Shown: in pieces, positions 1 through 64,000 of the stretch | Layout of the letters: each line of letters starts with the position of its first letter | How positions within the stretch are numbered: position 1 is the first letter of the stretch | From: Peptococcaceae bacterium 1109 | Lineage (GTDB): Bacteria > Bacillota > Limnochordia > Darwinibacteriales > Darwinibacteriaceae | Reading direction: 5' to 3' | NCBI GenBank assembly: GCA_001028815.1 | Contig: LDJB01000002.1 | Coordinates: forward strand, 372,001 to 436,000 | DNA length: 64,000 nucleotides | Translations under genes and position numbers: made by a program | The notes under the pieces: model-generated | The model's database searches: none | What the model saw: the letters and a program-made list of their open reading frames with translations, nothing else | Told to the model about the DNA's origin: nothing

Positions 1-1614
1 ATCCCGGGAGATATCCCGGCCGAGGAAGACCAGGTCTTCCCCGCTAGGCCGCCCAAAGGTGAGAGGGCCAAGCTTTTCACTCATGCCCCACTCCATCACC
101 ATCTTGCGGGCCGTCTTGGTTACCCGCTCCAGATCGTTATGGGCACCAGTACTGATCTCGCCCAGGGCGATCTCCTCTGCTGCCCGCCCCGCTAGGAGCG
201 ATACCAGATCATCGTAGAGCTTTGACCGGCTGGTAACAAACCGCTCCTCTTCGGGGAGCATCATGGTATAGCCGCCGGCCATACCCCGCCCGATAATGGT
301 CACTTTGTGGACTGGGTCGCCGTGGGGCAGGAAGTACGCTGCAACGGCGTGCCCTGCCTCGTGATAAGCAAAGACCTTGCGGTCTACTTCAGTGAGGACT
401 CGGTTCTTCTTCGCTGGGCCCATGAGCACCCGGTCGATGGCCTCTTCCATGTCTGACATAAGGATCTGCCTGCGGCTTGCCCGGGCAGCCAGAATAGCTG
501 CTTCATTGAGAAGGTTTTCCAGGTCAGCCCCGGCAAAACCAGGGGTGCGGCGGGCGAGGACGTTGAGATCCACGTCTGGAGCTAACGGCTTGTTGCGGCT
601 GTGAATCTTCAAGATAGCTTTCCGCCCTTCCAGGTCGGGGCGGTCCACGATAATCTTCCGGTCAAAGCGGCCTGGGCGCAAAAGCGCTGGGTCCAGCACG
701 TCCGCCCGGTTGGTAGCTGCCATCACAATAATGCCGCTGTTGGTCTCAAAACCGTCCATCTCCACAAGCATCTGGTTGAGTGTCTGCTCCCGCTCATCGT
801 GGCCGCCACCAAGGCCTGCGCCCCGCTGACGCCCTACTGCATCGAGCTCATCGATGAACACCAGGCAAGGAGCGTTCTTCTTCGCTTGGTCAAACAGGTC
901 CCGCACCCGGGAAGCACCGACACCAACGAACATTTCCACGAATTCAGAGCCGCTGATACTGAAGAAGGGTACGCCCGCTTCGCCAGCAACAGCCCGGGCC
1001 AAGAGGGTTTTACCCGTTCCAGGAGGCCCTACCAAGAGGACGCCCTTGGGAATCTTGGCACCCACCTCCTGAAAGCGCTTGGGATGCTTGAGGAATTCCA
1101 CGATCTCCTGCAGTTCCTGCTTGGCTTCATCCACACCCGCGACATCGTTAAACCCGACTCGGGGTTTGTCCTCTGTGATGAGCCGCGCCCGGCTCTTGCC
1201 AAAGGACAGGGCCCGGTTATTGCCCCCTTGCATCTGGTTCATGATAAAGAGCCAGATCAAAGCCAGGACAACCACGAAGATCAAATTAGGAAGCAAAGCC
1301 ACCCACCAGGGCGTGGTCGGGGGCGGTTCAGCGGCAATCTGCACACCAGCATCAGTGAGCAGCTTGGTAATATCAGGCATCGTACCCATGGGTACAAGGG
1401 AAACAAAAGGCGTCCCGTCCCTCAGGACACCGCTGATCTGCTGTTCACCAACCATCCGCACTGATGCCACTTGGTTTTGATCTATAAGCCGAAGCAGTTC
1501 CGAATAAAACAGTTCCCGTTCGAAACTCCGGGGTGAGTACAAACTGCTGGCGAGGGAGACCACGATGATAGCGATCAGCAAATAGAGGCTGATGCCTCGC
1601 AAGAATTTGTTCAA
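1..1614 (-). CDS. ftsH: ATP-dependent zinc metalloprotease FtsH (3' end beyond window)
   Basis: FtsH is a membrane-anchored AAA+ protease that degrades misassembled membrane proteins and selected cytosolic regulators. The visible 538 codons show an N-terminal membrane helix (about residues 8-25), an extracytoplasmic segment, a second helix (about 105-125), then the AAA module with Walker A GPPGTGKT (196-203), Walker B with FIDELDA, and the zinc site HEAGH at residues 418-422. The C-terminal end lies off the left edge. I take the TTG at 1614-1612 as the start, because a GGAGGGGAGG ribosome binding site lies 6 nt upstream and the product then begins with a short basic stretch and a helix. A sigma-A promoter lies just upstream, after tilS. 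In Bacillus an hprT gene separates tilS and ftsH; it is absent here. Confidence 0.97.
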
Positions 1615-1679
1615 ATCTATCCTCCCCTCCATAGTTGGAGCGCACCAGTATGCAAATTCAGATACTCATGCATTGTTTA

Positions 1680-1708
1680 ATTATAGCACAGGGGTATGCA
1701 TGTGACAA
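1680..1708 (-). promoter_or_regulatory. Sigma-A type promoter for ftsH
   Basis: On the minus strand a TTGTCA -35 (1708-1703) and a perfect TATAAT -10 (1685-1680) are separated by 17 nt. It sits between the tilS stop and the ftsH start, so ftsH can be expressed independently of spoIIE-tilS. Confidence 0.7.
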
Positions 1709-1711
1709 TGA

Positions 1712-3088
1712 TTATCGCCACGATTGACCCGGCACGCAGGTGAGGCGGACAACGTCCTTGGTACCGTGGGAAAGGCGCCCTTTTTCTCCCCGCCTTACCT
1801 CAGGGATCCACAGGATGTCCTGCTGGTCAGCGACTAAGGGCAAAGTGCACCGCAGGCCCCGAGGCACGTGCGCTTCCAGCATCAGGCGGCTCACTTTTTT
1901 CAGGGAACTGCTGCCAAAGGGCTGCATGCGGTCCCCGTCCTGCCTGGGGCGCACTATCAAGGGTAAGGCCAAAGCTTGGAGGTCGAAGTCTTCACTGTGT
2001 TCTCCGGGAGGCGGGAGGGTATCCAAGGTGAAAAGCTCGGCCCGAATGGCCCAGCCCCCCACTCTTACTTCGCCAGGGATCGACAGTATCATGCTTTCCC
2101 ACACAGCCTGAGGAAACTCCCCTACATAGATATAGTTCGCTGTCCCAGCCACAGTTGTTTGGGGCAGTTCCAACTCAAAGGAACCGCCTGCCAAGATCAG
2201 CCCCCGCCACTTTTCCACGTGTTCGTACCCGATGCGCCGCAGATCTCCTTTGTGCTCCGCCAAGAGGCTGCGCAAGACCCGCCGCTGCATGGCCGGTGAG
2301 AGCGCTGTAAAGGTTCTCCGGGGAAAGGCCGCTTGCGCCCCGGAGATGCGCATGTGGCGATGGAGGATTTCCCGGGCTATCCCCTCAAGTTCTTCATCTT
2401 CAGCCCGCACCACTTCGCTGAGATTAACAAGGTGCTGCCTGAGGCCTCGATTGTACTCCCTCTCCAGTAGGGGAATCAGTTCATGGCGCACTTTGTTCCG
2501 AAAGTAAACGGGGTCAGCATTGGACTCATCTTCTGCGAAGGGGATGCCCCGGGTAAGGCAGTAATCCACCAGCGCAGCCTTACTCATTGTGAGGAGGGGC
2601 CGGATGTATATCCCTCGCTTCGGCAGCATCCCCTTGAGCCCAGATAGCCCGCTTCCTCGCAAAAGGTGCATGAGGACTGTCTCGGCCTGATCATCAGAAT
2701 GGTGCCCTAAGGCAATCCTGCTGTATCCCCGGGCGCGCGCGTACTCTTCCAACAGCTTATAGCGGATGCGCCGGGCTCCTTGCTGTTTTGAGTCCCCGGT
2801 GTCTTTAATAAAGCGCATCACATCATAGGTGCAGATCTCAACAGGGACGCCTTGCTCCTCACAGTAGCGGCGCACCATCTCTGCCTCAGCCGCGGCGGAC
2901 TCCCTAAAACCGTGATTGAGGTGCCACACGCCAATCCGCTTGGAATTCCAGCGTAAAAAAAGATGAAGGAGAGCCATAGAATCAGGCCCCCCACTCACTG
3001 CAAGCAAAACCTTCTGGTTGTCCTCAACCATACGGTACTCTTCAACGTTATGGAGAAACTCCGGAAAGAGGTCTTGGTCCAATGTCAC
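1712..3088 (-). CDS. tilS: tRNA(Ile)-lysidine synthase TilS
   Basis: TilS converts C34 of the CAU-anticodon tRNA-Ile to lysidine with ATP and lysine, so that it reads AUA codons. The N-terminal PP-loop motif SGGPDS is at residues 32-37, and the GHHSDDQAETVLM segment typical of the family follows. The C-terminal TilS substrate-binding domain occupies the last ~100 residues. A longer frame opens at 3115, but I choose GTG at 3088: AGGAGG lies 10 nt upstream and the codon starts one base after the spoIIE stop, giving 458 residues. The gene pair spoIIE-tilS is conserved in endospore formers, so it probably shares spoIIE transcription. Confidence 0.95.
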   Translation of the reverse strand: MTLDQDLFPEFLHNVEEYRMVEDNQKVLLAVSGGPDSMALLHLFLRWNSKRIGVWHLNHGFRESAAAEAEMVRRYCEEQGVPVEICTYDVMRFIKDTGDSKQQGARRIRYKLLEEYARARGYSRIALGHHSDDQAETVLMHLLRGSGLSGLKGMLPKRGIYIRPLLTMSKAALVDYCLTRGIPFAEDESNADPVYFRNKVRHELIPLLEREYNRGLRQHLVNLSEVVRAEDEELEGIAREILHRHMRISGAQAAFPRRTFTALSPAMQRRVLRSLLAEHKGDLRRIGYEHVEKWRGLILAGGSFELELPQTTVAGTANYIYVGEFPQAVWESMILSIPGEVRVGGWAIRAELFTLDTLPPPGEHSEDFDLQALALPLIVRPRQDGDRMQPFGSSSLKKVSRLMLEAHVPRGLRCTLPLVADQQDILWIPEVRRGEKGRLSHGTKDVVRLTCVPGQSWR

Positions 3089-3089
3089 G

Positions 3090-5165
3090 CTAGGATATCC
3101 TCCTGTAGGCTTCAATCTCCTCTACAACTCGCGCTAGTTTGACCGCAACCACCATCATATCATCTTCTACGCGGCCGTGGGCCGCGGCGATACTGCGGCT
3201 GAGAACCTGCTGAGCAAGTTCTTTAAGGTCCTGGCTGTGGTCAATGCGCTGCAGCATACGGGAAACCCATTCTTCCTTGCGCTCTAAGTGGCGGCGGGCT
3301 TCGAGAACGCCGTCTGTTACCATAATTAATACTTCGCCCTCTTTCAGTATTCTCCTATCAGTCTCCACATCAACTTGGGATAGTATACCCACAGGCAGGC
3401 ACTGATTGTGGATAATCTCCACCTCCCGTCCCCGCTTAATGAAGCTGGGCGCAGCGCCAATTTTCACAAAATCCAACCGCCCTGTATGGAGATCAACCAC
3501 GACCAAATCGATAGTAACGAAGATTTCATCCTGACTGCGGAGGAGAAGGACCTTGTTAACTAAGGAGATGGCTACTTCCACGTTGTAGCCTGCAGTGATC
3601 ATGCGCTGGAGCAAGCGGATTGCCACCTGGCTTTCCATATGGGCCCGGGCACCCACTCCCATGCCGTCGCTGAGCACCACCGCGATCTTACTCTTGGAAA
3701 GGGGGAACACCATCTCGTTATCCCCAGAAACGCCGCTCCGGGCTCGCATGGCTGTTTCCACCTGCAGGAGGTACTTGGGGCTGGGCCCCACTGTAAAGCC
3801 GCACATCATCCGGGATGGGACGCACCGCCGGCTGATGACTGCATACTGCTTACCATTCAGCCGAGAACAGAGTCTGGCCACTTCTGTACAGAACTTCTGA
3901 TCTGAACAACAGCGGGCCCGCTGGCCGCTGACCTCAAAACCATCACTTGTATACAGCGCTGTCACGGAGCGGAAATCCGCATCGGGAAAGGCACGGAGTA
4001 TCTGATCCTCTACATTCCCAGTGAGACGCACCCCTGGGGAAAACTCTTTGGACATAGTCCGGATTACATCTGCCATTGCCTGGACTTGGGTGGCCAGAAT
4101 TTGCTCATGGCAGTCTTTGAGGGTCTGGGCCAACTCCTCGAACACTGTGAGCTGATGGCTCATGCGTTCACTCATGATCTCCCTCAGCCGCTCAGTATAG
4201 CTAGCCTGCCGCTGGTGAAAAGATGGGGTCCCAGGGATAATCCGGGCGAGATGACGCAAATACCGGGCAGGGATAATGCTCGCACCGGCACCAGCCGCGA
4301 GGCCTGCCGCGGCCAGTTTGACGGTGGCCCCATCGATGAGGCCTCCCCGGGAAAGGAGAGCTCCCAGAGCCGGCCCGAGGATAAGGCCAAACTTCATTCC
4401 CCCGAGCACCCCTGTCAAACTGGCGCACAGGACTGCCAATACTACATATTCCCCAGGCTCACCAAGAAGCAGGCCCGCAAGGCCCAAGCCCGATCCCATC
4501 AAAACCGCAAGGGGTAGCGCCCCGAGGCGCGCCGCCCCAGCGATCAAGAAGAACGATAAAAACAGGCGGATGGAAATCCCCCACAATACTCCGTCAAAGG
4601 CTGCGGTGGCGGCCAGGATCACTAACAGCCACTGCGTTTCCCGGTAGGCCAAGTCCCGCTCCGCTTGCCCATCCAAAAGGGGGTAGAGCAAGGCATAGGC
4701 CAGCGCGCCCACCACTGCTTCTGTGACACCGCTGAGCAAGATTCCCACTGTGGGCCGCATTAACAAAGCGAGCACAGTCTTGCCGGCAAAGGCGGTGAGG
4801 GCCGCCAGCAGCCAGATTTGCTTAGCTGTCCCACTCCGGGCACTCTTGATTGTAGCCAGGCTTAGGACAAGGATGGGGATAATGTACGGCACTGCTGCCC
4901 AGAAGCCAACCGTCCAGATAATGCTGAGCATCACCGCCGCCGCGGGAAGCGCCACACCCTCCCGGGGTCCAGATGCCCGTAAGGCAGCAATGTAAGGGAT
5001 GCCTAGCGGCAAGAGTTCCCCAAAAACGGCCCCATTAGCCAAGAAAAGCCCCGCAGCCACCAAGGCCCACGGGACATCTGCGGGCAAAGCCAACTGTAGG
5101 GTCCATAAGCAAAGGCCACGAATTCTGCGGTTTTGCTCCACGGACAAGAGCTGTAAACGTCCCAT
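3090..5165 (-). CDS. spoIIE: Stage II sporulation protein E, PP2C phosphatase
   Basis: SpoIIE dephosphorylates the anti-anti-sigma factor SpoIIAA and so activates sigma-F in the forespore; it also acts at the polar septum. The protein has about ten hydrophobic segments in residues 20-310, a linker region, and a C-terminal PP2C domain. Metal-binding aspartates are visible in the motifs LSDGMGVG, VTDGVLEA and VEDDMMVV. At 691 residues it is shorter than the ~827-residue Bacillus protein, mainly in the membrane region and linker, as in many clostridial homologues. The second ATG (5165) is preferred over the one at 5171, because GGAGAG lies 6 nt before the second and directly abuts the first. This gene is the strongest evidence for an endospore former. 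Confidence 0.96.
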   Translation of the reverse strand: MGRLQLLSVEQNRRIRGLCLWTLQLALPADVPWALVAAGLFLANGAVFGELLPLGIPYIAALRASGPREGVALPAAAVMLSIIWTVGFWAAVPYIIPILVLSLATIKSARSGTAKQIWLLAALTAFAGKTVLALLMRPTVGILLSGVTEAVVGALAYALLYPLLDGQAERDLAYRETQWLLVILAATAAFDGVLWGISIRLFLSFFLIAGAARLGALPLAVLMGSGLGLAGLLLGEPGEYVVLAVLCASLTGVLGGMKFGLILGPALGALLSRGGLIDGATVKLAAAGLAAGAGASIIPARYLRHLARIIPGTPSFHQRQASYTERLREIMSERMSHQLTVFEELAQTLKDCHEQILATQVQAMADVIRTMSKEFSPGVRLTGNVEDQILRAFPDADFRSVTALYTSDGFEVSGQRARCCSDQKFCTEVARLCSRLNGKQYAVISRRCVPSRMMCGFTVGPSPKYLLQVETAMRARSGVSGDNEMVFPLSKSKIAVVLSDGMGVGARAHMESQVAIRLLQRMITAGYNVEVAISLVNKVLLLRSQDEIFVTIDLVVVDLHTGRLDFVKIGAAPSFIKRGREVEIIHNQCLPVGILSQVDVETDRRILKEGEVLIMVTDGVLEARRHLERKEEWVSRMLQRIDHSQDLKELAQQVLSRSIAAAHGRVEDDMMVVAVKLARVVEEIEAYRRIS

Positions 5166-5230
5166 GTGCATCTCTCCAGTGTTTGTCTTTGACTGTCTTT
5201 TTCATCTTAGCAAGGTGGGGAGCCCAGGAT

Positions 5231-5237
5231 TGTCGAT
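5231..5237 (+). promoter_or_regulatory. Possible Spo0A box upstream of spoIIE
   Basis: TGTCGAT matches the Spo0A core TGTCGAA at 6 of 7 positions and lies about 65 nt upstream of the spoIIE start. In Bacillus, spoIIE is activated by Spo0A through such boxes. A single near-match is weak evidence. Confidence 0.3.
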
Positions 5238-5278
5238 CGCCTTACCAGTTGATTCTCATTTTTCGCATTTAAGGTGAC

Positions 5279-5314
5279 AAAAAAAGAAACCTCGCAAATA
5301 ATTCGCAAGGTTTC
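5279..5314 (-). terminator. Intrinsic terminator after tRNA-Met
   Basis: A 13-bp stem (arms within 5286-5314, with two G-T pairs and a TTA loop) is followed on the minus strand by seven Ts. It ends tRNA-Met transcription before the spoIIE regulatory region. Confidence 0.85.
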
Positions 5315-5330
5315 TGCAAAATTCGATATA

Positions 5331-5407
5331 TGGTAGCGGCGGCTGGATTTGAACCAGCGACACTGCGGGTATGAACCGCATGCTCTGACCATCTGAGCTA
5401 CGCCGCC
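5331..5407 (-). tRNA. tRNA-Met (CAT), elongator type
   Basis: The 77-nt cloverleaf begins GGCGGCGTAGCTCAG, has anticodon loop TTCATAC, a T loop GGTTCAAATCC and an encoded CCA end. The sequence resembles Bacillus elongator tRNA-Met rather than initiator: an initiator would have an unpaired first base and three G-C pairs in the anticodon stem. It has its own promoter and terminator. Confidence 0.95.
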
Positions 5408-5419
5408 AAGCCAAGAATT

Positions 5420-5447
5420 ATTATACCATGCCTGCTGCTAAAGTCAA
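5420..5447 (-). promoter_or_regulatory. Sigma-A promoter for tRNA-Met
   Basis: TTGACT (5447-5442) and TATAAT (5425-5420) are separated by 16 nt, ending 12 nt before the tRNA 5' end. Confidence 0.8.
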
Positions 5448-5518
5448 GCCTTCTTGTTTGAAAAACTCGGCCAGCTTCAGGCCCCTCACTCTCCCTTAGC
5501 TGGGTGGATATTCGCTCC

Positions 5519-6766
5519 TCAGGCCCGCAAGTAGCGGACGATCTCCCGAAGGGTTGGGCGCTTACCATACAATAAGACCCCGATGCGGTAGACTCGCCCG
5601 GAAAACCACGCTCCGCCCGCAACTGCCAGGATCAAGAGCAGCACAGAAGCGGCCACCTGGCTAGGAGCAGGATTGCCCAGGGTTAAGCGGGCAAACATCA
5701 CCATAGGCGAGGTAAAGGGGATCAGGGAAGTGATCACCGCAAGGCGCCCGTTGGGGTTGGTAAAGGACATAAAGGCTGCGATAAATCCTGCAGCGATTAG
5801 CATGGTCACAATGGTAACCACTTGGTTCACTTCCTCCACCCGGCTTACCACCGCTCCGCCAGCGGCATAGATGGATGCGTAGAAGAAAAAGCCAAGAATG
5901 AAGAAGATCACAAACCAAGCAAGTAAGGAGGGCTCAATGCTCCCCAGAGAGATACCCAAATCAAGGGAAGAGCCAAACCAACCAGCCCGGCGCACTGCGG
6001 AAGTAACCAATGCAGCAGCCACCCAGATAGCAAACTGCATGAGGCTCAAAGCCCCGATCCCCAAGATCTTCCCTGCCATGAGCTCCGTGGGCTTGACCTT
6101 GGCGATCATCACTTCCATAATACGGGAACTCTTTTCCTCAGCAACTCCTGAAGCAACCATGTTCCCGTAAAGGATGAGGCTCATATAGATCATAAACAAC
6201 ATGCAGTAGGCCAAGACAGCAGAAGAAGTGAAGTCTTCTGAACTAACCTCATCCCCGTTCCCACCGATTTGCCTTACCTGCAGATCAGCAGAGGAAAACA
6301 GCTGCGCCATTTCCTCAGCGCTTAGGCCTAAGTTCCGGGCATTCAGCCGGGTTAGGCTTTGGTTTACCAGGTTTTCCACCCAGGCGTTTTGCCCATAGTT
6401 TGCCGCATCAGGGGTGAGAAAGGCGAAATCGGGAAGATCCACAAGCAACAAGCCATTCATCCCTTCATCCAGCACCCGTTGGTACGCGGCGCTTTCTTCC
6501 TCAGGAGGTACTGCCTCGATGCGGATGCTCTGCCCTTCCCTCTCTGCAGCAACCTCAGCCATGGCCGGGTAAAACTCCCCAGAGTAATCCACCACCAAGA
6601 GTTCCAAGGAACCTTCAGAAAAAGCCGCAGCGAAGTACTGCATCACTAGCGGAGCAAACCCTAAGCCCACAAAGACCAATATCCCGATGATGGTGGTGAT
6701 GATATAGGGCGCTCCCTTCACCCGGGAGGTAAAGTCTCGCTTAATCAAGATGGGTATCATCTTCAC
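5519..6766 (-). CDS. ABC exporter permease, NatB/ABC-2 type
   Basis: This 415-residue membrane protein starts with a short cytoplasmic segment and one N-terminal helix (about 20-42). A large extracytoplasmic domain (about 45-180) follows, then five or six helices in the C-terminal half. This is the layout of the NatB/ABC-2 class of export permeases. Its start overlaps the stop of the ATPase gene by 4 nt, so the two proteins are translationally coupled and surely form one transporter. The closest characterised system is the Bacillus NatAB sodium exporter, but related exporters handle other substrates, so the substrate is open. The motif SGVAEEKSSRIMEV in the middle is typical of this permease group. 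Confidence 0.85.
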   Translation of the reverse strand: MKMIPILIKRDFTSRVKGAPYIITTIIGILVFVGLGFAPLVMQYFAAAFSEGSLELLVVDYSGEFYPAMAEVAAEREGQSIRIEAVPPEEESAAYQRVLDEGMNGLLLVDLPDFAFLTPDAANYGQNAWVENLVNQSLTRLNARNLGLSAEEMAQLFSSADLQVRQIGGNGDEVSSEDFTSSAVLAYCMLFMIYMSLILYGNMVASGVAEEKSSRIMEVMIAKVKPTELMAGKILGIGALSLMQFAIWVAAALVTSAVRRAGWFGSSLDLGISLGSIEPSLLAWFVIFFILGFFFYASIYAAGGAVVSRVEEVNQVVTIVTMLIAAGFIAAFMSFTNPNGRLAVITSLIPFTSPMVMFARLTLGNPAPSQVAASVLLLILAVAGGAWFSGRVYRIGVLLYGKRPTLREIVRYLRA

Positions 6767-7659
6767 GCCCCTGCACCTACCCTTTCTACAAAGATCTGAT
6801 CCAGGGAAGGCTCCGCTAGTTCAAAGCGGGTCACTTGTCCCGCGGCCATGGCCTCTTTGAGGACCATGTTGGGATCCACTCCCCTGCCCATGCGGAACTC
6901 GAGGTAATCAGGGCGCTCCGCAAGGAGGGTGAGGCCGGGAAGCCGTCTCCAGAAGTCTCGGGATCCCTCTACTCCCACTCGGAGAATCTGGCGGCCCATC
7001 CCGCTCTTAATGCTCTTCAGATTACCGCTGAGCACCAGCTCTCCCCGGTGGATAAGGACAATCTCTTCGCACAGTTCCTCCACCTGATCCATTCGGTGGC
7101 TAGAGAAGATCACGGTACACCCTGCCCGGCTCTGCTCCACCAGTACTTCCTTGAGCATCCCTGTGTTTACCGGATCAAGCCCGCTGAAGGGTTCATCAAG
7201 GATGAGGAGTTCGGGCTCATGGATGATGGCCCCCGCGACCTGGGCTTTCTGCTGATTACCCTTGGATAGCTCTTCGATGCGCTTCCGCCGGTATTCACCA
7301 AGCCTGAACCGGTCTATCCAGTGGGCAGCTCTGTCCCTAGCATCCCGGTGGCTCAGTCCGTTAATCCGCCCCAGGAAGATGAGATGCTCATCCAAGGGCA
7401 TCTTCGGGTAAAGGCCCCGCTCCTCTGGAAGATAGCCAAAAAACTCTCGCCCCCAGTAGGCCAGGGGGCGGCCGTTCCAAGCCACCTCGCCCTCATCTGG
7501 CTGGATGATCCCCAAGATCACCCGCATGGTTGTGGTTTTACCTGCACCATTGGGCCCGAGGAAGCCCAAAATGCGGCCCCGTTCCACAGCAAAGCTGAGG
7601 CCGTTCACCGCGGTCACATCGCGAAATCGCTTGGTGATGTTCGCCACACGCAGTCCCAT
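6763..7659 (-). CDS. ABC exporter ATP-binding protein, NatA type
   Basis: The 298-residue nucleotide-binding subunit drives the adjacent permease. Walker A GPNGAGKTT is at residues 35-43, the signature appears as LSKGNQQKAQ, and Walker B is LLILDEPFSGLDP. A C-terminal ~80-residue extension resembles the domain found after the ATPase in NatA-like proteins. The family includes sodium, drug and bacitracin exporters. The start has an AGGGGTG site 6 nt upstream. The RseC-like gene lies 10 nt further upstream on the same strand and may share the transcript. Confidence 0.9.
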   Translation of the reverse strand: MGLRVANITKRFRDVTAVNGLSFAVERGRILGFLGPNGAGKTTTMRVILGIIQPDEGEVAWNGRPLAYWGREFFGYLPEERGLYPKMPLDEHLIFLGRINGLSHRDARDRAAHWIDRFRLGEYRRKRIEELSKGNQQKAQVAGAIIHEPELLILDEPFSGLDPVNTGMLKEVLVEQSRAGCTVIFSSHRMDQVEELCEEIVLIHRGELVLSGNLKSIKSGMGRQILRVGVEGSRDFWRRLPGLTLLAERPDYLEFRMGRGVDPNMVLKEAMAAGQVTRFELAEPSLDQIFVERVGAGA

Positions 7660-7669
7660 AGCTGCACCC

Positions 7670-8089
7670 CTAACTGCAAGCTCGCGCGCTGATATAAGGC
7701 TCTTTCATCTGATTTGCGATCTTCCTGGCCAAGGGCCGAGAGACCGCAGCCCCCACAAGCAGCCCCACAATCGCACCCAACCCTGCAACCGCATCAACCC
7801 CCACCAGGGCATAGGTAAGGCCATAGCCTGCAAACAGAGCGGCGAAGGGGACGCCATACAGCACTCCCACTGCCTTAAATGCTTCGTTGCCCGGTGTTTC
7901 CAAAAACACCCGATCTCCAGGTTGGTAAGCACCGGATGGGTCACTGAGCTTGAGGACCACCTCTTCCACGTTCTCCTTACCGCTCAGCCGCATACAGCCC
8001 TTGCAGTTGCCGCACTCTTTCGCTGGATTATCAAGCTTAACCCAAACCGCCTTATCTTCCCTGCGGATTACTTGGGCGAGTTGTCGCAT
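7670..8089 (-). CDS. RseC/MucC-family membrane protein with Cys triad
   Basis: This 139-residue protein has a small N-terminal soluble region with a C-x2-C-x2-C motif (Cys 26, 29, 32) and two membrane helices in the second half. The layout fits the RseC family, whose members assist SoxR reduction or sit beside Rnf electron-transport complexes. No rnf or soxR gene is in this window. The frame opens at GTG 8107, but ATG at 8089 has AGGAG 7 nt upstream and gives a natural start. The cysteines could bind an iron-sulfur cluster or act in redox exchange; this is inference from the family. Confidence 0.75.
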   Translation of the reverse strand: MRQLAQVIRREDKAVWVKLDNPAKECGNCKGCMRLSGKENVEEVVLKLSDPSGAYQPGDRVFLETPGNEAFKAVGVLYGVPFAALFAGYGLTYALVGVDAVAGLGAIVGLLVGAAVSRPLARKIANQMKEPYISARACS

Positions 8090-8129
8090 TCCCATTCTCC
8101 TTTCCACAAAAATATCCAGCGGAACCCCC

Positions 8130-8158
8130 TTGTCTTTTTCCCCGGTTCCATGTATAAT
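8130..8158 (+). promoter_or_regulatory. Sigma-A promoter for tRNA-Asp
   Basis: TTGTCT (8130-8135) and a perfect TATAAT (8153-8158) are separated by 17 nt, with the tRNA starting 11 nt later. Confidence 0.8.
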
Positions 8159-8169
8159 AACTCATGCAT

Positions 8170-8246
8170 GGAGCCGTGGTGTAGTTGGTTAACACGCCGG
8201 CCTGTCACGCCGGAGATCGCGAGTTCGAGTCTCGTCGGTTCCGCCA
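8170..8246 (+). tRNA. tRNA-Asp (GTC), solitary copy
   Basis: The 77-nt cloverleaf begins GGAGCCGTGGTGTAG, has anticodon loop CTGTCAC and an encoded CCA. It is identical over its whole length to the tRNA-Asp in the cluster at 25136-25212. It has its own promoter and terminator. Confidence 0.97.
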
Positions 8247-8252
8247 TATTGA

Positions 8253-8282
8253 GACGATCCACCGTTGGTGGGTCGTTTTTTA
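8253..8282 (+). terminator. Intrinsic terminator after tRNA-Asp
   Basis: Arms ACGATCCACC and GGTGGGTCGT (one G-T pair) flank a GTT loop and are followed by six Ts. The end overlaps the last bases of the convergent sdaAA gene. Confidence 0.85.
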
Positions 8283-9167
8283 TTGCTCCAATTGGTGCCT
8301 AGCCTTCAGCTCACGGTAAATCCGTTTACCGGTGGGCGTCCCAGCCAAGCCGCCAATGCTCGTCTCCCGTAAGGATTCGGGGAGAGCCTTGCCGATCCCT
8401 TTCATGGCCACTACCACTTCATCATAGGGAATAACTGCCGGAATCCCCGCGAGGGCCATGTTGGCAGCGGTGATTGCGTTCACTGCCGCGGAAGCGTTCC
8501 TGGTGACGCAGGGCACTTCCACTAAAGATGCCAGTGGATCGCAAACCAAGCCCAGCATGCTCTGGAGAGCGAGGGATGCCGCGTCAAAAACCTGTTCGTT
8601 GGAGCCGCCAGCCAGGTAGGCCACAGCTCCCGCCGCCATGGCAGAAGCTACGCCGCACTCCGCTTGACAGCCCCCTTCGGCACCACTAATCGGACCCTGG
8701 GCGGCACTTACTATCCCGACCCCCGCCATGACCAAGAGTGCATTGATCACATCCTCATCGCTGCAGCCAAGCTCTTCCGAGATGGGGAGCACTGCACCAG
8801 GTACCACCCCACAGCTTCCCGCAGTGGGGCAGGCCACAATCCGCCCCAGGCCTGCATTGTACTGGGCGACGGACAGTGCGTAGAGGATCACATCATTGAG
8901 AAGGGTCCCGCCCAAGAGCTGGCCCGCGGCTTTGGCTTGGAAAACCTTTTGGCCGTAGCCTTTGACCAAATGGGCATATTCCCCTTGGTCCGCAATGCCT
9001 CCCTGCACCGCCTCCCGCATCACCTGCAGGATTTCCCCCATGCGCTCCCGCACCGCTGCCGGGTTTGTCATGGAACGGAATGCTTCGTATTCTGCCACCA
9101 CTTGGGGAATGCTTTTACCCTCGGACTCGCAAAGCTCTAGTAGTTGAGCTGCACAGGTGATTTCCAT
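8280..9167 (-). CDS. sdaAA: L-serine dehydratase, iron-sulfur alpha subunit
   Basis: The alpha subunit carries the [4Fe-4S] active site that deaminates L-serine to pyruvate and ammonia. Conserved cysteine segments are visible: PTAGSCGVVPG, GGCQAECG and LVCDPLASL, with GGLAGTPTG near the C-terminus. The frame is open to 9275, but ATG at 9167 is the evident start: its AGGAGGGGG site overlaps the sdaAB stop codon, and the 295-residue product matches the family length. It forms a two-subunit enzyme with SdaAB. The pyruvate produced could feed the pyruvate dehydrogenase encoded in this window. Confidence 0.96.
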   Translation of the reverse strand: MEITCAAQLLELCESEGKSIPQVVAEYEAFRSMTNPAAVRERMGEILQVMREAVQGGIADQGEYAHLVKGYGQKVFQAKAAGQLLGGTLLNDVILYALSVAQYNAGLGRIVACPTAGSCGVVPGAVLPISEELGCSDEDVINALLVMAGVGIVSAAQGPISGAEGGCQAECGVASAMAAGAVAYLAGGSNEQVFDAASLALQSMLGLVCDPLASLVEVPCVTRNASAAVNAITAANMALAGIPAVIPYDEVVVAMKGIGKALPESLRETSIGGLAGTPTGKRIYRELKARHQLEQ

Positions 9168-9177
9168 TTTCCCCCTC

Positions 9178-9843
9178 CTAGAAACTGGGCAAAACCCGAG
9201 CGGTGATGCCCTTCTGCAGGCTTTGCACTTGCTCCAAGACTTCCCTAGCGATGGGATCATCTGTTTCGGCCACAAGCAGAGCGGTGGAACCCCGCATTTT
9301 CCGGCTCACATTCATAAAAGCAATATTAATCCCAAAGTCTGCTAAAATGCGGGTCACCTCTGCTACCACGCCTGGCTGATCCTGGTACTTAGCTAAGAGA
9401 ACCGTATACGTGCCCTCGATAGCCACTGGGAACTGGTCGATGGAGGTTATCAAGATGCGCCCTCCGCCGGTAGAAGCGCCGATCACCTCCGCTGAGCTGC
9501 GCTCTCCCTTGACTCGCATCTGCACAGAGTTGGGATGCACATCGCCTAGATCCACCGTCTGAAACCCGTACGTGAGGCCCGCTTTATCCGCGAGCTCCTC
9601 AGCGGCAGGAATGCGCGGATCATCCATGGCCATCCCTAAGAGCCCCGCGAGAATGGCCACATCTGTACGGTGGCCCCAATAGGTAGCAGCAAAGGAGCCG
9701 TGGAGCCCGATTTCCGCGCTCTTAACGGGCTCTCCCAAAATCTTCCGAGCCGCGAGCCCCAAGCGGACAGCTCCTGCAGTATGGGAACTCGAAGGGCCCA
9801 CCATGATGGGCCCGACAACGTCAAACACTCCGATCTGAGGCAT
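9178..9843 (-). CDS. sdaAB: L-serine dehydratase, iron-sulfur beta subunit with ACT domain
   Basis: The 221-residue beta subunit has the N-terminal family motif GPSSSHTAG and a C-terminal ACT domain (last ~75 residues, beginning near YTVLLAKYQDQPGVV), which in this enzyme class binds serine. ATG at 9843 is chosen over GTG at 9858 because GGAGGG stands 5 nt before it. The gene ends within the ribosome binding site of sdaAA, so the two are translationally coupled. A small Cys-rich gene lies 55 nt upstream on the same strand. Confidence 0.95.
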   Translation of the reverse strand: MPQIGVFDVVGPIMVGPSSSHTAGAVRLGLAARKILGEPVKSAEIGLHGSFAATYWGHRTDVAILAGLLGMAMDDPRIPAAEELADKAGLTYGFQTVDLGDVHPNSVQMRVKGERSSAEVIGASTGGGRILITSIDQFPVAIEGTYTVLLAKYQDQPGVVAEVTRILADFGINIAFMNVSRKMRGSTALLVAETDDPIAREVLEQVQSLQKGITARVLPSF

Positions 9844-9898
9844 CCTATCCCTCCCCACTCCTATATCTTACACCCAAACTAATATTTTGACTAGCGCC

Positions 9899-10069
9899 TT
9901 ACGTTTGATCAAGGCTGGTGAGTTGGTCGAGAAAGATGTCCAGCTCACACATTTCCTCATCGTTCACCCAGTGCTCACAACTCCCGCAGCTCCGCTCCAC
10001 GTTTTCGCCCACCGCTTCGTAGGCAGAGCAGGACTCGCCTACCATGCGCATTTCTTCCCAGCTGGGCAT
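9899..10069 (-). CDS. Small cysteine-rich protein, 56 residues
   Basis: A 56-codon frame on the minus strand starts at ATG 10067-10069, with a near-perfect AAAGGAGGTG site 6 nt upstream, and ends TAA at 9899. The acidic product has Cys14, then Cys28-x2-Cys31, then Cys41, spaced so that one metal ion could be bound. I do not recognise the family. It lies between a terminator (10141-10171) and sdaAB on the same strand, so it probably heads the serine dehydratase transcript. A link to iron-sulfur handling would be speculation. The opposite strand carries a long spurious frame. Confidence 0.75.
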   Translation of the reverse strand: MPSWEEMRMVGESCSAYEAVGENVERSCGSCEHWVNDEEMCELDIFLDQLTSLDQT

Positions 10070-10140
10070 GGATCCACCTCCTTTTCCACTGTACTGGAGG
10101 TAGTATTGCCCAGAGAAAAGGTGGGTATCAAAATCCCCAT

Positions 10141-10171
10141 AAAAAAGGAGCTTCTCCCGATGAGAAGCTCC
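10141..10171 (-). terminator. Intrinsic terminator after FMN-binding gene
   Basis: The stem GGAGCTTCTC / GAGAAGCTCC spans 10147-10171 and is followed on the minus strand by six Ts. It separates the FMN-binding gene from the small Cys-rich gene and sdaAB. Confidence 0.9.
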
Positions 10172-10183
10172 GACAAAGCGTTA

Positions 10184-10834
10184 TTACATGCCTACTGCAT
10201 CTTTCACCGCGTTCATCACGCCGCGGCTTGTGTATGTGGCTCCGCTCACCACATCTACCTCACTGCTTTGGTTAGCTACGATAGCCTTGGTCAAGGTCTC
10301 AATGGCACCATCGGCGATGAAGGGCGTGTCATTGTGATCCGTGACTTCCACAGCGGTGATCGCACCGCCGCCCATGGTCACGCTGACAGTGATAGGCCCG
10401 TTAAACCCATCTGCGCTGCCAATGTATTCGCCATCAGGGAGGTTGCCGCTAGCCTTATCCAGCGCTTGCTGGGCCGCGGCTTTAAAGCCCTGGCTGGTGT
10501 AGGTTGCCCCACTTACCGTATCCACCTCTGCGCTTTGGCTCTGGACTACCGCATTGGTCAAGGTTTCCAAAGCTGGATCCGCGATGAAGGGTGTATCGTT
10601 GTGGCTCACAACCTCAACTGCAGTGATGCTGCCATCGGCGATGGTCACAGCAATGACCATTTCACCATTAAACCCTTGGGCACGGCCGGTGAAGACGCCA
10701 TCCCGCATGCTAGCATTTGTAGCAGAGGTCATGGACCAGAAGACCGCGGTAGTGAGCATTAGAGCAATAAACATCACTAGACTGACATTCCTGCGAAAAC
10801 GATGAGTCAGCACGCAAAAACCCCATTTCTTCAA
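10184..10834 (-). CDS. Membrane-anchored protein with two FMN-binding domains
   Basis: The 216-residue protein has one N-terminal helix (about 17-34) followed by two tandem FMN-binding domains (about 43-125 and 133-216) that closely resemble each other. Each contains the motif VSGATYTS (108-114 and 197-203 for SGATYTS). In RnfG/NqrC-type proteins a Thr in this motif (here T111 and T200) receives FMN from ApbE, so two covalent flavins outside the membrane are plausible. No rnf, nqr or apbE gene is nearby. A TTG at 10834 is the upstream-most start. A strong promoter lies so close that a GTG at 10813 is an alternative, which would still keep the membrane helix. Confidence 0.85.
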   Translation of the reverse strand: MKKWGFCVLTHRFRRNVSLVMFIALMLTTAVFWSMTSATNASMRDGVFTGRAQGFNGEMVIAVTIADGSITAVEVVSHNDTPFIADPALETLTNAVVQSQSAEVDTVSGATYTSQGFKAAAQQALDKASGNLPDGEYIGSADGFNGPITVSVTMGGGAITAVEVTDHNDTPFIADGAIETLTKAIVANQSSEVDVVSGATYTSRGVMNAVKDAVGM

Positions 10835-10847
10835 AAATTCCTGTTCT

Positions 10848-10876
10848 ATTATACTACGGAATGCCTATATTAACAA
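10848..10876 (-). promoter_or_regulatory. Promoter for the FMN-binding gene
   Basis: TTGTTA (10876-10871) and TATAAT (10853-10848) are separated by 17 nt on the minus strand, between trpB and the FMN-binding gene. Transcription would begin only about 6 nt before the TTG start, so the leader is very short or translation starts at GTG 10813. Confidence 0.65.
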
Positions 10877-10884
10877 GGCTCCTC

Positions 10885-12078
10885 TCATCCCTTCAGCAGC
10901 TGCAGCACTTGATCTGCATCTTTATCGCCCCGGCCAGAGAGGTTGACGATCACGACCTGATTCTTCGCCAGCTTTGGTGCGAGCTTGAGGGCATGAGCCA
11001 CCGCATGAGCACTCTCTAGTGCAGGGATGATCCCCTCGGCCTTGGTGAGCACCTGGAAGGCATCGAGAGCTTCCTCATCGCTCACGGTGACATACTCAGC
11101 CCGCCCTGTGGCCCGGTAGAAGCTGTGTTCAGGGCCTGCCCCAGGGTAGTCTAGCCCCGCCGCGATAGAAGTGGTGGGAGCGGGCGTCCCATCTTCCCCA
11201 ATTAAGGCATAACACTTAAAGCCGTGAATTATTGCTGGTACCCCGTATGTGAGGGCCGCAGCATTCTGCCCTAATGCTGAACCTGTCCCCCCAGGCTCGC
11301 ACCCCACCATGCGTACCTCCGAGTCGCCGTAGAAAGGTGCAAACAACCCGATTGCGTTGCTGCCCCCGCCTACGCAGGCTACGAGGTAATCAGGGAGCTT
11401 CCCTGTTTTCTCTAGAATTTGGGCCCGGGCCTCCCGGCCAATGACCGATTGGAAATCCCGGACTATATCAGGATAGGGGTAGGGCCCTACTGCTGAGCCG
11501 AGGACGTAAAAGGTGGTGCGATAGTTTTGGGCAAAGTCTTCTAAGGCCGCATCCACCGCCTCTTTCAGGCGCTGGCCGCCAGTTGTTACCCGAACAACCT
11601 TGGCCCCGAGAAGTTCCATGCGAAAGACATTCAGGCGTTGGCGATCCGCATCGTGCGCCCCCATGTAAACGACGCACTCCATATCCAAGAGGGCGCAAGC
11701 AGTGGCAGTAGCTACACCGTGCTGGCCTGCTCCCGTTTCCGCGATGACCCTTTTGGCTCCCATGCGCTTGGCCATGAGGGCTTGCCCCAAGACATTGTTG
11801 ATCTTGTGGGAACCAGTGTGGTTCAGGTCTTCCCGTTTGAGGAAAATCTGGGCGCCCCCCAGCTTCTGGCTGAGGCGCTCCGCGTGGTAGAGGGGCGTGG
11901 GCCGCCCTGAGTACTCCCGCAGGTAATAGCCTAGTTCGTCCTGAAAGCTTGGGTCACTCCGAAGTTCCTCATAGGCCTCCGCCACATGGTTGAGGGAAGC
12001 CTCTAGCTCCGGGGGAACGTACTGCCCGCCAAATTCGCCGAAAAAGCCTTTCTTTTCCACAGATAACTTAGTGCTCAT
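10885..12078 (-). CDS. trpB: Tryptophan synthase beta chain
   Basis: TrpB condenses indole with L-serine to give tryptophan using pyridoxal phosphate. The PLP lysine is K92 in HTGSHKINN; the phosphate-binding loop GGGSNAIG and the ETGAGQHG motif are present. At 397 residues it is full length and of the TrpB1 type that normally pairs with TrpA. No trpA or other trp gene is adjacent. It lies 54 nt downstream of a PfkB kinase gene with AGGAG 8 nt before ATG. I see no T-box or trp leader in the short upstream gap. Confidence 0.96.
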
Positions 12079-12132
12079 CTCTTCTCTCCTCTACTCTGCT
12101 TTTCTCTGCTGTGTTAAAGGGACAGCACTCCC

Positions 12133-13272
12133 CTAAAACTCCACTTCTCCATGCTCGCTCCAGAGCTCAACAAAGCCCTTCAGCTCATCGAAGGAGGGGC
12201 TGTGCATGTTGCGCACATAGAACCCGGAGGTGGCGGTACCCAGCATGACACTTTGCTCCAGAGTAAGCCCGAGCAAGAGCCCCATGCAGAAGCCTGCGTT
12301 GAAGTTATCACCGGCGCCAGTTGTGAGGCGCGGTTTGGAAGTGTAAGGCCCAACTGTATAGGCATACTCCCCATCAATGACCGCGGCGGCCGCGTTGGTG
12401 GGGTGCACCATTAGACACCAGATGTTGAGGGCCTCCGCTAGAGCCCTGGTGATTTCCTCAAGAGAAACTTCCGCGGCTGGGGCGCTCAGCTCCAAGCCTA
12501 AGACCTCCGCAACTTCAGTGGCTTCTTTGCGGTTTAGTCCTAAAGCTACCCGGTAGATGGAGTTGAACTTACCGATGAGCTCCATGGCTTCCCGGATATC
12601 TTCCGCTTTGCGCTTCTCTGGGTCCGCAAGGTCCACAAACAGAATTGGCCTCGTAGGGCTGTCGCTTGCGGGAAGCACCTGCAAGAGGTTTTCCCAAATG
12701 TCGTTCATGTAAGGCATCATGGTCCAGTTTACCGTGGCTACTAGGTCGGAATTGGTGAAAAGCTCTTTGATCCGATTTTCGCCTAAGGCATCCACCAGGG
12801 CTTCCCAGGTCACCTCGTTGAGGGAAGTAATCTTCCCTAACATGACCTTGCCGTCGTTAAACTCCACCGCATCGGTAAGGCCCGGGGCTGCCAAAGAGAC
12901 TACCTGCTCACAACCATCTGCAAGGCTTTGGAACACAGGGTTAATGGTGGGCTTGCCCAGAGCACCGATATAGGAAATCTTCACTCCCAAAGAGAGCATG
13001 GCATTGGCCATGATAGGGCCGTTGCCCCCTAGTTTTTGCCCCTTGGGCACAAACTCAATGTTGGTACTGAGTCCAGCAGCCCGGGAGATCCTCGCCCCGA
13101 ACTCGGCAATTGTCTGGATGCGGGTGTAGTCAGCGAAGGAATGCCGCTTGTCTACTACTTCGATGATGGTATCAACGAAACCATCGAATCCAATTACGGC
13201 AGACAGTTCTTTATCAGTTACCTGATCTAGACTGCGCCTGAGATGCATTAACTTCTGCTTCAAATCACTCAT
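12133..13272 (-). CDS. PfkB-family sugar/nucleoside kinase
   Basis: The 379-residue protein is a ribokinase-fold kinase. The C-terminal motif TTGAGDNFNAGF contains the catalytic base D322 and the anion hole, and the N-terminal part has GGNGPIMA, a variant of the usual GG substrate-binding motif. It is longer than ribokinase (~310). The substrate cannot be assigned from motifs. GGAGGTCG lies upstream of the ATG. It is followed at 54 nt by trpB on the same strand. Confidence 0.85.
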   Translation of the reverse strand: MSDLKQKLMHLRRSLDQVTDKELSAVIGFDGFVDTIIEVVDKRHSFADYTRIQTIAEFGARISRAAGLSTNIEFVPKGQKLGGNGPIMANAMLSLGVKISYIGALGKPTINPVFQSLADGCEQVVSLAAPGLTDAVEFNDGKVMLGKITSLNEVTWEALVDALGENRIKELFTNSDLVATVNWTMMPYMNDIWENLLQVLPASDSPTRPILFVDLADPEKRKAEDIREAMELIGKFNSIYRVALGLNRKEATEVAEVLGLELSAPAAEVSLEEITRALAEALNIWCLMVHPTNAAAAVIDGEYAYTVGPYTSKPRLTTGAGDNFNAGFCMGLLLGLTLEQSVMLGTATSGFYVRNMHSPSFDELKGFVELWSEHGEVEF

Positions 13273-13339
13273 TGGGGACGACCTCCATGATCAAGAATCT
13301 ACTCATTATTCGGCTTGATTTAATGTTTTCCTGCCTTAC

Positions 13340-14149
13340 TTAGTCGATGAGAAAGATCACCGCGTACCGGGCGAGAAAATCGTACTGCGACAATGCCTGC
13401 AAAATGCGCTCTGTGTCGGCCCTGCTGATGACAGCTGCGGTTCGGGCCGGCTCGATGGTGCCCACGGCCTTGACAGTCAGTGGTAGGGCATACCCGTACT
13501 CAGGATCCACCTGGATGCGTTTGATCAGTTCTGGGTCAAGTTCGGTGCCGTAGGCCACCACGCCTACATCTTGGACGAACTCTGAAGAAGCGAGAACCCC
13601 ACCGTAAATCAGCTGGCCCGATTCAGAGTATACCCTTGGGCTGATGCCCCGGCGCACACCCAAACCCCGAGCATCCACCACTAGTCCGGTGTAAACAGCA
13701 CCATGTTTGGCAAAGCGCTCTTCCCAGTACTCTTGGACTTCCCGGGATGTGCTGTGGATGCGCTGTACCGTCAGGCTGTCCCAGCGATAAAGGCCGGGAG
13801 TATCTGCCGTTAGAGCCAGCTCAGCTTTGCGCGGCTCTTGGGGCGCAGTGAACTCGAGGCCAAGAAGGGTCCACCGGCCTTCCGCACCTAAACCCCGGTC
13901 CGTAGAGATAAACTCCACAACCTCCCCACCGGCTCCTAAGAACTGAACTGTTAAGGTTACCTGGGCACTGGGCTCCCCACTCTGCACTGCAATGCTCACA
14001 CTGTATTTTTCACCTGGCTCCAGCTCCAGGGCGTAGCGAAACTCCTCGCTTCCCCCCAGCACAACTTCTGCACCTAGATACGCGCTTCCTACAGCTGGCC
14101 AGGCTAGCAAGGCCAGAAGCAAACTCATGAATATGATTCTGCGGCCCAT
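13340..14149 (-). CDS. Secreted protein of an unassigned family (paralogue of 35331-36107)
   Basis: The 269-residue product has an N-terminal signal peptide (about 1-23, ending near AVGSA) and an N-terminal beta-rich region resembling a carbohydrate-binding or jelly-roll domain. The C-terminal domain is conserved: VYTGLVVDARGLGVRR, then SPRVYSESGQLIYGG, then a helical segment ending SQYDFLARYAVIFLID at the last residue. The same domain ends a second protein in this window at 35331-36107. It recalls the C-terminal domain of FlgT- and LPP20-like envelope proteins, by memory only. No flagellar genes are near. Ribosome binding site GGAGGG precedes the ATG. Function unknown. Confidence 0.8.
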   Translation of the reverse strand: MGRRIIFMSLLLALLAWPAVGSAYLGAEVVLGGSEEFRYALELEPGEKYSVSIAVQSGEPSAQVTLTVQFLGAGGEVVEFISTDRGLGAEGRWTLLGLEFTAPQEPRKAELALTADTPGLYRWDSLTVQRIHSTSREVQEYWEERFAKHGAVYTGLVVDARGLGVRRGISPRVYSESGQLIYGGVLASSEFVQDVGVVAYGTELDPELIKRIQVDPEYGYALPLTVKAVGTIEPARTAAVISRADTERILQALSQYDFLARYAVIFLID

Positions 14150-14220
14150 AACCTATCCCTCCAATAACCTGGTAATTCGCCGCTAGCCCACCTCTTCCTC
14201 CATGGCGATCTTTACCATTA

Positions 14221-14249
14221 TTGCACACCCGTACCCGGCTCGGTAAAAT
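14221..14249 (+). promoter_or_regulatory. Promoter for the M23 peptidase gene
   Basis: TTGCAC (14221-14226) and TAAAAT (14244-14249) are separated by 17 nt. The predicted transcription start is near 14256, about 30 nt before the proposed start codon. Confidence 0.5.
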
Positions 14250-14285
14250 ATTGCTGTAATTGCCCAAGCTTAGGAGGAGATCAAA

Positions 14286-14912
14286 CTGAGGAAAAGTGTC
14301 CGAGCAGTGGTGGGAGTTGCGGTACTCCTCATCCTGGCGGGATGCAGCCCCGCTGATCTGCGCCCTGGGGGGCAAGAGAGCCTTGTCCCCATTGCCGATG
14401 GCTTTGACTTCCCCGTTGGGGGCCCTAATGGGGAAGGGTGGGGCATCACCGGCTACGACTACCTGGAATGGAGTAATGTGAGCAACTCCTGGCACCCAGG
14501 GGAAGACTGGAATATTCCCGGCGCGGGGAACGGCGACCTGGGCGAGCCGGCCTATGCCATCGGCCACGGGCAAGTTGTCTTCTCCGGATGGAACACTGCC
14601 CTGGGAAATGTGGTCTTGATCAAGCACCGTTTGCCTGGGGATACTTACATCTGGTCCCAATATGCCCATCTTGATCGGCGCGATGTTCGGGCAGGGGAGA
14701 TTGTACAGCGTCGGCAGGTAATCGGCACCGTGGGAAGGGGGCCCAACAACCGCTTCGCGGCCCATCTTCACTTTGAGATCCGCTGTGCGGACCTGCCATA
14801 CAACGCGTGGCCACGCACCAACGGCGTTCCATGGGAAGCGTCACAGACAGCAGAATACTGGCTCCATCCCAGTGACTTCATTAGGCAAAATCGGAGCTAT
14901 GTAAAACATTAA
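14286..14912 (+). CDS. M23-family metallopeptidase lipoprotein, probable CTG start
   Basis: The product is a LytM/M23 zinc endopeptidase that probably cleaves peptidoglycan cross-bridges outside the membrane. Zinc and catalytic residues are visible in HPGEDWN (H...D) and HLHFE (HxH). Starting at CTG 14286 gives a classic lipoprotein signal with basic residues MRKSVR, a hydrophobic core and the lipobox LAGC with Cys20. AGGAGG lies 8 nt before this CTG. The first conventional start, GTG 14307, has no ribosome binding site and loses the basic N-terminus. No ATG or TTG lies in frame between. A terminator follows immediately, and murB is next. Confidence 0.85.
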   Translation: MRKSVRAVVGVAVLLILAGCSPADLRPGGQESLVPIADGFDFPVGGPNGEGWGITGYDYLEWSNVSNSWHPGEDWNIPGAGNGDLGEPAYAIGHGQVVFSGWNTALGNVVLIKHRLPGDTYIWSQYAHLDRRDVRAGEIVQRRQVIGTVGRGPNNRFAAHLHFEIRCADLPYNAWPRTNGVPWEASQTAEYWLHPSDFIRQNRSYVKH

Positions 14913-14933
14913 GGGCGGAGTCTCGCCCTTTTT
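14911..14933 (+). terminator. Intrinsic terminator after the M23 gene
   Basis: AAGGGCG and CGCCCTT form a stem around a 6-nt loop with a short T run. It starts inside the stop codon. Confidence 0.8.
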
Positions 14934-14968
14934 GTGTTATAGTAATACTGTGAAAAGGAGGTTGGGCT

Positions 14969-15829
14969 GTGTTTGTCAGAAATTTTCCCTTGTCCGAGGC
15001 CACCTCATTAGGTGTGGGAGGCTGCGCTGATTATTTTGCACGCCCCACTACGGAAGAAGAATTGATATCCGCTTTACGGTTTGCAGAAGAACGGAACCTA
15101 GATGTGGTGGTCCTTGGCTACGGCACAAATGTGTTAGTGCGGAGCGGGGGCATTCGTGGCCTTGTCATTCAAATGGCGGACAATTTCGCCCACCACCGGG
15201 TGGACGGAACCACTATCACTGCCTCCGCGGGCTGCATGTTCAGTGCAGTGAGCAAACTGGCAGCACACCACTCCCTCACGGGCCTCGAGTTCGCGGTAGG
15301 CATCCCAGGGGGCATCGGTGGCGCGGTTTTCATGAACGCGGGCGCCTATGATGGTGAGATCGGGCCCTTGATTCGGCAGGTAAACTTCGTCACTGCTGCA
15401 GGCCCTGGATCGTGGCATGCGGACGAATTCACGTACTCTTACCGTCACAGCCGCGTTCAGCAAGAGCGGATTATCGTTACCAGCGTTGTGTTGGGCCTGC
15501 GTCCTGGGAGCAAAGACGATATTCTTGGGAAAATGCACGAACTGCAGGCAAAGCGCCAGGCACGGCAACCCCTGGAGTTCCCCAGTGCGGGGAGCACCTT
15601 TAAGCGGCCCGCGGGCCACTATGTGGGGCCCATGATCGAGGAAGCGGGCCTCAAAGGATACCGCATCGGCGGTGCGGAAGTTTCCACGAAACACGCGGGG
15701 TTTATCATCAACCGCGGTGGAGCCACCGCGGATGACTTCCTCCACTTGATTCAGTACATCCAGCGGGAGATCAAACAGCGCTTTAACGTAGATCTAGAGC
15801 CAGAAATCCGGATCTTAGGATCGCTGTGA
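14969..15829 (+). CDS. murB: UDP-N-acetylenolpyruvoylglucosamine reductase
   Basis: MurB reduces the enolpyruvyl group of UDP-GlcNAc-enolpyruvate to make UDP-MurNAc for peptidoglycan, using FAD and NADPH. FAD-binding motifs are GYGTNVLV and GIPGGIGGAVFMNAGAY; the catalytic serine region is SAGSTFKRP, and the C-terminal Glu is in DLEPEIRILG. At 286 residues it is the short type II form common in Firmicutes. GTG at 14969 has AGGAGG 7 nt upstream. Its 3' end overlaps the convergent UPF0016 gene by 15 nt. Confidence 0.96.
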   Translation: MFVRNFPLSEATSLGVGGCADYFARPTTEEELISALRFAEERNLDVVVLGYGTNVLVRSGGIRGLVIQMADNFAHHRVDGTTITASAGCMFSAVSKLAAHHSLTGLEFAVGIPGGIGGAVFMNAGAYDGEIGPLIRQVNFVTAAGPGSWHADEFTYSYRHSRVQQERIIVTSVVLGLRPGSKDDILGKMHELQAKRQARQPLEFPSAGSTFKRPAGHYVGPMIEEAGLKGYRIGGAEVSTKHAGFIINRGGATADDFLHLIQYIQREIKQRFNVDLEPEIRILGSL

Positions 15830-16861
15830 TGAATACTGGCGTTCCAGAATCTGCAGTACCGCTTCTGTCCGCTTAATGACAATGTCGATCTCTGGCATGC
15901 TGTCGCAATCAGGGTACTCCTGACGGACCAGGGCTAAAGCACTACGGATCTTCGCCTCATCAAACCGCTGTGTGTCTCGAGCCCTTGGTGTAAGGCCCTT
16001 GATATCCGCGGACATATGGTCTCGGAGCGCCTGTCTCACCAGGTCTCGACAGTAACCCACCGGGCAGTCCTTCCCCCGGCAGCCGCCGCAGTGATGTTCG
16101 CCCAAGCAAATATCGGAAACGGCTTGCTCGATTTCAGACAGATGCAGTTTGAGTTCCCGGGCCACCCGCTGCATCTGGCTGTATTCATCTTTCCCTTGGG
16201 CATGGCCCTTGCGCCAAAAGGGCGGCACCGTCAAGATGAGGACAAGAGCCCCGAGGGCAACGGCAAAGAGTGTTACGTTTGAAGGGGTGAGGTACTGTTG
16301 TGGTGCGGCCCGCCAGAGGCCGATTACCCCGAAGCCAATGAACACAAGGCCGGAAATGAGCTTCAAGGTGGCTTCTGGTACCTTCTCCCCAAGCTTAATC
16401 CCTACAAAGATCCCCACCAGGCTAGTGAGAATCATACCAGTGACAGTCCCCGCCAAAATCGCCCAATGGTACACCGCATTCGACGACAGGGCAATGGCAC
16501 TTAGCTGCGTCTTATCCCCTAGCTCTCCGATGAAGAATGCAAGGGCCACAACTAGGACGGGGTGCCCCTGGGAAGGTGTATGTATGGAATCCTCTTCTCC
16601 CCCATTGGCTAGAGTCCACAAGCCAAAAGCCAAAAAACCGCAAGCAGCGATCAGGCGGATCAATTCCAAAGGCACTACGTGGGAGACATATGCACCCAAA
16701 GCCACTGCCAGGCCATGATTTAGTAAAGAACCTAAGGCCACTCCCCCCAGGACCTGCCCAATGGTGAACTGCAGGGCAAAGGCCATCGCGAGGAGCTGAG
16801 TTTTGTCCCCCATTTCTGCAGCAAAAATCAACAGCGCCGCCTGCACATATTCCCTGACCAT
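15815..16861 (-). CDS. UPF0016/GDT1-family cation transporter with Cys-rich tail
   Basis: The UPF0016 family exports Mn2+ or Ca2+. The two family signatures EMGDKT (16-21) and ELGDKT (113-118) lie in the two homologous three-helix repeats, ending near residue 215. Unlike typical ~200-residue members, this protein has a ~130-residue cytosolic tail. The tail contains Cys252, His256, His257, Cys258, Cys261, Cys266 and Cys271, a plausible metal or iron-sulfur site, followed by helical sequence. AGGAGAG precedes the ATG. I looked for a yybP-ykoY manganese riboswitch upstream and could not recognise one. Confidence 0.85.
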   Translation of the reverse strand: MVREYVQAALLIFAAEMGDKTQLLAMAFALQFTIGQVLGGVALGSLLNHGLAVALGAYVSHVVPLELIRLIAACGFLAFGLWTLANGGEEDSIHTPSQGHPVLVVALAFFIGELGDKTQLSAIALSSNAVYHWAILAGTVTGMILTSLVGIFVGIKLGEKVPEATLKLISGLVFIGFGVIGLWRAAPQQYLTPSNVTLFAVALGALVLILTVPPFWRKGHAQGKDEYSQMQRVARELKLHLSEIEQAVSDICLGEHHCGGCRGKDCPVGYCRDLVRQALRDHMSADIKGLTPRARDTQRFDEAKIRSALALVRQEYPDCDSMPEIDIVIKRTEAVLQILERQYSSQRS

Positions 16862-16906
16862 TACTGTCTCTCCTAACTGACTTTACTGCTGCTCTTCCTA
16901 GTATTT

Positions 16907-16945
16907 CCCCTAGGGGCCGGTGATTACCTTGTTTTCCCAAGGGAA
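16907..16945. repeat. Two perfect palindromes upstream of the UPF0016 gene
   Basis: CCCCTAGGGG (16907-16916) and TTCCCAAGGGAA (16934-16945) lie 46 and 73 nt upstream of the UPF0016 start, in the gap shared with the divergent small gene. They could be operators; no regulator is identified. Confidence 0.4.
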
Positions 16946-16994
16946 TTCTCTGTCGAAAAAGGTTAACTCAGGCAGGATTTCCTTCCCTAAAACG

Positions 16995-17015
16995 GGTATT
17001 TAATAAGCAAATACC
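16995..17015. repeat. Inverted repeat upstream of the 69-residue ORF
   Basis: GGTATTT and AAATACC flank a 7-nt AT-rich spacer, 16 nt before the start codon at 17032. It could be an operator or a leader hairpin. Confidence 0.4.
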
Positions 17016-17031
17016 AAAGGGGGAATGCGCC

Positions 17032-17241
17032 GTGAATACCATGTTCCAAGTAGGAGATTTCTTCGTACGCTTGAGAGATAAAGGAGATCGCCCCAAACTA
17101 ACAGTGTGGAATAGAGCGGGCAGTAAGATCGTCAGTGAGTTCATCAATATTGCCACACCTAGTTTCTGGGAGCAGATAGAGCAACTTACTTCTGCGGAAG
17201 TAGTTGAGCAAGTACGTGCCCTGGTCCAGCAAAGCGAATAG
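17032..17241 (+). CDS. Small hypothetical protein, 69 residues
   Basis: A 69-codon frame begins with GTG after an AAAGGGGG site and ends just before a good terminator, which supports it as a real gene. The product is soluble and mixed in charge, with a beta-rich first half (FQVGDFFVRLRDKG) and a helical, acidic C-terminus. I do not recognise the family. It is transcribed divergently from the UPF0016 transporter. Confidence 0.65.
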   Translation: MNTMFQVGDFFVRLRDKGDRPKLTVWNRAGSKIVSEFINIATPSFWEQIEQLTSAEVVEQVRALVQQSE

Positions 17242-17259
17242 CCCATTTGAATAAACGAG

Positions 17260-17296
17260 CCTTACCATGTAGCCCGCTTGGTAAGGTTTGTTTTTT
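17260..17296 (+). terminator. Intrinsic terminator after the 69-residue ORF
   Basis: CCTTACCA and TGGTAAGG form an 8-bp stem with an 11-nt loop, followed by TTTGTTTTTT. The convergent GH1 gene ends at the adjacent base. Confidence 0.85.
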
Positions 17297-18625
17297 CTAC
17301 TTTTTTCTGAGAAAGTCTCGATACCACAGGCCGCTATCCTTAATGGCCCGGGCTTGGCTTTGGTAATCTACAAAAACGATGCCAAACCGCTTGCTGTAGC
17401 CGAAGGCCCACTCGAAGTTATCCAGGAAAGACCACACATAGTATCCCCGCAAGGGTACGCCGCTGGCCACCGCTTCTGCCGCTTGGTGAAAGTGAGCTTC
17501 TAGGTATTCAACCCGGGCTGTGTCGTGCACTCGCCCTTCTTCCGCCTGATCTGGAAACGCCGCCCCGTTCTCAGTGATATACATGGGAATGGGGCCGTAA
17601 TCTTTCGTGAGCCTGGTAAGGAGATCGTAAAGGCCCTGGGGGTAGATCTCCCAGCCCATATCTGTTACAGGAAACTCCGGTGGGTATTCCTTCACACAGC
17701 AGGGGTCTTCATCGCTGTGGCCCACAATGCCCCGAGTATAATAGTTAATTCCCAGGAAGTCAATGGGTTCAGCAATTATGGCTAAATCTTCCATGGGAAG
17801 ATCAGGTAGGATCTGCCGTTCCTCAAACCACTCTGCCACATCAGCAGGATACTCACCCTTAAGCACAGGATCGAGGTACCAGCGGTTAGTCATCCCGTCC
17901 ATCCGCCGGGCAATGCACACATCCTTTTCCTCATCGCTATACGGGTAATATGGAGTTAGGTTTAGGGTTATTCCGATCTGCCCAGCGATGCCTAGCTCGC
18001 GGAAGGCCTGCACCGCCAAGCCGTGGCCGTAGAGGAGATGATGGCCCGCGGTAAGTGCTGCTTTGAAATCCCTGATTCCAGGCGCGTGAGTGCCGTAACC
18101 GTAACCTAGCATAGCTGCTACCCAGGGCTCGTTGATGGTAACCACCCACGGAAGGCGCTCACCGATCTCCTCAAGGACATACGCGGCATAATCCTGGAAG
18201 TACAACGCGACGTCTCGGCTCACCCACCCGCCGTACTCTTCCTGCAGTGCCTGAGGCAGATCCCAATGATACAGCGTGGCCATGGGTTTGATGCCCACTT
18301 TGTCCAGTTCATCTAAGAGCCGCTTGTAGAAATCCAACCCCTTAGGGTTTGGCTTACCCTTCCCCGCTGGGAAAACCCGAGGCCAAGCAATGGAAAAACG
18401 GTACGAATCCACCCCCAGCTCCGCCATGAGGGCCACATCTTCCTGATACCGATGATAATGATCACAGGCAATATCCCCGCGATCGCCCCCTGCCACTCTT
18501 CCCGGCATCCGGCAGAAACGATCCCAAATGCTCTCCCCTCGGCCATCGGCAAAAACCGCTCCCTCAATCTGGTACGAGGCAGTTGCAACACCCCAGACAA
18601 AGTCCTTCGGGAACCTCTCTTTCAC
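17297..18625 (-). CDS. Glycoside hydrolase family 1 beta-glucosidase
   Basis: GH1 enzymes hydrolyse beta-glucosides or beta-galactosides with retention. The acid/base Glu166 is in TINEPW and the nucleophile Glu352 in YITENG; the N-terminal signature FPKDFVWGVATASYQIEG is complete. There is no signal peptide, so it is cytosolic. There is no PTS signature such as a neighbouring EII gene, and the likely substrate is an unphosphorylated disaccharide. I prefer GTG 18625 over 18634, because GGAGGAGG then has a 9-nt spacing. Product 442 residues, normal length. Confidence 0.95.
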   Translation of the reverse strand: MKERFPKDFVWGVATASYQIEGAVFADGRGESIWDRFCRMPGRVAGGDRGDIACDHYHRYQEDVALMAELGVDSYRFSIAWPRVFPAGKGKPNPKGLDFYKRLLDELDKVGIKPMATLYHWDLPQALQEEYGGWVSRDVALYFQDYAAYVLEEIGERLPWVVTINEPWVAAMLGYGYGTHAPGIRDFKAALTAGHHLLYGHGLAVQAFRELGIAGQIGITLNLTPYYPYSDEEKDVCIARRMDGMTNRWYLDPVLKGEYPADVAEWFEERQILPDLPMEDLAIIAEPIDFLGINYYTRGIVGHSDEDPCCVKEYPPEFPVTDMGWEIYPQGLYDLLTRLTKDYGPIPMYITENGAAFPDQAEEGRVHDTARVEYLEAHFHQAAEAVASGVPLRGYYVWSFLDNFEWAFGYSKRFGIVFVDYQSQARAIKDSGLWYRDFLRKK

Positions 18626-18718
18626 TTTAACCACCCTCCTCCGCGGTATATGCTAATAGTTTCGCAATAGAGCACCCTGTTCCTGCCCACTGGCAAGTTC
18701 GCGCGCGGAGTCACCAAG

Positions 18719-18747
18719 TTGACATCACTTGGCTGGTAACGTAATAT
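18719..18747 (+). promoter_or_regulatory. Promoter for lplA
   Basis: A perfect TTGACA (18719-18724) and TAATAT (18742-18747, 4 of 6) are separated by 17 nt, ending about 40 nt before the lplA start. Confidence 0.65.
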
Positions 18748-18789
18748 TTTCCTAGGTACTAAGTTTCTTCACCGGAAAGAAGGTGCCCC

Positions 18790-19776
18790 ATGATTCGTGT
18801 TATAAACGACAGCAAGCTTCCCCAATTTAACTTGGCTCTGGAGGAATATGTCCTTAACCACCTAGACCCCCGCCACCCATATGTGATCATCTGGCAAAAC
18901 GAGCCCGCGGTGATTATCGGGCGCAACCAGAATACATTAGCGGAAGTGAACATGAAGTTTGTCAAAGAAAAGGGCATCCATGTGGTGCGGCGCCTCTCTG
19001 GCGGCGGTGCCGTCTACCACGATCTAGGGAACCTCAACTTTACGTTCATTGTGGATGGGGACAAAGGGGTAGTGAGCAACTTCGAGTTCTTTACCAGGCC
19101 CGTGATTAAGGCCCTGCACAGCTTGGGCGTACAAGCAGAGTTTTCAGGACGGAACGATATCACGATTGATGGTAAGAAGTTTTCTGGCAATGCCCAGTAC
19201 TGGTCGAAAAACCGTCTCCTCCACCACGGCACAATCTTATTCAACTCAGATCTCGCGGTTGTGCAAGAAGCTCTGAATGTGAAAACGGACAAGCTGCAAG
19301 CCAAGGGGATCAAATCGGTACGCAGCCGGGTAACCAACATCTACCCGTACCTCAAGACACCAGTAACCATAGAGGAATTCAAAGAGATCCTGCTGAAGTT
19401 CATGCAAGAGGAGCAAACGGGCCCGGACATCGCCCTCACTCCGGAGCAAGTGACAGAAGTGGAAAGAATCAAGGCCGAGCGCTATGCCCGATGGGAATGG
19501 AACTTTGGGGAATCTCCTGAATGCGAAATCGTGAAAGAACAGCGTTTCGCCGGGGGCAAGCTTGAGCTCCACCTCAACATCAGGGAAGGCCGCATTAGTG
19601 ACCTGCAAATCTTCGGCGACTTCTTCGGTACGCTTCCAGTGAGGGAACTCGCGGAAAGGATCAACGGCCGTCAGTACCGGGAAGAGGATGTGGCCGCCGC
19701 CTTAGCGGAGGTAGATTTCACTCAATACTTCTTAGGGATAAGTGAAGCAGAGTTCATAGAGTGTTTGTTCAGCTAA
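18790..19776 (+). CDS. lplA: Lipoate-protein ligase A
   Basis: LplA activates lipoate with ATP and transfers it to lysine in lipoyl domains. The lipoate-binding signature RRLSGGGAVYHD, the GRNDITIDGKKFSGNAQ loop with its catalytic lysine, and the C-terminal accessory domain (about 245-328) are visible, at the normal length of about 330. It is transcribed toward the pyruvate dehydrogenase operon, whose E2 protein has a lipoyl domain, so E2 is a likely substrate. GAAGGTG lies before the ATG. Confidence 0.95.
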   Translation: MIRVINDSKLPQFNLALEEYVLNHLDPRHPYVIIWQNEPAVIIGRNQNTLAEVNMKFVKEKGIHVVRRLSGGGAVYHDLGNLNFTFIVDGDKGVVSNFEFFTRPVIKALHSLGVQAEFSGRNDITIDGKKFSGNAQYWSKNRLLHHGTILFNSDLAVVQEALNVKTDKLQAKGIKSVRSRVTNIYPYLKTPVTIEEFKEILLKFMQEEQTGPDIALTPEQVTEVERIKAERYARWEWNFGESPECEIVKEQRFAGGKLELHLNIREGRISDLQIFGDFFGTLPVRELAERINGRQYREEDVAAALAEVDFTQYFLGISEAEFIECLFS

Positions 19777-19783
19777 CCAGAAG

Positions 19784-19819
19784 AAAACGCGCATCCCTGT
19801 TGTGGGAATGCGCGTTTTT
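19784..19819. terminator. Bidirectional terminator between lplA and lpdA
   Basis: A GC-rich stem built on AAACGCGCAT / ATGCGCGTTT has a T run on both strands, serving the convergent lplA and pyruvate dehydrogenase operon. Confidence 0.85.
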
Positions 19820-19842
19820 GCATGCACTTAAAGGGCTCGGTT

Positions 19843-21219
19843 TTAGCGGTTCGCGACGTGGATAGGCATGCCCAGCCCTGCATGGGCAGCCTCCATCAAG
19901 GCCTCCGAGAGAGTGGGGTGAGGGTGAATGGTCTGAGCCAAGTCGCTTAAGGTGGCCTCCAGCTGGAGGGCATTTGCGGCCTCAGCAATGAGATCGGTGG
20001 CGTATGGGCCCACGATGTGGACGCCTAAGATTTCCCCGTACTGTCTGTCCGCAACGATCTTCACAAACCCATCCCGCTCACCTTCTGCAAGGGCCTTGCC
20101 GTTAGCGGCAAAGGGAAAGGTGCCCGTCTGCACATCATGTCCTCGTTCCCGGGCTGCCTCTTCTGTAAGGCCCACCACGGCGATCTCAGGGAAGGAATAG
20201 ACACACGCAGGGATTTTGTGGTAATCAACTTGAGCGCTGCCACCCAGGATGTTCTCTACCGCAACAATTCCTTCTGCGGAAGCAGTGTGGGCCAGCATCT
20301 GTTTGCCGTTCACATCACCGATGGCGTACACCCCTGGCACACTGGTTTCCATCCGCTCGTTGGTCTTTATCCCCCGCCCTTCCAGTGCTAAGCCCAGGCT
20401 ATCGGCGGCCTCTGTGTTGGGGATGCGCCCCAACGAGACCAAGACCGCATCACCTGTGAAGAGATGCACCTCGTCCCCAACCTTCACAACCACTGTGGAG
20501 CCTTCAAAGCGCTGTACATCTGCCTCTTCAAAGATCTGCACGCCTTCTCGTTTGAGGATACGCCGCATGAGATCTTGGACATCTTTGTCCAAGCCGTTTA
20601 GAATGCTGAACTTCTCCAGCACGATCACTTCCGAACCTAGGGCCTGGAAGAGAGCGGCAAACTCAATCCCAATCACACCGCCCCCCACTACGATAAAGCG
20701 CTTAGGGATCTGAGAGAGATTCAAAGCACCGGTGCTGTCCACAACTGCGCCGCTCGCGGCCGCCTCCTCCAAGCCCGGGATGGGCAGCATCATCGGCCGG
20801 GAACCTGTGGCAATGATCAGGTTGTTCGCGGTAACAGCCGTTCCCCCTACTTCAATAGTGTGCTTATCCTTAACGGTGCCCCGGCCGTTAATCACCTTGA
20901 CGCCGTTGTGCTTCAAGAGCTGGGCCACCCCACCAGTAAGCTGCTTTACTACCTTATCCTTGCGGCCGAGGACCGCGGCCCAGTCCACCTTCACTTCCCC
21001 CTGGACAACAACGCCGAACCTGGCCGCTTGAACCACCTCTTGATAGGCCTGGGCGCTGCGGAGGAGGGTTTTGGTGGGGATGCAGCCTACATTCAGGCAT
21101 ACTCCCCCGAGGCTTTCTTCTTCAATCAAAACGGTCTTCGCGCCCTTTTGGGCGGCGCGGATGGCTGCAACATATCCTCCGGGGCCGCCCCCTAAGATCG
21201 CGATATCATACTGAGCCAT
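19843..21219 (-). CDS. lpdA: Dihydrolipoamide dehydrogenase (E3)
   Basis: E3 reoxidises dihydrolipoamide on E2 and passes electrons to NAD+. The FAD motif GGGPGGYVAAIRA, the redox-active disulfide CLNVGC (Cys41, Cys46), the NAD-binding GGGVIGIE, and the C-terminal HPHPTLSE with its catalytic His are present in a 458-residue protein. It is the last gene of the pyruvate dehydrogenase operon, 13 nt after the E2 gene, and is followed by a bidirectional terminator. Confidence 0.97.
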   Translation of the reverse strand: MAQYDIAILGGGPGGYVAAIRAAQKGAKTVLIEEESLGGVCLNVGCIPTKTLLRSAQAYQEVVQAARFGVVVQGEVKVDWAAVLGRKDKVVKQLTGGVAQLLKHNGVKVINGRGTVKDKHTIEVGGTAVTANNLIIATGSRPMMLPIPGLEEAAASGAVVDSTGALNLSQIPKRFIVVGGGVIGIEFAALFQALGSEVIVLEKFSILNGLDKDVQDLMRRILKREGVQIFEEADVQRFEGSTVVVKVGDEVHLFTGDAVLVSLGRIPNTEAADSLGLALEGRGIKTNERMETSVPGVYAIGDVNGKQMLAHTASAEGIVAVENILGGSAQVDYHKIPACVYSFPEIAVVGLTEEAARERGHDVQTGTFPFAANGKALAEGERDGFVKIVADRQYGEILGVHIVGPYATDLIAEAANALQLEATLSDLAQTIHPHPTLSEALMEAAHAGLGMPIHVANR

Positions 21220-21232
21220 TGCCTTCCTCCTT

Positions 21233-22510
21233 CTAGCTGAGCGTGAGCCGCATGGGATCGTGCAAGTATTCCTTTACCCTAGCCAGGAACCGCCCAGCAG
21301 TAGCTCCATCCACAAAGCGGTGGTCGAAGCTCACCGTCAACGGCATGATGTGGCGAATCGCGATGCTATCATCTTCGCCTACCACAGGTTGCTTTCGAAT
21401 AGCTCCCACTCCCAGAATAGCTGCCTCAGGCGGGCGAATCACAGGGATGCCGGAACCAACCCCTACAGCTCCGTAATTTGTGACGGTGAAGGTCCCCTGC
21501 TGCAGGTCCTCCAGGGCCACGGTGCGGCTCCGGGTTGCCTCGATCAGTTCACTCATCCGCTTTGCCATGGGGAGAATCCCTATCTTATCTGCGTGCTTGA
21601 TCACGGGGACCAAGAGGCCATCGGGAGTGTCCACAGCAATGCCGATGTTGAGATCATGCTTTATGACGATTTCCTGCGCCGCCTCATCAAAACTGGCGTT
21701 GAGCTTGGGGTATTCCTGCAGCGCCAAAGTGACTGCCTTGATGATAAAGGGCAGGTAGGTGAGCTTGATCCCTTGTGCCTCTGCTAGCTCCTTGACTTCA
21801 GAGCGGAAAACCACCAGGTCTGTTACATCCACATCGTCCATGACAGCAGCATGAGGGATTTCCCGCTTAGACTGGGCCATGTTCCGGGCAATGGTCCTTC
21901 CCAGAGCGGTGAGGGGGATACGCTCTTCGTTAGGCCCTGCAGGGAGTGGAGCTGCTTGGGCGGCCACTGAGGAGGCCGTAGGGGCCTCAGGGGTGGCAGC
22001 TGTTGGGCCTATCTGGGCGGCCCTGCGGATATCTTCCTTCATGACCCGACCTTGCGGGCCTGTGCCCTCCACCGTGGCAATGTCAACGCCCAAGTCCCGG
22101 GCGAGTTTGCGGGCTACTGGGGTTGCCAGCACCTTGCCCTTCCGGGCTTGTTCAGGGCCCTTAGAAGCAGCCTCGCCACTTGGTGCCAGCACCCGTGCGG
22201 AGCTTTCCAAGGCTCCCACCACTGCACCTGCATCTTCTTCATCGGACCCTTGGGCTGCTTCGGGAGCCGCGCCCTCGCCAGTGTCAATGTGGACCACAAC
22301 CTGCCCCACGTGGATTGTGTCCCCCTCTTGAGCTAGGAGCGCCGCGATCTTCCCGCTCGCAGGCGATGGGATTTCAGCATTTACTTTATCTGTCTCCACC
22401 AGGAAGAGGGAGTCACCCTCTTTAACCTCCTGGCCTACCTCAACAAGCCACTTGAGAATGACACCCTCATGGATGCCTTCCCCGATATCTGCAAACCTAA
22501 ATTCCAACAC
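21233..22510 (-). CDS. pdhC: Dihydrolipoyl acyltransferase (E2) of pyruvate dehydrogenase
   Basis: E2 is the core of the complex and transfers the acyl group to CoA. Its domains are in order: one lipoyl domain with Lys42 in ETDKVNAE, an Ala/Pro/Glu-rich linker (about 78-125), an E3/E1-binding domain (about 128-165, motif [15 protein letters not shown]), a second linker, and the catalytic domain ending with SFDHRFVDG (the DHRxxDG motif). At 425 residues it resembles Bacillus PdhC or the branched-chain E2; context and the E1 sequences favour pyruvate, but branched-chain keto acids are not excluded. Confidence 0.94.
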
Positions 22511-22523
22511 GAGGGGTCACCTC

Positions 22524-23501
22524 CTAGAAATTCACAACGTCCCGGATTCCAGCCGCGATGCGATCTGCATCCAGGAAGTAGTGGTGTTCACCCCTGGGAA
22601 GGGGAATGGTGATATCGAAGCCCGTAAGGCGTGTGGGCGGTGCTTCAAGGTACAGGAACGCCTTTTCGTTCACCAGGGCGATTAGCTCTGCCCCAGGGCC
22701 GAAGGTTTTCATCGCCTCATGCACTACCACAAACCTACCTGTCTTCTTCACAGACTCAACTATGGCAGCCCGATCAAACGGGGCAATCGTCCGCAAATCA
22801 ATGACCTCCGCATCGATGCCCTCGGCGGCCAACTGTTCTGCCGCTTTCATCACATCGTGCACGTAAGCACCCCAGGTGACTACCGTGACTGCCTCCCCTT
22901 CCCGGACAATCTTAGCCTTGCCAATGGGAATGGTGTAGTCTTCCTCTGGCACTTCTTGGCGGAACGCCCGGTAGATCTTGGACGGCTCCAAGAAGAAGAC
23001 CGGGTCATCATCTCGGATGGCAGAGAGCAGCAGCCCCTTGGCATCATAAGGTGTAGAAGGCACCACAATCTTCAGCCCAGGAATGTGCCCCAAAATGCTC
23101 TCTAAGCTTTCTGAATGATGCTCCAGAGCCTTAATGCCCCCACCATGGGGCATGCGGATAACCAGGGGAAGGGTGAGCCTGCCCCGAGTGCGGTTCCGCA
23201 TCCGGGCCACGTGAGACACGATCTGATTGTACGCGGGGTACATAAACCCGGAAAACTGAATCTCCGCCACAGGCCGCAGGCCGTTGATAGCCATGCCTAC
23301 CGCCATGCCTACAATTGCCCCTTCCGCAAGGGGAGTGTCAAAGCAGCGATCGGGGCCGTACTTCTTCTGCAGCCCTACTGTGGCCCGGAAGACGCCCCCT
23401 TCAACACCTACATCTTCCCCGAAGACTACTACCCGCTCATCCCGGGCCATTTCGTGATCGAGGGTATGGTTAACAGTGCTGACCAGATTCATCAAGGCCA
23501 T
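22524..23501 (-). CDS. pdhB: Pyruvate dehydrogenase E1 component, beta subunit
   Basis: The 325-residue beta subunit has the transketolase-type pyrimidine-binding domain (about 4-175) and the C-terminal domain (about 190-315). Family motifs include FGEDVGVEGGVFRAT, DTPLAEGAIVG and MPHGGG. It begins 2 bases after the alpha-subunit stop, with its ribosome binding site GGAAGGTG inside the alpha gene, so equal expression of the two is likely. Confidence 0.95.
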   Translation of the reverse strand: MALMNLVSTVNHTLDHEMARDERVVVFGEDVGVEGGVFRATVGLQKKYGPDRCFDTPLAEGAIVGMAVGMAINGLRPVAEIQFSGFMYPAYNQIVSHVARMRNRTRGRLTLPLVIRMPHGGGIKALEHHSESLESILGHIPGLKIVVPSTPYDAKGLLLSAIRDDDPVFFLEPSKIYRAFRQEVPEEDYTIPIGKAKIVREGEAVTVVTWGAYVHDVMKAAEQLAAEGIDAEVIDLRTIAPFDRAAIVESVKKTGRFVVVHEAMKTFGPGAELIALVNEKAFLYLEAPPTRLTGFDITIPLPRGEHHYFLDADRIAAGIRDVVNF

Positions 23502-23502
23502 G

Positions 23503-24588
23503 CTATTTCACCTTCCCTTCCAGGTACTGAACATACTCCTGGTACTGCTCCTTGAGATGTTCAGGCATGTCCCTATAGGTGTACTTGAAGAAGTCTTCCA
23601 GCTGAGGTTCTCCCGTCTCCTCAACTTTGCGGAAGACCTCCAAGGCGTAGGCTTCGTATTCTGCCACTTGCGCCTCATCTTGCTCCGCGCTCCACAAGCC
23701 TTGGGCTATGAGATACTCCTTGGTGCGCTTGATAGGATCCCGCGCCTGCCACACCAGCACTTCATCATCTTCACGGTACTTGGTAGGATCGTCAGAAGTG
23801 GTGTGAGCGCCTAAGCGGTACGTGTAAGCCTCAATCAACGTGGGGCCTTCTCCTGCCCGAGCTCGGTTAACTGCTTCCTCAACGGCAGCATACACCGCAA
23901 ACAGGTCATTCCCATCTACTTGGATGCCGGGGATACCAGCAGCCACAGCTTTCTGAGCCAAAGTCGAGGCCTTGGTCTGCACCGCCCGCTTCACAGAGAT
24001 CGCGTACTGGTTGTTCTGGATGAAGAACACCACCGGTGCAGAGAATACGCCTGCAAAGTTCAGAGCTTCGCTAAAGTCCCCAATAGAAGTGCCCCCATCA
24101 CCCACATACCCGATGGTGACATCATCTTCGCCCTTGAGCTTGGACGCCATGGCAAGGCCTAAAGCGTGATTAAGCTGGGACGCGATGGGGATAGAAATAG
24201 GCAGCATCCGCACATTCTCCGGAAAATGGCTGCCCCACTCGTTACCGTACCAATATAAATAGATGTGTTCTAAACTTACTCCCTTAACCAGCCAAGCCCC
24301 CAACTCACGGAAGGCCGGGACTAGCCAGTCAGTCTCACGTAACACAGCAGCCGAGCCTACCTGTGCTGCTTCCTGGCCCGTATTAGGGGCATAGGTAAGC
24401 ATCCGTCCCTGCCGCTGCAGCTGCAGGGCCTTGGTATCCGCCGCTCTTGTCAAGAGCATCACTTTATACAGCTCCAGAACTCTCTCATCACTGAGATCTG
24501 GCTTAAGCTCAGGGGCAACGATCCTTCCCTCAGCGTCCATAATCTGGAGCATTTCACCTTTTAGAGGGTCGAAACGCTTGGTAAGCAT
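23503..24588 (-). CDS. pdhA: Pyruvate dehydrogenase E1 component, alpha subunit
   Basis: The alpha subunit binds thiamine diphosphate and decarboxylates pyruvate. The ThDP motif runs from GDGGTSIGDFSEALNFA to IQNNQYAIS, and the phosphorylation-loop-like GAHTTSDDPTKYR is visible. The N-terminal ~40 residues, typical of Bacillus-type PdhA, are present. It is the first gene of the operon E1alpha-E1beta-E2-E3. A pyruvate dehydrogenase complex suggests oxygen-respiring or facultative growth. The promoter upstream overlaps a Fur-like box. Confidence 0.96.
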   Translation of the reverse strand: MLTKRFDPLKGEMLQIMDAEGRIVAPELKPDLSDERVLELYKVMLLTRAADTKALQLQRQGRMLTYAPNTGQEAAQVGSAAVLRETDWLVPAFRELGAWLVKGVSLEHIYLYWYGNEWGSHFPENVRMLPISIPIASQLNHALGLAMASKLKGEDDVTIGYVGDGGTSIGDFSEALNFAGVFSAPVVFFIQNNQYAISVKRAVQTKASTLAQKAVAAGIPGIQVDGNDLFAVYAAVEEAVNRARAGEGPTLIEAYTYRLGAHTTSDDPTKYREDDEVLVWQARDPIKRTKEYLIAQGLWSAEQDEAQVAEYEAYALEVFRKVEETGEPQLEDFFKYTYRDMPEHLKEQYQEYVQYLEGKVK

Positions 24589-24623
24589 GGTTGACCACCC
24601 TTTCCATTGGTTGCTGCATGCTT

Positions 24624-24652
24624 ACAATATCATATGTGAGAATGATTTTCAA
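24624..24652 (-). promoter_or_regulatory. Promoter of the pyruvate dehydrogenase operon
   Basis: TTGAAA (24652-24647) and TATTGT (24629-24624) are separated by 17 nt on the minus strand; transcription would start near 24617, about 30 nt before pdhA. Confidence 0.55.
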
Positions 24653-24656
24653 TCTC
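24638..24656 (-). promoter_or_regulatory. Fur-like box overlapping the pdh promoter
   Basis: GAGATTGAAAATCATTCTC on the minus strand matches the classical 19-bp Fur consensus (GATAATGATAATCATTATC) at 15 positions. It covers the -35 and part of the spacer, a position suited to repression. A Fur-family regulator (Fur, PerR or Zur) is inferred; none is encoded in this window. Confidence 0.5.
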
Positions 24657-24692
24657 ATTCCATAAATACTCTGTCAGGATTTGGTTATATAT

Positions 24693-24719
24693 AAAAAAAA
24701 GACCGCCTATAGCGGTCTT
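24693..24719 (-). terminator. Intrinsic terminator of the tRNA cluster
   Basis: AAGACCGC and GCGGTCTT form a perfect 8-bp stem with a 5-nt loop, followed by eight Ts on the minus strand, 14 nt after tRNA-Ala. Confidence 0.92.
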
Positions 24720-24732
24720 CCTCTATTCAAAA

Positions 24733-24808
<76 letters not shown>

Positions 24809-24811
24809 ATA

Positions 24812-24887
24812 TGGTACCCCCAACCGGATTTGAACCGGTGCCTTCGCCGTGAAAGGGCGGTGTCCTAGGCCGCTAGACGATGGGGGC
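24812..24887 (-). tRNA. tRNA-Glu (TTC)
   Basis: Begins GCCCCCATCGTCTAG; anticodon loop CTTTCAC; CCA encoded. Three bases separate it from tRNA-Ala. Confidence 0.97.
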
Positions 24888-24897
24888 ACAAAAAATA

Positions 24898-24974
24898 TGG
24901 TGGTTCCTGCTGGAGTCGAACCAGCGACCTCTGCCATGTCAAGGCAGCACTCTAACCAACTGAGCTAAGGAACC
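24898..24974 (-). tRNA. tRNA-Val (GAC)
   Basis: Begins GGTTCCTTAGCTCAG; anticodon loop TTGACAT; CCA encoded. This is the second valine tRNA of the cluster, reading GUC/GUU. Confidence 0.96.
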
Positions 24975-24977
24975 ACA

Positions 24978-25053
24978 TGGTGCCCAGAGCCGGAATCGAA
25001 CCAGCGACACGGGGATTTTCAGTCCCCTGCTCTACCGACTGAGCTATCTGGGC
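24978..25053 (-). tRNA. tRNA-Phe (GAA)
   Basis: Begins GCCCAGATAGCTCAG; anticodon loop CTGAAAA; CCA encoded. Confidence 0.97.
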
Positions 25054-25056
25054 AAG

Positions 25057-25132
25057 TGGCTGGGGTGCCTGGACTCGAACCAGGGAATGCAGGAGTCAAA
25101 GTCCTGTGCCTTACCGACTTGGCTACACCCCA
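25057..25132 (-). tRNA. tRNA-Gln (TTG)
   Basis: Begins TGGGGTGTAGCCAAG, the usual form of tRNA-Gln; anticodon loop CTTTGAC; CCA encoded. Confidence 0.97.
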
Positions 25133-25135
25133 TTA

Positions 25136-25212
25136 TGGCGGAACCGACGAGACTCGAACTCGCGATCTCCGGCGTGACAGGCCGGCGTGTTAACCAACTA
25201 CACCACGGCTCC
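25136..25212 (-). tRNA. tRNA-Asp (GTC), cluster copy
   Basis: Identical over 77 nt to the solitary tRNA-Asp at 8170-8246. Anticodon loop CTGTCAC; CCA encoded. Confidence 0.97.
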
Positions 25213-25228
25213 ATGGTTTGAAAAATTA

Positions 25229-25316
25229 TGGTGCGGAAGAAGGGACTTGAACCCTTACAGGATTAGCTCCTACAAGGCCCTCAACCTTGCGCGTCTGCCA
25301 ATTCCGCCACTTCCGC
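25229..25316 (-). tRNA. tRNA-Leu (GAG)
   Basis: An 88-nt class II tRNA with a long variable arm; begins GCGGAAGTGGCGGAA; anticodon loop TTGAGGG; CCA encoded. Confidence 0.96.
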
Positions 25317-25344
25317 AAGTTTGCTTTATGCTGTGTGATAAAAA

Positions 25345-25420
25345 TGGAGCCGATGGCCGGAGTCGAACCGGCGACCCCTTCCTTACCATGGAAGTGCTCT
25401 GCCTGCTGAGCTACATCGGC
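25345..25420 (-). tRNA. tRNA-Thr (GGT)
   Basis: Begins GCCGATGTAGCTCAG; anticodon loop ATGGTAA; CCA encoded. Confidence 0.96.
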
Positions 25421-25436
25421 TTTTTTGGACAAAAAG

Positions 25437-25512
25437 TGGAGCGGTAGACGAGACTCGAACTCGCAACCTTCGCGATGGCAACGCGATGCTCTACCAATTG
25501 AGCTACTACCGC
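25437..25512 (-). tRNA. tRNA-Gly (GCC)
   Basis: Begins GCGGTAGTAGCTCAA; anticodon loop TTGCCAT; CCA encoded. Confidence 0.97.
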
Positions 25513-25513
25513 A

Positions 25514-25589
25514 TGGTGGGCGAAACAGGGCTCGAACCTGTGACCCCCTGCTTGTAAGGCAGGTGCTCTCCCAGCTGAGCTATTCGCCC
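25514..25589 (-). tRNA. tRNA-Val (TAC)
   Basis: Begins GGGCGAATAGCTCAG; anticodon loop CTTACAA; CCA encoded. First gene of the cluster; only one base separates it from tRNA-Gly. Confidence 0.97.
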
Positions 25590-25624
25590 TAGGCTTGAAG
25601 CTTTCAAGCTCCGGACAATTTAGA

Positions 25625-25653
25625 AGTATACCAGCTCTCTGCTGAGATGTCAA
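25625..25653 (-). promoter_or_regulatory. Strong sigma-A promoter of the tRNA cluster
   Basis: A perfect TTGACA (25653-25648) and TATACT (25630-25625) are separated by 17 nt, 36 nt before tRNA-Val. It would serve all ten tRNAs as one transcript. Confidence 0.88.
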
Positions 25654-25840
25654 CAGTCTCGAGACATTTTTATTTGCCAGTGTCCAAGACGCCGCATCCA
25701 TCCGCATTTACCTATTCTATGCATGGAGCAAAATCCCTTCTCCTCACCGGGAAGTTCAGGAGGAATTTTTCGCGCCTCAGAGAACTACAGTAATTAGATA
25801 ACAAGCGCCAAACATCAACTAAAGAAGGGGAGGCTGTGCG

Positions 25841-26269
25841 GTGAATAAACTGAGAACCATCTTGTTGGTCTGCTTAGTCAGTGTACTAGCTGTTGGGGCC
25901 GTTGTCAATGCGGAGATTAAGGGGTACCCAGTGGATATACCTGGTACGAACGTGAACTTCTTCCTGTATAGGTACACAGGCGATGAGGTCCCATATGATG
26001 CTATTGGCCAGATTTGGAAGAACCTGAGCGACGTTTTGGTTCAGTGGTCTTCCGAGGGGGCGAATCCATCTGCTCTTTCCCCCGCAGATGTGGAAGTCAA
26101 AATAGTAGGAGATGTGGTTGGGGTATACCTCAAAGGCCAGCTGATTGTTGAGGTCGATGAGTTCCACGCCACGGCAAATCATGCTACTCGGGTTCAGCTT
26201 GCCACCATGTGGGCAGAGAACCTCAAGAAAGGCGTGGAAGTCTTCGTCGAACTGAACCAACCTCGGTAG
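25841..26269 (+). CDS. Secreted protein of unknown function, 142 residues
   Basis: The frame begins with GTG, 7 nt after GGGGAGG, and encodes a signal peptide (about 1-24, ending near VVNA) and a compact ~118-residue mature domain without cysteines. The mature part is acidic, with a beta region (VKIVGDVVGVYLKGQLIVEVD) and a helical C-terminus. I do not recognise the family. It is a single-gene unit, ended by a clear terminator, and lies just outside the tRNA cluster promoter on the opposite strand. Confidence 0.75.
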   Translation: MNKLRTILLVCLVSVLAVGAVVNAEIKGYPVDIPGTNVNFFLYRYTGDEVPYDAIGQIWKNLSDVLVQWSSEGANPSALSPADVEVKIVGDVVGVYLKGQLIVEVDEFHATANHATRVQLATMWAENLKKGVEVFVELNQPR

Positions 26270-26291
26270 TATATGCGTTTTGCCCAGAAGA

Positions 26292-26325
26292 GACTTCCGG
26301 CATGTAGGTTATCCGGAAGTCTTTT
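26292..26325 (+). terminator. Intrinsic terminator after the secreted protein gene
   Basis: GACTTCCGG and CCGGAAGTC form a perfect 9-bp stem with a 12-nt loop, followed by TTTT. Confidence 0.85.
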
Positions 26326-26409
26326 GCTGTGCAACAGGAAAAACGCGGAGTGCGTAGAAGATATTTTAAAAGCTAGTACACCACCAGCAGCCTTGGGGGA
26401 GGGGGACAC

Positions 26410-27051
26410 ATGGCATCGACCGTGACGGAAACCATCCAGTCTGTTCAATATGTGAAGAACTGCCATGTGGTGGAAGAAAACGGCCAGATCGCCCAGGTTT
26501 TTGTAGAGGCCGAACTGCCTGAGGGGGACGAAGACGAGCGAACCCGAACCATCAAGAGTGTGGTCCGCTCCATTATCGGCGCGGTAGCCTTAAACCACGA
26601 CCTACAGCTAGACTATAGGAAAATCAAAGTGGTAGAGTATAAACCTGCTGAAGAATCCGGGCTGGTGATCCACCCCAGGATCCAGATCGGTGCTGCGTTT
26701 TTGAGGCGATTCCCCCGGCGAGAGACGGTCGTAGAGCTGCATGTGCTGGGACGCACCGCAGTGGGCACCTGGCCAAGCACAGACAACCCTGCCCAAGATG
26801 CATATTACGCTTGCGTGAACGCCTTAGCAGGGCTGGGCTACACTGGTTTTGAGCTCGTCTATCTTGAGATTCTCCACAACGACTTTGCCAATGAGAAGAT
26901 TGTCTTACTTAAGGTAAAATACGCCACTGTGCCAGGCGGAGAAGAAACGCTGTTGGGTGTAGCCGAGATTCAGGAAGACCTTCCCTTAGCGGTGGTCAAG
27001 GCTGTGCTCAACGCCATCAATCGCAGAATAGGTTTGCCTACCCGAACCTAA
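26410..27051 (+). CDS. Cytosolic protein of unknown function, LeuA-dimer-like C-terminus
   Basis: The 213-residue soluble protein starts after GGGGGAGGGGG. The N-terminal ~75 residues form an alpha/beta unit with the pattern RTIKSVVRSIIG...DYRKIKVVEY. The C-terminal ~120 residues suggest a beta-beta-beta-alpha repeat with small-residue-rich helices (DAYYACVNALAGLG and LPLAVVKAVLNAINR), reminiscent of the regulatory domain of isopropylmalate synthase. This likeness is from memory of the pattern and is weak. It is followed by the tiny peptide gene and the HD-GYP gene on the same strand. Confidence 0.7.
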   Translation: MASTVTETIQSVQYVKNCHVVEENGQIAQVFVEAELPEGDEDERTRTIKSVVRSIIGAVALNHDLQLDYRKIKVVEYKPAEESGLVIHPRIQIGAAFLRRFPRRETVVELHVLGRTAVGTWPSTDNPAQDAYYACVNALAGLGYTGFELVYLEILHNDFANEKIVLLKVKYATVPGGEETLLGVAEIQEDLPLAVVKAVLNAINRRIGLPTRT

Positions 27052-27072
27052 CCGAACGCAACCTAACCGAAC
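27045..27072 (+). repeat. Tandem 13-bp direct repeat at a gene end
   Basis: AACCTAACCGAAC occurs at 27045-27057 and 27060-27072, a 15-bp period. The first copy contains the stop codon of the preceding gene; the second would supply another in-frame TAA. Confidence 0.85.
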
Positions 27073-27110
27073 CCATGCAATCAGCAATTCAGCCTGGGGG
27101 AGGTTTGAAA

Positions 27111-27200
27111 ATGAAGAAGCTTATCGCTTTCCTGTTGACAGCAGCCGCGTTCTTGACAGCTGCTGCCAGCGTACTGGCAGACACAGTAAGAGTTAAGTAG
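27111..27200 (+). CDS. 29-residue exported peptide precursor
   Basis: A 30-codon frame starts at ATG 27111, 6 nt after GGGGGAGGT, and stops at TAG 27198. The product is almost entirely a signal peptide: MKK, a 20-residue hydrophobic Ala/Leu core, then SVLA. Predicted cleavage after SVLA would leave only the hexapeptide DTVRVK. Such a layout is seen in precursors of exported signalling peptides (Phr class), but it could also be a remnant of a longer secreted gene. The HD-GYP membrane protein starts 52 nt downstream. Not long enough to be picked up by ordinary gene calling. Confidence 0.6.
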   Translation: MKKLIAFLLTAAAFLTAAASVLADTVRVK

Positions 27201-27252
27201 TTCTTCATCTCCTTAACGGGTAGGCATTCCTTTCTTGTTGGAGGTCTCGTCA

Positions 27253-28518
27253 ATGCGCCAGAAGCTGTTCAAACCCTATCTTGTCGGCTGCGCCCTGGCC
27301 GCCGTTGTGTTTCTCGTTGCGGCCTTTGCCTACCAGGGATTCACGTTTGACCCCCGACTGATTGTGTTTCTTATCTTACTGCTACTCAACGCCCACTACC
27401 AGATTTTCAGCGTTGATGGAAGCCGCAGCTTTGCCATCACCTTTCCCATTTTGTTCCCCGTAGTAGCTCTTTTTGGGCCAGCTTGGGCCTGTGCCCTTGG
27501 CTTTCTAGGCACCGTATCCCTCGACGAGCTCGACCGGGATAAGCTTGTTCTGGCCTATAACCAGGGAGCCATCGGCCTATCAGCGGGCTTGAGCGCACTT
27601 GCCTTCCAAGCCACCGGCGGTATTCCCGCTTTAGTGGTGTCACTGCCCGTCGCCGTCTTAACGTATTCACTGCTTAATCACGGCTTGGCCATGCTCGTTT
27701 TTTACCTGCGGGCCGATCAGCCTGCGCTTAAGTGGACATTCATCCTTAACGTCTTCAAGACCCTCATACCTTCTGTGGCTTTATCTGCCTTTTTCTATTT
27801 TTGCTTTTACCACTACGATATTCTCGGCCTATTTGGGGCATACTTCCTTTTTGTGGTAGTTAGGTCAGGGGCGCTCTTAGGGCACTTAGAAACCAACTAC
27901 CGCATTGCCCTCATCCGTTCGTTAATGAGAGCAGTCCACGCGAAGGATCCTTCCCTTATGGCTCACCTGGAAAATGTGGCAGATTACTCAAAACGGTTGG
28001 CCAAAGCATGCCGCTATCCCTTCTGGAAAATGCCCATCTTGATTGAGGCCGCCTATTTCCACGACATCGGGAAGCTGGAAATCAACGACTCGATTTTGAA
28101 GAAATCGGGCAGGCTGACCCCAGAAGAGTACAGCAGGATGCAGACCCACCCAACCCGGGGTGTTGAGTTCTTGAAGGAAGTACCCCTGCCTCCAGCCCAT
28201 AAGCCCATTGTGGAAAATATTGCTGGATACCACCACGAGCGCTACGACGGAACGGGGTATCCTCGCGGGCTCAAGGGGGAAGAAATACCCCTAGAGGCCA
28301 GGATCGTGGCTGTTGCTGATACGTGGGATGCCATGGTGGGTGAGCGCTGTTACCGCAAGCCCATGCCTATCCCCGATGCCATTGCAGAACTGCGGCATGT
28401 CAAGGGGACCCAGCTCGATCCTGTGTTAGTTGAGCTGTTCATTGAGCTTATCGAGAACGACAACCGCAGTGTACACGCGGTCCGGAGTGTCACCCATAGG
28501 CCCATGCACGTCCTGTAA
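27253..28518 (+). CDS. Membrane HD-GYP phosphodiesterase
   Basis: The N-terminal ~210 residues form about eight membrane helices, a sensory region resembling the membrane domains of other signalling proteins. The C-terminal HD-GYP domain, which degrades cyclic di-GMP or related dinucleotides, has the catalytic pair H270-D271 (in YFHDIGKLE), HHERYDGTGYP with the GYP triad at 335-337, and VADTWDAM. All catalytic residues seem intact. ATG at 27253 has GGAGG 8 nt upstream; a TTG at 27235 is less likely. The RibD-C gene follows 12 nt later. Confidence 0.92.
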   Translation: MRQKLFKPYLVGCALAAVVFLVAAFAYQGFTFDPRLIVFLILLLLNAHYQIFSVDGSRSFAITFPILFPVVALFGPAWACALGFLGTVSLDELDRDKLVLAYNQGAIGLSAGLSALAFQATGGIPALVVSLPVAVLTYSLLNHGLAMLVFYLRADQPALKWTFILNVFKTLIPSVALSAFFYFCFYHYDILGLFGAYFLFVVVRSGALLGHLETNYRIALIRSLMRAVHAKDPSLMAHLENVADYSKRLAKACRYPFWKMPILIEAAYFHDIGKLEINDSILKKSGRLTPEEYSRMQTHPTRGVEFLKEVPLPPAHKPIVENIAGYHHERYDGTGYPRGLKGEEIPLEARIVAVADTWDAMVGERCYRKPMPIPDAIAELRHVKGTQLDPVLVELFIELIENDNRSVHAVRSVTHRPMHVL

Positions 28519-28530
28519 GGAGGACCATCT

Positions 28531-29262
28531 GTGCAGCTGCCCGCGAAGCACCCATACCTTAACCTAGTGTTCCCTGCTCCCCCTTCTGAGAGGCCCTACG
28601 TGGGGCTAAACATGGTGATGTCCGTTGACGGAAAGATCACCGTAGGCGGCCAGCTCAAGGCAGGTAGTCTTGGCAGCCCCTTCGATCGCTATACCATGTC
28701 GGTTTTGCGCCATCACTTCGGCGCGGTCATCTGCGGCGGCGAGACTATTCGCCGCCATCCTTATTATCTGGGTGTTAGCCCCGAACTAATCCCCTTCCGC
28801 AAGGCTCGCGGAATGGCATCCCAGCCTTTGACGGTGATTGTGACCAACTCAGGGAATCTCCCCTACCCCGCCCCTCTGTTTGAAGGGGCAGAGCGGCCCA
28901 TCATCCTTACAAGCCAAGCTAGCTTCCAAAGGGTAACACAGTCTCTCGGGCCTGTGGCAGAGGTGCATGCCGTTGGTGAGCAGCGCGTTGAGGTTAGGGA
29001 GGCACTGGCTTTCCTGAGAGAACACTACCGCATCAGCCGCCTCCTCTTGGAGGGGGGCCCCCGCCTTAACTATCAGTTTTTCAAGGAAAGGGCCGTGGAT
29101 GAGGTCTTCCTTACCATCGCTCCACGGCTTGTAGGCTCAGTCTCTGACTTGACCATGGTGATGGGGGAAGACGTTTTAGAAAACCTCCCCCGTCTGGAAC
29201 TGATCTCCCATTTCCAACGGGATAATGAACTCTTCCTCCGCTATCAAGTTCCCCGAAATTAG
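28531..29262 (+). CDS. RibD C-terminal domain reductase (pyrimidine reductase/DHFR-like)
   Basis: The 243-residue protein matches the reductase half of RibD, which uses NADPH on a riboflavin precursor: LNMVMSVDGKIT at the N-terminus, VICGGETIRRH, LLLEGGPRLNYQFF and TIAPRLVG are visible. It lacks the deaminase half, so it may be a stand-alone riboflavin reductase (archaeal RIB7-like) or a reductase of other pathway. GTG at 28531 has AAGGAGG 7 nt upstream. Its stop overlaps that of the convergent YeiH gene in the tetranucleotide TTAG. Confidence 0.88.
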   Translation: MQLPAKHPYLNLVFPAPPSERPYVGLNMVMSVDGKITVGGQLKAGSLGSPFDRYTMSVLRHHFGAVICGGETIRRHPYYLGVSPELIPFRKARGMASQPLTVIVTNSGNLPYPAPLFEGAERPIILTSQASFQRVTQSLGPVAEVHAVGEQRVEVREALAFLREHYRISRLLLEGGPRLNYQFFKERAVDEVFLTIAPRLVGSVSDLTMVMGEDVLENLPRLELISHFQRDNELFLRYQVPRN

Positions 29263-30536
29263 AAGTTCCGGAAGAAGATAAATGCCAAGATCAGGCTGGC
29301 AAGAAGGTTGAAGCCCTGCCCGATCACATACAGCTTCACAGGCGCATTGCCACTAAAGGTGGCTTTGAGTTCGGAAAACTTGGTATCAAGGCCGATGGTG
29401 ACAAAGGCTAAGGCAAACAGCCATCCCCGCAAGGCAGTTGTAACCGTTAGGATACTGTCTACCTTTTCCTGGCCAAACCCAGGCAGGAACAAAAAGGACA
29501 TCACGAGGGAAGCGCCCATAAATCCCAAAACGAACTTGGGGAATCGGCGCCAAATCTCCATGGCAGAAGGCCGCTCGCCTCCCTCATCCCGCTGCACGAC
29601 CGTTACCCAGTACACTGCCCAGACAAATGAAATGAGGCCGATTAAAGCGTTTTGCAGCATTTTCACAACGGCTGCCACTTCCATTGCCTCTTGGCCCACC
29701 ATACTGCCGGCTACTACCACGGCCCCAGTACTATCCACTGTTCCCCCAATCCAGGCTCCCGCGACATTCGGGTTCATCCCCACTGCCTTAATCAGTATGG
29801 GCATACCTACCATCATTATCACGGTGAATATCACGGAGATAGAAATCGCGGCACTGATCTCCGCTTTCTTGGCCCGCACGGAGGCGCCAGTGGCAATGGC
29901 CGCCGAGACACCGCATACAGAAGTTGCCGTGGCGACCGTAGCCACCAGTTCCTTGCTCTTGATTTTCATCACCTTTGTACCCAGCCAGTAGATGAAAATG
30001 ACAGCTAGGGGAGCGCCCAGCCAAGCCACTCCCAACCCCCTCACACCCAACACCAGCACGCGGTTAAAGAGGATTTCCGCTCCCAGCAGCACCAGGCCTG
30101 TCTCGATGAAGAGTTCTGTCCTCAAGGCAGGCTTAAGCCACTGGGGCTTCCCGAAGATGTTGCTGAAGAGCATCCCCAAGATGAGAGCCCAGATGATATC
30201 GTTCACTCCGTAGTGATTCAGGGTGGCGTGGTTCCCGATGGCGTAGGCCAAGACAGCCAGGAGGAACACAAAGGGGAACCCCGCTGCATAGCGCCCCACC
30301 CTGCCCTCCATGCTCCATACTGCAATGCCCGTGAGAACCAGAATCCCCAGTCCCAGCCCGAGTAGGGGCAGAATCAGGTTGCTTGGCAGGGCATCAGCAA
30401 CATTGCCGTACCATTTCGGCAGTTTGGGCACACTACTTACCAGGCCCAGCGCAGCGCCGGCAATGATGATGGCCCCCAGCCAAATTGTCCACCAGTCCTC
30501 TCCCCTCCACCAGCTAAGCCGCTCGCCTTTTTCCAT
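29259..30536 (-). CDS. YeiH/UPF0324-family membrane transporter
   Basis: The 425-residue protein has 10-12 membrane helices and the family signature regions ATVATATSVCGVSAAIA and GGTVDSTGAVVVAG. The UPF0324 family is proposed to export sulfate or related anions, but this is not established for most members. AGGAGGG precedes the ATG. Strictly convergent with the RibD-C gene (4-nt overlap), and no regulator of the LysR type, often next to yeiH, is nearby. Confidence 0.88.
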   Translation of the reverse strand: MEKGERLSWWRGEDWWTIWLGAIIIAGAALGLVSSVPKLPKWYGNVADALPSNLILPLLGLGLGILVLTGIAVWSMEGRVGRYAAGFPFVFLLAVLAYAIGNHATLNHYGVNDIIWALILGMLFSNIFGKPQWLKPALRTELFIETGLVLLGAEILFNRVLVLGVRGLGVAWLGAPLAVIFIYWLGTKVMKIKSKELVATVATATSVCGVSAAIATGASVRAKKAEISAAISISVIFTVIMMVGMPILIKAVGMNPNVAGAWIGGTVDSTGAVVVAGSMVGQEAMEVAAVVKMLQNALIGLISFVWAVYWVTVVQRDEGGERPSAMEIWRRFPKFVLGFMGASLVMSFLFLPGFGQEKVDSILTVTTALRGWLFALAFVTIGLDTKFSELKATFSGNAPVKLYVIGQGFNLLASLILAFIFFRNF

Positions 30537-30615
30537 AAGACCGCCCTCCTAGTCCTGCAGTACTAAATCATGGTTCCATACTATGCAGGAGGAACGGGGT
30601 GGTGCGAGGCGGCAC

Positions 30616-30646
30616 AAAAAAGAGCCCTGTGCAGTTTACAGGGCTC
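30616..30646 (-). terminator. Intrinsic terminator of the peptide transporter operon
   Basis: GAGCCCTGT and ACAGGGCTC form a 9-bp stem, followed by six Ts on the minus strand, ending transcription right after the DppC-like gene. Confidence 0.92.
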
Positions 30647-30663
30647 AAGGTGCGAAAGCTTTA

Positions 30664-31530
30664 TCAGCCTACATTCTTCATCCGCGGGTCAAGAGCATCT
30701 CGTAAGCCGTCCCCCACCAAGTTAAGGCAAAGCACAGTGGTGAAAATGGCCAAACCTGGTATGGTAACAGCCCAATGGGAAACCCGGATAAAGGGCCGGG
30801 CCGCAGAGATCATGCTGCCCCATTCCGGCGTAGGCGGCTGCGCGCCCATCCCCAAGAAACTCAAGCCTGCAGCAGACAAAATAGCGCCTGCCAGAGACAG
30901 AGTTGCCATAACTATAATGGGGTTCAGGGAGTTGGGCAGAATGTGCCGGAAAATCATCCGTGCATCCGATGATCCAATGGCTTCTGCAGCGCTCACATAA
31001 TCCAGTTCCCGAATGGTCAAAACAGACGAACGCATCAAGCGAGCGAACGATGGGATATACGAAATGCCGATGGCGATGATCACATTATCCAAGCCGGGGC
31101 CTAAGGCCGCCACAATAGCCAAGGCCAAGAGAAAGCCAGGGAGAGCCATGAGAATATCCACAAACCGCATGATGATGTTATCTAACAGGCCGCCGTAAAA
31201 GCCCGCAACAAGCCCCAGCAAGCATCCTACAACAATGGCGATCAAAATGGACGAAAAGCCAACCCGAAGAGAAAGGCGGGCGCCGTACACGACGCGCGTG
31301 TAAGTGTCCCGGCCAAATTGATCCGTGCCAAAAATATGCTCTCGGCTTGGGCCCTGGAGGCGGTTGCGGATGTTCTGCTTAACCGGGTCATAAGGGGTTA
31401 CATAGGGGGCGAAGATCGCGAGGAATATGATGACAAAAAGGACGATGCCGCCTACGACCGCCCGGCGGTTTTTCAACAGCTGGCGCATGATGCGCTTGGT
31501 TTCGCTCTGGCGAATAGTGGTTTCTTCCAC
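30664..31530 (-). CDS. Peptide/nickel ABC transporter permease, DppC type
   Basis: The second permease of a Dpp/Opp-class importer: 288 residues, an N-terminal cytoplasmic segment, about six helices and the ATPase-contact loop EAIGSSDARMIFRHILPN. The family N-terminal domain motif FGTDQFGRDTYTRVVYGAR is complete. GTG start with AAGGAGGGG upstream. It ends at a strong terminator, so the operon has no ATPase genes; those subunits must be supplied from elsewhere. Confidence 0.94.
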   Translation of the reverse strand: MEETTIRQSETKRIMRQLLKNRRAVVGGIVLFVIIFLAIFAPYVTPYDPVKQNIRNRLQGPSREHIFGTDQFGRDTYTRVVYGARLSLRVGFSSILIAIVVGCLLGLVAGFYGGLLDNIIMRFVDILMALPGFLLALAIVAALGPGLDNVIIAIGISYIPSFARLMRSSVLTIRELDYVSAAEAIGSSDARMIFRHILPNSLNPIIVMATLSLAGAILSAAGLSFLGMGAQPPTPEWGSMISAARPFIRVSHWAVTIPGLAIFTTVLCLNLVGDGLRDALDPRMKNVG

Positions 31531-31545
31531 GATAACCCCTCCTTC

Positions 31546-32475
31546 CTAGTTGTAGCGTGCCCGCAGCCGGGGATCTAAGAACGCATACAACACATCAACG
31601 ATTAAGTTTATCAAAGCGTACATGATGGCAAAGGTCATGATGGTCCCCTGGACCACTGGAAAGTCCTTGTTGTTAATGGCTTCCACCACCAGCCGGCCAA
31701 TTCCCGGCCACGCGAAAATGGTCTCTGTAAGGACCGCACCGGCCATCAAGCCGCCAAACTGCAAGCCGATCATGGTAACCACAGGAATAAGTGCATTACG
31801 CAGGGCGTGCACAAAAACCACCTTGAACCGGGCCAAGCCCTTGGCGGTGGCTGTGCGGATGAAATCCTGCTGAAGCACTTCCAGCATAGATGAACGGGTC
31901 ATCCGCGCGATGCTGGCCATGGACCGGGTCCCTAGGGTCAGAGCGGGAAGAATGTAGTACTCTAACCCGCCCATGCGGCCCGATGATGGGAACCAACCCA
32001 ACCAGACGGAAAAGATCAGAATAAACATAATGCCCTGCCAAAAGGCAGGCATGCCAACCCCCGCAAGTGCCCCCAGCATTGCCACATTATCCAACAAAGA
32101 ATTGGGCTTGCTTGCTGAAAGAATCCCCACTGGAATCCCCACAATCACAGAGATGGCCACGGCCAAAACGGCCAGTTCCGCCGTTGCCGGCAAGCGCTCC
32201 ATGATTTCCGCGGTGACCACTTTCTTCGACCGGAGTGAACGGCCAAAATCTAAGCGAACGGCTTTCTTCAGCCAGTTAAAGTACTGCACAGGGAGCGGGT
32301 CATTCAGGCCCAGTTCTTCCCGGAGTGCTTCCAACTGATCAGCAGGAGCTGATTCTCCCAACATTAAGCGGGCCGGGTCACCAGGGGTGAGGTGCATGAT
32401 TAAGAACACAAAAATAGAAATACCTATGAGTACCGGTATGACTAAGAGCAAACGCCTTATGATATATCCAGACAT
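31546..32475 (-). CDS. Peptide/nickel ABC transporter permease, DppB type
   Basis: The first permease, 309 residues with about six helices, starts YIIRRLLLVIPVLIGISIFVF as is usual for DppB. The contact loop TAKGLARFKVVFVHALRNA and the region TIFAWPGIGRLVVEAI are typical. It lies 15 nt upstream of the DppC gene and about 100 nt after the binding-protein gene, with a stable hairpin between. Confidence 0.94.
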   Translation of the reverse strand: MSGYIIRRLLLVIPVLIGISIFVFLIMHLTPGDPARLMLGESAPADQLEALREELGLNDPLPVQYFNWLKKAVRLDFGRSLRSKKVVTAEIMERLPATAELAVLAVAISVIVGIPVGILSASKPNSLLDNVAMLGALAGVGMPAFWQGIMFILIFSVWLGWFPSSGRMGGLEYYILPALTLGTRSMASIARMTRSSMLEVLQQDFIRTATAKGLARFKVVFVHALRNALIPVVTMIGLQFGGLMAGAVLTETIFAWPGIGRLVVEAINNKDFPVVQGTIMTFAIMYALINLIVDVLYAFLDPRLRARYN

Positions 32476-32511
32476 TTAAGTCCGCCATCCCCCTCGATGC
32501 CTGAACCCATT

Positions 32512-32540
32512 ATAGGCGGGGTTCAGTGAACCCCGCCTAT
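32512..32540 (-). terminator. Stable hairpin between binding-protein and permease genes
   Basis: ATAGGCGGGGTTC and GAACCCCGCCTAT form a perfect 13-bp stem with a 3-nt loop. No T run follows on the minus strand, so it is more likely to protect the upstream mRNA or attenuate transcription partially, allowing more binding protein than permease. Confidence 0.7.
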
Positions 32541-32573
32541 TTCAGGTCCGACAAACATTCTTGCTAAAACAGC

Positions 32574-34076
32574 TTACTTATTAACAGATACGCCACCGAG
32601 TACGTGATGTCCTGCTGGATGCGGCCAAAAACCTTCAACGTAGTCACGGAGGCCGTTAACAGCACTGGTGTTAATCAGGAATACCCATGGTGCATCCTCT
32701 ACGATGGTCTCTTGAGCTTCCCAGTAGATGGCCATGCGCTTCTCAGGATCGGTTTCCCGACGGCCAGCATCCAAGAGCTCATCTACCCGTGGGTTAGTGT
32801 AGAAGGTGCGGTTGCCTGGGTCGCCGTGCATGCTGCTGTGGAACAGCGCATAGAGGCCGTAGTCAGCATCAGCGGTGACAGTACCCCAGCCGAGGATGAA
32901 CATGTCATGCTTACCCAAAGCTGTGTCTTCCAGGTAGGTTGCCCAAGGCAGAATCTGAATTTCAACCTCCACACCAACGTCTGCGAGGTTGGCCTGGAAC
33001 ATTTCGGCAATCTGCATTCTCAGCGGGTTGTCGTTGGTCCAGATGGACAGCTTCAGGCCATCAGCATAACCGGCTTCGGCGAGGAGTTCACGAGCCTTGT
33101 CAGGATCGTAATAGTATCCCTCAACGTTAGGATTGAAGCCCCACGCTCCTGGAGGCAGCGGAGTGTTCGACTTGGCTGCAAGGCCGGTGTAGATGTAATC
33201 TACAACAGCATCCACGTCCAGAGCATAGTTGATGGCTTGCCGTACCAGTTTGTTGTCAAGGGGCGGCTTAAGGACGTTAAAGCCTACATAGCTGGTGGAC
33301 AGCTCTTCGTACTTATCCAAAACGATACCTGGCTGGCCGGTCAGACGCAGCTCATCCATGGGCTCCAGGTTGTAAGCGATATCCACACCACCGGTCTCAA
33401 GCTCGATAGCCCGGACGGTACCTTCTGGGATACTCCGGATGATGAGTTCTTCTACCTTAGCGGGCTCGCCCCAATAATTCTCGTTCCGCACCAAGGTAAC
33501 GTGGGAACCGGAAACCCATTCCTTGAAAACAAACGGGCCGGTGCCGATTGCTACGGAAGCGCCGAAGTCGTCCCCAGCTTCCTCCACAGAACGGCGGTTG
33601 ACAATGGCGGTGGAAGGGTGAGCGAGGTGGTTGAGGATTGGCGCATATGGGTTAGCCATGCGGATCCGTACTGTGTAATCATCCACGACCTCAACTTCGG
33701 AAATTGCCTCAAGCAAGAACGCTACGGTGGCGGAATCCTTCACACGCTCGATGCTGTACTTCACATCTTCGGCGGTAAAGGCGTCACCATTGTGGAACTT
33801 CACGCCTTGACGGAGTTTGAATTCCAGCTCGTTCGGGGTAATGAACTCCCAGCTTTCGGCAAGGGCAGGAACGATGTTCAGATCCTTATCGAACTCGACC
33901 AACGTTTCATAGATCTGCACCCGTACACGGGCGGATGGCTGGTCATTCTGGCCTTGGGGATCCAAGGTGACAGGATCTGCGCCTTGTGCCACGATTAGTG
34001 TCTGGGCAGCTGCCAGAGATACCATCGAGAACACAAGAGCAAAGACGGCTACAACTACCAACAGCGACTTTCTCAA
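32574..34076 (-). CDS. Peptide ABC transporter substrate-binding protein (family 5)
   Basis: The 500-residue exported binding protein captures peptides or other small molecules for the DppBC-like permeases. The family signature region is GVKFHNGDAFTAEDVKYSIERV, and RQAINYALDVDAVV is typical. The open frame begins at 34112, but its first residues translate the ribosome binding site (RRRR). TTG at 34076 lies 9 nt after AGGAGG and gives a clean signal peptide RKSLLVVVAVFALVFSMVSL ending near AAA. There is no lipobox cysteine, so the protein may be released or held otherwise. Confidence 0.94.
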   Translation of the reverse strand: MRKSLLVVVAVFALVFSMVSLAAAQTLIVAQGADPVTLDPQGQNDQPSARVRVQIYETLVEFDKDLNIVPALAESWEFITPNELEFKLRQGVKFHNGDAFTAEDVKYSIERVKDSATVAFLLEAISEVEVVDDYTVRIRMANPYAPILNHLAHPSTAIVNRRSVEEAGDDFGASVAIGTGPFVFKEWVSGSHVTLVRNENYWGEPAKVEELIIRSIPEGTVRAIELETGGVDIAYNLEPMDELRLTGQPGIVLDKYEELSTSYVGFNVLKPPLDNKLVRQAINYALDVDAVVDYIYTGLAAKSNTPLPPGAWGFNPNVEGYYYDPDKARELLAEAGYADGLKLSIWTNDNPLRMQIAEMFQANLADVGVEVEIQILPWATYLEDTALGKHDMFILGWGTVTADADYGLYALFHSSMHGDPGNRTFYTNPRVDELLDAGRRETDPEKRMAIYWEAQETIVEDAPWVFLINTSAVNGLRDYVEGFWPHPAGHHVLGGVSVNK

Positions 34077-34258
34077 TTCTCTTCTCCTCCTCAACGTTTT
34101 TTGAGCAAACAATCTGTCGCTCCAGCTTAGGGCTTTCGTAAGTATACGAGGCTCGCCTTCCGTTTTCCTTCATTTTCGGCTGAAAAATATTCGTTACTTT
34201 TATCCAAATATGGTTAACAGGTCCTTTGCAGGAGTTGGCCAGCTAAAGTCAAATAGAA

Positions 34259-34267
34259 TGGTATAAT
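34259..34267 (+). promoter_or_regulatory. Extended -10 promoter for the BtuF-like gene
   Basis: TGGTATAAT carries the extended TGn motif and a perfect -10. No good -35 lies at standard spacing. Transcription would begin about 11 nt before the ATG. Confidence 0.55.
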
Positions 34268-34284
34268 CCGGGAAAGGATCTGGT

Positions 34285-35274
34285 ATGATGCGCCCAGCCC
34301 AGCGGATCATCGCACTTACAGCCGCAGCCTTCACGCTGGTCTTAGTGCTTGCCCAAGCCCTGGCTCCTCCCCACTACCCCAGAAGCGTGACAGATCATGT
34401 AGGGCGATCTGTTCCTGTCCCTCACAAGATTGAGAAGGTCTACGCCACTACCGAATCGGGGAGCCTGTTAGTGTATGCCCTTGATCCTGAGCTTCTCCTA
34501 GGCTGGAACGTAGACCCTTCCCCCACCTGGGAATTTGTTTTGGGAAATAAGTCCAGGGCCCTCCCTATCCTGGGCAGCTGGGACAAGGTTTACAAAACGA
34601 TCCACCTAGACCACATCGCCGCGCTGCAGCCGGATTTAGTCCTCCACGTGGCCGTACCTGATCTGCCTACATTGGATCTAGTAGAGCAAGTAGAACAAGA
34701 ACTGGGCATTCCCACAATAGTTGTGGACGGTTCCCTGGAGGCGATTCCCAAGACCCTGCGCTGGCTAGGCAAGTTGCTAGGCCGGGACGTCCGGGGAGGT
34801 ATTCTGGCCATGTACGCAGATAACACCCTGGCAAGGCTCACCAGTTTCCGGGAAGGCTTATCGGGGAGTCCTGCCCGCACCTATGTGGTTGGCAACACCG
34901 GCAAGGTTGACCTAGCTGATGCCTTCCGCTTGGCCGGGCTCCGGGAAGCGGGCCTAAACCAGAACCCCATCCACATGGTGCTCATCGTCCCTGACCCCAT
35001 CTTGGACCTTCGCTGGGAGATGAGGAAAAACCCGCCACTAGAGATTTCCGGGCTGGTGGCCGAGGGTAAAGTGTACCAAATCCCCACGGTTCCCACGAAC
35101 TGGCTCACACCTGGCTCCCTGTTCCGCCTGTTAGGAGTGGAGTGGCTCGCTCAGGCCGCCTACCCAGAGCTTTACACGGAGGATCTACCTGAGAAGTTCG
35201 CAGAGTTCATGGAAGTGTTTTACGAAGTCCGCCTGCCGGAAAAAGTGGCAGAGGCCACCCTAAAGGGGCCATAA
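34285..35274 (+). CDS. ABC transporter substrate-binding protein, cobalamin/Fe-siderophore class
   Basis: The 329-residue protein has a signal peptide (about 1-26) and the two-lobed BtuF/FhuD-like fold. Indicators are VTDHVGRSVPVPHKIEKVYATT, ALQPDLVLH, and a middle helix linking the lobes. The ligand could be a metal chelate, cobalamin or a siderophore complex. Neither permease nor ATPase gene is adjacent, so it is an orphan binding protein. A related Cys lipobox is not evident. Confidence 0.82.
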   Translation: MMRPAQRIIALTAAAFTLVLVLAQALAPPHYPRSVTDHVGRSVPVPHKIEKVYATTESGSLLVYALDPELLLGWNVDPSPTWEFVLGNKSRALPILGSWDKVYKTIHLDHIAALQPDLVLHVAVPDLPTLDLVEQVEQELGIPTIVVDGSLEAIPKTLRWLGKLLGRDVRGGILAMYADNTLARLTSFREGLSGSPARTYVVGNTGKVDLADAFRLAGLREAGLNQNPIHMVLIVPDPILDLRWEMRKNPPLEISGLVAEGKVYQIPTVPTNWLTPGSLFRLLGVEWLAQAAYPELYTEDLPEKFAEFMEVFYEVRLPEKVAEATLKGP

Positions 35275-35330
35275 TTCCGCACATGAGTGCGAACCACTGT
35301 GATTAGTCAAGGGAGAAAGGATGAATTCTC

Positions 35331-36107
35331 ATGACACACACAAGCAACAAGCGAGCTCAAACGTTTATCTTGTGTATGCTGCTTATCGCTCTTGTTGGGG
35401 CTTTACCCGCCTCCGCTCAAGAGCTGAGGCGCACATTCCTCTTGGAAGTGGGAGCCCGCTATGAAGTGAGCGTCCGCATCCGCACCAACCTGGAGAACGC
35501 CCCCACCTTGGCCTCTGTTTACATCCACACAGACCGAGGCCAGTACCTCCGTTCCACTCAGCTCAGCAGAGGCATTTCCGGGCCCAATCAGTGGCAGGAC
35601 GTCTCCGTAGTGGTCACCGCACCGCCTAACGCCCACCAAGCTACGGTAGTCTTCTCCGTACCTGAAGGCGTTGAGCTGGAATGGGATGAGGTGAACATTA
35701 GAAGGGTAGAACTGGACATGGATGCGGAAGAGCTGATCCGCCAAGGGTTGGTCTACACAGGATTGATTGTTGATGCCCGGGGCCTAGGCCTCCAGCGGGG
35801 AATGAGCCCGAGAATCTACTCTGAATCAGGCCAGCTCATCTACGCGGGTGTCACCGCACCGCAGTCTTTCATACAAGAAGCGGGAATCGCCTCTTACGGC
35901 CAAGAACTCACGCCAGAACTATTGCGCCGCATCCAACCTGGGCAAGACCCCATAAAAGTATCTCCCCTGGTCATTAAAGCTCTCGAGGTCACTGACTCTA
36001 CTGAAACGGGCGTAATTATCAGCGATGTAGATGCAGATGCGATTCTCTCCGCCCTCAACACCTACGACTTCCTGGCGCAGTACTCAGTGATTTTCCTAGT
36101 AGACTAG
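35331..36107 (+). CDS. Secreted protein of an unassigned family (paralogue of 13340-14149)
   Basis: The 258-residue protein has a signal peptide (about 1-29, ending near PASA), a beta-rich N-terminal domain and a conserved C-terminal domain: VYTGLIVDARGLGLQR, SPRIYSESGQLIYAG, then NTYDFLAQYSVIFLVD at the very end. Over this domain it aligns with the 13340-14149 product with a majority of identical residues and no large gaps, whereas the N-terminal halves are far less alike. AAAGGA lies upstream of the ATG. It follows the BtuF-like gene by 56 nt and may share its transcript. Confidence 0.8.
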   Translation: MTHTSNKRAQTFILCMLLIALVGALPASAQELRRTFLLEVGARYEVSVRIRTNLENAPTLASVYIHTDRGQYLRSTQLSRGISGPNQWQDVSVVVTAPPNAHQATVVFSVPEGVELEWDEVNIRRVELDMDAEELIRQGLVYTGLIVDARGLGLQRGMSPRIYSESGQLIYAGVTAPQSFIQEAGIASYGQELTPELLRRIQPGQDPIKVSPLVIKALEVTDSTETGVIISDVDADAILSALNTYDFLAQYSVIFLVD

Positions 36108-36127
36108 CACCCCAGTCAGGTACTGTC

Positions 36128-36154
36128 AACCCCACCTATCCGGTGGGGTTTTTT
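36128..36154 (+). terminator. Intrinsic terminator before the metal-resistance operon
   Basis: AACCCCACC and GGTGGGGTT form a 9-bp stem with a 5-nt loop and a six-T tail. The -35 of the next promoter starts 2 nt later. Confidence 0.9.
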
Positions 36155-36155
36155 A

Positions 36156-36184
36156 TTGACAACTCTTGCCTCCGGACATACAAT
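36156..36184 (+). promoter_or_regulatory. Sigma-A promoter of the arsR-cadA operon
   Basis: TTGACA (36156-36161) and TACAAT (36179-36184) are separated by exactly 17 nt. The predicted start (near 36191) lies at the edge of the operator. Confidence 0.85.
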
Positions 36185-36194
36185 ATAACTGAAC

Positions 36195-36214
36195 ATATGA
36201 ACAGATATTCATAT
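36195..36214 (+). promoter_or_regulatory. ArsR/SmtB-family operator
   Basis: ATATGAACAGATATTCATAT is an imperfect palindrome (ATATGAA/TTCATAT arms) of the 12-2-12 type bound by CadC, CzrA and SmtB. It lies right at the transcription start, so bound repressor would block initiation until metal releases it. Confidence 0.8.
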
Positions 36215-36236
36215 ATTCCTGAGGCGGTGAGATAGA

Positions 36237-36611
36237 TTGGCCGAAAAACGGGCCCCCTATTGCGAGACAACGGTGATCCATGGGGAAGTAGTGGATCGGG
36301 TAAGCAAGATGCTCATGCCAGATCAGGTAACGGCAAGTATCGCTGAGTTTTTCAAAGTGTTTGGGGACCAAACCCGGATTCGAATTCTGCAGGTCCTTTT
36401 TGAAGAGGAAATGTGCGTGTGCGACATTGCTTATCTCCTCAATATGAGCCAGTCGGCCATTTCCCATCAGCTGCGGGTGCTCAAACAAGCAGGGATCGTG
36501 AAGTACCGCAAGGATGGGCGAGTAGTTTACTATTCCCTCGATGATGAACACATCCAGTCAATCTTTGAACAGGGATACCAACACGTCATGGAAGCGAAGG
36601 AGAAGAGGTGA
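36237..36611 (+). CDS. Metal-sensing ArsR/SmtB-family repressor
   Basis: The 124-residue winged-helix repressor keeps both metal sites of the family. The alpha-3N site is Cys60 and Cys62 with Asp63 in EMCVCD, possibly with Cys9. The alpha-5 site fits D-x-H-x10-H-x2-E: Asp103, His105, His116, Glu119. This combination resembles CadC and ZiaR, so Zn2+, Cd2+ or Pb2+ is the expected signal. The recognition helix is MSQSAISHQLRVLK. TTG start at 36237 after GAGGCGGTGAG. Its operator and promoter are upstream and it overlaps nothing; the ATPase gene follows 4 nt later. Confidence 0.94.
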   Translation: MAEKRAPYCETTVIHGEVVDRVSKMLMPDQVTASIAEFFKVFGDQTRIRILQVLFEEEMCVCDIAYLLNMSQSAISHQLRVLKQAGIVKYRKDGRVVYYSLDDEHIQSIFEQGYQHVMEAKEKR

Positions 36612-36615
36612 CAGC

Positions 36616-38805
36616 ATGCCCCGAGCCAATCAAGACGAGCTGGTGCAGTGCGTTTACAAGCTAGAGGGGTTGCACTGCCCGAGCTGTGCAGCGAAAATCG
36701 AAGGGACCGCAGCCAAAGTGGAAGGCGTTGCGCAGGCATCTATCGACTTTGCCGCGGGCAGACTTACCGTTAATAGCCTAAAATCCAGACAAACGGAGAT
36801 TAAAACAGAAATCGAGCGCCTCAGCCAGGAAATTGAGCCAGGCGTCAAGCTCAGGGAAGAGCATTCCCACGCCCACAACCACGAAGATGAACATGGACAC
36901 GCCCACCACAGGGATTCCAGTGAAAGCCTGCTCGCCCTGGGCGCGGCTCTGGCCCTGTTTGCCGGGGGCTTGCTGCTCCCGCTACCCCAAGTGGGCAAGA
37001 CTGTCCTGCTCTTGGCCAGTTACCTCTTGGCCGGCTTTCCTATACTGCGCTCGGCTTTGCTTAACCTGCGCCGGGGCCGAGTCTTTGACGAAAACTTCCT
37101 CATGACCGTGGCAACCCTGGGAGCCCTGGTTATCAGGGAAACACCGGAAGCTGCTGCTGTCATGTTGTTTTACCGGACAGGGGAGTACCTTCAGAATCTG
37201 GCGGTGGACCGGTCTCGGCGATCCATATCTGCGCTCATCGCAATCCGTCCTGATCAGGCCAGGGTAGTGCGGAATGGAACAGCACTGGAAGTCCCCGCTG
37301 GCGAAGTCATCCCCGGCGATGAACTCTTGGTTCAGCCTGGCGAAAGAATCCCTGTAGACGGCACCATCCTCACTGGGCTGTCCAGTTTGGATACCGCGGC
37401 CCTCACGGGCGAGTCCGTTCCCCGTGATGCCGGGGAGGGGGACCATGTACTCGCCGGCTTCATCAACCTCAGCGGAATGATTCGCATGCGGGCGGAAAGA
37501 CCCGCATCGGACTCAGCCATATCCCGTATCCTTGACCTAGTAGAGAATGCCGCTGCGCGCAAGTCTCCCACAGAAGAGTTCATTACAAAGTTCGCCCGCT
37601 ATTATACCCCCGCTGTAGTTGGCGTGGCGGCCCTTTTGGCCTTGCTCCCGCCCCTGTTCATCCCCGGGGCAGCATTCGCTGACTGGGTCTATAGAGCCCT
37701 TGTGTTTTTAGTCATTTCTTGTCCCTGCGCCTTGGTGGTCTCGATCCCCTTGGGATTCTTTGGCGGGATCGGGGCCGCATCCAAAGCTGGGGTCTTGGTG
37801 AAGGGGAGCAACTACCTCCAGGCCCTCCACGAAGTGGATACTGTGGTCTTTGACAAAACAGGCACTCTTACTTCAGGGGAGTTCACCGTCGACCACGTTG
37901 AAAGCGTACCAGGTGTTAAGGGAGAGTACGTATTGCAGATGGCGGCCTGGGCTGAGTCCATGAGCCGCCACCCCATTGCCCTGTCTATCGTTGAGGCCTG
38001 GGGCGGGGAATTTGACCCCACTGCCGTAGGGGACTTCCAGGAGATAACCGGCCTAGGGATCTCCGCGACGATCCAGGGGCACCAGATCGCGTGCGGTTCC
38101 CAACGCCTGATGCAGCACCTTGGCATCACGGGAGAGTTTTTCTCCCACCATGGCCAGGCGGTTCATGTGGCAGTTGATGGGAAGTACGTAGGAGCGGTCC
38201 TTCTCAGCGACACACCGAAACGGGATGCGGAAGCGGCCCTCACCCGCCTAAAGGAGCTTGGGGCGAAACAAGCGATCATGCTCACGGGAGACAGCGCCGC
38301 AGCTGCGGCCCAGGCTGGGGAAATGCTAGGCATTGCTGATGTGCGGAGCGAGCTCCTCCCAGGGGATAAGCTAACAGAGCTAGAGAAAATCTTGGCGGGG
38401 ACCCGGAAAGGACGGGTCGCCTACGTGGGAGATGGTATCAACGATGCCCCAGTGCTCGCTAGAGCTGATGTGGGCATCGCTATGGGCGGCTTGGGGCAGG
38501 ATGCAGCTATTGAAGCGGCAGATGTGGTGATCATGACCGATGAGCCCAGCAAGGTTGCGGATGCGGTGGCCATCGCCAGGCGGACGAACAAAATCGTGCG
38601 GCAGAACATCGTGCTGGCTGTTGGGGTGAAACTGCTCGTCTTAAGCCTGGGCGCCCTGGGCTTGACCACCCTCTGGTGGGCAGTCTTTGCAGACGTTGGC
38701 GTGACCGTCTTGGCGGTGCTAAACTCGATCCGGGCCACCCGCCTCCCCGCCAAGCAGTATCCCACAAACAGGACACTAACAGCGAAAGCTATAGCAAACT
38801 ACTAA
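36616..38805 (+). CDS. cadA: Zn/Cd/Pb-exporting P1B-type ATPase
   Basis: The 729-residue pump expels soft divalent metals. It has an N-terminal heavy-metal domain with Cys21-x2-Cys24, then a His-rich stretch with eight His in residues 83-98, which probably buffers Zn2+. The core shows TGES, the membrane Cys369-Pro-Cys371, the phosphorylated Asp413 in DKTGT, an HP motif in SRHPIA, and GDGINDAP. The class is P1B-2. The frame opens at 36541 within the repressor gene, but ATG 36616 with its upstream AGAGGTG is the evident start. Confidence 0.95.
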   Translation: MPRANQDELVQCVYKLEGLHCPSCAAKIEGTAAKVEGVAQASIDFAAGRLTVNSLKSRQTEIKTEIERLSQEIEPGVKLREEHSHAHNHEDEHGHAHHRDSSESLLALGAALALFAGGLLLPLPQVGKTVLLLASYLLAGFPILRSALLNLRRGRVFDENFLMTVATLGALVIRETPEAAAVMLFYRTGEYLQNLAVDRSRRSISALIAIRPDQARVVRNGTALEVPAGEVIPGDELLVQPGERIPVDGTILTGLSSLDTAALTGESVPRDAGEGDHVLAGFINLSGMIRMRAERPASDSAISRILDLVENAAARKSPTEEFITKFARYYTPAVVGVAALLALLPPLFIPGAAFADWVYRALVFLVISCPCALVVSIPLGFFGGIGAASKAGVLVKGSNYLQALHEVDTVVFDKTGTLTSGEFTVDHVESVPGVKGEYVLQMAAWAESMSRHPIALSIVEAWGGEFDPTAVGDFQEITGLGISATIQGHQIACGSQRLMQHLGITGEFFSHHGQAVHVAVDGKYVGAVLLSDTPKRDAEAALTRLKELGAKQAIMLTGDSAAAAAQAGEMLGIADVRSELLPGDKLTELEKILAGTRKGRVAYVGDGINDAPVLARADVGIAMGGLGQDAAIEAADVVIMTDEPSKVADAVAIARRTNKIVRQNIVLAVGVKLLVLSLGALGLTTLWWAVFADVGVTVLAVLNSIRATRLPAKQYPTNRTLTAKAIANY

Positions 38806-38822
38806 CCAAGGGAGTGTGAGAT

Positions 38823-39539
38823 ATGCTTCGTAAAGCGCTGGGGTTGTTGATAGTTACTTTCATCCTCGCAAGTGCCGCGGGAGTGTATGCCGCAGAACCT
38901 GAAACTGCCAGTTTCACCATAAAGGTGCAGTCCAGCGGCGATGTGAGGGTTACGCCTGACATGGCCCAGATGTGGATTGGTGTCCAAACGGATGCAGAGA
39001 CCGCTAGTGAAGCCCTTGCAGAAAACAACCGGATTGTGGGCCGTCTCACTGAGATTTTCGTGCAGTACACGCGGCCGGAGGTAGTGAAGACTTCAGAGTT
39101 TAACCTCTATCGCCGGGAGCGGTGGGACAGCGAAACCCAGCGTTCCGTACCTGATGGCTTTACCATCCGGCACGTCTTTGAAGTGGCTGTCTTCGATCTG
39201 GAGAAGGTAGCACAGCTCATGGACGACATTACTGCTGCTGGGGCAAACATCATCTACGGCCTCCAGTACGGCCTGCAAGAGCCAAGTACCGCCAGGGCTG
39301 AGGCTTACGCCAATGCGGTGGCAAAGGCAAAGGAGCAAGCTCAAGCTTTAGCTGAGGCAGCTGGGGGGACCACGCCCGTTCTAGAAAAGCTGGAGGAAAC
39401 CTACTATTACGGGCCCGTCTATGCCGCAGAAGGGGGCGCGGGCGTTTCTGAGAACGCTACTGCCTTTATGCCGGGACAGCTGAAGGTATCGGTGTCCATT
39501 GAGGCCACGTTTCGCTCCCAGTTGACAGTGGACAACTAA
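38823..39539 (+). CDS. SIMPL-domain (DUF541) exported protein
   Basis: The 238-residue protein has a signal peptide (about 1-23, ending VYAA) and a single SIMPL domain (about 30-235): VQSSGDVRVTPDMAQMWIGV at the start and ARAEAYANAVAKAKEQAQALAEA near the end. Family members are periplasmic or surface proteins with roles in stress tolerance and channel-like assemblies; the biochemical activity is unknown. It follows cadA by 17 nt and may be metal-induced. Its 3' end carries the -35 of the next promoter. Confidence 0.9.
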   Translation: MLRKALGLLIVTFILASAAGVYAAEPETASFTIKVQSSGDVRVTPDMAQMWIGVQTDAETASEALAENNRIVGRLTEIFVQYTRPEVVKTSEFNLYRRERWDSETQRSVPDGFTIRHVFEVAVFDLEKVAQLMDDITAAGANIIYGLQYGLQEPSTARAEAYANAVAKAKEQAQALAEAAGGTTPVLEKLEETYYYGPVYAAEGGAGVSENATAFMPGQLKVSVSIEATFRSQLTVDN

Positions 39540-39550
39540 CCAGCTATAAT
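39522..39550 (+). promoter_or_regulatory. Consensus promoter for the lysine riboswitch transcript
   Basis: A perfect TTGACA (39522-39527) and perfect TATAAT (39545-39550) are separated by 17 nt. The -35 lies inside the last codons of the SIMPL gene. Transcription should start near 39557, before the aptamer. Confidence 0.9.
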
Positions 39551-39593
39551 CAACTATGTAAGCAAAACTGAATATTATGCCTCATCTAACCAG

Positions 39594-39776
39594 GTGAGGT
39601 AGAGGCGCGGTTATTATGAGTAACTGCAGGAAGCTGGGGAAGCTGATGAACTGCAGGGAAAGGAATGACCGCCGAAGTCAAGGTACTGTCCCCGGTACTT
39701 TAGGCTGGGTATGCATCGAATAGGTGCATAACTGTCACTGGCTGGACTCCCAACCGCCAGTGGAGAGCTATCGCAC
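39594..39776 (+). promoter_or_regulatory. Lysine riboswitch (L box) aptamer
   Basis: Conserved L-box elements appear in order: GAGGTAGAGGCGCG, an AGTA tetramer in the loop of P2, GGGAAAGG, CCGCCGAAG, CTGTCACTGG and AGTGGAGAGCTATC. The terminal stem pairs GTGAGGTAG (39594-39602) with CTATCGCAC (39768-39776), with one mismatch. In this family lysine binding stabilises P1 and promotes termination. The regulated gene is the NhaC-like transporter, consistent with earlier proposals (lysW) that NhaC-type proteins under L boxes import lysine. Confidence 0.92.
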
Positions 39777-39810
39777 AGAAGGGAGGATTGAGGCTAGATT
39801 TCTGCTGTGA

Positions 39811-39843
39811 AACAGCCTGCGCCTTGTGCATGGGCTGTTTTTT
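39811..39843 (+). terminator. Riboswitch-controlled intrinsic terminator
   Basis: AACAGCC (39811-39817) pairs with GGCTGTT (39833-39839) and is followed by six Ts. A competing small hairpin, GCTGT/ACAGC, lies at the same place and could be part of the antiterminated state. Confidence 0.85.
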
Positions 39844-39883
39844 GTGTATTATTTAACCACAATTTTCGAGGGGTGAATGTTCA

Positions 39884-41449
39884 TTGGAATTTGGATTGGT
39901 TAGTGTAATCCCGCCGGCCCTTGCCATCCTATTGGCTCTGGTCACAAAGAGAGTGGTGCCTTCACTGTTAGCAGGCATCTTATCTGGTGCTCTCATCGTG
40001 TCGAGTTGGAATCCTGTAAGTGCTATTGGTTACACTGTACAGACCGTATGGTCGATGGTGTCCGACAGTTGGAATCTGTCTATCTTGGTGTTCCTGGTTC
40101 TATTGGGGGTACTAGTGTACCTTGTAACCCTCGCGGGAGGCTCAGCGCGATATGGCGAATGGGCAGCCCGGCGCATCAAGTCCAAGGCAGGCGCGCAGTT
40201 TGCCACCTTCATTCTGGGTGTGTTGATCTTCATCGATGACTACTTCAACTGCCTCACAGTGGGCACGGTCATGCGCCCGGTAACAAACAAGTTCAAAGTA
40301 TCCCGAGCGAAACTTGCGTACATTATTGACTCCACTGCAGCTCCCATCTGTATTCTCGCTCCTGTGTCGAGCTGGATCGCGACTGTAATGACCATTATGG
40401 GCGTTAAGTTTGCTGCAGAAGGGATCGGCATGGACCCCTTTACCTCATTCATGCGGTTAATTCCCATGAACCTCTACGCGCTCCTGGCCCTTCTCCTTGT
40501 GGGGTTGGTCTCCCTGTTCGACCTTGACTTCGGGCCCATGGCTCACCACGAAACCATGGCACTCGCCGGCCGGGATCCTGGCGTTTTGGAACAAGCGGAA
40601 GCGGAAACAGAGTCGCTGGCTCCAAACCCAAAAGGTACCATTTGGGACCTGGTACTCCCCATTTCTGGGCTTGTGCTGTTTACCATCATTGCCATGGTTT
40701 ACACTGGCGGCTATTTTGATGGGGGGATATCGGTAATTGATGCCATCAAGGACACCGATGCAGCGCTTTCCCTCTTGCTGGGCGGTATCGCAGCTGTCGT
40801 CTTTACGCTGGCGATCTTCCTCCCCAGGGGTGTGGTAGCTGTTTCCCAGCTTCCTGAGGCAGCTGTCAAAGGTTTCAAGAGCATGCTTCCTGCCATTACC
40901 ATCCTGATTTTCGCCTGGACAATCGGAGGCGTTGTAAGCGAACTGCAGACCGGGCAGTACTTGGCCCACACGTTGGGCACCACCCTGCCTCCCTTCATGT
41001 ATCCAGCCCTGATCTTTGCCCTTGCGGCACTAATAGCGTTCTCCACAGGCACATCCTGGGGGACCTTCGCGATTATGATTCCGATTGCAGTAGACTTCGC
41101 GCTGCTGTTCAGCGTAGAGTATGTCTTGCTCATGATCGGCGCTGTGCTGGCTGGTGCGGTATTCGGCGACCACTGCTCGCCCATCTCTGATACTACCATC
41201 CTGTCTTCCACTGGTGCCGCCTGCAACCATATTGATCACGTCACAACCCAGTTGCCCTATTCTCTCCTGGCCGCTGGAATCAGTTTTGTTGGGTATATTA
41301 TAGCTGGGTGGTTTATCAGCGGCTTGGGGATGAATGCTGCTGGAGCAGGGATCCTGGCCCTTCTAGTTTCCATAATTGCTCTTATCACCGCAGTGCGCAT
41401 CCTCCACGGCCGCTCGGAACAGGAAACAACGTTCCAAGCAAGAACGTAA
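39884..41449 (+). CDS. NhaC-family transporter, probable lysine permease
   Basis: The 521-residue protein has about 11-12 helices and motifs of the NhaC ion transporter family: VPSLLAGILSGAL, FIDDYFNCLTVGTVMRP, SPISDTTILSS and STGTSWGTFAIM. NhaC proteins exchange Na+ for H+ or organic solutes. The upstream lysine riboswitch makes lysine the favoured substrate over plain sodium/proton exchange, by inference. TTG start at 39884, with GAGGGGTG about 9 nt upstream. Confidence 0.9.
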   Translation: MEFGLVSVIPPALAILLALVTKRVVPSLLAGILSGALIVSSWNPVSAIGYTVQTVWSMVSDSWNLSILVFLVLLGVLVYLVTLAGGSARYGEWAARRIKSKAGAQFATFILGVLIFIDDYFNCLTVGTVMRPVTNKFKVSRAKLAYIIDSTAAPICILAPVSSWIATVMTIMGVKFAAEGIGMDPFTSFMRLIPMNLYALLALLLVGLVSLFDLDFGPMAHHETMALAGRDPGVLEQAEAETESLAPNPKGTIWDLVLPISGLVLFTIIAMVYTGGYFDGGISVIDAIKDTDAALSLLLGGIAAVVFTLAIFLPRGVVAVSQLPEAAVKGFKSMLPAITILIFAWTIGGVVSELQTGQYLAHTLGTTLPPFMYPALIFALAALIAFSTGTSWGTFAIMIPIAVDFALLFSVEYVLLMIGAVLAGAVFGDHCSPISDTTILSSTGAACNHIDHVTTQLPYSLLAAGISFVGYIIAGWFISGLGMNAAGAGILALLVSIIALITAVRILHGRSEQETTFQART

Positions 41450-41474
41450 GGGCAACGTCTTACATCCGGGGGCG

Positions 41475-41942
41475 ATGAGCATCGACCGCATCAAGGTAGG
41501 ACTAATATCAGATACCCACGGTCTCCTTCGTCCTGAAGCACTGGAGGCACTTCGCGGTTGCGACACTATTCTCCACGCGGGGGATGTTGGGGCAGGCGTA
41601 CTGGAAAAACTCAAACGCACTTTCCACACGGTCGTCGCCGTCAGGGGAAATACTGATTGGGGGCCTTGGGGGCAAACACTGCGCTGGACGGAGCAGGTGG
41701 ATGTCTCGGGGCTGAAGTTCTACATCGTCCACGACCTGTCCCGGAGCCCAGCTGTGCCCGAGGGCGTCCACGTTGTGGTGCACGGCCATACCCACCGCTG
41801 GAGCTGCGCGCAGGAGGGCGGCCTGTGGTACATCAACCCCGGAAGTATAGGGCCCCGCCGCTTTGACCTGCCCATCACTCTCGGAATAGCAGTTGTTGAG
41901 GGGCCCAACATTCAGCTTAAGCGCATTACAATAGAAGCCTGA
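41475..41942 (+). CDS. YfcE/MJ0936-type metallophosphodiesterase
   Basis: The 155-residue enzyme has the calcineurin-like metal sites: DTH in GLISDTHG, GD in ILHAGDVG, GNTD, and GHTHR near residue 105. Related proteins hydrolyse 2',3'-cyclic nucleotides and artificial phosphodiesters; the physiological substrate is unknown. ATG at 41475 is chosen, as the upstream extension of the frame is out of line with family length. The ribosome binding site GGGGG is very close to the start. It follows the transporter by 25 nt. Confidence 0.9.
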   Translation: MSIDRIKVGLISDTHGLLRPEALEALRGCDTILHAGDVGAGVLEKLKRTFHTVVAVRGNTDWGPWGQTLRWTEQVDVSGLKFYIVHDLSRSPAVPEGVHVVVHGHTHRWSCAQEGGLWYINPGSIGPRRFDLPITLGIAVVEGPNIQLKRITIEA

Positions 41943-41961
41943 ACCGTTTGGTTCAGGCTTC
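41934..41961. terminator. Bidirectional terminator-like hairpin
   Basis: GAAGCCTGAACC and GGTTCAGGCTTC form a perfect 12-bp stem with a GTTT loop. It overlaps the 3' ends of the two convergent genes, with moderately T-rich tails on both strands. Confidence 0.8.
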
Positions 41962-42633
41962 TTTAAATTGATTCCAAGGATAACGCCTAGGAGGCTCTGC
42001 AGTAAACTCCATAGCAGTCTTGCGGGTGGGATGGATAAGCCGGAGCCGCCATGCCCACAGGGCAATGGGGAGTTTGGCCTCTCCTCTGCCGTAACGGGCA
42101 TCACCTATCAGCGGGAATCCGGCATTGGCCAACTGAACTCTAATCTGGTGCGACCTCCCGGTGTGGATCTCCACCCGTACCAGGCTCAGACTTCCCCTGC
42201 TCTCCAGGACCTCGTAGGTAAGCCTTCCTAACTTAGCTTGGGGAGTGTTGGGGCCTACTACCCGCACCAGGTTGGTGCGGGGATCCTTGAGGAGGTAGTC
42301 CTGGAGAACCGCCGTGTCGTGCCTGGGAATACCGCTCACAACTGCAAGGTACACCCTCCCCATCTCCCGCTCGCGTATCTGCTGAGAGAGCCGGGCCGCG
42401 GCCTTGGAGGTCTTAGCGAAGACCATTACCCCGCCCACGGGGCGGTCCAAGCGGTGGACCAAACCGAGGTAAACATTCCCTGGTTTGTCGTATGTAACCT
42501 TGATATACTCCTTCATCAAGGTCAACAGATCCAAGTCTCCGGTGGAATCCCCCTGGGCCAGCATGTTAGGGGGCTTCACCACCACGAGGATGTGGTTATC
42601 CTCGTAGAGAATCCTCACTCCGCGATAGTCCAT
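41953..42633 (-). CDS. RluA-family pseudouridine synthase
   Basis: The 226-residue enzyme isomerises uridine in rRNA or tRNA. The family motif HRLDRP contains the catalytic Asp63, followed by VGGVMVFAKT (instead of the common TSG). EIHTGRSHQIR and HPTRK close the domain. It lacks the N-terminal S4 domain of RluD, being a short, single-domain form; the target cannot be specified. AGGAG lies 5 nt before ATG and overlaps the stop of the upstream GH4 gene, so it is probably co-expressed with it. Confidence 0.92.
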   Translation of the reverse strand: MDYRGVRILYEDNHILVVVKPPNMLAQGDSTGDLDLLTLMKEYIKVTYDKPGNVYLGLVHRLDRPVGGVMVFAKTSKAAARLSQQIREREMGRVYLAVVSGIPRHDTAVLQDYLLKDPRTNLVRVVGPNTPQAKLGRLTYEVLESRGSLSLVRVEIHTGRSHQIRVQLANAGFPLIGDARYGRGEAKLPIALWAWRLRLIHPTRKTAMEFTAEPPRRYPWNQFKEA

Positions 42634-42641
42634 AGCCTCTC

Positions 42642-43937
42642 CTACTTAAACTTGGGCAGCCAATCCCCGTGGGCTTCAATGAGATCGTCACACATGGAGC
42701 GAATCTCATCCAGCGTTAGCTCTGAGGACGTATGAGGATCGAGGAAGGCCGCATGGTAGATGTGTTCTTTCTTCCCTGTGACAAAGGCCTCAATGGTGAG
42801 GAGCTGCACGTTAATGTTTGTGCGGTTCAGGGCCGCAAGCTGCTCAGGGAGGGCACCAACGTAGGTTGGAGTGACACCGCTTCGATCCGCTAAGCAGAGC
42901 ACTTCCACGCATGCTTCCTGGGGTAGGTTCGTGATCAGCCCTGTGTTTAGCACATTGCCCCCAAACTTGAACGGCACATCAGTCTCCATAGCCTCCATAA
43001 TGTATGACCCATACTCATGGGTGCGGGTATGGGTGAGGTCTGCATTCTCCACCAACTGCTTCCGCATGGTTTCCCACCCCTTAATCTGCTCTACACAGCG
43101 GCGGGGGTATTCATCTAACGGAATGTTAAAGCGCTCAATGAGTTCTGGGTAGCGGCTCTTGATAAAGTACGGCAAGTACTCCGCATTGTGCTCGCTAGAT
43201 TCGGTGACATAGTACCCGAACTGCTTCATGATCTCGTAGCGGACCATGTCATTGTGTTTCCCCGTGCGAGCAGCAGCCCGGCGCTTAATTTCTGGATAGA
43301 TGTCTTCGCCGTTACGGGTGATCTCCAACAGCCACGCCATGTGGTTAATGCCCGCGATCTTCCACTGGATATTGTCCGTGGGCATGTCAAGAGCTTTGAG
43401 GAGATCAGGCGCGCACCCCTGGACACTGTGGCAGAGGCCAACGGTTTTCACACCTGTAAAGCGCTGCATGTATCCGGTAAGGATGGCCATGGGATTCACG
43501 TAGTTGAGGAACCAGGCGTCAGGGCAGACTTCTTCCATATCCCGGGCAAAATCTTGAAAGACCGGGAGTGTCCGCAGGGCACGGAAAATCCCACCAATAC
43601 CCAAGGTATCTCCGATAGTCTGACGCAAACCGTACTTCTTTGGAATTTCAAAGTCAATTACTGTACTAGGCTCGTATCCGCCGATCTGCACTGCACAGAT
43701 GACATAATCGGCACCGCGCAAGGCAGCCTTCCGATCCGTATAGGCCACAACCTTGCCATGACCGCCGGTATTCTTGTTGAGATTGTTCAGCATCATCTCT
43801 GAATCTTTGAGACGCTGTGGATCGATATCAAACAGGGCAAACTCCGATTCCCGCAGCGCCTCGCTGAGAAGGCTGTCTCCGAGAATGTTGCGGGCAAACA
43901 CCGTACTACCTGCTCCCAAAAACGCGATCTTGGGCAT
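42642..43937 (-). CDS. Glycoside hydrolase family 4 (alpha-galactosidase type)
   Basis: GH4 enzymes are NAD+- and Mn2+-dependent and cleave by oxidation-elimination. The N-terminal Rossmann motif FLGAGSTVF, the NYVNPMAI segment, the metal ligands Cys169 in LCHS (169-171 C-H-S) and His199 (GINHMAWL) fit the MelA-like branch acting on alpha-galactosides or alpha-glucosides, 431 residues. ATG 43937 gives AGGAGG a 6-nt spacing; ATG 43943 would directly abut it. A cytosolic enzyme, with no sugar transporter gene nearby. Confidence 0.92.
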   Translation of the reverse strand: MPKIAFLGAGSTVFARNILGDSLLSEALRESEFALFDIDPQRLKDSEMMLNNLNKNTGGHGKVVAYTDRKAALRGADYVICAVQIGGYEPSTVIDFEIPKKYGLRQTIGDTLGIGGIFRALRTLPVFQDFARDMEEVCPDAWFLNYVNPMAILTGYMQRFTGVKTVGLCHSVQGCAPDLLKALDMPTDNIQWKIAGINHMAWLLEITRNGEDIYPEIKRRAAARTGKHNDMVRYEIMKQFGYYVTESSEHNAEYLPYFIKSRYPELIERFNIPLDEYPRRCVEQIKGWETMRKQLVENADLTHTRTHEYGSYIMEAMETDVPFKFGGNVLNTGLITNLPQEACVEVLCLADRSGVTPTYVGALPEQLAALNRTNINVQLLTIEAFVTGKKEHIYHAAFLDPHTSSELTLDEIRSMCDDLIEAHGDWLPKFK

Positions 43938-43953
43938 GTTCATCCTCCTGTCC

Positions 43954-45540
43954 TTAATAGGCTAGATATTCCGCAGCAAGGGGCATCCTCCGGCTGGCAC
44001 CAAATGCGGTCTTGCTCACGCGAATGCCAGGGGCAGCCTGGTGCCGCTTGAACTCCGTCCGGTTTATAGCATTCACCACCCAAGCCGCAGTTTCCTTGTC
44101 ATAGCCGCGGGCAGAAATCTCTCCGACGGATAATCCTTCCTCCACATAAGCATAAATGATAGGATCCAAGATGTTATACGGGGGCAGGCTGTCTTCATCT
44201 TTCTGATCTGGCCTCAGTTCTGCTGAAGGTGCCTTAGAGATTGTAGAGTGGGGGATGATCTCCCCAGACCTGTTGATATACTCCGCCAGAGCATAGACCT
44301 GGGTCTTGTATACGTCTGCGATGGGGGCTAACCCGCCTACCATATCTCCGTACATGGTGGCGTACCCCACCGCGGATTCGCTCTTATTGCTGGTGGCCAA
44401 CACCATTCCCCCAAGTTTATTGGAAAAGGCCATAAGGAGATTACCGCGAATACGGGCTTGAATGTTCTCCTCCGTTACGTCAGAAGCCCGGTTGGCCAAG
44501 ATCTCCTCCAGAGTATCGAGGTAGCTTTCATACAAAGAAGTGATGGGCAGCACGTGATGCTCCACTCCGAGGTTCTCCGCTAAGGCTTTCGCATCGGTGA
44601 TGCTCCCTGGGCTGGAATAAGGCCCAGGCATAATGAGCCCCCGGACGTTCTCTGGACCCAGAGCATCTGCAGCCAGTGCACACACCACCGCGGAATCAAT
44701 ACCACCGGACAAACCTATGATTACCCGGCTCTGGTTGGCTGCCTTAAGGTAATCTACGAAGCCGCGCTTTAGGGCCGCGTAAATCCAAGCCGCTTCGCTG
44801 CTTGGAAGCTCAGCACTGGGGGGTGCTGGGGCTGCGGTGTCAATCAACACATGGCCATCCTCAAAGACGGGCAGGACCGCTACCCGCCCTGCTTTATCAC
44901 AGAACATGCTGCCCCCGTCGAAGACCGTTTCCCCTTGGCCTCCTACTTGGTTCACAAACAACAGGGGGATCCTGGATTTCTCCCAGGTCTCTTCCATCAT
45001 CCTTCGGCGCATCTCAGGCTTGCCCAAGTAAAAGGGCGAAGCAGAGATGTTGATCGCGAGAGTTGCTTCTCCTGTAAGCCCATCAAGGGCGCCTTCCCCA
45101 ATAGAAACAGCCAACTTCTCATCCCCAAAGGAGATCACCTTGCCGCCCTCACCTGGGGCGAAGTAGAACTGTTCTGCAGAGCCGCCATCCTCGCTAAGGA
45201 CAGCCTTATGCCCAACCCACTGCAGCTTGCCTCCGTGAAACAGCGCAGCAGAGCTGTACCATCTTCCCCCTGGAGCCAGTGAAGGCAAGCCGCAGAGGAT
45301 CCCTACTTGCGGGTAGTCAGAGGACAGCGCAGTGAGGGAATCAACAGCCTCGTTTACCCTCCTAGCGAACCAGCTTTGCAGGAACAGATCTTTGGCAAGA
45401 TAACCCGTGAGGAACATTTCGGGGAACGCTACCAGGTGAGCCCCGTATTCCACTCCTTGCTGAACTGCCAGTTTAACCTGGCCTACGTTCTTGCTCATGC
45501 CACCAACAGTTGAACTTATCTGGGCGATGTAGACTTTCAT
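43954..45540 (-). CDS. nadE: NAD+ synthetase with degenerate glutaminase domain
   Basis: NadE amidates nicotinic acid adenine dinucleotide to NAD+. The N-terminal nitrilase domain (1-250) normally releases ammonia from glutamine with a Glu-Lys-Cys triad. Here Glu41 (FPEMF) and Lys112 (GHKAVL) remain, but the Cys expected in the ICED-type motif is Gly148 (SIGEGALDG, codon GGG at 45099-45097). The C-terminal synthetase domain looks intact, with SGGIDS at 278-283 and the expected ATSNKSESAVGYATMYGD. It would therefore need free ammonia. The 528-residue length is normal. GAGAGGAG precedes the start. Confidence 0.93.
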   Translation of the reverse strand: MKVYIAQISSTVGGMSKNVGQVKLAVQQGVEYGAHLVAFPEMFLTGYLAKDLFLQSWFARRVNEAVDSLTALSSDYPQVGILCGLPSLAPGGRWYSSAALFHGGKLQWVGHKAVLSEDGGSAEQFYFAPGEGGKVISFGDEKLAVSIGEGALDGLTGEATLAINISASPFYLGKPEMRRRMMEETWEKSRIPLLFVNQVGGQGETVFDGGSMFCDKAGRVAVLPVFEDGHVLIDTAAPAPPSAELPSSEAAWIYAALKRGFVDYLKAANQSRVIIGLSGGIDSAVVCALAADALGPENVRGLIMPGPYSSPGSITDAKALAENLGVEHHVLPITSLYESYLDTLEEILANRASDVTEENIQARIRGNLLMAFSNKLGGMVLATSNKSESAVGYATMYGDMVGGLAPIADVYKTQVYALAEYINRSGEIIPHSTISKAPSAELRPDQKDEDSLPPYNILDPIIYAYVEEGLSVGEISARGYDKETAAWVVNAINRTEFKRHQAAPGIRVSKTAFGASRRMPLAAEYLAY

Positions 45541-45571
45541 AGCATGCTCCTCTCGGCTGAATCTGAGAATT

Positions 45572-46936
45572 TTACCGCCCGACTAGTGCCGGTTCCCGGC
45601 CTGGGCCCAGTTCTTTCATTTCTCTAGCTAATAGCACTGCGGTTAACAGCGTTGACCCCACGTCCGCTGCGGGTAGGCTCACAAAAACGCCCATCAAACC
45701 CAGGAATCTGGGGAGAATCAACATAGCAGGTATAAGAAGCAGCAACTGACGGGAGAGGGATAGGAATGCGGCCCTTTTCGGCTTGCCCACAGCTTGAAAG
45801 TAGGATGCTCCCACCACCTGGAAGCCCACTAACGGAAAGACAAACAGGCCGATCCGCATTGCTGTGGCAGCCACATTCAGGAGCTGTTCATCTCCTCGCC
45901 CGAACAACGAGATAAGTTGGATAGGAAAGAGGCGGGTTGTAATCCACCCAAGTGTGACAATGCCAGTGGCTCCAAAAATGCCCAGCCGCAGGGCTTCTCT
46001 TACTCTGTCGTACTGCTGGGCGCCGAAGTTGTATCCGATTATGGGCTGTACGCCTTGGTTAATCCCGAAAATAGGCATCATGAAAATGGTGTTGATACTG
46101 TAGACGATGCCCATACCGGAGATCGCGACATCCCCCCCGTAATAGGCAAGGCTTCTAGTGAGAATAAGGTTGAGCAAACTGGCAGCCAGCTGCATTGCCC
46201 AGGGGGCAAAGCCGATGGAGACAATCTTAAGGAGCACAGGGAGTTCAACCCGGATGCCCTTTAGGCGGAACTTCACTACGCTTTGACCGCTTAGGAAGTA
46301 AGACAGCACCCATATGCACGAGACAACCTGGGATATGACGGTGGCAACCGCCGCGCCGGTTACGCCCCAGCCAAAGCCAAAAATGAAAATTGGGTCGAGG
46401 ATAGTGTTTAGGATTGCTCCTATGAGCATGGTGCTCATAGCGCGCCGCGGGTTACCTTCCGCGCGGATGAAGTGGTTCATCCCGAAGGATACGCTCTGAA
46501 AGACCGTTCCGTAGAAAATAACGCTGAGGTATTCCCGGGCATAGGGCAGAATCTGATCGCTGGCACCAAGCAGCCTCAGGAGTGGATCGATAAAGGTAAG
46601 CCCCAGTGTGGATATAATCCCCGCAATTAAGGCCAGCATCAACGCAGCGGTAGACACGATCTGCTCCGCTTCTCGTTGCTTCCCTTCCCCTAGCCTGATG
46701 GAGATCAAGGCAGTGGCGCCCAGGCCAATTAGCATCGAGAAGGCCATGATCACCAGCATCACGGGGAATACCACTGTCAGTCCGGCGATGCCCTCTGGGC
46801 CTACACCGTGGCCTACGAAGATGCGGTCAACAACGTTGTAAAGTGCTTGAACAAGCATCCCGATAATGGCAGGAATGGAGAACCTAAGTAAGAGGGCCGG
46901 TACTCTTTCTCTGCCTAACTGCTCCGCGCGATCCAT
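45572..46936 (-). CDS. MATE-family multidrug efflux protein
   Basis: The 454-residue membrane protein has 12 helices in two repeats, with family features PAIIGMLVQALYNVVDRIFVG in the first helix and a matching start of the second half. It is of the Bacillota MepA/NorM class, which uses a Na+ or H+ gradient to expel drugs or metabolites. The substrate is unknown. GGTAGGTG precedes the ATG. Confidence 0.92.
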   Translation of the reverse strand: MDRAEQLGRERVPALLLRFSIPAIIGMLVQALYNVVDRIFVGHGVGPEGIAGLTVVFPVMLVIMAFSMLIGLGATALISIRLGEGKQREAEQIVSTAALMLALIAGIISTLGLTFIDPLLRLLGASDQILPYAREYLSVIFYGTVFQSVSFGMNHFIRAEGNPRRAMSTMLIGAILNTILDPIFIFGFGWGVTGAAVATVISQVVSCIWVLSYFLSGQSVVKFRLKGIRVELPVLLKIVSIGFAPWAMQLAASLLNLILTRSLAYYGGDVAISGMGIVYSINTIFMMPIFGINQGVQPIIGYNFGAQQYDRVREALRLGIFGATGIVTLGWITTRLFPIQLISLFGRGDEQLLNVAATAMRIGLFVFPLVGFQVVGASYFQAVGKPKRAAFLSLSRQLLLLIPAMLILPRFLGLMGVFVSLPAADVGSTLLTAVLLAREMKELGPGREPALVGR

Positions 46937-47027
46937 TGATTCACCTACCTACCTTTGCTTGGATCCATGTACTGCATACGGTAAGTATACTCTCTACCCC
47001 TGTCAAAGGCAAGGATAATGCCCTTGG

Positions 47028-47912
47028 TCACAAGGTGGGAGCCGCGGAGCGTTCCCGATGCCTAAGGCTTGCTGCAACGTCCAATTCCCTCAAGCGGCGA
47101 TGCAAAGCAATGGCCACCGCCACAGAGCGGTGCTGGCCGCCTGTGCAGCCAATACCGATGGTGATCCGCGCTTTCCCTTCCCGGGCATAGCCAGGAATCA
47201 AAGTGGCAATCAAATCCGAAGCCTTGGCCAAAAACATCTCTGTAATGGGAAACTGCATGACGTAATCGTATACCCCTGCATCTTCTCCGGTAAGGGGACG
47301 CAGCTTGTCCACGTAATATGGGTTAGGAATGAACCGCACGTCAAAAACCATGTCCGCATCAATGGGGGTACCGAACTTGTATCCGAAGGAGAAGATGTCC
47401 ACTGTGACAGATTTGTGCAAGGGCTTACCTTCATAGATTTCTAAGAGGCGCTGGCGCAGGTCCATGGGGCGCAGATCTGTGGTATCGATGATCACATCTG
47501 CGATGCTGCGGGCGTCCGACAAGAGGCGGCGTTCAGTGGCAATGGTAGCACCAATACTCTCTGGGGTCTCGAGGCTCTGATGCAGGGGATGGAGCCGGCG
47601 AGTTTCGCTAAACCGCCGAATTAAGACTGCATCACTGCAATCCAAGAACAACAGGAAATACTGGTGGCCGCTTTGATCCAACCAGCTGAGGGCCTTCCGC
47701 AAGTCTGAGAAGTACTCACGCACCCTGATGTCGATGGCAATCGCGTACTTGCGGTTTTGCCCGCTCTGAGCGTGCAGCTCAACAAGTTGGGGCAAGAGAG
47801 CCGGGGGGAGGTTGTCGATGCAAAAATACCCTAGATCCTCTAACACCTTCATCGCTTGTGTTTTTCCTGCTCCAGAGAGACCGGTAATAATGGTGAACCT
47901 GACTTCGTGCAC
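47028..47912 (-). CDS. rapZ: RNase adapter/nucleotide-binding protein RapZ (YvcJ)
   Basis: The 294-residue P-loop protein has Walker A GLSGAGKT (11-18), the DNLPP motif and the C-terminal domain with GCTGGQHRSV, all typical of RapZ/YvcJ. In E. coli RapZ directs RNase E to a small RNA that controls glucosamine-6-phosphate synthesis; in Bacillus YvcJ it affects competence. The usual neighbours yvcK and whiA are not here: a MATE gene is downstream instead. GTG start after AGGGGAAGTGG. Confidence 0.94.
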   Translation of the reverse strand: MHEVRFTIITGLSGAGKTQAMKVLEDLGYFCIDNLPPALLPQLVELHAQSGQNRKYAIAIDIRVREYFSDLRKALSWLDQSGHQYFLLFLDCSDAVLIRRFSETRRLHPLHQSLETPESIGATIATERRLLSDARSIADVIIDTTDLRPMDLRQRLLEIYEGKPLHKSVTVDIFSFGYKFGTPIDADMVFDVRFIPNPYYVDKLRPLTGEDAGVYDYVMQFPITEMFLAKASDLIATLIPGYAREGKARITIGIGCTGGQHRSVAVAIALHRRLRELDVAASLRHRERSAAPTL

Positions 47913-47983
47913 CCACTTCCCCTCCCTTTCTCTGTGATTCGTTCCGCGGAAATCAACCTAAACCTCAGCCCAATCTATGCATC

Positions 47984-47992
47984 ATTATATCA
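47984..47992 (-). promoter_or_regulatory. Extended -10 promoter for rapZ
   Basis: TGATATAAT on the minus strand gives a perfect -10 with an extended TGn. The start would be near 47977, leaving a ~65-nt leader. Confidence 0.5.
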
Positions 47993-48019
47993 TAGTCCGC
48001 TGCACCTATAGTGTGCCCC

Positions 48020-48048
48020 AAGGAGAAACCCGCCGTGAAGGGCGGGTT
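48020..48048 (-). terminator. Terminator-like hairpin after the secreted pair
   Basis: AACCCGCC and GGCGGGTT pair (8 bp, 6-nt loop), followed by TTTCTCCTT on the minus strand, right after the stop of the 48054-48824 gene. Confidence 0.65.
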
Positions 48049-48053
48049 ACGTG

Positions 48054-48824
48054 TTATCTCTGTACTCTTGTATCGTCCTTGGGGTCAGCAGCAGCGGTGC
48101 TTGTGAAGCGGAAGTTGCGGCCATAGACAAGTATGGTGGGGCCAGGTACTTCTTCCGCACCTCCCCGATAGCCGCTGTACTCCTTTGAGAGGCTGAAGGT
48201 GATTACTTCCAAGCCGTTGGTTTGAGGAGTGCGCATACTCAAAGCCATCTTTGGCGCGGTATACTCGATGCTGTTCCGGGATGGAACGTACCGCAATCCT
48301 CCCTCAACGCTCTCCACCTCAATAGGGCCGCGAGCGCGGGACCCAACTCCTTCGTAGAACTTGTCTACCACCAACCGATCCAACCTCGGCTCTCCAAGCA
48401 TAAAACCAAGGTCGATATCGAAGGAAAGGCGAGTGTTGGCCGGTACCACAAAAGACTTGGCATTGAAGATGCTCCCGGCCTGAATAGGCACTTCTACAGA
48501 CCGCCTAAACTCGCTGATCTTTACATTGATACTTTCTCCCCTCCGAGGCTCACTGGGCTTAATGGAGACGGCCACAATCGTCCGGCCAGGGACCGTTACT
48601 GTCCGTTCCGAGAACACCGGCCGCCAACGGCTGTCCCAAGTGTCGGTGGAAATGGTGATGGTGCTCCGAGTATTAGAGTTGTTGGCAAGAGCAACGTTCA
48701 GAGTACCCCCATCCATCCAGGCGATTGATGTGATGTCGCCCAGATAGGCCACCCGCGGCTGGATCGCGAACACGGGTACGCTAAACAGAACAACCAGCAA
48801 TACCGCAATTAGCGCTTTACGCAT
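48054..48824 (-). CDS. Secreted protein of unknown function, 256 residues
   Basis: The product has a signal peptide (about 1-20, ending PVFA) and a ~235-residue mature domain without cysteines, rich in beta structure and Ser/Thr/Arg. Features are repeated immunoglobulin-like strands in the first half (TLNVALANNSNTRSTITIST, VTVPGRTIVAVSIKPSEP). I do not recognise the family; an exported beta-sandwich scaffold is possible. It starts 13 nt after the stop of the caspase-like lipoprotein gene, with AAGGAGGAG overlapping the junction, so the two are co-translated and probably work together. Confidence 0.78.
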   Translation of the reverse strand: MRKALIAVLLVVLFSVPVFAIQPRVAYLGDITSIAWMDGGTLNVALANNSNTRSTITISTDTWDSRWRPVFSERTVTVPGRTIVAVSIKPSEPRRGESINVKISEFRRSVEVPIQAGSIFNAKSFVVPANTRLSFDIDLGFMLGEPRLDRLVVDKFYEGVGSRARGPIEVESVEGGLRYVPSRNSIEYTAPKMALSMRTPQTNGLEVITFSLSKEYSGYRGGAEEVPGPTILVYGRNFRFTSTAAADPKDDTRVQR

Positions 48825-48836
48825 GTTTTCTCCTCC

Positions 48837-49910
48837 TTAGTATCGGAATATTACAGCATCGGCAAAGTCGCCTTTTTTAATATCCGGCTTGTGAGATTTC
48901 GGGTCAGTCCAGTTCTCGTAGTACTTCCTCATCGCGTCGAAGACATAATCATATATCTCGTTAGCGGATACATCCCTGTCACCATAGTCATCAGCCAGTG
49001 CATAGCCGCCTTGGATCTTGAGCCCTTCAACCAAGAAATAGGTAAATACACTGTTACCTAGGTCCGGGTCGTACACCGCGCTTTCTCCCTCCTGGGCGGC
49101 TGCAATGACCGTGTACTTCGAATCCTCTTCTAGGGCAAAGGGCTCAAATGGGTTTCCATCAGCCATGGTCGAAGACTCCGAACCGTCAATGATTACCGTT
49201 ACATCTCCAGGGAAGTCACCTAACCATTGCTCAAGTTCCCAGTCCGTTATGGCTGTGGCCCAAGCTTCACCATCATCATCATATGGAGAGAGATAATCCT
49301 GGCCGGAATAGCCGGAGAAATAAACCACGAGGAAATCGTTTGAGTCGGCAAAGTCAATGGCCCTTTCGATCCGGTTACGGATATTGCTCTTGGTGGCCTG
49401 ACTATCAAGGAGTGTAAACCCAATGCCTGCCAACTGGTTGTCCCTGAAGAGGGTTTGTTGAACTAACTGTGCATCTTGACGCGGGCCCGGGGTGTCTTCT
49501 AAGTACTTGTAGTTACTGATTCCAATGATCACGTAGAATCCCAGGCTGGGGAACAGCTCCGAGTGAACCCAATTCGTTCCCGTTCTTACTGTCCAAGCTG
49601 TTTTCATGGTCTCCCAAGGCAGGCTTACATTGATAATGTGCGCACCTTGGTTGACACCGGGAAAGAAGAACTGGCCATCGTATCTCGTAGTAGCACCAAT
49701 ACTTGACTGAGTCGTAAGCCAAACATATGCTCCGTCCAGTGGCCGATAGCCGGCCGGGGGAGTAGGACTTGGGGAAATAACAGCACTAGAACCACTGGTT
49801 TGGACGTACACATAACCTGCCAAAGAAGTGGGCACATAACCGCCATTTGTGCACCCCACTGCCAATACCATCACCGCAAGCAGGGCCGCTAGAAATACCC
49901 GCTTTCTCAT
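48837..49910 (-). CDS. Caspase-fold (C14-like) lipoprotein lacking catalytic residues
   Basis: The 357-residue lipoprotein (lipobox VGC, Cys20) has a ~75-residue carboxypeptidase-regulatory-like beta domain (about 29-97) and a caspase/gingipain-like domain (about 125-355). The latter begins YVIIGISNYKYLED...RQDAQLV, a standard metacaspase opening. The catalytic His, normally in SGHG, is Tyr201 (FSGYSGQ), and the Cys, normally in DACxSG, is Ser244 (IIDGSESS). Both are thus lost and it is presumably a non-enzymatic pseudo-caspase on the outer face of the membrane. Start ATG 49910 after AAGGG; GTG 49913 is less likely. Confidence 0.85.
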   Translation of the reverse strand: MRKRVFLAALLAVMVLAVGCTNGGYVPTSLAGYVYVQTSGSSAVISPSPTPPAGYRPLDGAYVWLTTQSSIGATTRYDGQFFFPGVNQGAHIINVSLPWETMKTAWTVRTGTNWVHSELFPSLGFYVIIGISNYKYLEDTPGPRQDAQLVQQTLFRDNQLAGIGFTLLDSQATKSNIRNRIERAIDFADSNDFLVVYFSGYSGQDYLSPYDDDGEAWATAITDWELEQWLGDFPGDVTVIIDGSESSTMADGNPFEPFALEEDSKYTVIAAAQEGESAVYDPDLGNSVFTYFLVEGLKIQGGYALADDYGDRDVSANEIYDYVFDAMRKYYENWTDPKSHKPDIKKGDFADAVIFRY

Positions 49911-50040
49911 CACAGCACCCTTCTCTTTCCTTCTGTGCTTTGTTATACTATTCGCCGCCCTTCAATGATTTACGTAAGTAGGAATTCAGTCCTTGTATCG
50001 GCATTTTATCAGGTAGTATTGAGCGATCTCCAAGGCGGAG

Positions 50041-50074
50041 AAAAATTTAACCCAGGGGGAAATACCCCCCTGGG
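50041..50074 (-). terminator. Intrinsic terminator after the GH38 gene
   Basis: CCCAGGGGG and CCCCCTGGG form a 9-bp stem, followed by TTAAATTTTT on the minus strand. Confidence 0.85.
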
Positions 50075-50077
50075 CCC

Positions 50078-53000
50078 TTAGTCAATTTTGAACGTCCTAA
50101 TCTCGTAAGGCTTAAGCTCGAAGGCAAACTTCCGTCCGGAGAATGGCACAGGCGCTTCCACTTCTTCAAGGAGGTTACACTCGTGCACTGAGGTAATTTC
50201 ACTGCTCAGCTCCACTTCCACCGGGCAGGTGCGGTTGCCAAACTCGTAGAACCGCAGGATGAGACTGGAATCAGCCTCACTCTTCTTCACCGTCTCCAGG
50301 ATAGCGCTTTCTCCATGCACCTTGATAAAGCTCTCAGCACTGGGCAGCGATCCGCCAGGCGCATCAGCATAGGCAGCCCTGAGAGGATAGTTCAGCTCGT
50401 ACGCTTCCCTGGCCGTATCCGCGGCATACCAGTCCCCTGCATGGGGCAGGAGGCTGTAGGTAAATTCGTGGTGCCCTTGGTCCGCATTGGGATCAGGCTC
50501 AATCCCTGATTTCAGAAGCGTAATCCGAATTACGTTGTCCTTCACGTCGTGGCCGTACTTGCAGTCGTTCAGCAAGCTCACTCCGTAATCACGCTGGGAG
50601 AGATCAACCCATTTATGGGCAACTGTCTCGAACTTGGCATAGTCCCAGCTGGTGTTCCAGTGGGTGGGCCGCTCAACGTTGCCGAACTGGATCTCATAGG
50701 TTGCCTTAGTGCTGCGCACTGCCACTGGGAAGGCGGCCTTGAGGAGCACTTGATGTTCGTGCCAATCAACTTCTGTTTTGAAGTCAATCCTGCGGCGGTT
50801 GGCGTACACGATCATCTGCTGCTTAATGGTAGACTGTAAGAACTGCCACTCAAAGGCAAGCACAACCCTGCTGGGGCCGCTTTCTAACACTTCCCACTGA
50901 GCTGGGTACTGCACTGCATAGGGCTTTTCCCGGTAATAGATGTCGATATCCCAAGCATCGAAGTTCATGGGTTTGTCTTCGAAGGCCTCGATGACATTGG
51001 CAGCCATGCCCGCGGGGACAACCTCCCGCCCTGCTTCCTTATCAAAGAGGGAAGTGATTTGCCCCGCTTTATTCAACACAATGCGGTAATACGGCGATTC
51101 GATAGTGTTCCCATCGATGCGGACAGACTCCGCTGGGTTGGTTGGCCCTTCCTTGGCCGCTGCTTTCTCCACAATCCTGAAAGCCTTATACCCCAAGCTG
51201 GGGATTTCCGGGACTTCTACCTCCAGGATTTTGTCGCTCGCTGTTTCCAGTACCCGGCAATCCAAGGCTGTGCCAGAGTCGTCGATAAAGGCCTTCCCTG
51301 CCAGCCTGTCATCCCAAGGCAGCCTTACGGCGCCGCCTCTAGCCCACGAGAGGGAGTTGAAGACCACGAGTTTTTCTCCGTCCAAGTCCACCTTGGCTGC
51401 GAGGGCAGTAAGGGCATCCCGGAGGTGCCCCTCACTGGAGGTCAGCACTTGAGCATACTCTGCTTCGCTGTCTTGGTAAACCTCGGTAATCGATGAGCCA
51501 GGGAGGATATCGTGGAACTGATTCCGCAGGACGGTCTTCCAGTTCCTGTTGATCTCATCCTGAGGATAGGCGTAACCTTCCAGCTTGTGCATGGCGAAGG
51601 CGTTGAAGAACTCCACATCATGGAGCATGATTTCGCTCAGGCGGTTATTCCGCTTTGTCCTGGCCTGGGACGTATAGGTACCCCGGTGGTATTCCAGGTA
51701 AAGCTCTCCATCAACCAGGGGCAACCTGGGGTTGCCCTTAACCCTTTCAGCTAGGCGGGCAAAGAAGGGTTCGGCCTTGCCGAATACGACCTTAGGCAGT
51801 CCAGGGATTTCCTGCATCCGCCGGCCTGTTTCGATCATCTCCTTGGTGGGGCCGCCGCCGCCATCGCCGTAGCCAAAGGCAAAGAGCAGTTCATCGTTAA
51901 TCTCTTTCTGCTGATAATGCTGCCAGCTGTAAACGGCACTTTGGGGATTGAGCACCCCATTGTAGGTGTAAAACTTGGGTTCTGGCGTTTCAGTGGTGGT
52001 GATGAAATGGGTCAAGACCTCGGTGCCGTCAATGCCCCGCCACATGAACGTATCATAAGGCGGCCGGTTGTACTGGCTCCAGCTGATCTTGGTGGTCATG
52101 AAGTACTCGTGGCCGCTCTTCTTGATAATCTGCGGCAGAGCCCAAGAATACCCGAACACATCAGGAAGCCACAGGATCCGAGAGCGCACCCCAAACTCTT
52201 CTTCCATGAACTTCTGGCCAAGGAGGAACTGGCGCACTAAAGACTCTCCGGAAGTGACGTTGCAGTCTGCCTCAACCCACATTCCGCCTGTAAGTTCCCA
52301 GCGGCCGTCCTTGACCCGTTCCTTGATCTTGGCATAGATCTCCGGATAGTCTTCCTTTATGTAGTCGTACAGCTGGGGCTGGCTTTGCAGGAACTGGTAC
52401 TCTGGGTACTGTTCCATGAGGTGATCAACGGTAGAAAAGGTGCGGCTCGACTTCTCCCGGGTGTGCTTGAGCCGCCAAAGCCAAGCAACGTCAATATGGG
52501 AATGGCCCACCGCCACAATTGTCGGTGCTTTCCCCGCTTCTTCCTGAAGCGCGGCAAGATCTGCCTTCAGCCCGGCATTTGCCTGCGCGATAGATCCGTA
52601 AAACTCTGGGGAACCAGGGCGCCGGAAGTCAGTGGCGTTTATAGCTTTATTCAGGGCATTGATAAGGTTAACCCGGTTTAGATCCGTTTCTGGCAACACC
52701 TTTATGGCCGCCAACACCGTGGCCGCCCGGAAGTAGAAGTCTTCTGCGTCCTCGTTGATGCGCACCAATGCGGCCTTCCTGAACCACCGCAGTTCGTTTT
52801 GCATCCCACTCCACGCCTTAATGGCAAGCTTGATCTGGCCAGCCTCCACCCATTCGGGCCTCAAGAGCAGCTCTGGGTGATTGGCATCTATTCCTTGAAC
52901 GGGTTCACCGTTGACGAACGCGAGGGACTCAGCTCCCCTCAAGCCGCCTTGATCGCCAGAACCAACCACAAGGTAGAGAGCTGTTTTTTGCCCCTGCCAC

Positions 53001-53227
53001 GCAGCGGGGATAGTAACAGTAGTGCGGAACCAATGAACTTCATCTCTGCCGCCCCACGAGCCCCCAACCTGAAACTCTTTCCAGGCACTATCATCAAACT
53101 CTGGCAGGTGAGCATCTGCACAGTCTTCCGGCCAGTGTTTTAGGCTGTCTAGGTGAAGCTCTTCCTCATAGATGTGGCGCGCCAGATCCTTAATGTATTT
53201 TTGCGCTTTCTCAATGGTAAAGTACAT
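50078..53227 (-). CDS. Glycoside hydrolase family 38 alpha-mannosidase
   Basis: The 1049-residue cytosolic enzyme cleaves alpha-linked mannose with a Zn2+-dependent retaining mechanism. An N-terminal jelly-roll domain (1-230) is followed by the catalytic domain with zinc ligands His242 and Asp246 of GHSHIDVAWLW and the nucleophile Asp356 in WLPDVFGYS, then the mid and C-terminal beta domains. Length fits bacterial GH38. Start is ATG 53227 with AAGGAG 7 nt upstream; an upstream ORF extension to 53254 is not supported. The surrounding genes are polyamine and unknown functions rather than glycan operon members. Confidence 0.95.
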   Translation of the reverse strand: MYFTIEKAQKYIKDLARHIYEEELHLDSLKHWPEDCADAHLPEFDDSAWKEFQVGGSWGGRDEVHWFRTTVTIPAAWQGQKTALYLVVGSGDQGGLRGAESLAFVNGEPVQGIDANHPELLLRPEWVEAGQIKLAIKAWSGMQNELRWFRKAALVRINEDAEDFYFRAATVLAAIKVLPETDLNRVNLINALNKAINATDFRRPGSPEFYGSIAQANAGLKADLAALQEEAGKAPTIVAVGHSHIDVAWLWRLKHTREKSSRTFSTVDHLMEQYPEYQFLQSQPQLYDYIKEDYPEIYAKIKERVKDGRWELTGGMWVEADCNVTSGESLVRQFLLGQKFMEEEFGVRSRILWLPDVFGYSWALPQIIKKSGHEYFMTTKISWSQYNRPPYDTFMWRGIDGTEVLTHFITTTETPEPKFYTYNGVLNPQSAVYSWQHYQQKEINDELLFAFGYGDGGGGPTKEMIETGRRMQEIPGLPKVVFGKAEPFFARLAERVKGNPRLPLVDGELYLEYHRGTYTSQARTKRNNRLSEIMLHDVEFFNAFAMHKLEGYAYPQDEINRNWKTVLRNQFHDILPGSSITEVYQDSEAEYAQVLTSSEGHLRDALTALAAKVDLDGEKLVVFNSLSWARGGAVRLPWDDRLAGKAFIDDSGTALDCRVLETASDKILEVEVPEIPSLGYKAFRIVEKAAAKEGPTNPAESVRIDGNTIESPYYRIVLNKAGQITSLFDKEAGREVVPAGMAANVIEAFEDKPMNFDAWDIDIYYREKPYAVQYPAQWEVLESGPSRVVLAFEWQFLQSTIKQQMIVYANRRRIDFKTEVDWHEHQVLLKAAFPVAVRSTKATYEIQFGNVERPTHWNTSWDYAKFETVAHKWVDLSQRDYGVSLLNDCKYGHDVKDNVIRITLLKSGIEPDPNADQGHHEFTYSLLPHAGDWYAADTAREAYELNYPLRAAYADAPGGSLPSAESFIKVHGESAILETVKKSEADSSLILRFYEFGNRTCPVEVELSSEITSVHECNLLEEVEAPVPFSGRKFAFELKPYEIRTFKID

Positions 53228-53301
53228 GAACCCACTCCTTCCAGAGGTTCTCATTGGAGATCAATTCCATTGTAGAAATTCTTAACAAATGCCGGAAACC
53301 C

Positions 53302-53317
53302 TTTCCTCTTGAGGAAA
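53302..53317. repeat. Perfect palindrome upstream of the mannosidase gene
   Basis: TTTCCTCTTGAGGAAA (7-bp arms, 2-nt centre) lies 75 nt upstream of the GH38 start, after the potD terminator. It could be an operator. Confidence 0.4.
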
Positions 53318-53324
53318 TTTACAA

Positions 53325-53353
53325 ACAAGGCCAGGCTGTGGGCCTGGCCTTGT
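53325..53353 (-). terminator. Terminator-like hairpin after potD
   Basis: ACAAGGCCAGGC and GCCTGGCCTTGT form a 12-bp stem with a 5-nt loop. The following T content on the minus strand is only moderate (TTGTAAATTT). Confidence 0.7.
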
Positions 53354-53370
53354 AATGTCTCTTTGGTTGT

Positions 53371-54411
53371 CTAGTAAGCCTTAACTTCTGTCCAAATCCG
53401 ATCGTAGTCCCGTAAGACTTCCCCAAGGCTCACGAAGACTTCAGCATTCACCAAATCTTCTTCATCAGGATAAGCCGCCTTGTTGTTGAGGATCTCTGGA
53501 TCAAGCAGTTTGCGGGCCTCCGTGTGGGGAGTGGCGTACCCGGTATAATCTGCGTTACGGAAGGCGATTTCAGTGCGGCAGAGGAAGTCGATGAACTTCT
53601 CCGCGGCTTCCTTGTTCTTAGCACCCTTGGGGATAGCCATGCCGTCAAACCACAGGTTAGTACCTTCATCGGGAATGGCATAATCTAGGTCAGGGTTTTC
53701 ATCCATGGCATAGAGAGCCTCCCCAGACCACACCAGGGCCAAGGCAGCTTCCCCAGCTACCATCTTATCCTTGGCCTCATCAAGAGCATAGGCCAGCACC
53801 AGGGGCTTTTGCTGTTTTAAGAGCTCTGCTGCTTCATTCAGCTGATCCACATCAGTGGTGTTGATGGAGTATCCTAGCCTCAGCAGGGCTACACCAATGG
53901 CTTCCCGCTGGCTGTCCAGCATAATGATCTGCTTGCTGTACTTAGGGTTCCAGAGAATATCCCAGCTGTCTACAGGATCATCCACCATGGTGGTGTTGTA
54001 AAGAATGCCCACTGTACCCCACATGTAGGGTACAGAGTACTCGTTCTTGGGATCGTAATCCTGCCCCTTAAAACGGTCATCGATGTACTTGAAGTTAGGG
54101 ATATTGGCCAGGTTAATCTTCTCCAGCATCCCCTCGTCCCGCATGCGGGTGATCATGTAATCGGAGGGGAAGATCAGATCGTACTGACTGCCGCCGGACT
54201 TGATCTTCACGTACATGTCTTCGTTGGTGGCAAAGGTGTCGTATACGACTTTAATGCCTGTTTCCTTCTCAAACTCTCCAAGCACTGATTCGTCTATATA
54301 GTCGCCCCAGTTGTAGACGTAGAGGGTTTCCTTATTGCGACTGCACCCACTCAGAGTCAACACCAGCAGCATCAACGGTACCAATAATCCGAAAACCCTT
54401 TTCTTGCTCAT
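53371..54411 (-). CDS. potD: Spermidine/putrescine-binding lipoprotein
   Basis: PotD captures polyamines for the PotABC importer. The 346-residue lipoprotein has the lipobox LSGC (Cys23), then the conserved LYVYNWGDYIDESVLGEFE opening of the family and YDLIFPSDYMI. Its start and GGAGGG site lie inside the end of potC: the two genes overlap by 80 nt in different frames. Operon order is regulator-potA-potB-potC-potD. Confidence 0.95.
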   Translation of the reverse strand: MSKKRVFGLLVPLMLLVLTLSGCSRNKETLYVYNWGDYIDESVLGEFEKETGIKVVYDTFATNEDMYVKIKSGGSQYDLIFPSDYMITRMRDEGMLEKINLANIPNFKYIDDRFKGQDYDPKNEYSVPYMWGTVGILYNTTMVDDPVDSWDILWNPKYSKQIIMLDSQREAIGVALLRLGYSINTTDVDQLNEAAELLKQQKPLVLAYALDEAKDKMVAGEAALALVWSGEALYAMDENPDLDYAIPDEGTNLWFDGMAIPKGAKNKEAAEKFIDFLCRTEIAFRNADYTGYATPHTEARKLLDPEILNNKAAYPDEEDLVNAEVFVSLGEVLRDYDRIWTEVKAY

Positions 54412-55195
54412 TGTCCCTCCGTCCTTTCTTTTCTTCCCGGGCTTGCCGCAGGTTCACGATGAGGAGCAGCAGCAACACCGCGGTGAACATGATGGTGGAA
54501 AGTGCATTAAGTTTGGGGTTAATTCCCCGCCTTGCCATGGAGTACACCGTGATGGATAAGGTGGATACTCCAGAACCGGTGGTGAAAAAGCTTACCACGA
54601 AGTCGTCAATTGACAAGGTAAAGGCCAAAAGGAGCCCAGTGATCACTCCCGGCATGATTTCCGGAAGGATGACCCGCCAGAAGGCATACCAGGGTTCTGC
54701 CCCAAGGTCCAAGGCCGCCTCATAGAGATTGTTCTTGAGCTGCCTGAGTTTTGGCAGGACCGATAGGATCACGTACGGGATGTTAAAGGTAATGTGCGCA
54801 AGCAACAAGGTCAAGTAGCCAAACTGCACCTTGCTGAACACAAACAGGATCATCAAGGAAATCCCTGTTACAATCTCCGGATTGAGCACAGGAATGTAGG
54901 TGATGTTCATCACCAGCTTTTTCTGCCAGCCCCGGGAGTTATGGATTCCGATGGCTGCAGCTGTGCCGATCACAGTTGCAATCACCGCCGAGGTAATCCC
55001 AATCAGCAGCGTGGTGTAGAGGGAACTCATGATCACCCTGTCTTGGAACAGCTCCACATACCACTGGAGGGTAAACCCGCCCCACGTGCCCCGGGACCTA
55101 GATGCGTTAAATGACAGCACGATCAGCACGGCAATGGGTGCATACAAAAAGGCAAAGATGAGGTACACGTAAGTGCGCTGGAGGAATTTTACCAT
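54332..55195 (-). CDS. potC: Polyamine ABC transporter permease
   Basis: The 287-residue second permease has six helices and the ATPase-contact region EAALDLGAEPWYAFWRVILPEIMPGV. Family N-terminal YVYLIFAFLYAPIAVLIVLSFNASR is complete. The last ~27 residues (after NLRQAREEK) extend beyond the usual end and are encoded in the overlap with potD. GGAGGGAG precedes the ATG within the end of potB. Confidence 0.94.
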   Translation of the reverse strand: MVKFLQRTYVYLIFAFLYAPIAVLIVLSFNASRSRGTWGGFTLQWYVELFQDRVIMSSLYTTLLIGITSAVIATVIGTAAAIGIHNSRGWQKKLVMNITYIPVLNPEIVTGISLMILFVFSKVQFGYLTLLLAHITFNIPYVILSVLPKLRQLKNNLYEAALDLGAEPWYAFWRVILPEIMPGVITGLLLAFTLSIDDFVVSFFTTGSGVSTLSITVYSMARRGINPKLNALSTIMFTAVLLLLLIVNLRQAREEKKGRRDNEQEKGFRIIGTVDAAGVDSEWVQSQ

Positions 55196-56013
55196 AGCGT
55201 GGCTCCCTCCTCACTTTTCTCAAAGAAAGACATGACCGCCATGCTGATGAGAATCAAGATGATCATCACCATGGAGATAGCTGAGCCAAAGCCCCAATCC
55301 CCCACAACCAAGAACTGCTGTTCAATGAGGTTGCCCACCAAAGTATACTGGCCGCCTCCCAGAAGCCTGGAAATGACAAAGGTCGTTAAGGCCGGCATAA
55401 ACACCATGGTGATCCCGGAAACAACGCCGGGCAGGCTCAAGGGTAAGATTACTCGCATGAACACTACGAACTTGTTCGCGCCTAGATCGCTTGCAGCCTC
55501 AATTACTCCCTGGTCGATTTTACTCAACACTGAGTAGATGGGCAGAATCATAAAGGGCAAAAAGTTGTACACCATGCCTAAAACCACGGCATAATCGGTG
55601 TAGAGAATGTTTAGGGCCGGCAAGCCTATGCGAGTGAGAAGCTGGTTTAGAGCACCGTTACGCTCCAACAGGGTGAGCCAGGCGTAGGTCCGCAGCAAAA
55701 AGTTCATCCACATTGGAATCACAAACAGCAGCATGATGGTGCTCTTCCTGCTGAAGGCATTCCCCGCCATGACAAGGGCCACCGGGTAACCTAGAAGCAA
55801 GCAAATCACTGTACTGATCACCGCAAGCTTCAAGGAACGAGCTAATACCTTCAGGTAAATGGGCTGAAAGACCCGCTGAAAGTTGGCAAACGTGAGCTCT
55901 GCACCGTTAAAGCTTGTATGGGTAAAGGCATAGTAAACAACCAAGAACAACGGGACTACAATGAATAGGGCCATCCAGACCACGTATGGCAGCATTGCCT
56001 TTGAGCGAGTCAT
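55189..56013 (-). CDS. potB: Polyamine ABC transporter permease
   Basis: The 274-residue first permease has six helices and the contact region [26 protein letters not shown]. The start overlaps the stop of potA by 4 nt, and its own stop overlaps the potC start by 7 nt. Confidence 0.94.
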
Positions 56014-57059
56014 CCTGCTGCCACCTTCTTCATGATGTGGATGTCCATGGGCGTGACGTACAGCCCTACCTCAGCTCCTGGCGGTTCCATCAAAGTGCTG
56101 TGGACAAGCCAGTCAATCCCCGCAGCTTCCACGATCATCTCGTAGTGCACGCCAATGAAGGTAACAGAGCGGACGATCCCTTGAAGCTTTGCCTCTTCTG
56201 GGGCCACCAGCTTGATGTCTTCAGGGCGGATTACCACGTCCACCGGTTCTTGCGGGGCAAAGCCACCGTCCACGCAGTCAAAGAACTGCCCGGCGAACTC
56301 CACCAGTTTGTCTTGGTGCATTATCCCATCCACGATATTGCTTTCCCCGATAAAACCTGCTACAAAGGCGTTTTTTGGCTCATTGTAGATATCTTCGGGA
56401 GTGCCGATCTGCTGGATCTCCCCGTCCTTCATCACCGCAATGGTGTCAGACATGGACAAGGCCTCTTCCTGGTCGTGGGTTACAAATAGGAAGGTGATCC
56501 CCAGCTGCTTCTGCATGTTCTTCAGTTCATGCTGCATTTCTTTGCGCAGCTTCAGGTCAAGAGCGGCCAAGGGCTCGTCCAACAGCAAGACTTCCGGTTC
56601 GTTTACGAGAGCTCGGGCAATTGCCACCCGCTGCTGCTGGCCGCCGCTGAGGGAGTCAACGGACCGCTTTTCATAGCCTGCCAGGCCCACGAGTTCCAGC
56701 ATCTTGCCAACCTTGGCCCTGATGGACTTCTCATCCATCTTCTTGATGCGCAAGCCGAAGGCGATGTTCTCAAACACGTTCATATGAGAAAAGAGGGCGT
56801 AGCGCTGAAAAACTGTATTCACTCGTCGTTTATACGGAGGAACTCCTGTGACATCTGTTCCTTCAAACAGAATCCTGCCAGTTGTCGGCTGTTCAAAACC
56901 CCCGATTAAGCGCAGAGTTGTGGTCTTGCCACAGCCGCTTGGGCCTAGGAGTGTCAAAAACTCATTGCGCCGTATATAGAGATCGATTCCTTTCAAAGCT
57001 GCTGTTCCGTCGTAGACCTTGGACACCCCGATCAAGTTAACCAACTGTTGATCTGTCAT
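56010..57059 (-). CDS. potA: Polyamine ABC transporter ATP-binding protein
   Basis: The 349-residue ATPase has Walker [10 protein letters not shown], signature [15 protein letters not shown], Walker [13 protein letters not shown] and a C-terminal TOBE regulatory domain (about 240-345). The four pot genes fit a standard PotABCD importer. AGGGGGAG precedes the ATG; the regulator gene is 20 nt upstream. Confidence 0.95.
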
Positions 57060-57079
57060 TGAGCTCCCCCTTTCCAGTA

Positions 57080-57619
57080 CTAGAAACTAGGTGGGCTTGC
57101 CACCCATAGGACCTTCGCGGCTGTAGTGCCTGCATTAACAATGTAGTGTGAAGTAGAAGGCCTGAAATAGAACGATTCTCCCGAGCGGACCTTAAATTCT
57201 TCCGACCCGAGGTGCAGGATGATGCTCCCCCTGAGAACATAGCCAAACTCCTCCCCTTCATGGGGATCGTCTAGAGGAGTCCTGCCCCCAGCCTCGAGGA
57301 CAACCACAATGGGTTCCATAACGTTTTTCTGCGCATTAGGAATGATCCAGTGTATTTCCGAACCTGACTCTGCATCGGTTTTGACGAAGACGTCCTTTTT
57401 AGAGAACACGATCTTCTCTTCCACGTCGTCATTGAAGAAGTCCCGCAGATTAGTGCCTAGTGACTCAAGAATGTCAACTAGCGTTGCGATGGAAGGGGAA
57501 GTGAGTTCCCGCTCAACCTGGGAGATAAAGCCCTTTGTCAGTTCACACCGATCTGCCAATTCTTCCTGCGTGAGGTTGTGTTTCATGCGCAGTCTTCTGA
57601 TTTTCTCGCCGATTTTCAT
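57080..57619 (-). CDS. XRE-cupin transcriptional regulator (PuuR-like) of the pot operon
   Basis: The 179-residue regulator has an N-terminal helix-turn-helix (about 6-60, [21 protein letters not shown]) and a C-terminal cupin (about 98-175) that probably binds polyamine or a breakdown product. This domain pairing is typical of PuuR and other polyamine-linked regulators in front of pot operons. The position, first gene of the operon, supports autoregulation; a phased set of half-sites lies upstream. Confidence 0.92.
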
Positions 57620-57630
57620 AGTATACCCCT

Positions 57631-57669
57631 GTTTCCTAGTGCTAAACTATGAGTTTAGGAACACTAAAC
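57631..57669 (-). promoter_or_regulatory. Phased operator array upstream of the pot regulator
   Basis: Alternating half-sites lie exactly 11 bp apart on the plus-strand reading: GTTTCC (57631), CTAAAC (57642), GTTTAG (57653), CTAAAC (57664). The middle pair forms the perfect palindrome CTAAACTATGAGTTTAG (57642-57658). The array ends 12 nt before the regulator start, so it overlaps the presumed promoter or leader. It is the natural binding site for the XRE-cupin protein; the protein-DNA match is inferred. Confidence 0.75.
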
Positions 57670-57756
57670 AAGAGTATTCTAACCGCGCCCCCCCAGAATG
57701 TCAATAGAAAAAAGAGAAATTCTTGCCGCTAATGATCCTCTCGGGCAAAGACAAGC

Positions 57757-57795
57757 AAAAAGCCCCACCTGTCCCAGTTTGGAACAGGCAGGGCT
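57757..57795 (-). terminator. Intrinsic terminator after the aminotransferase gene
   Basis: AGCCC-ACCTGT and ACAGG-GGGCT arms form an interrupted stem (57761-57795), followed by TTTT on the minus strand. Confidence 0.85.
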
Positions 57796-57812
57796 GCGTT
57801 TGAATGGTGCTT

Positions 57813-58976
57813 TTATGAGGCACGGATCCCATGCGTTTCCCAGCGCTGAAACGCCTCCTCAAAGCGCTCCACCGGCAAGCAGAGGGAAATCCGGAAGTAG
57901 CCTTCACCGTATTGGCCGTACCCCACTCCTGGCGTGATAACCACACCCGTCTTTTCAAAGACTTCCTCGGCAAATTCAAGGGAAGTAAATCCCTGGGGTA
58001 CGGGGGCCCAGATATAGATGGTGGCCTTGGGGGGCACTACGTTCCATCCCAGTCCGTTGAGGCGGTTAACAACTACATCCCGCCGCTCCTGATAAGCCCT
58101 GATCACGTCCTGAGAGGGGGGCTCGCTCAGAGCAGCCATAGCCGCATATTGGATAGGCTGAAAGACTCCAGAGTCCAGGTTGGTCTTAAGGCGCCGGAGA
58201 GCACCCACTGCCTGGGCATTGCCCGCGGCCCACCCGATACGCCAGCCCGTCATGTTATAGGTCTTGGACAGGGAGTGAAACTCCACCGCCACATCCTTCG
58301 CCTCTGGTATTTCCAATATGCTGGGTGATAAATAACCGTCGAAGGTTATTTCTGAATAGGCCGCATCGTGGCAGAGGAGACAGCCGTATTCTTTGGCAAG
58401 TGCCACCGCCTTGGCAAAGAAATCCTTAGAAGCCACTGCAGCAGTGGGGTTGTTGGGGTAGTTAAGCCACATAAGCTTTGCCCGGCCTAGTACCTCATGG
58501 GGAATGGAATCCAGGTCAGGGAGAAAACCGTTCTCCTCCAGCAAAGGCATCTTGTACACTTCCCCACCGGCAAGGAGAGTGCCTGTGGTGTACACTGGAT
58601 ACCCTGGGTCGGGCACTAGGGCAATATCCCCTGGGTCCAAGAAACACAGGGGCAGGTTGGCAATGCCTTCTTTAGTGCCGATTAGAGTAGTCACTTCTGT
58701 GCCCGGGTCCAGTTCAACCCCAAAGCGCCTACAACACCACTCTGCCGCGGCTTTCCGGAACTCAAACAGCCCCGCGGAAGAAGGATAGCGGTGGTTCTTG
58801 GGCAGCCGGGCTTGCTCTGCGAGAGCCTCCACCACCCGAGTAGGGGTGGGCAAATCTGGGTCGCCAATTCCCAAACTGATGATGTTTAGGCCCTTTTTCT
58901 CTGCCTGGGCAATGCGCTCTTCAATTTGGGCAAAAAGGTACGGTGGCAGTGCGCGAACTCGGCGCGATTCCTGCAT
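57813..58976 (-). CDS. dapL: LL-diaminopimelate aminotransferase-like enzyme
   Basis: The 387-residue fold-type I PLP aminotransferase has the PLP lysine K238 in [16 protein letters not shown], the [10 protein letters not shown] segment and the C-terminal arginine in YFRISLCLP. Overall it resembles the DapL family, which makes LL-diaminopimelate directly from tetrahydrodipicolinate and is common in clostridia. Other aspartate-family aminotransferases cannot be excluded on motifs alone. GGAGGGGG precedes ATG. Divergent from the ZIP gene. Confidence 0.85.
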
Positions 58977-59063
58977 AGAATCCCCCTCCGCAAATAAGTT
59001 TCTTTTAGTATACAGCCAATGGAGTTGATGCGCTACGCGTTTTTGAGTGCAGGGGGGGTTTGA

Positions 59064-59780
59064 ATGAACTATGTACTGCTGGTTAGCTGCGTTGGTACTC
59101 TCGCCGGGATGTTGGGCACGGGCATTGGTGGGTTGATCATTTTGCTTTTGGGTAAACCCCGCGGGGATACGCTCGGCTTTCTCTTGGCCTTTTCCGGCGG
59201 CGTTATGCTCGGGGTGGTCATTTCTGGCCTTCTCCCAGAATCCTTCCAGTTGGGGAGCGCTCTAACTGCTGCAGGTGGCACATACGCAGGCGTTTTTGCC
59301 ATGTTCGCCTTAAGCCGCCTTGCCTCCATCCCCCAAGCGGTCCGCATACGAGGGCCCCTCTTCCGTACAGGGTTCTTGATCGGCCTGGGCATAGCCATGC
59401 ACAACTTCCCAGAGGGGCTAGCCATTGGGACCGGCTATGCCGCCTCAGACAGTCTCGGGCTTGAACTTGCCGTTGCCCTCGCCTTGCACAACATCCCTGA
59501 AGGCATGGCCATGGCAGGCCCCCTTGCCGCGGAAATGTCCCCCGCTTGGGCATTCTTATGGACTACACTAGCGGGGCTCCCTATGGGGCTGGGCGCCTTG
59601 CTAGGGGCCTTGCTTGGCACCGTCTCAAGGGCAGCTTTGTCCTTTGCTTTGGGATGTGCCGGTGGGGCCATGCTGTATCTTGTCTTTCAAGAACTCCTGC
59701 CCCAATCTTATGGCTTGGGCTCTCCTAGGATTGCCTCCCTTGGCGCACTGTTTGGAATCATGGTAGGACTTTTGATGTAG
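59064..59780 (+). CDS. ZIP-family divalent metal transporter
   Basis: The 238-residue protein has eight helices and the ZIP metal-binding motifs HNFPEG and HNIPEG in helices 4 and 5. ZIP proteins import Zn2+, Fe2+ or Mn2+. The gap to the divergent aminotransferase gene is 87 bp; no metal regulator box is recognised. Confidence 0.93.
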
Positions 59781-59877
59781 CAATAGGGCGGCGGGCACCT
59801 CTCAGGAACAGGAAACGCCGACAAAAAGGCGAATCAAGTACTGAAGTAAAGGCGGTCGGCTGGAGAGGATGACATGC

Positions 59878-61314
59878 ATGATCAAATTTGGCACCGGCGG
59901 TTGGCGGGCAGTGATCGCTGAAGATTTTACTTTCAGCAACGTGCGCCGCGTCGCTAAGGGTGTGGCCCACTACCTAAGGGAAATCGGCCAAGCCCATAAG
60001 CCTGTGGTGATCGGCCATGACCTGCGGTTTTTATCAGGGCGGTTTGCACGGGCCTTTGCAGAGATATTAGTCCAGGAGCAAATACCCGTGTGGTTTATTG
60101 AGGACGTGGTGCCCACCCCCATGCTGATGTACGCTGTGGATCAGGAAGGCCTCGCCATGGGCATTATGATAACCGCTTCCCACAACCCACCGCAGTACAA
60201 CGGCATCAAGGTGATCGTGGAAGGGGGTAAAGATGCTCCCAAAGAGGTTACAGACCGCTTAGAGGAACTTATTGCGCCCATCCCGCCCCTGCAAGCTCCT
60301 GAGGAGAGATTCGAAGAGCTGGCTAGGGAGGGCAAGATCAAGCTTTATTCCAACAAGAACGCTTACATAGACTCTTTGTTGAGCCAAATTGATACCCAAG
60401 CCGTGCAAAAGCTCAACTTGAAAGTACTGTTTAACCCCATGTTCGGTGTGGCAAAGGACATTATGGCCATGTGCCTGGCCTCACTGCGCTGCTCTGTGGA
60501 TGTGATGAATGGGGGCCGTGATGCCATGTTCGGCCAAAGCGTCCCTTCTCCATCCCGAGACACCCTGCAAGATATGGAGTACCGCATGAAGCAGGGTAAG
60601 TACAACATTGGCATTGCCACCGATGGTGACTCAGATAGAATCGGCCTCTACGATGAACTGGGCAATTACATTGACGCCAACGAGATCTTGAAACTGCTCT
60701 ACTATTACTTGAAGAAATACCGCAATGAACGGGGCGGTATCGTTCGCAACCTCACCACCACGCACATCTTGGACCGCATTGCCCATGCCTTTGGGGAACC
60801 AGCCTTTGAGGTGCCCGTAGGCTTTAAGTACATTTCCCACAAGATGGATGAAGAGGACCTTCTCATGGGCGGTGAAAGCAGCGGCGGGCTAAAGATCAGG
60901 GGGCATGTCAATGGCAAAGACGGCATTCTAGCTGCCCTCCTTGCCGTTGAGATGCTGGCCAAGACGGGGAAAACCCTCAGCCAGCTGCTGGATGAGATCA
61001 ACCGCCAATTCGGCACCTTGTACTTCGATTCCATCAACATTCCCTATGAACCGGGAGAGCGGGCGCGCCTAGAGAACTTGCTGTTCCAAGAGAAGTACGT
61101 ACCCACCTTCCATAAAGAAATCAGCGAAGTGTCGTATATGGACGGCGTGAAGTTCTACTTTGCTGACGAGTGTTGGCTGTCCATCCGGTTTTCTGGCACT
61201 GAACCGATCCTTAGGATTTTCATGGAAGCGGAAGACAAAGCAGATGCTGAGCAGTTTAAGCAAGCTGTGCTCAGAGATGCACAATTACACTTGGAAGTGA
61301 GGAATGATGTCTAA
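59878..61314 (+). CDS. Phosphoglucomutase/phosphomannomutase family protein
   Basis: The 478-residue phosphohexomutase has the phosphoserine S101 in TASHNPP, the metal loop DGDSDR (about 249-254), the sugar loop GGESSGG and the phosphate-binding RFSGTEP near the C-terminus. It interconverts hexose 1- and 6-phosphates; the specific sugar is open. ATG at 59878 is preferred to 59869 because the GGAGAGG site is too close to the latter. It is directly followed by a nucleotidyltransferase gene (stop and ATG adjacent), so together they may supply an NDP-sugar. Confidence 0.94.
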   Translation: MIKFGTGGWRAVIAEDFTFSNVRRVAKGVAHYLREIGQAHKPVVIGHDLRFLSGRFARAFAEILVQEQIPVWFIEDVVPTPMLMYAVDQEGLAMGIMITASHNPPQYNGIKVIVEGGKDAPKEVTDRLEELIAPIPPLQAPEERFEELAREGKIKLYSNKNAYIDSLLSQIDTQAVQKLNLKVLFNPMFGVAKDIMAMCLASLRCSVDVMNGGRDAMFGQSVPSPSRDTLQDMEYRMKQGKYNIGIATDGDSDRIGLYDELGNYIDANEILKLLYYYLKKYRNERGGIVRNLTTTHILDRIAHAFGEPAFEVPVGFKYISHKMDEEDLLMGGESSGGLKIRGHVNGKDGILAALLAVEMLAKTGKTLSQLLDEINRQFGTLYFDSINIPYEPGERARLENLLFQEKYVPTFHKEISEVSYMDGVKFYFADECWLSIRFSGTEPILRIFMEAEDKADAEQFKQAVLRDAQLHLEVRNDV

Positions 61315-62058
61315 ATGCTCGGAGTCATTTTGGCAGCTGGAAAAGGTACAAGGCTGAAGAGCCTTGGTAAGAACATCCCCAAGGGCCTGATGGAAGTAGG
61401 GGGCAAGACCTGCCTGGAACACATTATGCTGGGCATGAAAGAAGCGGGCATAACCCGCTTTGGTATCGTGATTGGGCACTTAGGGGAGCAAATTCAGGAG
61501 CGGTTCGGATCTGGAGAAGGCTTGGGTGTAGAGATCACGTATCTCGTGCAAGACTTGTCTGTCTACGGCACAGCTCGCGCCGCGATGCTCGCGCGGGACC
61601 TTGCCGGTGATGAACCCATCATGGTCTCATACGGAGATATTATCGTGCATCCTGACAACTACCCGGCCTTGGCCGCCCGGTCCGAAGGGGGCAAATACCC
61701 CACCAACTCGGTGAACTGGGTAGAGGACCCTTATGCGGGCGCGGCAGTCTACCTCAGGCCTGATGATACGGTGGAGCGCATTGAAGAAAAACCTCCTAAA
61801 GGGACGTCCACCACTAACTGGAACAACTCAGGCATCTATGTATATCCCCCCATCGTCTTCGACTACATCGACCGGATTGAGCAATCTGCCCGGGGAGAAT
61901 ACGAACTGAGCAATGCGCTGCGCCTCATGGTGGAGGATGGCCTAGAAGTGCGTTCCCATAAGATCTTTGGGTACTGGCGGGATATCGGCCGCCCAGAAGA
62001 CTTGGAAGCCATCAATGAACTGTTGGCCAAGGAAGGGCAAAGCCAGAAAGGCAATTAG
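61315..62058 (+). CDS. Sugar-phosphate nucleotidyltransferase
   Basis: The 247-residue enzyme has the nucleotide-binding signature VILAAGKGTRL with KNIPKGLMEVGGK and the Asp in SYGDIIVH that coordinates the metal. It lacks the C-terminal left-handed beta-helix of GlmU/RmlA-type long forms. It would charge the sugar phosphate from the preceding mutase to an NDP-sugar; UTP, CTP or dTTP cannot be distinguished. It ends with TTAG shared with the convergent NUDIX gene. Confidence 0.9.
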   Translation: MLGVILAAGKGTRLKSLGKNIPKGLMEVGGKTCLEHIMLGMKEAGITRFGIVIGHLGEQIQERFGSGEGLGVEITYLVQDLSVYGTARAAMLARDLAGDEPIMVSYGDIIVHPDNYPALAARSEGGKYPTNSVNWVEDPYAGAAVYLRPDDTVERIEEKPPKGTSTTNWNNSGIYVYPPIVFDYIDRIEQSARGEYELSNALRLMVEDGLEVRSHKIFGYWRDIGRPEDLEAINELLAKEGQSQKGN

Positions 62059-62555
62059 TGGCTGCGCTGGCGCTCTGCCTCCCGCATCATGCGAATGTAC
62101 TTAAAGAGGGCAATGATGGTTTTCGCATCGTGAATCTCGCCCTCATCGATGAGCTGCTCTGCCTCTTTAAGGGGGATCCACCGCACCTTGATATCTTCCC
62201 CTTCATCAGGGTTGGGTGAACCAGGAGTGAGCCCTTCTCCTAAGAAGAGGTAGAGCACCTCATTGGTATACCCAGGGGTGGGATAAAGGTAACCCATGGG
62301 CTCGAGTTTTTCCACCTTGTATCCCGTCTCTTCCTCTAGTTCTCGGAGGGCACATTGGGCTGGGCTTTCGTCCCCATCGATCGATCCTGCGGGAATTTCC
62401 AGCATGTTGCGGTTCGCAGCGGGACGGTACTGCTCTACCATGAGCACCTTGCCGTCTTGCACAACCAAGGTGGCCGCGGCACCAGGATGTTCAACCATCT
62501 TAAACTGCCTGACCTGGCCGCCGATCCATGCGTCTTTGGTAATGAATCTAAACAC
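62055..62555 (-). CDS. NUDIX hydrolase, ADP-ribose pyrophosphatase type
   Basis: The NUDIX box runs from GSIDGDESPAQCALRE to ELEEETGY, with all metal-binding glutamates present. The N-terminal EQYRPAANRNMLEIPAG matches ADP-ribose pyrophosphatases (NudF), which hydrolyse ADP-ribose or other nucleoside diphosphate sugars. GTG at 62555 has GAGG 8 nt upstream; GTG at 62564 overlaps that site. A pairing with nearby sugar-nucleotide synthesis is possible. Confidence 0.93.
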   Translation of the reverse strand: MFRFITKDAWIGGQVRQFKMVEHPGAAATLVVQDGKVLMVEQYRPAANRNMLEIPAGSIDGDESPAQCALRELEEETGYKVEKLEPMGYLYPTPGYTNEVLYLFLGEGLTPGSPNPDEGEDIKVRWIPLKEAEQLIDEGEIHDAKTIIALFKYIRMMREAERQRSH

Positions 62556-62623
62556 GTTAATCACCTCGTAAATGCTATTCTTGCCCTGAACCAGAAGTCC
62601 TGTTGCAGATAGGAGAATGGGAT

Positions 62624-63541
62624 ATGATTTTGCAGTTTGGGATCGAGTTTAAAGAAGCCTATGAACTGCTGGTGAGTGCTTGGGCTGGAGCCTTTGCTAA
62701 ACAGCCCGGAATGCTTGGCCTCAGCCGGGACTGGTTCAACTGGTGCACCACCAAGCTGTCTGCACAAAACCTGACCCTCCTGGAAGAGATCCGCAGAATG
62801 GAGCAAGCCATTCCCGTTGCTCTCGCCCTAAATTCGCCCAACCCCACTGCGGTTGGATTCATCAAATGGGTGAACTCCCTCAGCGGTTCCGACGCCTATG
62901 AAATCATCTACTCTTTTGATCCCAACGCCCAGCGGAAAACCCCCCAGGTACTGCGGAAGCTTTGCCAAACCCTGGGAAGGGGCCTGGGGATGTGGTACGA
63001 CCAGTATTTCCACCGCATCGCCCCGAAAATCACCGCTGCCCTGGAAACCAGCGCTGCACAAGCCCATGCCCTGCTGGAAAGCTTTGATGAGCGGCCCCAA
63101 GACTTGATCAAGGAACTAACCCAGAGCCTAGTCTGGGAAGCCCTTGCCGTTACAGACATTACCATGATACCCCAGGCCCATCTCAGCCCGTGGCCTGTTT
63201 ACCTCATCGGCGGCGATCACGGGGTGGTCTTCTACCCCGTTGCAGGTATCCTTCCTCAGGAAGACAAAAGCGCAGAGGTGGAGCGCCTTCTAAAGGCTCT
63301 CGCTGACCCGAGCAGGATGAATCTCCTTCGCTTGATCGGCAGCGATGTCGCGCGGTTCACCGATTTGGTTGAAAAGAGCGGACTCGCGAAGAGCACTGTT
63401 CATCACCACCTCGTTGCCCTGCGGCATGCGGGGCTTTTATGGCTGCATGTGGGAGATGATACCGCGGCGCGCTTTAGCGTCCGCTGGGAGGCGGTGCGCA
63501 GCTTAAGCAGTCAACTAGAAGGGGTGTTACTGGGAAAATGA
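62624..63541 (+). CDS. Long ArsR-family regulator with unknown N-terminal domain
   Basis: The 305-residue protein has a ~215-residue N-terminal helical domain of unknown role (start ILQFGIEFKEAYELLVSAW), followed by a C-terminal winged helix of ArsR type (LLKALADPSRMNLLRLIG, GLAKSTVHHHLVALRHAGLL). Similar long ArsR-like regulators with an N-terminal sensor domain occur in Bacillota and Actinobacteria. There is no metal motif of the CadC or SmtB kind. ATG 62624 lies 8 nt after AGGAG. No target gene is evident next to it. Confidence 0.82.
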   Translation: MILQFGIEFKEAYELLVSAWAGAFAKQPGMLGLSRDWFNWCTTKLSAQNLTLLEEIRRMEQAIPVALALNSPNPTAVGFIKWVNSLSGSDAYEIIYSFDPNAQRKTPQVLRKLCQTLGRGLGMWYDQYFHRIAPKITAALETSAAQAHALLESFDERPQDLIKELTQSLVWEALAVTDITMIPQAHLSPWPVYLIGGDHGVVFYPVAGILPQEDKSAEVERLLKALADPSRMNLLRLIGSDVARFTDLVEKSGLAKSTVHHHLVALRHAGLLWLHVGDDTAARFSVRWEAVRSLSSQLEGVLLGK

Positions 63542-63615
63542 CGCCCTAGTCCTATGCGTTTCATCCCTGGTATGCATACACTGTTACCAGAGTTGAGACG
63601 AAAGGAGGCGTCCTA

Positions 63616-64000
63616 GTGATATTCCCAGCCCCACCCGCGAATTGCAGCGGTTTTTACTATACTGTCCGGCCAGGGGATAGCCTGTTTAGCATTGCACAGC
63701 GGTTTGGGGTGCCGCTCTCTGCTTTAATTGCCGCCAATCCCCAGATCCCTAACCCTAATCTGATTTTCCCCGGCCAGGTAATCTGTATCCCTGCATCCCA
63801 ACCTGGGGTACCATCCGTGGAATGCGCTATGCTGCTTTTTAGGACGGCGAACATCCCGTTTAACCCCGCAGCTGAAGCCGGCGGAGTGGCCCGGGTATTC
63901 CAGCGCTCTGGGCAGTCAGGCAATGTCCTGGTTTCTGCCATCGGCCTGCCACCGCCTGGATCTTTAGGCGGGAACATTTATGTGGCCTGGATTCGGCGGA
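63616..64000 (+). CDS. LysM-domain protein (3' end beyond window)
   Basis: An open frame begins GTG at 63616, 7 nt after AGGAGG, and runs off the right edge at 128 codons. The N-terminal LysM domain (about 14-60: YYTVRPGDSLFSIAQRFGV and IFPGQVICIP) binds peptidoglycan or chitin-like polymers. A further ~65 residues of unknown fold follow (with NPAAEAGGVARVFQRSG). No signal peptide is seen; in sporulation-related LysM proteins none is needed. Sporulation or wall function is inferred only from the domain. Confidence 0.85.
   Translation, partial: MIFPAPPANCSGFYYTVRPGDSLFSIAQRFGVPLSALIAANPQIPNPNLIFPGQVICIPASQPGVPSVECAMLLFRTANIPFNPAAEAGGVARVFQRSGQSGNVLVSAIGLPPPGSLGGNIYVAWIRR

What the first reader, a model, noticed from the sequence alone, without database searches (positions are those of the whole stretch)
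27111..27200. 29-residue precursor that would release a hexapeptide, just before an HD-GYP gene
The frame has a strong GGGGGAGGT site with 6-nt spacing, but encodes only a signal peptide plus DTVRVK. A gene made of little more than a signal peptide is the layout of Phr-class pheromone precursors. It lies 52 nt before an eight-helix membrane HD-GYP phosphodiesterase and in its direction. If a receptor senses the peptide, secreted peptide could tune cyclic dinucleotide levels. This link is speculative, and a remnant of a longer secreted gene is the main alternative.
Basis: partly seen in the sequence, partly recalled or inferred. Interest (0 to 1): 0.75.

Follow-up and report, generated by a model that had tools for sequence, protein, structure and literature searches.

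The report
Hidden micropeptide-RNA module beside HD-GYP gene
A 29-codon gene that looks like a bare signal peptide turns out to belong to an undescribed family of 19-33 residue peptides, each wrapped in its own folded RNA and sitting directly upstream of the same membrane-bound cyclic-di-GMP-degrading enzyme across the phylum Bacillota, which suggests a dedicated peptide or leader-peptide control of that enzyme.

Summary
The 29-codon frame is real: strong ribosome-binding site, signal-peptide shape, tail DTVRVK, HD-GYP gene 52 nt downstream. It is a conserved gene, not a remnant. Orthologs lie upstream of the orthologous HD-GYP gene in 20 further genomes of its class (one frameshifted); unsaturated pairs mostly give dN/dS <0.3. 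Beyond the class I found about 80 relatives, about 50 family-level groups of Bacillota in all. All are 19-33 codons, between or beside a LeuA-regulatory-domain-like gene and a membrane HD-GYP gene. Most have N-terminal K/R, a hydrophobic core and an 'LA' cleavage-like site, then a 6-9 residue basic/aromatic tail, (GG|DT)A-x-[FYW]-[KR]-W. The sORF is missing from 11 syntenic loci that lack the HD-GYP gene. It sits inside an RNA element whose closing stem pairs across it in 87 of 99 loci (10 of 99 in a mismatched control), with 76 different 3' arms. Pfam, NCBIfam and Rfam have no such peptide, LeuA-like family or RNA. Preferred reading: an exported or membrane-held micropeptide that acts on the co-encoded HD-GYP phosphodiesterase. 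Main rival: a cis-acting leader or arrest peptide. The pheromone idea is plausible but unproven, and it is not a Phr/RRNPP member.

The parts
26410..27051 (+). LeuA-regulatory-domain-like protein, 213 aa; conserved neighbour, usually upstream, sometimes downstream of the HD-GYP gene
   Evidence: No Pfam/NCBIfam/PDB-sequence hit; AlphaFold pLDDT 92.5; Foldseek best hits are LeuA (3fig, 3hpz, 1sr9) and citramalate synthase regulatory domains (3f6g/h); found in 158 of 398 Bacillota genomes
27034..27044 (+). 5' arm of closing stem P1 (TTGCCTACCCG); overlaps the last codons of the LeuA-like gene
   Evidence: 9 pairs kept in all 21 class loci, 3 of them by changes on both sides; 87/99 loci phylum-wide
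27045..27074 (+). Tandem 5-nt repeats AACCK (AACCT AACCG AACGC AACCT AACCG AACCC); other groups have AGCGR repeats
   Evidence: leader model R1 finds only these loci at E<=2.5e-15 in 73 class genomes
27071..27099 (+). Hairpin that can pair ACCC with the G-run of the ribosome-binding site
   Evidence: 98% of cells paired; mostly invariant, so only weak support from covariation
27096..27104 (+). Ribosome-binding site GGGGGAGGT
   Evidence: G-rich site conserved in relatives
27111..27200 (+). 29-codon micropeptide gene; residues 1-23 signal-sequence-like, residues 24-29 tail DTVRVK
27180..27197 (+). Codons of the tail DTVRVK after the VLA cleavage-like site; consensus (GG|DT)A-x-aromatic-basic-W
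   Evidence: cleavage inferred from sequence, not shown
27217..27226 (+). 3' arm of P1 (CGGGTAGGCA), 16 nt after the stop codon
27227..27235 (+). Pyrimidine/T-rich run after P1; terminator-like in many relatives
   Evidence: T-run of at least 4 at the end of the arm in 51 of 99 loci, mean longest run 3.8 vs 2.1 in shuffles
27253..28518 (+). Membrane HD-GYP protein, 421 aa; N-terminal multi-helix sensor-like domain plus complete HD-GYP phosphodiesterase domain
   Evidence: Pfam HD_5; HD, HHE and GYP residues invariant in 50 orthologs; Foldseek HD-GYP 4mcw E=1e-10, N-terminal part weakly like ECF S-components (RibU, FolT); MASE9 hit in relative L203

Best explanation
The frame is one member of a Bacillota-wide micropeptide family encoded inside a structured RNA element. 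Most likely the peptide acts in trans on the HD-GYP protein encoded next to it. Its signal-sequence-like N-terminus takes it to or through the membrane, and its 6-9 residue basic/aromatic tail, either released as a small peptide or displayed while still anchored, is a ligand or regulatory subunit of the N-terminal membrane sensor domain, which sets cyclic-di-GMP hydrolysis. Stem P1 closes the RNA around the sORF and often ends in a U-run, so transcription would make a compact peptide mRNA in excess and only partly read into the HD-GYP gene. Shown: conservation, purifying selection, joint gain or loss with the HD-GYP gene, and a paired P1. Inferred: translation, export, cleavage, binding to the HD-GYP protein, and P1 as partial terminator.
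For: The amino-acid sequence is selected: dN/dS is mostly <0.3 in the class. Conservation is stronger when peptides are aligned on the LA/GG cleavage-like site than on the stop codon, and the distance from tail motif to stop varies. The tail pattern is shared by the GGA and ADT subtypes, e.g. GGASFRWG and DTARFRWPR. The sORF follows the HD-GYP gene, not the LeuA-like gene: it is present in every LeuA-like/HD-GYP pair examined, also where the LeuA-like gene lies downstream (L118, L119, L172-L174), and absent from 11 syntenic loci where the LeuA-like gene is followed directly by secA. P1 is real: 87/99 versus 10/99 control, 76 distinct arms. The P1 arms lie outside the sORF, with the 3' arm a median 14 nt after the stop, so P1 can form while the sORF is translated. 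The HD-GYP catalytic motif is intact and this genome has 13 GGDEF domains.
Against: No expression, secretion or binding data. In one family-level group (f33: L182, L185, L212-L214) the peptide is 19-20 aa, with a short and in several cases arginine-interrupted hydrophobic stretch that is a poor signal sequence, although the aromatic tail is kept. A conserved RNA leader and a stem starting just after the stop codon are also the layout of cis-acting leader peptides. The arrest peptide CliM has a C-terminal KYxIW motif (PMC13183943), which resembles some tails here (e.g. SNYIW*). No signal-peptide predictor was available.
Confidence: 0.5

Rival explanations
1. Cis-acting leader or arrest peptide. 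Translation of the sORF, perhaps stalling at its aromatic/basic end near the stop codon, decides whether P1 and the following U-run stop transcription or hide the start of the HD-GYP gene; the peptide itself has no further role.
For: P1 brackets the sORF in 87/99 loci, its 3' arm starts a median 14 nt after the stop, and a T-run of 4 or more follows or ends it in 51/99. The leader has a conserved hairpin with a UAGCGG loop (47 distinct stems in 54 loci) and G-rich ribosome-binding site. W is the last or second-last residue in 41/64 GGA-type peptides. CliM shows that a short W-containing C-terminal motif can arrest translation in Clostridia (PMC13183943). f33 peptides keep the tail but not a good signal sequence.
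Against: Both P1 arms lie outside a ribosome standing at the stop codon, and no alternative partner for the 3' arm is found (15.7 vs 14.8 in shuffles). The motif-to-stop distance varies by several residues, and the residues next to the stop differ between subtypes. The signal-sequence-like organisation would be unexplained. At 19-33 residues the chain is too short for its N-terminus to leave the ribosome before the stop, so a SecM/MifM-type secretion monitor is unlikely (general knowledge of tunnel length).
Confidence: 0.32
2. Ordinary small single-span membrane protein: a structural or stabilising subunit of the HD-GYP protein with no signalling role.
For: Length, N-terminal basic residues, hydrophobic core, and strict pairing with one membrane protein.
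Against: The hydrophobic stretch of about 12-15 residues followed by AGGA or LADT looks like a signal-sequence c-region rather than a full span; f33 members have no credible span.
Confidence: 0.12
3. The conserved object is an RNA regulator only, and the open frame is incidental or decaying, as in a remnant of a longer secreted gene.
For: The RNA leader and P1 are strongly conserved; one class member (L051) is frameshifted.
Against: dN/dS well below 1; frame and 19-33 codon length kept across about 50 family-level groups; no longer homolog with the same tail found; L051 is a homopolymer difference in a draft metagenome assembly.
Confidence: 0.03

Closest known systems
RRNPP propeptides (Phr, PapR, NprX, SHP, PrgQ)
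   Same: Short gene with basic N-terminus, hydrophobic stretch and a C-terminal 4-10 residue functional peptide; validated propeptides are 21-50 aa (PMC10075063)
   Different: No adjacent TPR receptor; the partners are a membrane HD-GYP protein and a LeuA-like protein; tail conserved across a phylum; enclosed in a structured RNA
Enterococcal inhibitor peptides iCF10 and Ipd and lipoprotein signal-peptide pheromones
   Same: Gene or active peptide that is little more than a signal peptide, mature peptide 7-8 residues (PMC7117660); NCBIfam Ipd model gives a sub-threshold E=0.035 to a class relative
   Different: Tails are basic/aromatic, not purely hydrophobic; chromosomal, next to HD-GYP, no PrgX-type regulator
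[quoted passage not shown]
   Same: Small ORF upstream of a membrane-related gene with RNA structure after the ORF; in many Bacillota this locus lies between hpf and secA
   Different: Much shorter (19-33 vs about 78 residues for CliM); no RAPP motif; paired with HD-GYP, and lost together with it although secA stays
MASE9-type membrane HD-GYP phosphodiesterases
   Same: Relative L203 hits Pfam MASE9 and HD_5; complete catalytic motif
   Different: The window protein itself gives no MASE9 hit; a constant micropeptide/RNA partner has not been described in what I could search
Structured RNAs of Rfam 15
   Same: cis element with conserved loops and covarying stems upstream of a c-di-GMP gene
   Different: No family matches the element in the window or in nine relative loci

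Membership tests
RRNPP/Phr quorum-sensing propeptides | Propeptide of 10-100 aa | tested here: met
   29 aa; relatives 19-33 aa
RRNPP/Phr quorum-sensing propeptides | Adjacent 250-500 aa receptor with tetratricopeptide repeats | tested here: not met
   Neighbours are HD-GYP (HD_5/HD only) and a LeuA-like protein without Pfam hit
RRNPP/Phr quorum-sensing propeptides | Sec- or PptAB-dependent export and maturation to a short peptide | not testable with these tools
   Only sequence features: K/R n-region, hydrophobic core, VLA/D site; no predictor available
Enterococcal Ipd/PrgQ inhibitor peptides | Match to the curated Ipd family model | tested here: not met
   NF033893 14.3 bits against a cut-off of 33; window peptide no hit
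Sec/YidC-monitoring arrest peptides | RAPP-like arrest motif or known arrest sequence | tested here: not met
   No RAPP/RGPP in any of the 99 peptides; resemblance to CliM KYxIW is by eye only
Sec/YidC-monitoring arrest peptides | Ribosome stalling that controls the downstream gene | not testable with these tools
   Needs toeprinting or ribosome profiling
HD-GYP cyclic-di-GMP phosphodiesterase | HD, HHE and GYP catalytic motifs | tested here: met
   Invariant in 50 orthologs; Foldseek 4mcw E=1.2e-10
MASE9 sensor domain | Match to Pfam PF20972 | tested here: inconclusive
   L203 relative E=2.4e-8; window protein no hit
LeuA/CMS regulatory domain | Fold of the leucine/isoleucine-binding regulatory domain | tested here: met
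   AlphaFold model matches 3fig, 3hpz, 3f6h at E 1e-5 to 1e-4; no sequence-profile hit
Known Rfam regulatory RNA | Match to any covariance model | tested here: not met
TRAP-regulated leader | Tandem (G/U)AG triplets spaced by 2-3 nt | tested here: not met
   Genome has TRAP and the repeats have 5-nt period, but the unit is AACCK, not KAGNN

The most novel reading that the evidence does not exclude
A previously undescribed, phylum-wide signalling module in which a dedicated secreted or membrane-displayed micropeptide, translated from inside its own structured RNA, is the direct ligand of a membrane HD-GYP phosphodiesterase, so that a gene-encoded peptide sets cyclic-di-GMP; the LeuA-like protein would be an amino-acid- or RNA-binding third component.
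Probability: 0.3. Interest if true: 0.93.

Novelty: new variant of a known kind. Interest (0 to 1): 0.82.

Why it matters
The signals that membrane HD-GYP phosphodiesterases respond to are largely unknown. Here a whole phylum keeps a tiny gene, an RNA element and an HD-GYP gene together, and the peptide and enzyme are gained or lost as a unit. That makes 'what does this HD-GYP sense?' directly testable with a synthetic 6-9 residue peptide or a frameshift of 29 codons. It also adds an RNA family whose long-range closing stem encloses a reading frame, and a peptide family of a size that annotation pipelines tend to skip.

Tried and rejected
TRAP binding to the 5-nt repeats: the genome has TRAP but the triplets are wrong. 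Known riboswitch or RNA family: none. Other genes with the same leader: weak R1 hits in G033, G024, G027, G029 and elsewhere in G000 were inspected and are noise. Second copies of the peptide in the own genome: none. DNA-looping operator instead of RNA stem: arm-to-arm spacing varies freely without helical phasing and arms differ completely between groups while staying complementary. Antiterminator partner for the 3' arm: no excess. RNAalifold on the GGA-type leader alignment found nothing because MAFFT misaligned the variable stem; anchoring on the UAGCGG loop showed the covarying hairpin. Pairwise dN/dS for GGA-type peptides is mostly saturated. My first pass thought several relatives lacked the sORF; those loci were on the other strand (corrected).

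Full report
Observation. The window lies in a 2.7-Mb draft genome. Relatives found with the HD-GYP protein in a named collection are labelled Limnochordia, Clostridiales or Bacillota metagenome-assembled genomes. The genome has one copy of the peptide, 13 GGDEF domains and TRAP.

Conservation within the class. A profile of the peptide finds it in 21 of 73 genomes of the class counting the window's own, spread over six family-level groups and always upstream of the orthologous HD-GYP gene. Three genomes with the HD-GYP ortholog but no visible peptide (G001, G007, G030) have it at a contig edge, so the region is missing, not changed. Examples: MKRIMALLLAAAAFLAAAGSVLADTVKMR, MYKKLLAFLTFAMMYLAMTSTVLADTIKLKG, MKKRVMAILFAIAVTLGHAMVALADTARFRMR. 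L, LA, D and T around the cleavage-like site are invariant. In the unsaturated pairs of lowest dS, dN/dS is 0.00-0.29; across all 190 pairs no pair has pN >= pS. One relative (L051) carries a frameshift in an A/T homopolymer of a draft assembly. The frame is therefore a gene, not a relic.

Beyond the class. A phylum search with the peptide profile returned short frames with the same layout in distant genomes. A profile of the LeuA-like neighbour found that protein in 158 of 398 Bacillota genomes. Fetching about 100 of these loci showed a locus of three: LeuA-like gene, a 19-33 codon sORF, and a membrane HD-GYP gene. I analysed 99 sORFs from about 50 family-level groups (my count over the genome handles). 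Most are a GGA type (MSKVLKVLVALVSLVLAGGAHVKW, MARLLTILTAIATMILAGGASFRWG), a third an ADT/AES type like the window's. Both share one tail pattern, (GG|DT)A-x-aromatic-basic-W, 6-9 residues after an LA site (GGASFRWG beside DTARFRWPR). Apart from the D or E of the ADT-type motif, acidic residues are rare, and K or R occurs in the last five residues of 81 of 97. Conservation is higher when sequences are anchored on the cleavage-like site than on the stop codon.

A natural control. In 11 loci the LeuA-like gene is followed directly by secA (SecA identified by Pfam in L185, L203 and L204, and by eye in the 11) with no HD-GYP gene, and there is no sORF there. Other LeuA-like loci with unrelated neighbours also lack it. 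Conversely every LeuA-like/HD-GYP pair examined has one, including those in which the LeuA-like gene lies downstream of the HD-GYP gene (L118, L119, L172-L174). The sORF thus goes with the HD-GYP gene. Some sORFs (L182, L185, L214) were recognised by eye because the hydrophobicity filter missed them.

The RNA. The sORF is enclosed by an inverted repeat, here TGCCTACCCG 27035-27044 and CGGGTAGGCA 27217-27226. In the class, nine pairs are kept in all 21 sequences, three of them by changes on both sides; this is one clade-level change, so alone it is modest evidence. Across the phylum it becomes strong: a stem scoring 24 or more pairs the region upstream of the sORF with the region after its stop in 87 of 99 loci, against 10 of 99 when upstream and downstream parts of different loci are combined, and with 76 different 3' arm sequences. 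The 3' arm starts a median 14 nt after the stop (10-90%: 6-24), and a T-run of at least 4 lies at its end in 51 of 99. Between the 5' arm and the start codon are 5-nt repeats (AACCK here, AGCGR in GGA-type loci), in GGA-type loci a hairpin with a conserved UAGCGG loop and 47 different stems in 54 loci, and a G-rich ribosome-binding site. A covariance model of the class leader finds only these loci in 73 genomes (weaker hits checked). The window's 206-nt RNA folds at z = -3.65. Rfam has no match.

The partners. The HD-GYP model (pLDDT 91.6) has an intact HD-GYP domain (4mcw; motifs invariant) behind about six membrane helices that weakly resemble ECF transporter S-components (TmRibU TMt 0.56, Foldseek E 0.1; a lead only) and, in relative L203, hit Pfam MASE9.

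Mechanism. Two facts must be explained together: the amino-acid sequence is selected and organised like a signal peptide plus short tail, and the sORF sits inside a closed RNA. I prefer a trans-acting micropeptide for the co-encoded HD-GYP protein, with P1 acting as the closing stem of a peptide mRNA and partial terminator, because both P1 arms lie outside a ribosome at the stop codon, no alternative partner for the 3' arm exists, and the motif-to-stop distance varies. The main rival is an arrest or leader peptide acting in cis. The CliM paper shows a W-containing C-terminal motif arresting translation in Clostridia (PMC13183943), and group f33 keeps the tail while its hydrophobic stretch is short. 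I give 0.5 and 0.32. Whether the tail is released (pheromone) or stays anchored (subunit) cannot be told here.

Relation to known systems. It works somewhat like RRNPP propeptides (features listed in PMC10075063) or enterococcal inhibitor peptides (PMC7117660), but is not a member: there is no TPR receptor and no family-model match. [quoted passage not shown] Literature searches found no description of this locus, in an open-access library only.

Limits.

Noticed in passing
25841-26269: A 142-aa GTG-started secreted-looking protein (MNKLRTILLVCLVSVLAVGAVVNAEIKG...) just upstream of the LeuA-like gene, with no Pfam or NCBIfam match.
   Followed up: partly
30664-34112 (minus strand): An oligopeptide/dipeptide-type ABC transporter (two permeases and a binding protein, by eye) about 2 kb downstream of the HD-GYP gene; a possible peptide importer, conservation with the locus not tested.
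   Followed up: no
G000:C1:770124-770318 (L110): The genome encodes TRAP (Pfam TrpBP, E=2.4e-37).
   Followed up: partly
L182, L185, L212, L213, L214: One family-level group (f33) has 19-20 residue versions of the peptide with a short, in some cases arginine-interrupted hydrophobic stretch but the aromatic tail kept, and G-run/C-run P1 arms.
   Followed up: partly
L185, L203, L204 and 11 syntenic loci: In many Bacillota the LeuA-like gene sits between hpf and secA, with or without the inserted sORF/HD-GYP pair, sometimes with a DUF5317 gene before secA.
   Followed up: partly
L184:4830-4916: A c-di-GMP-I riboswitch lies on the opposite strand about 1.2 kb from the LeuA-like gene of this relative.
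   Followed up: no
L191, L192, L201: A second membrane HD-GYP gene follows directly after the first in these relatives.
   Followed up: no
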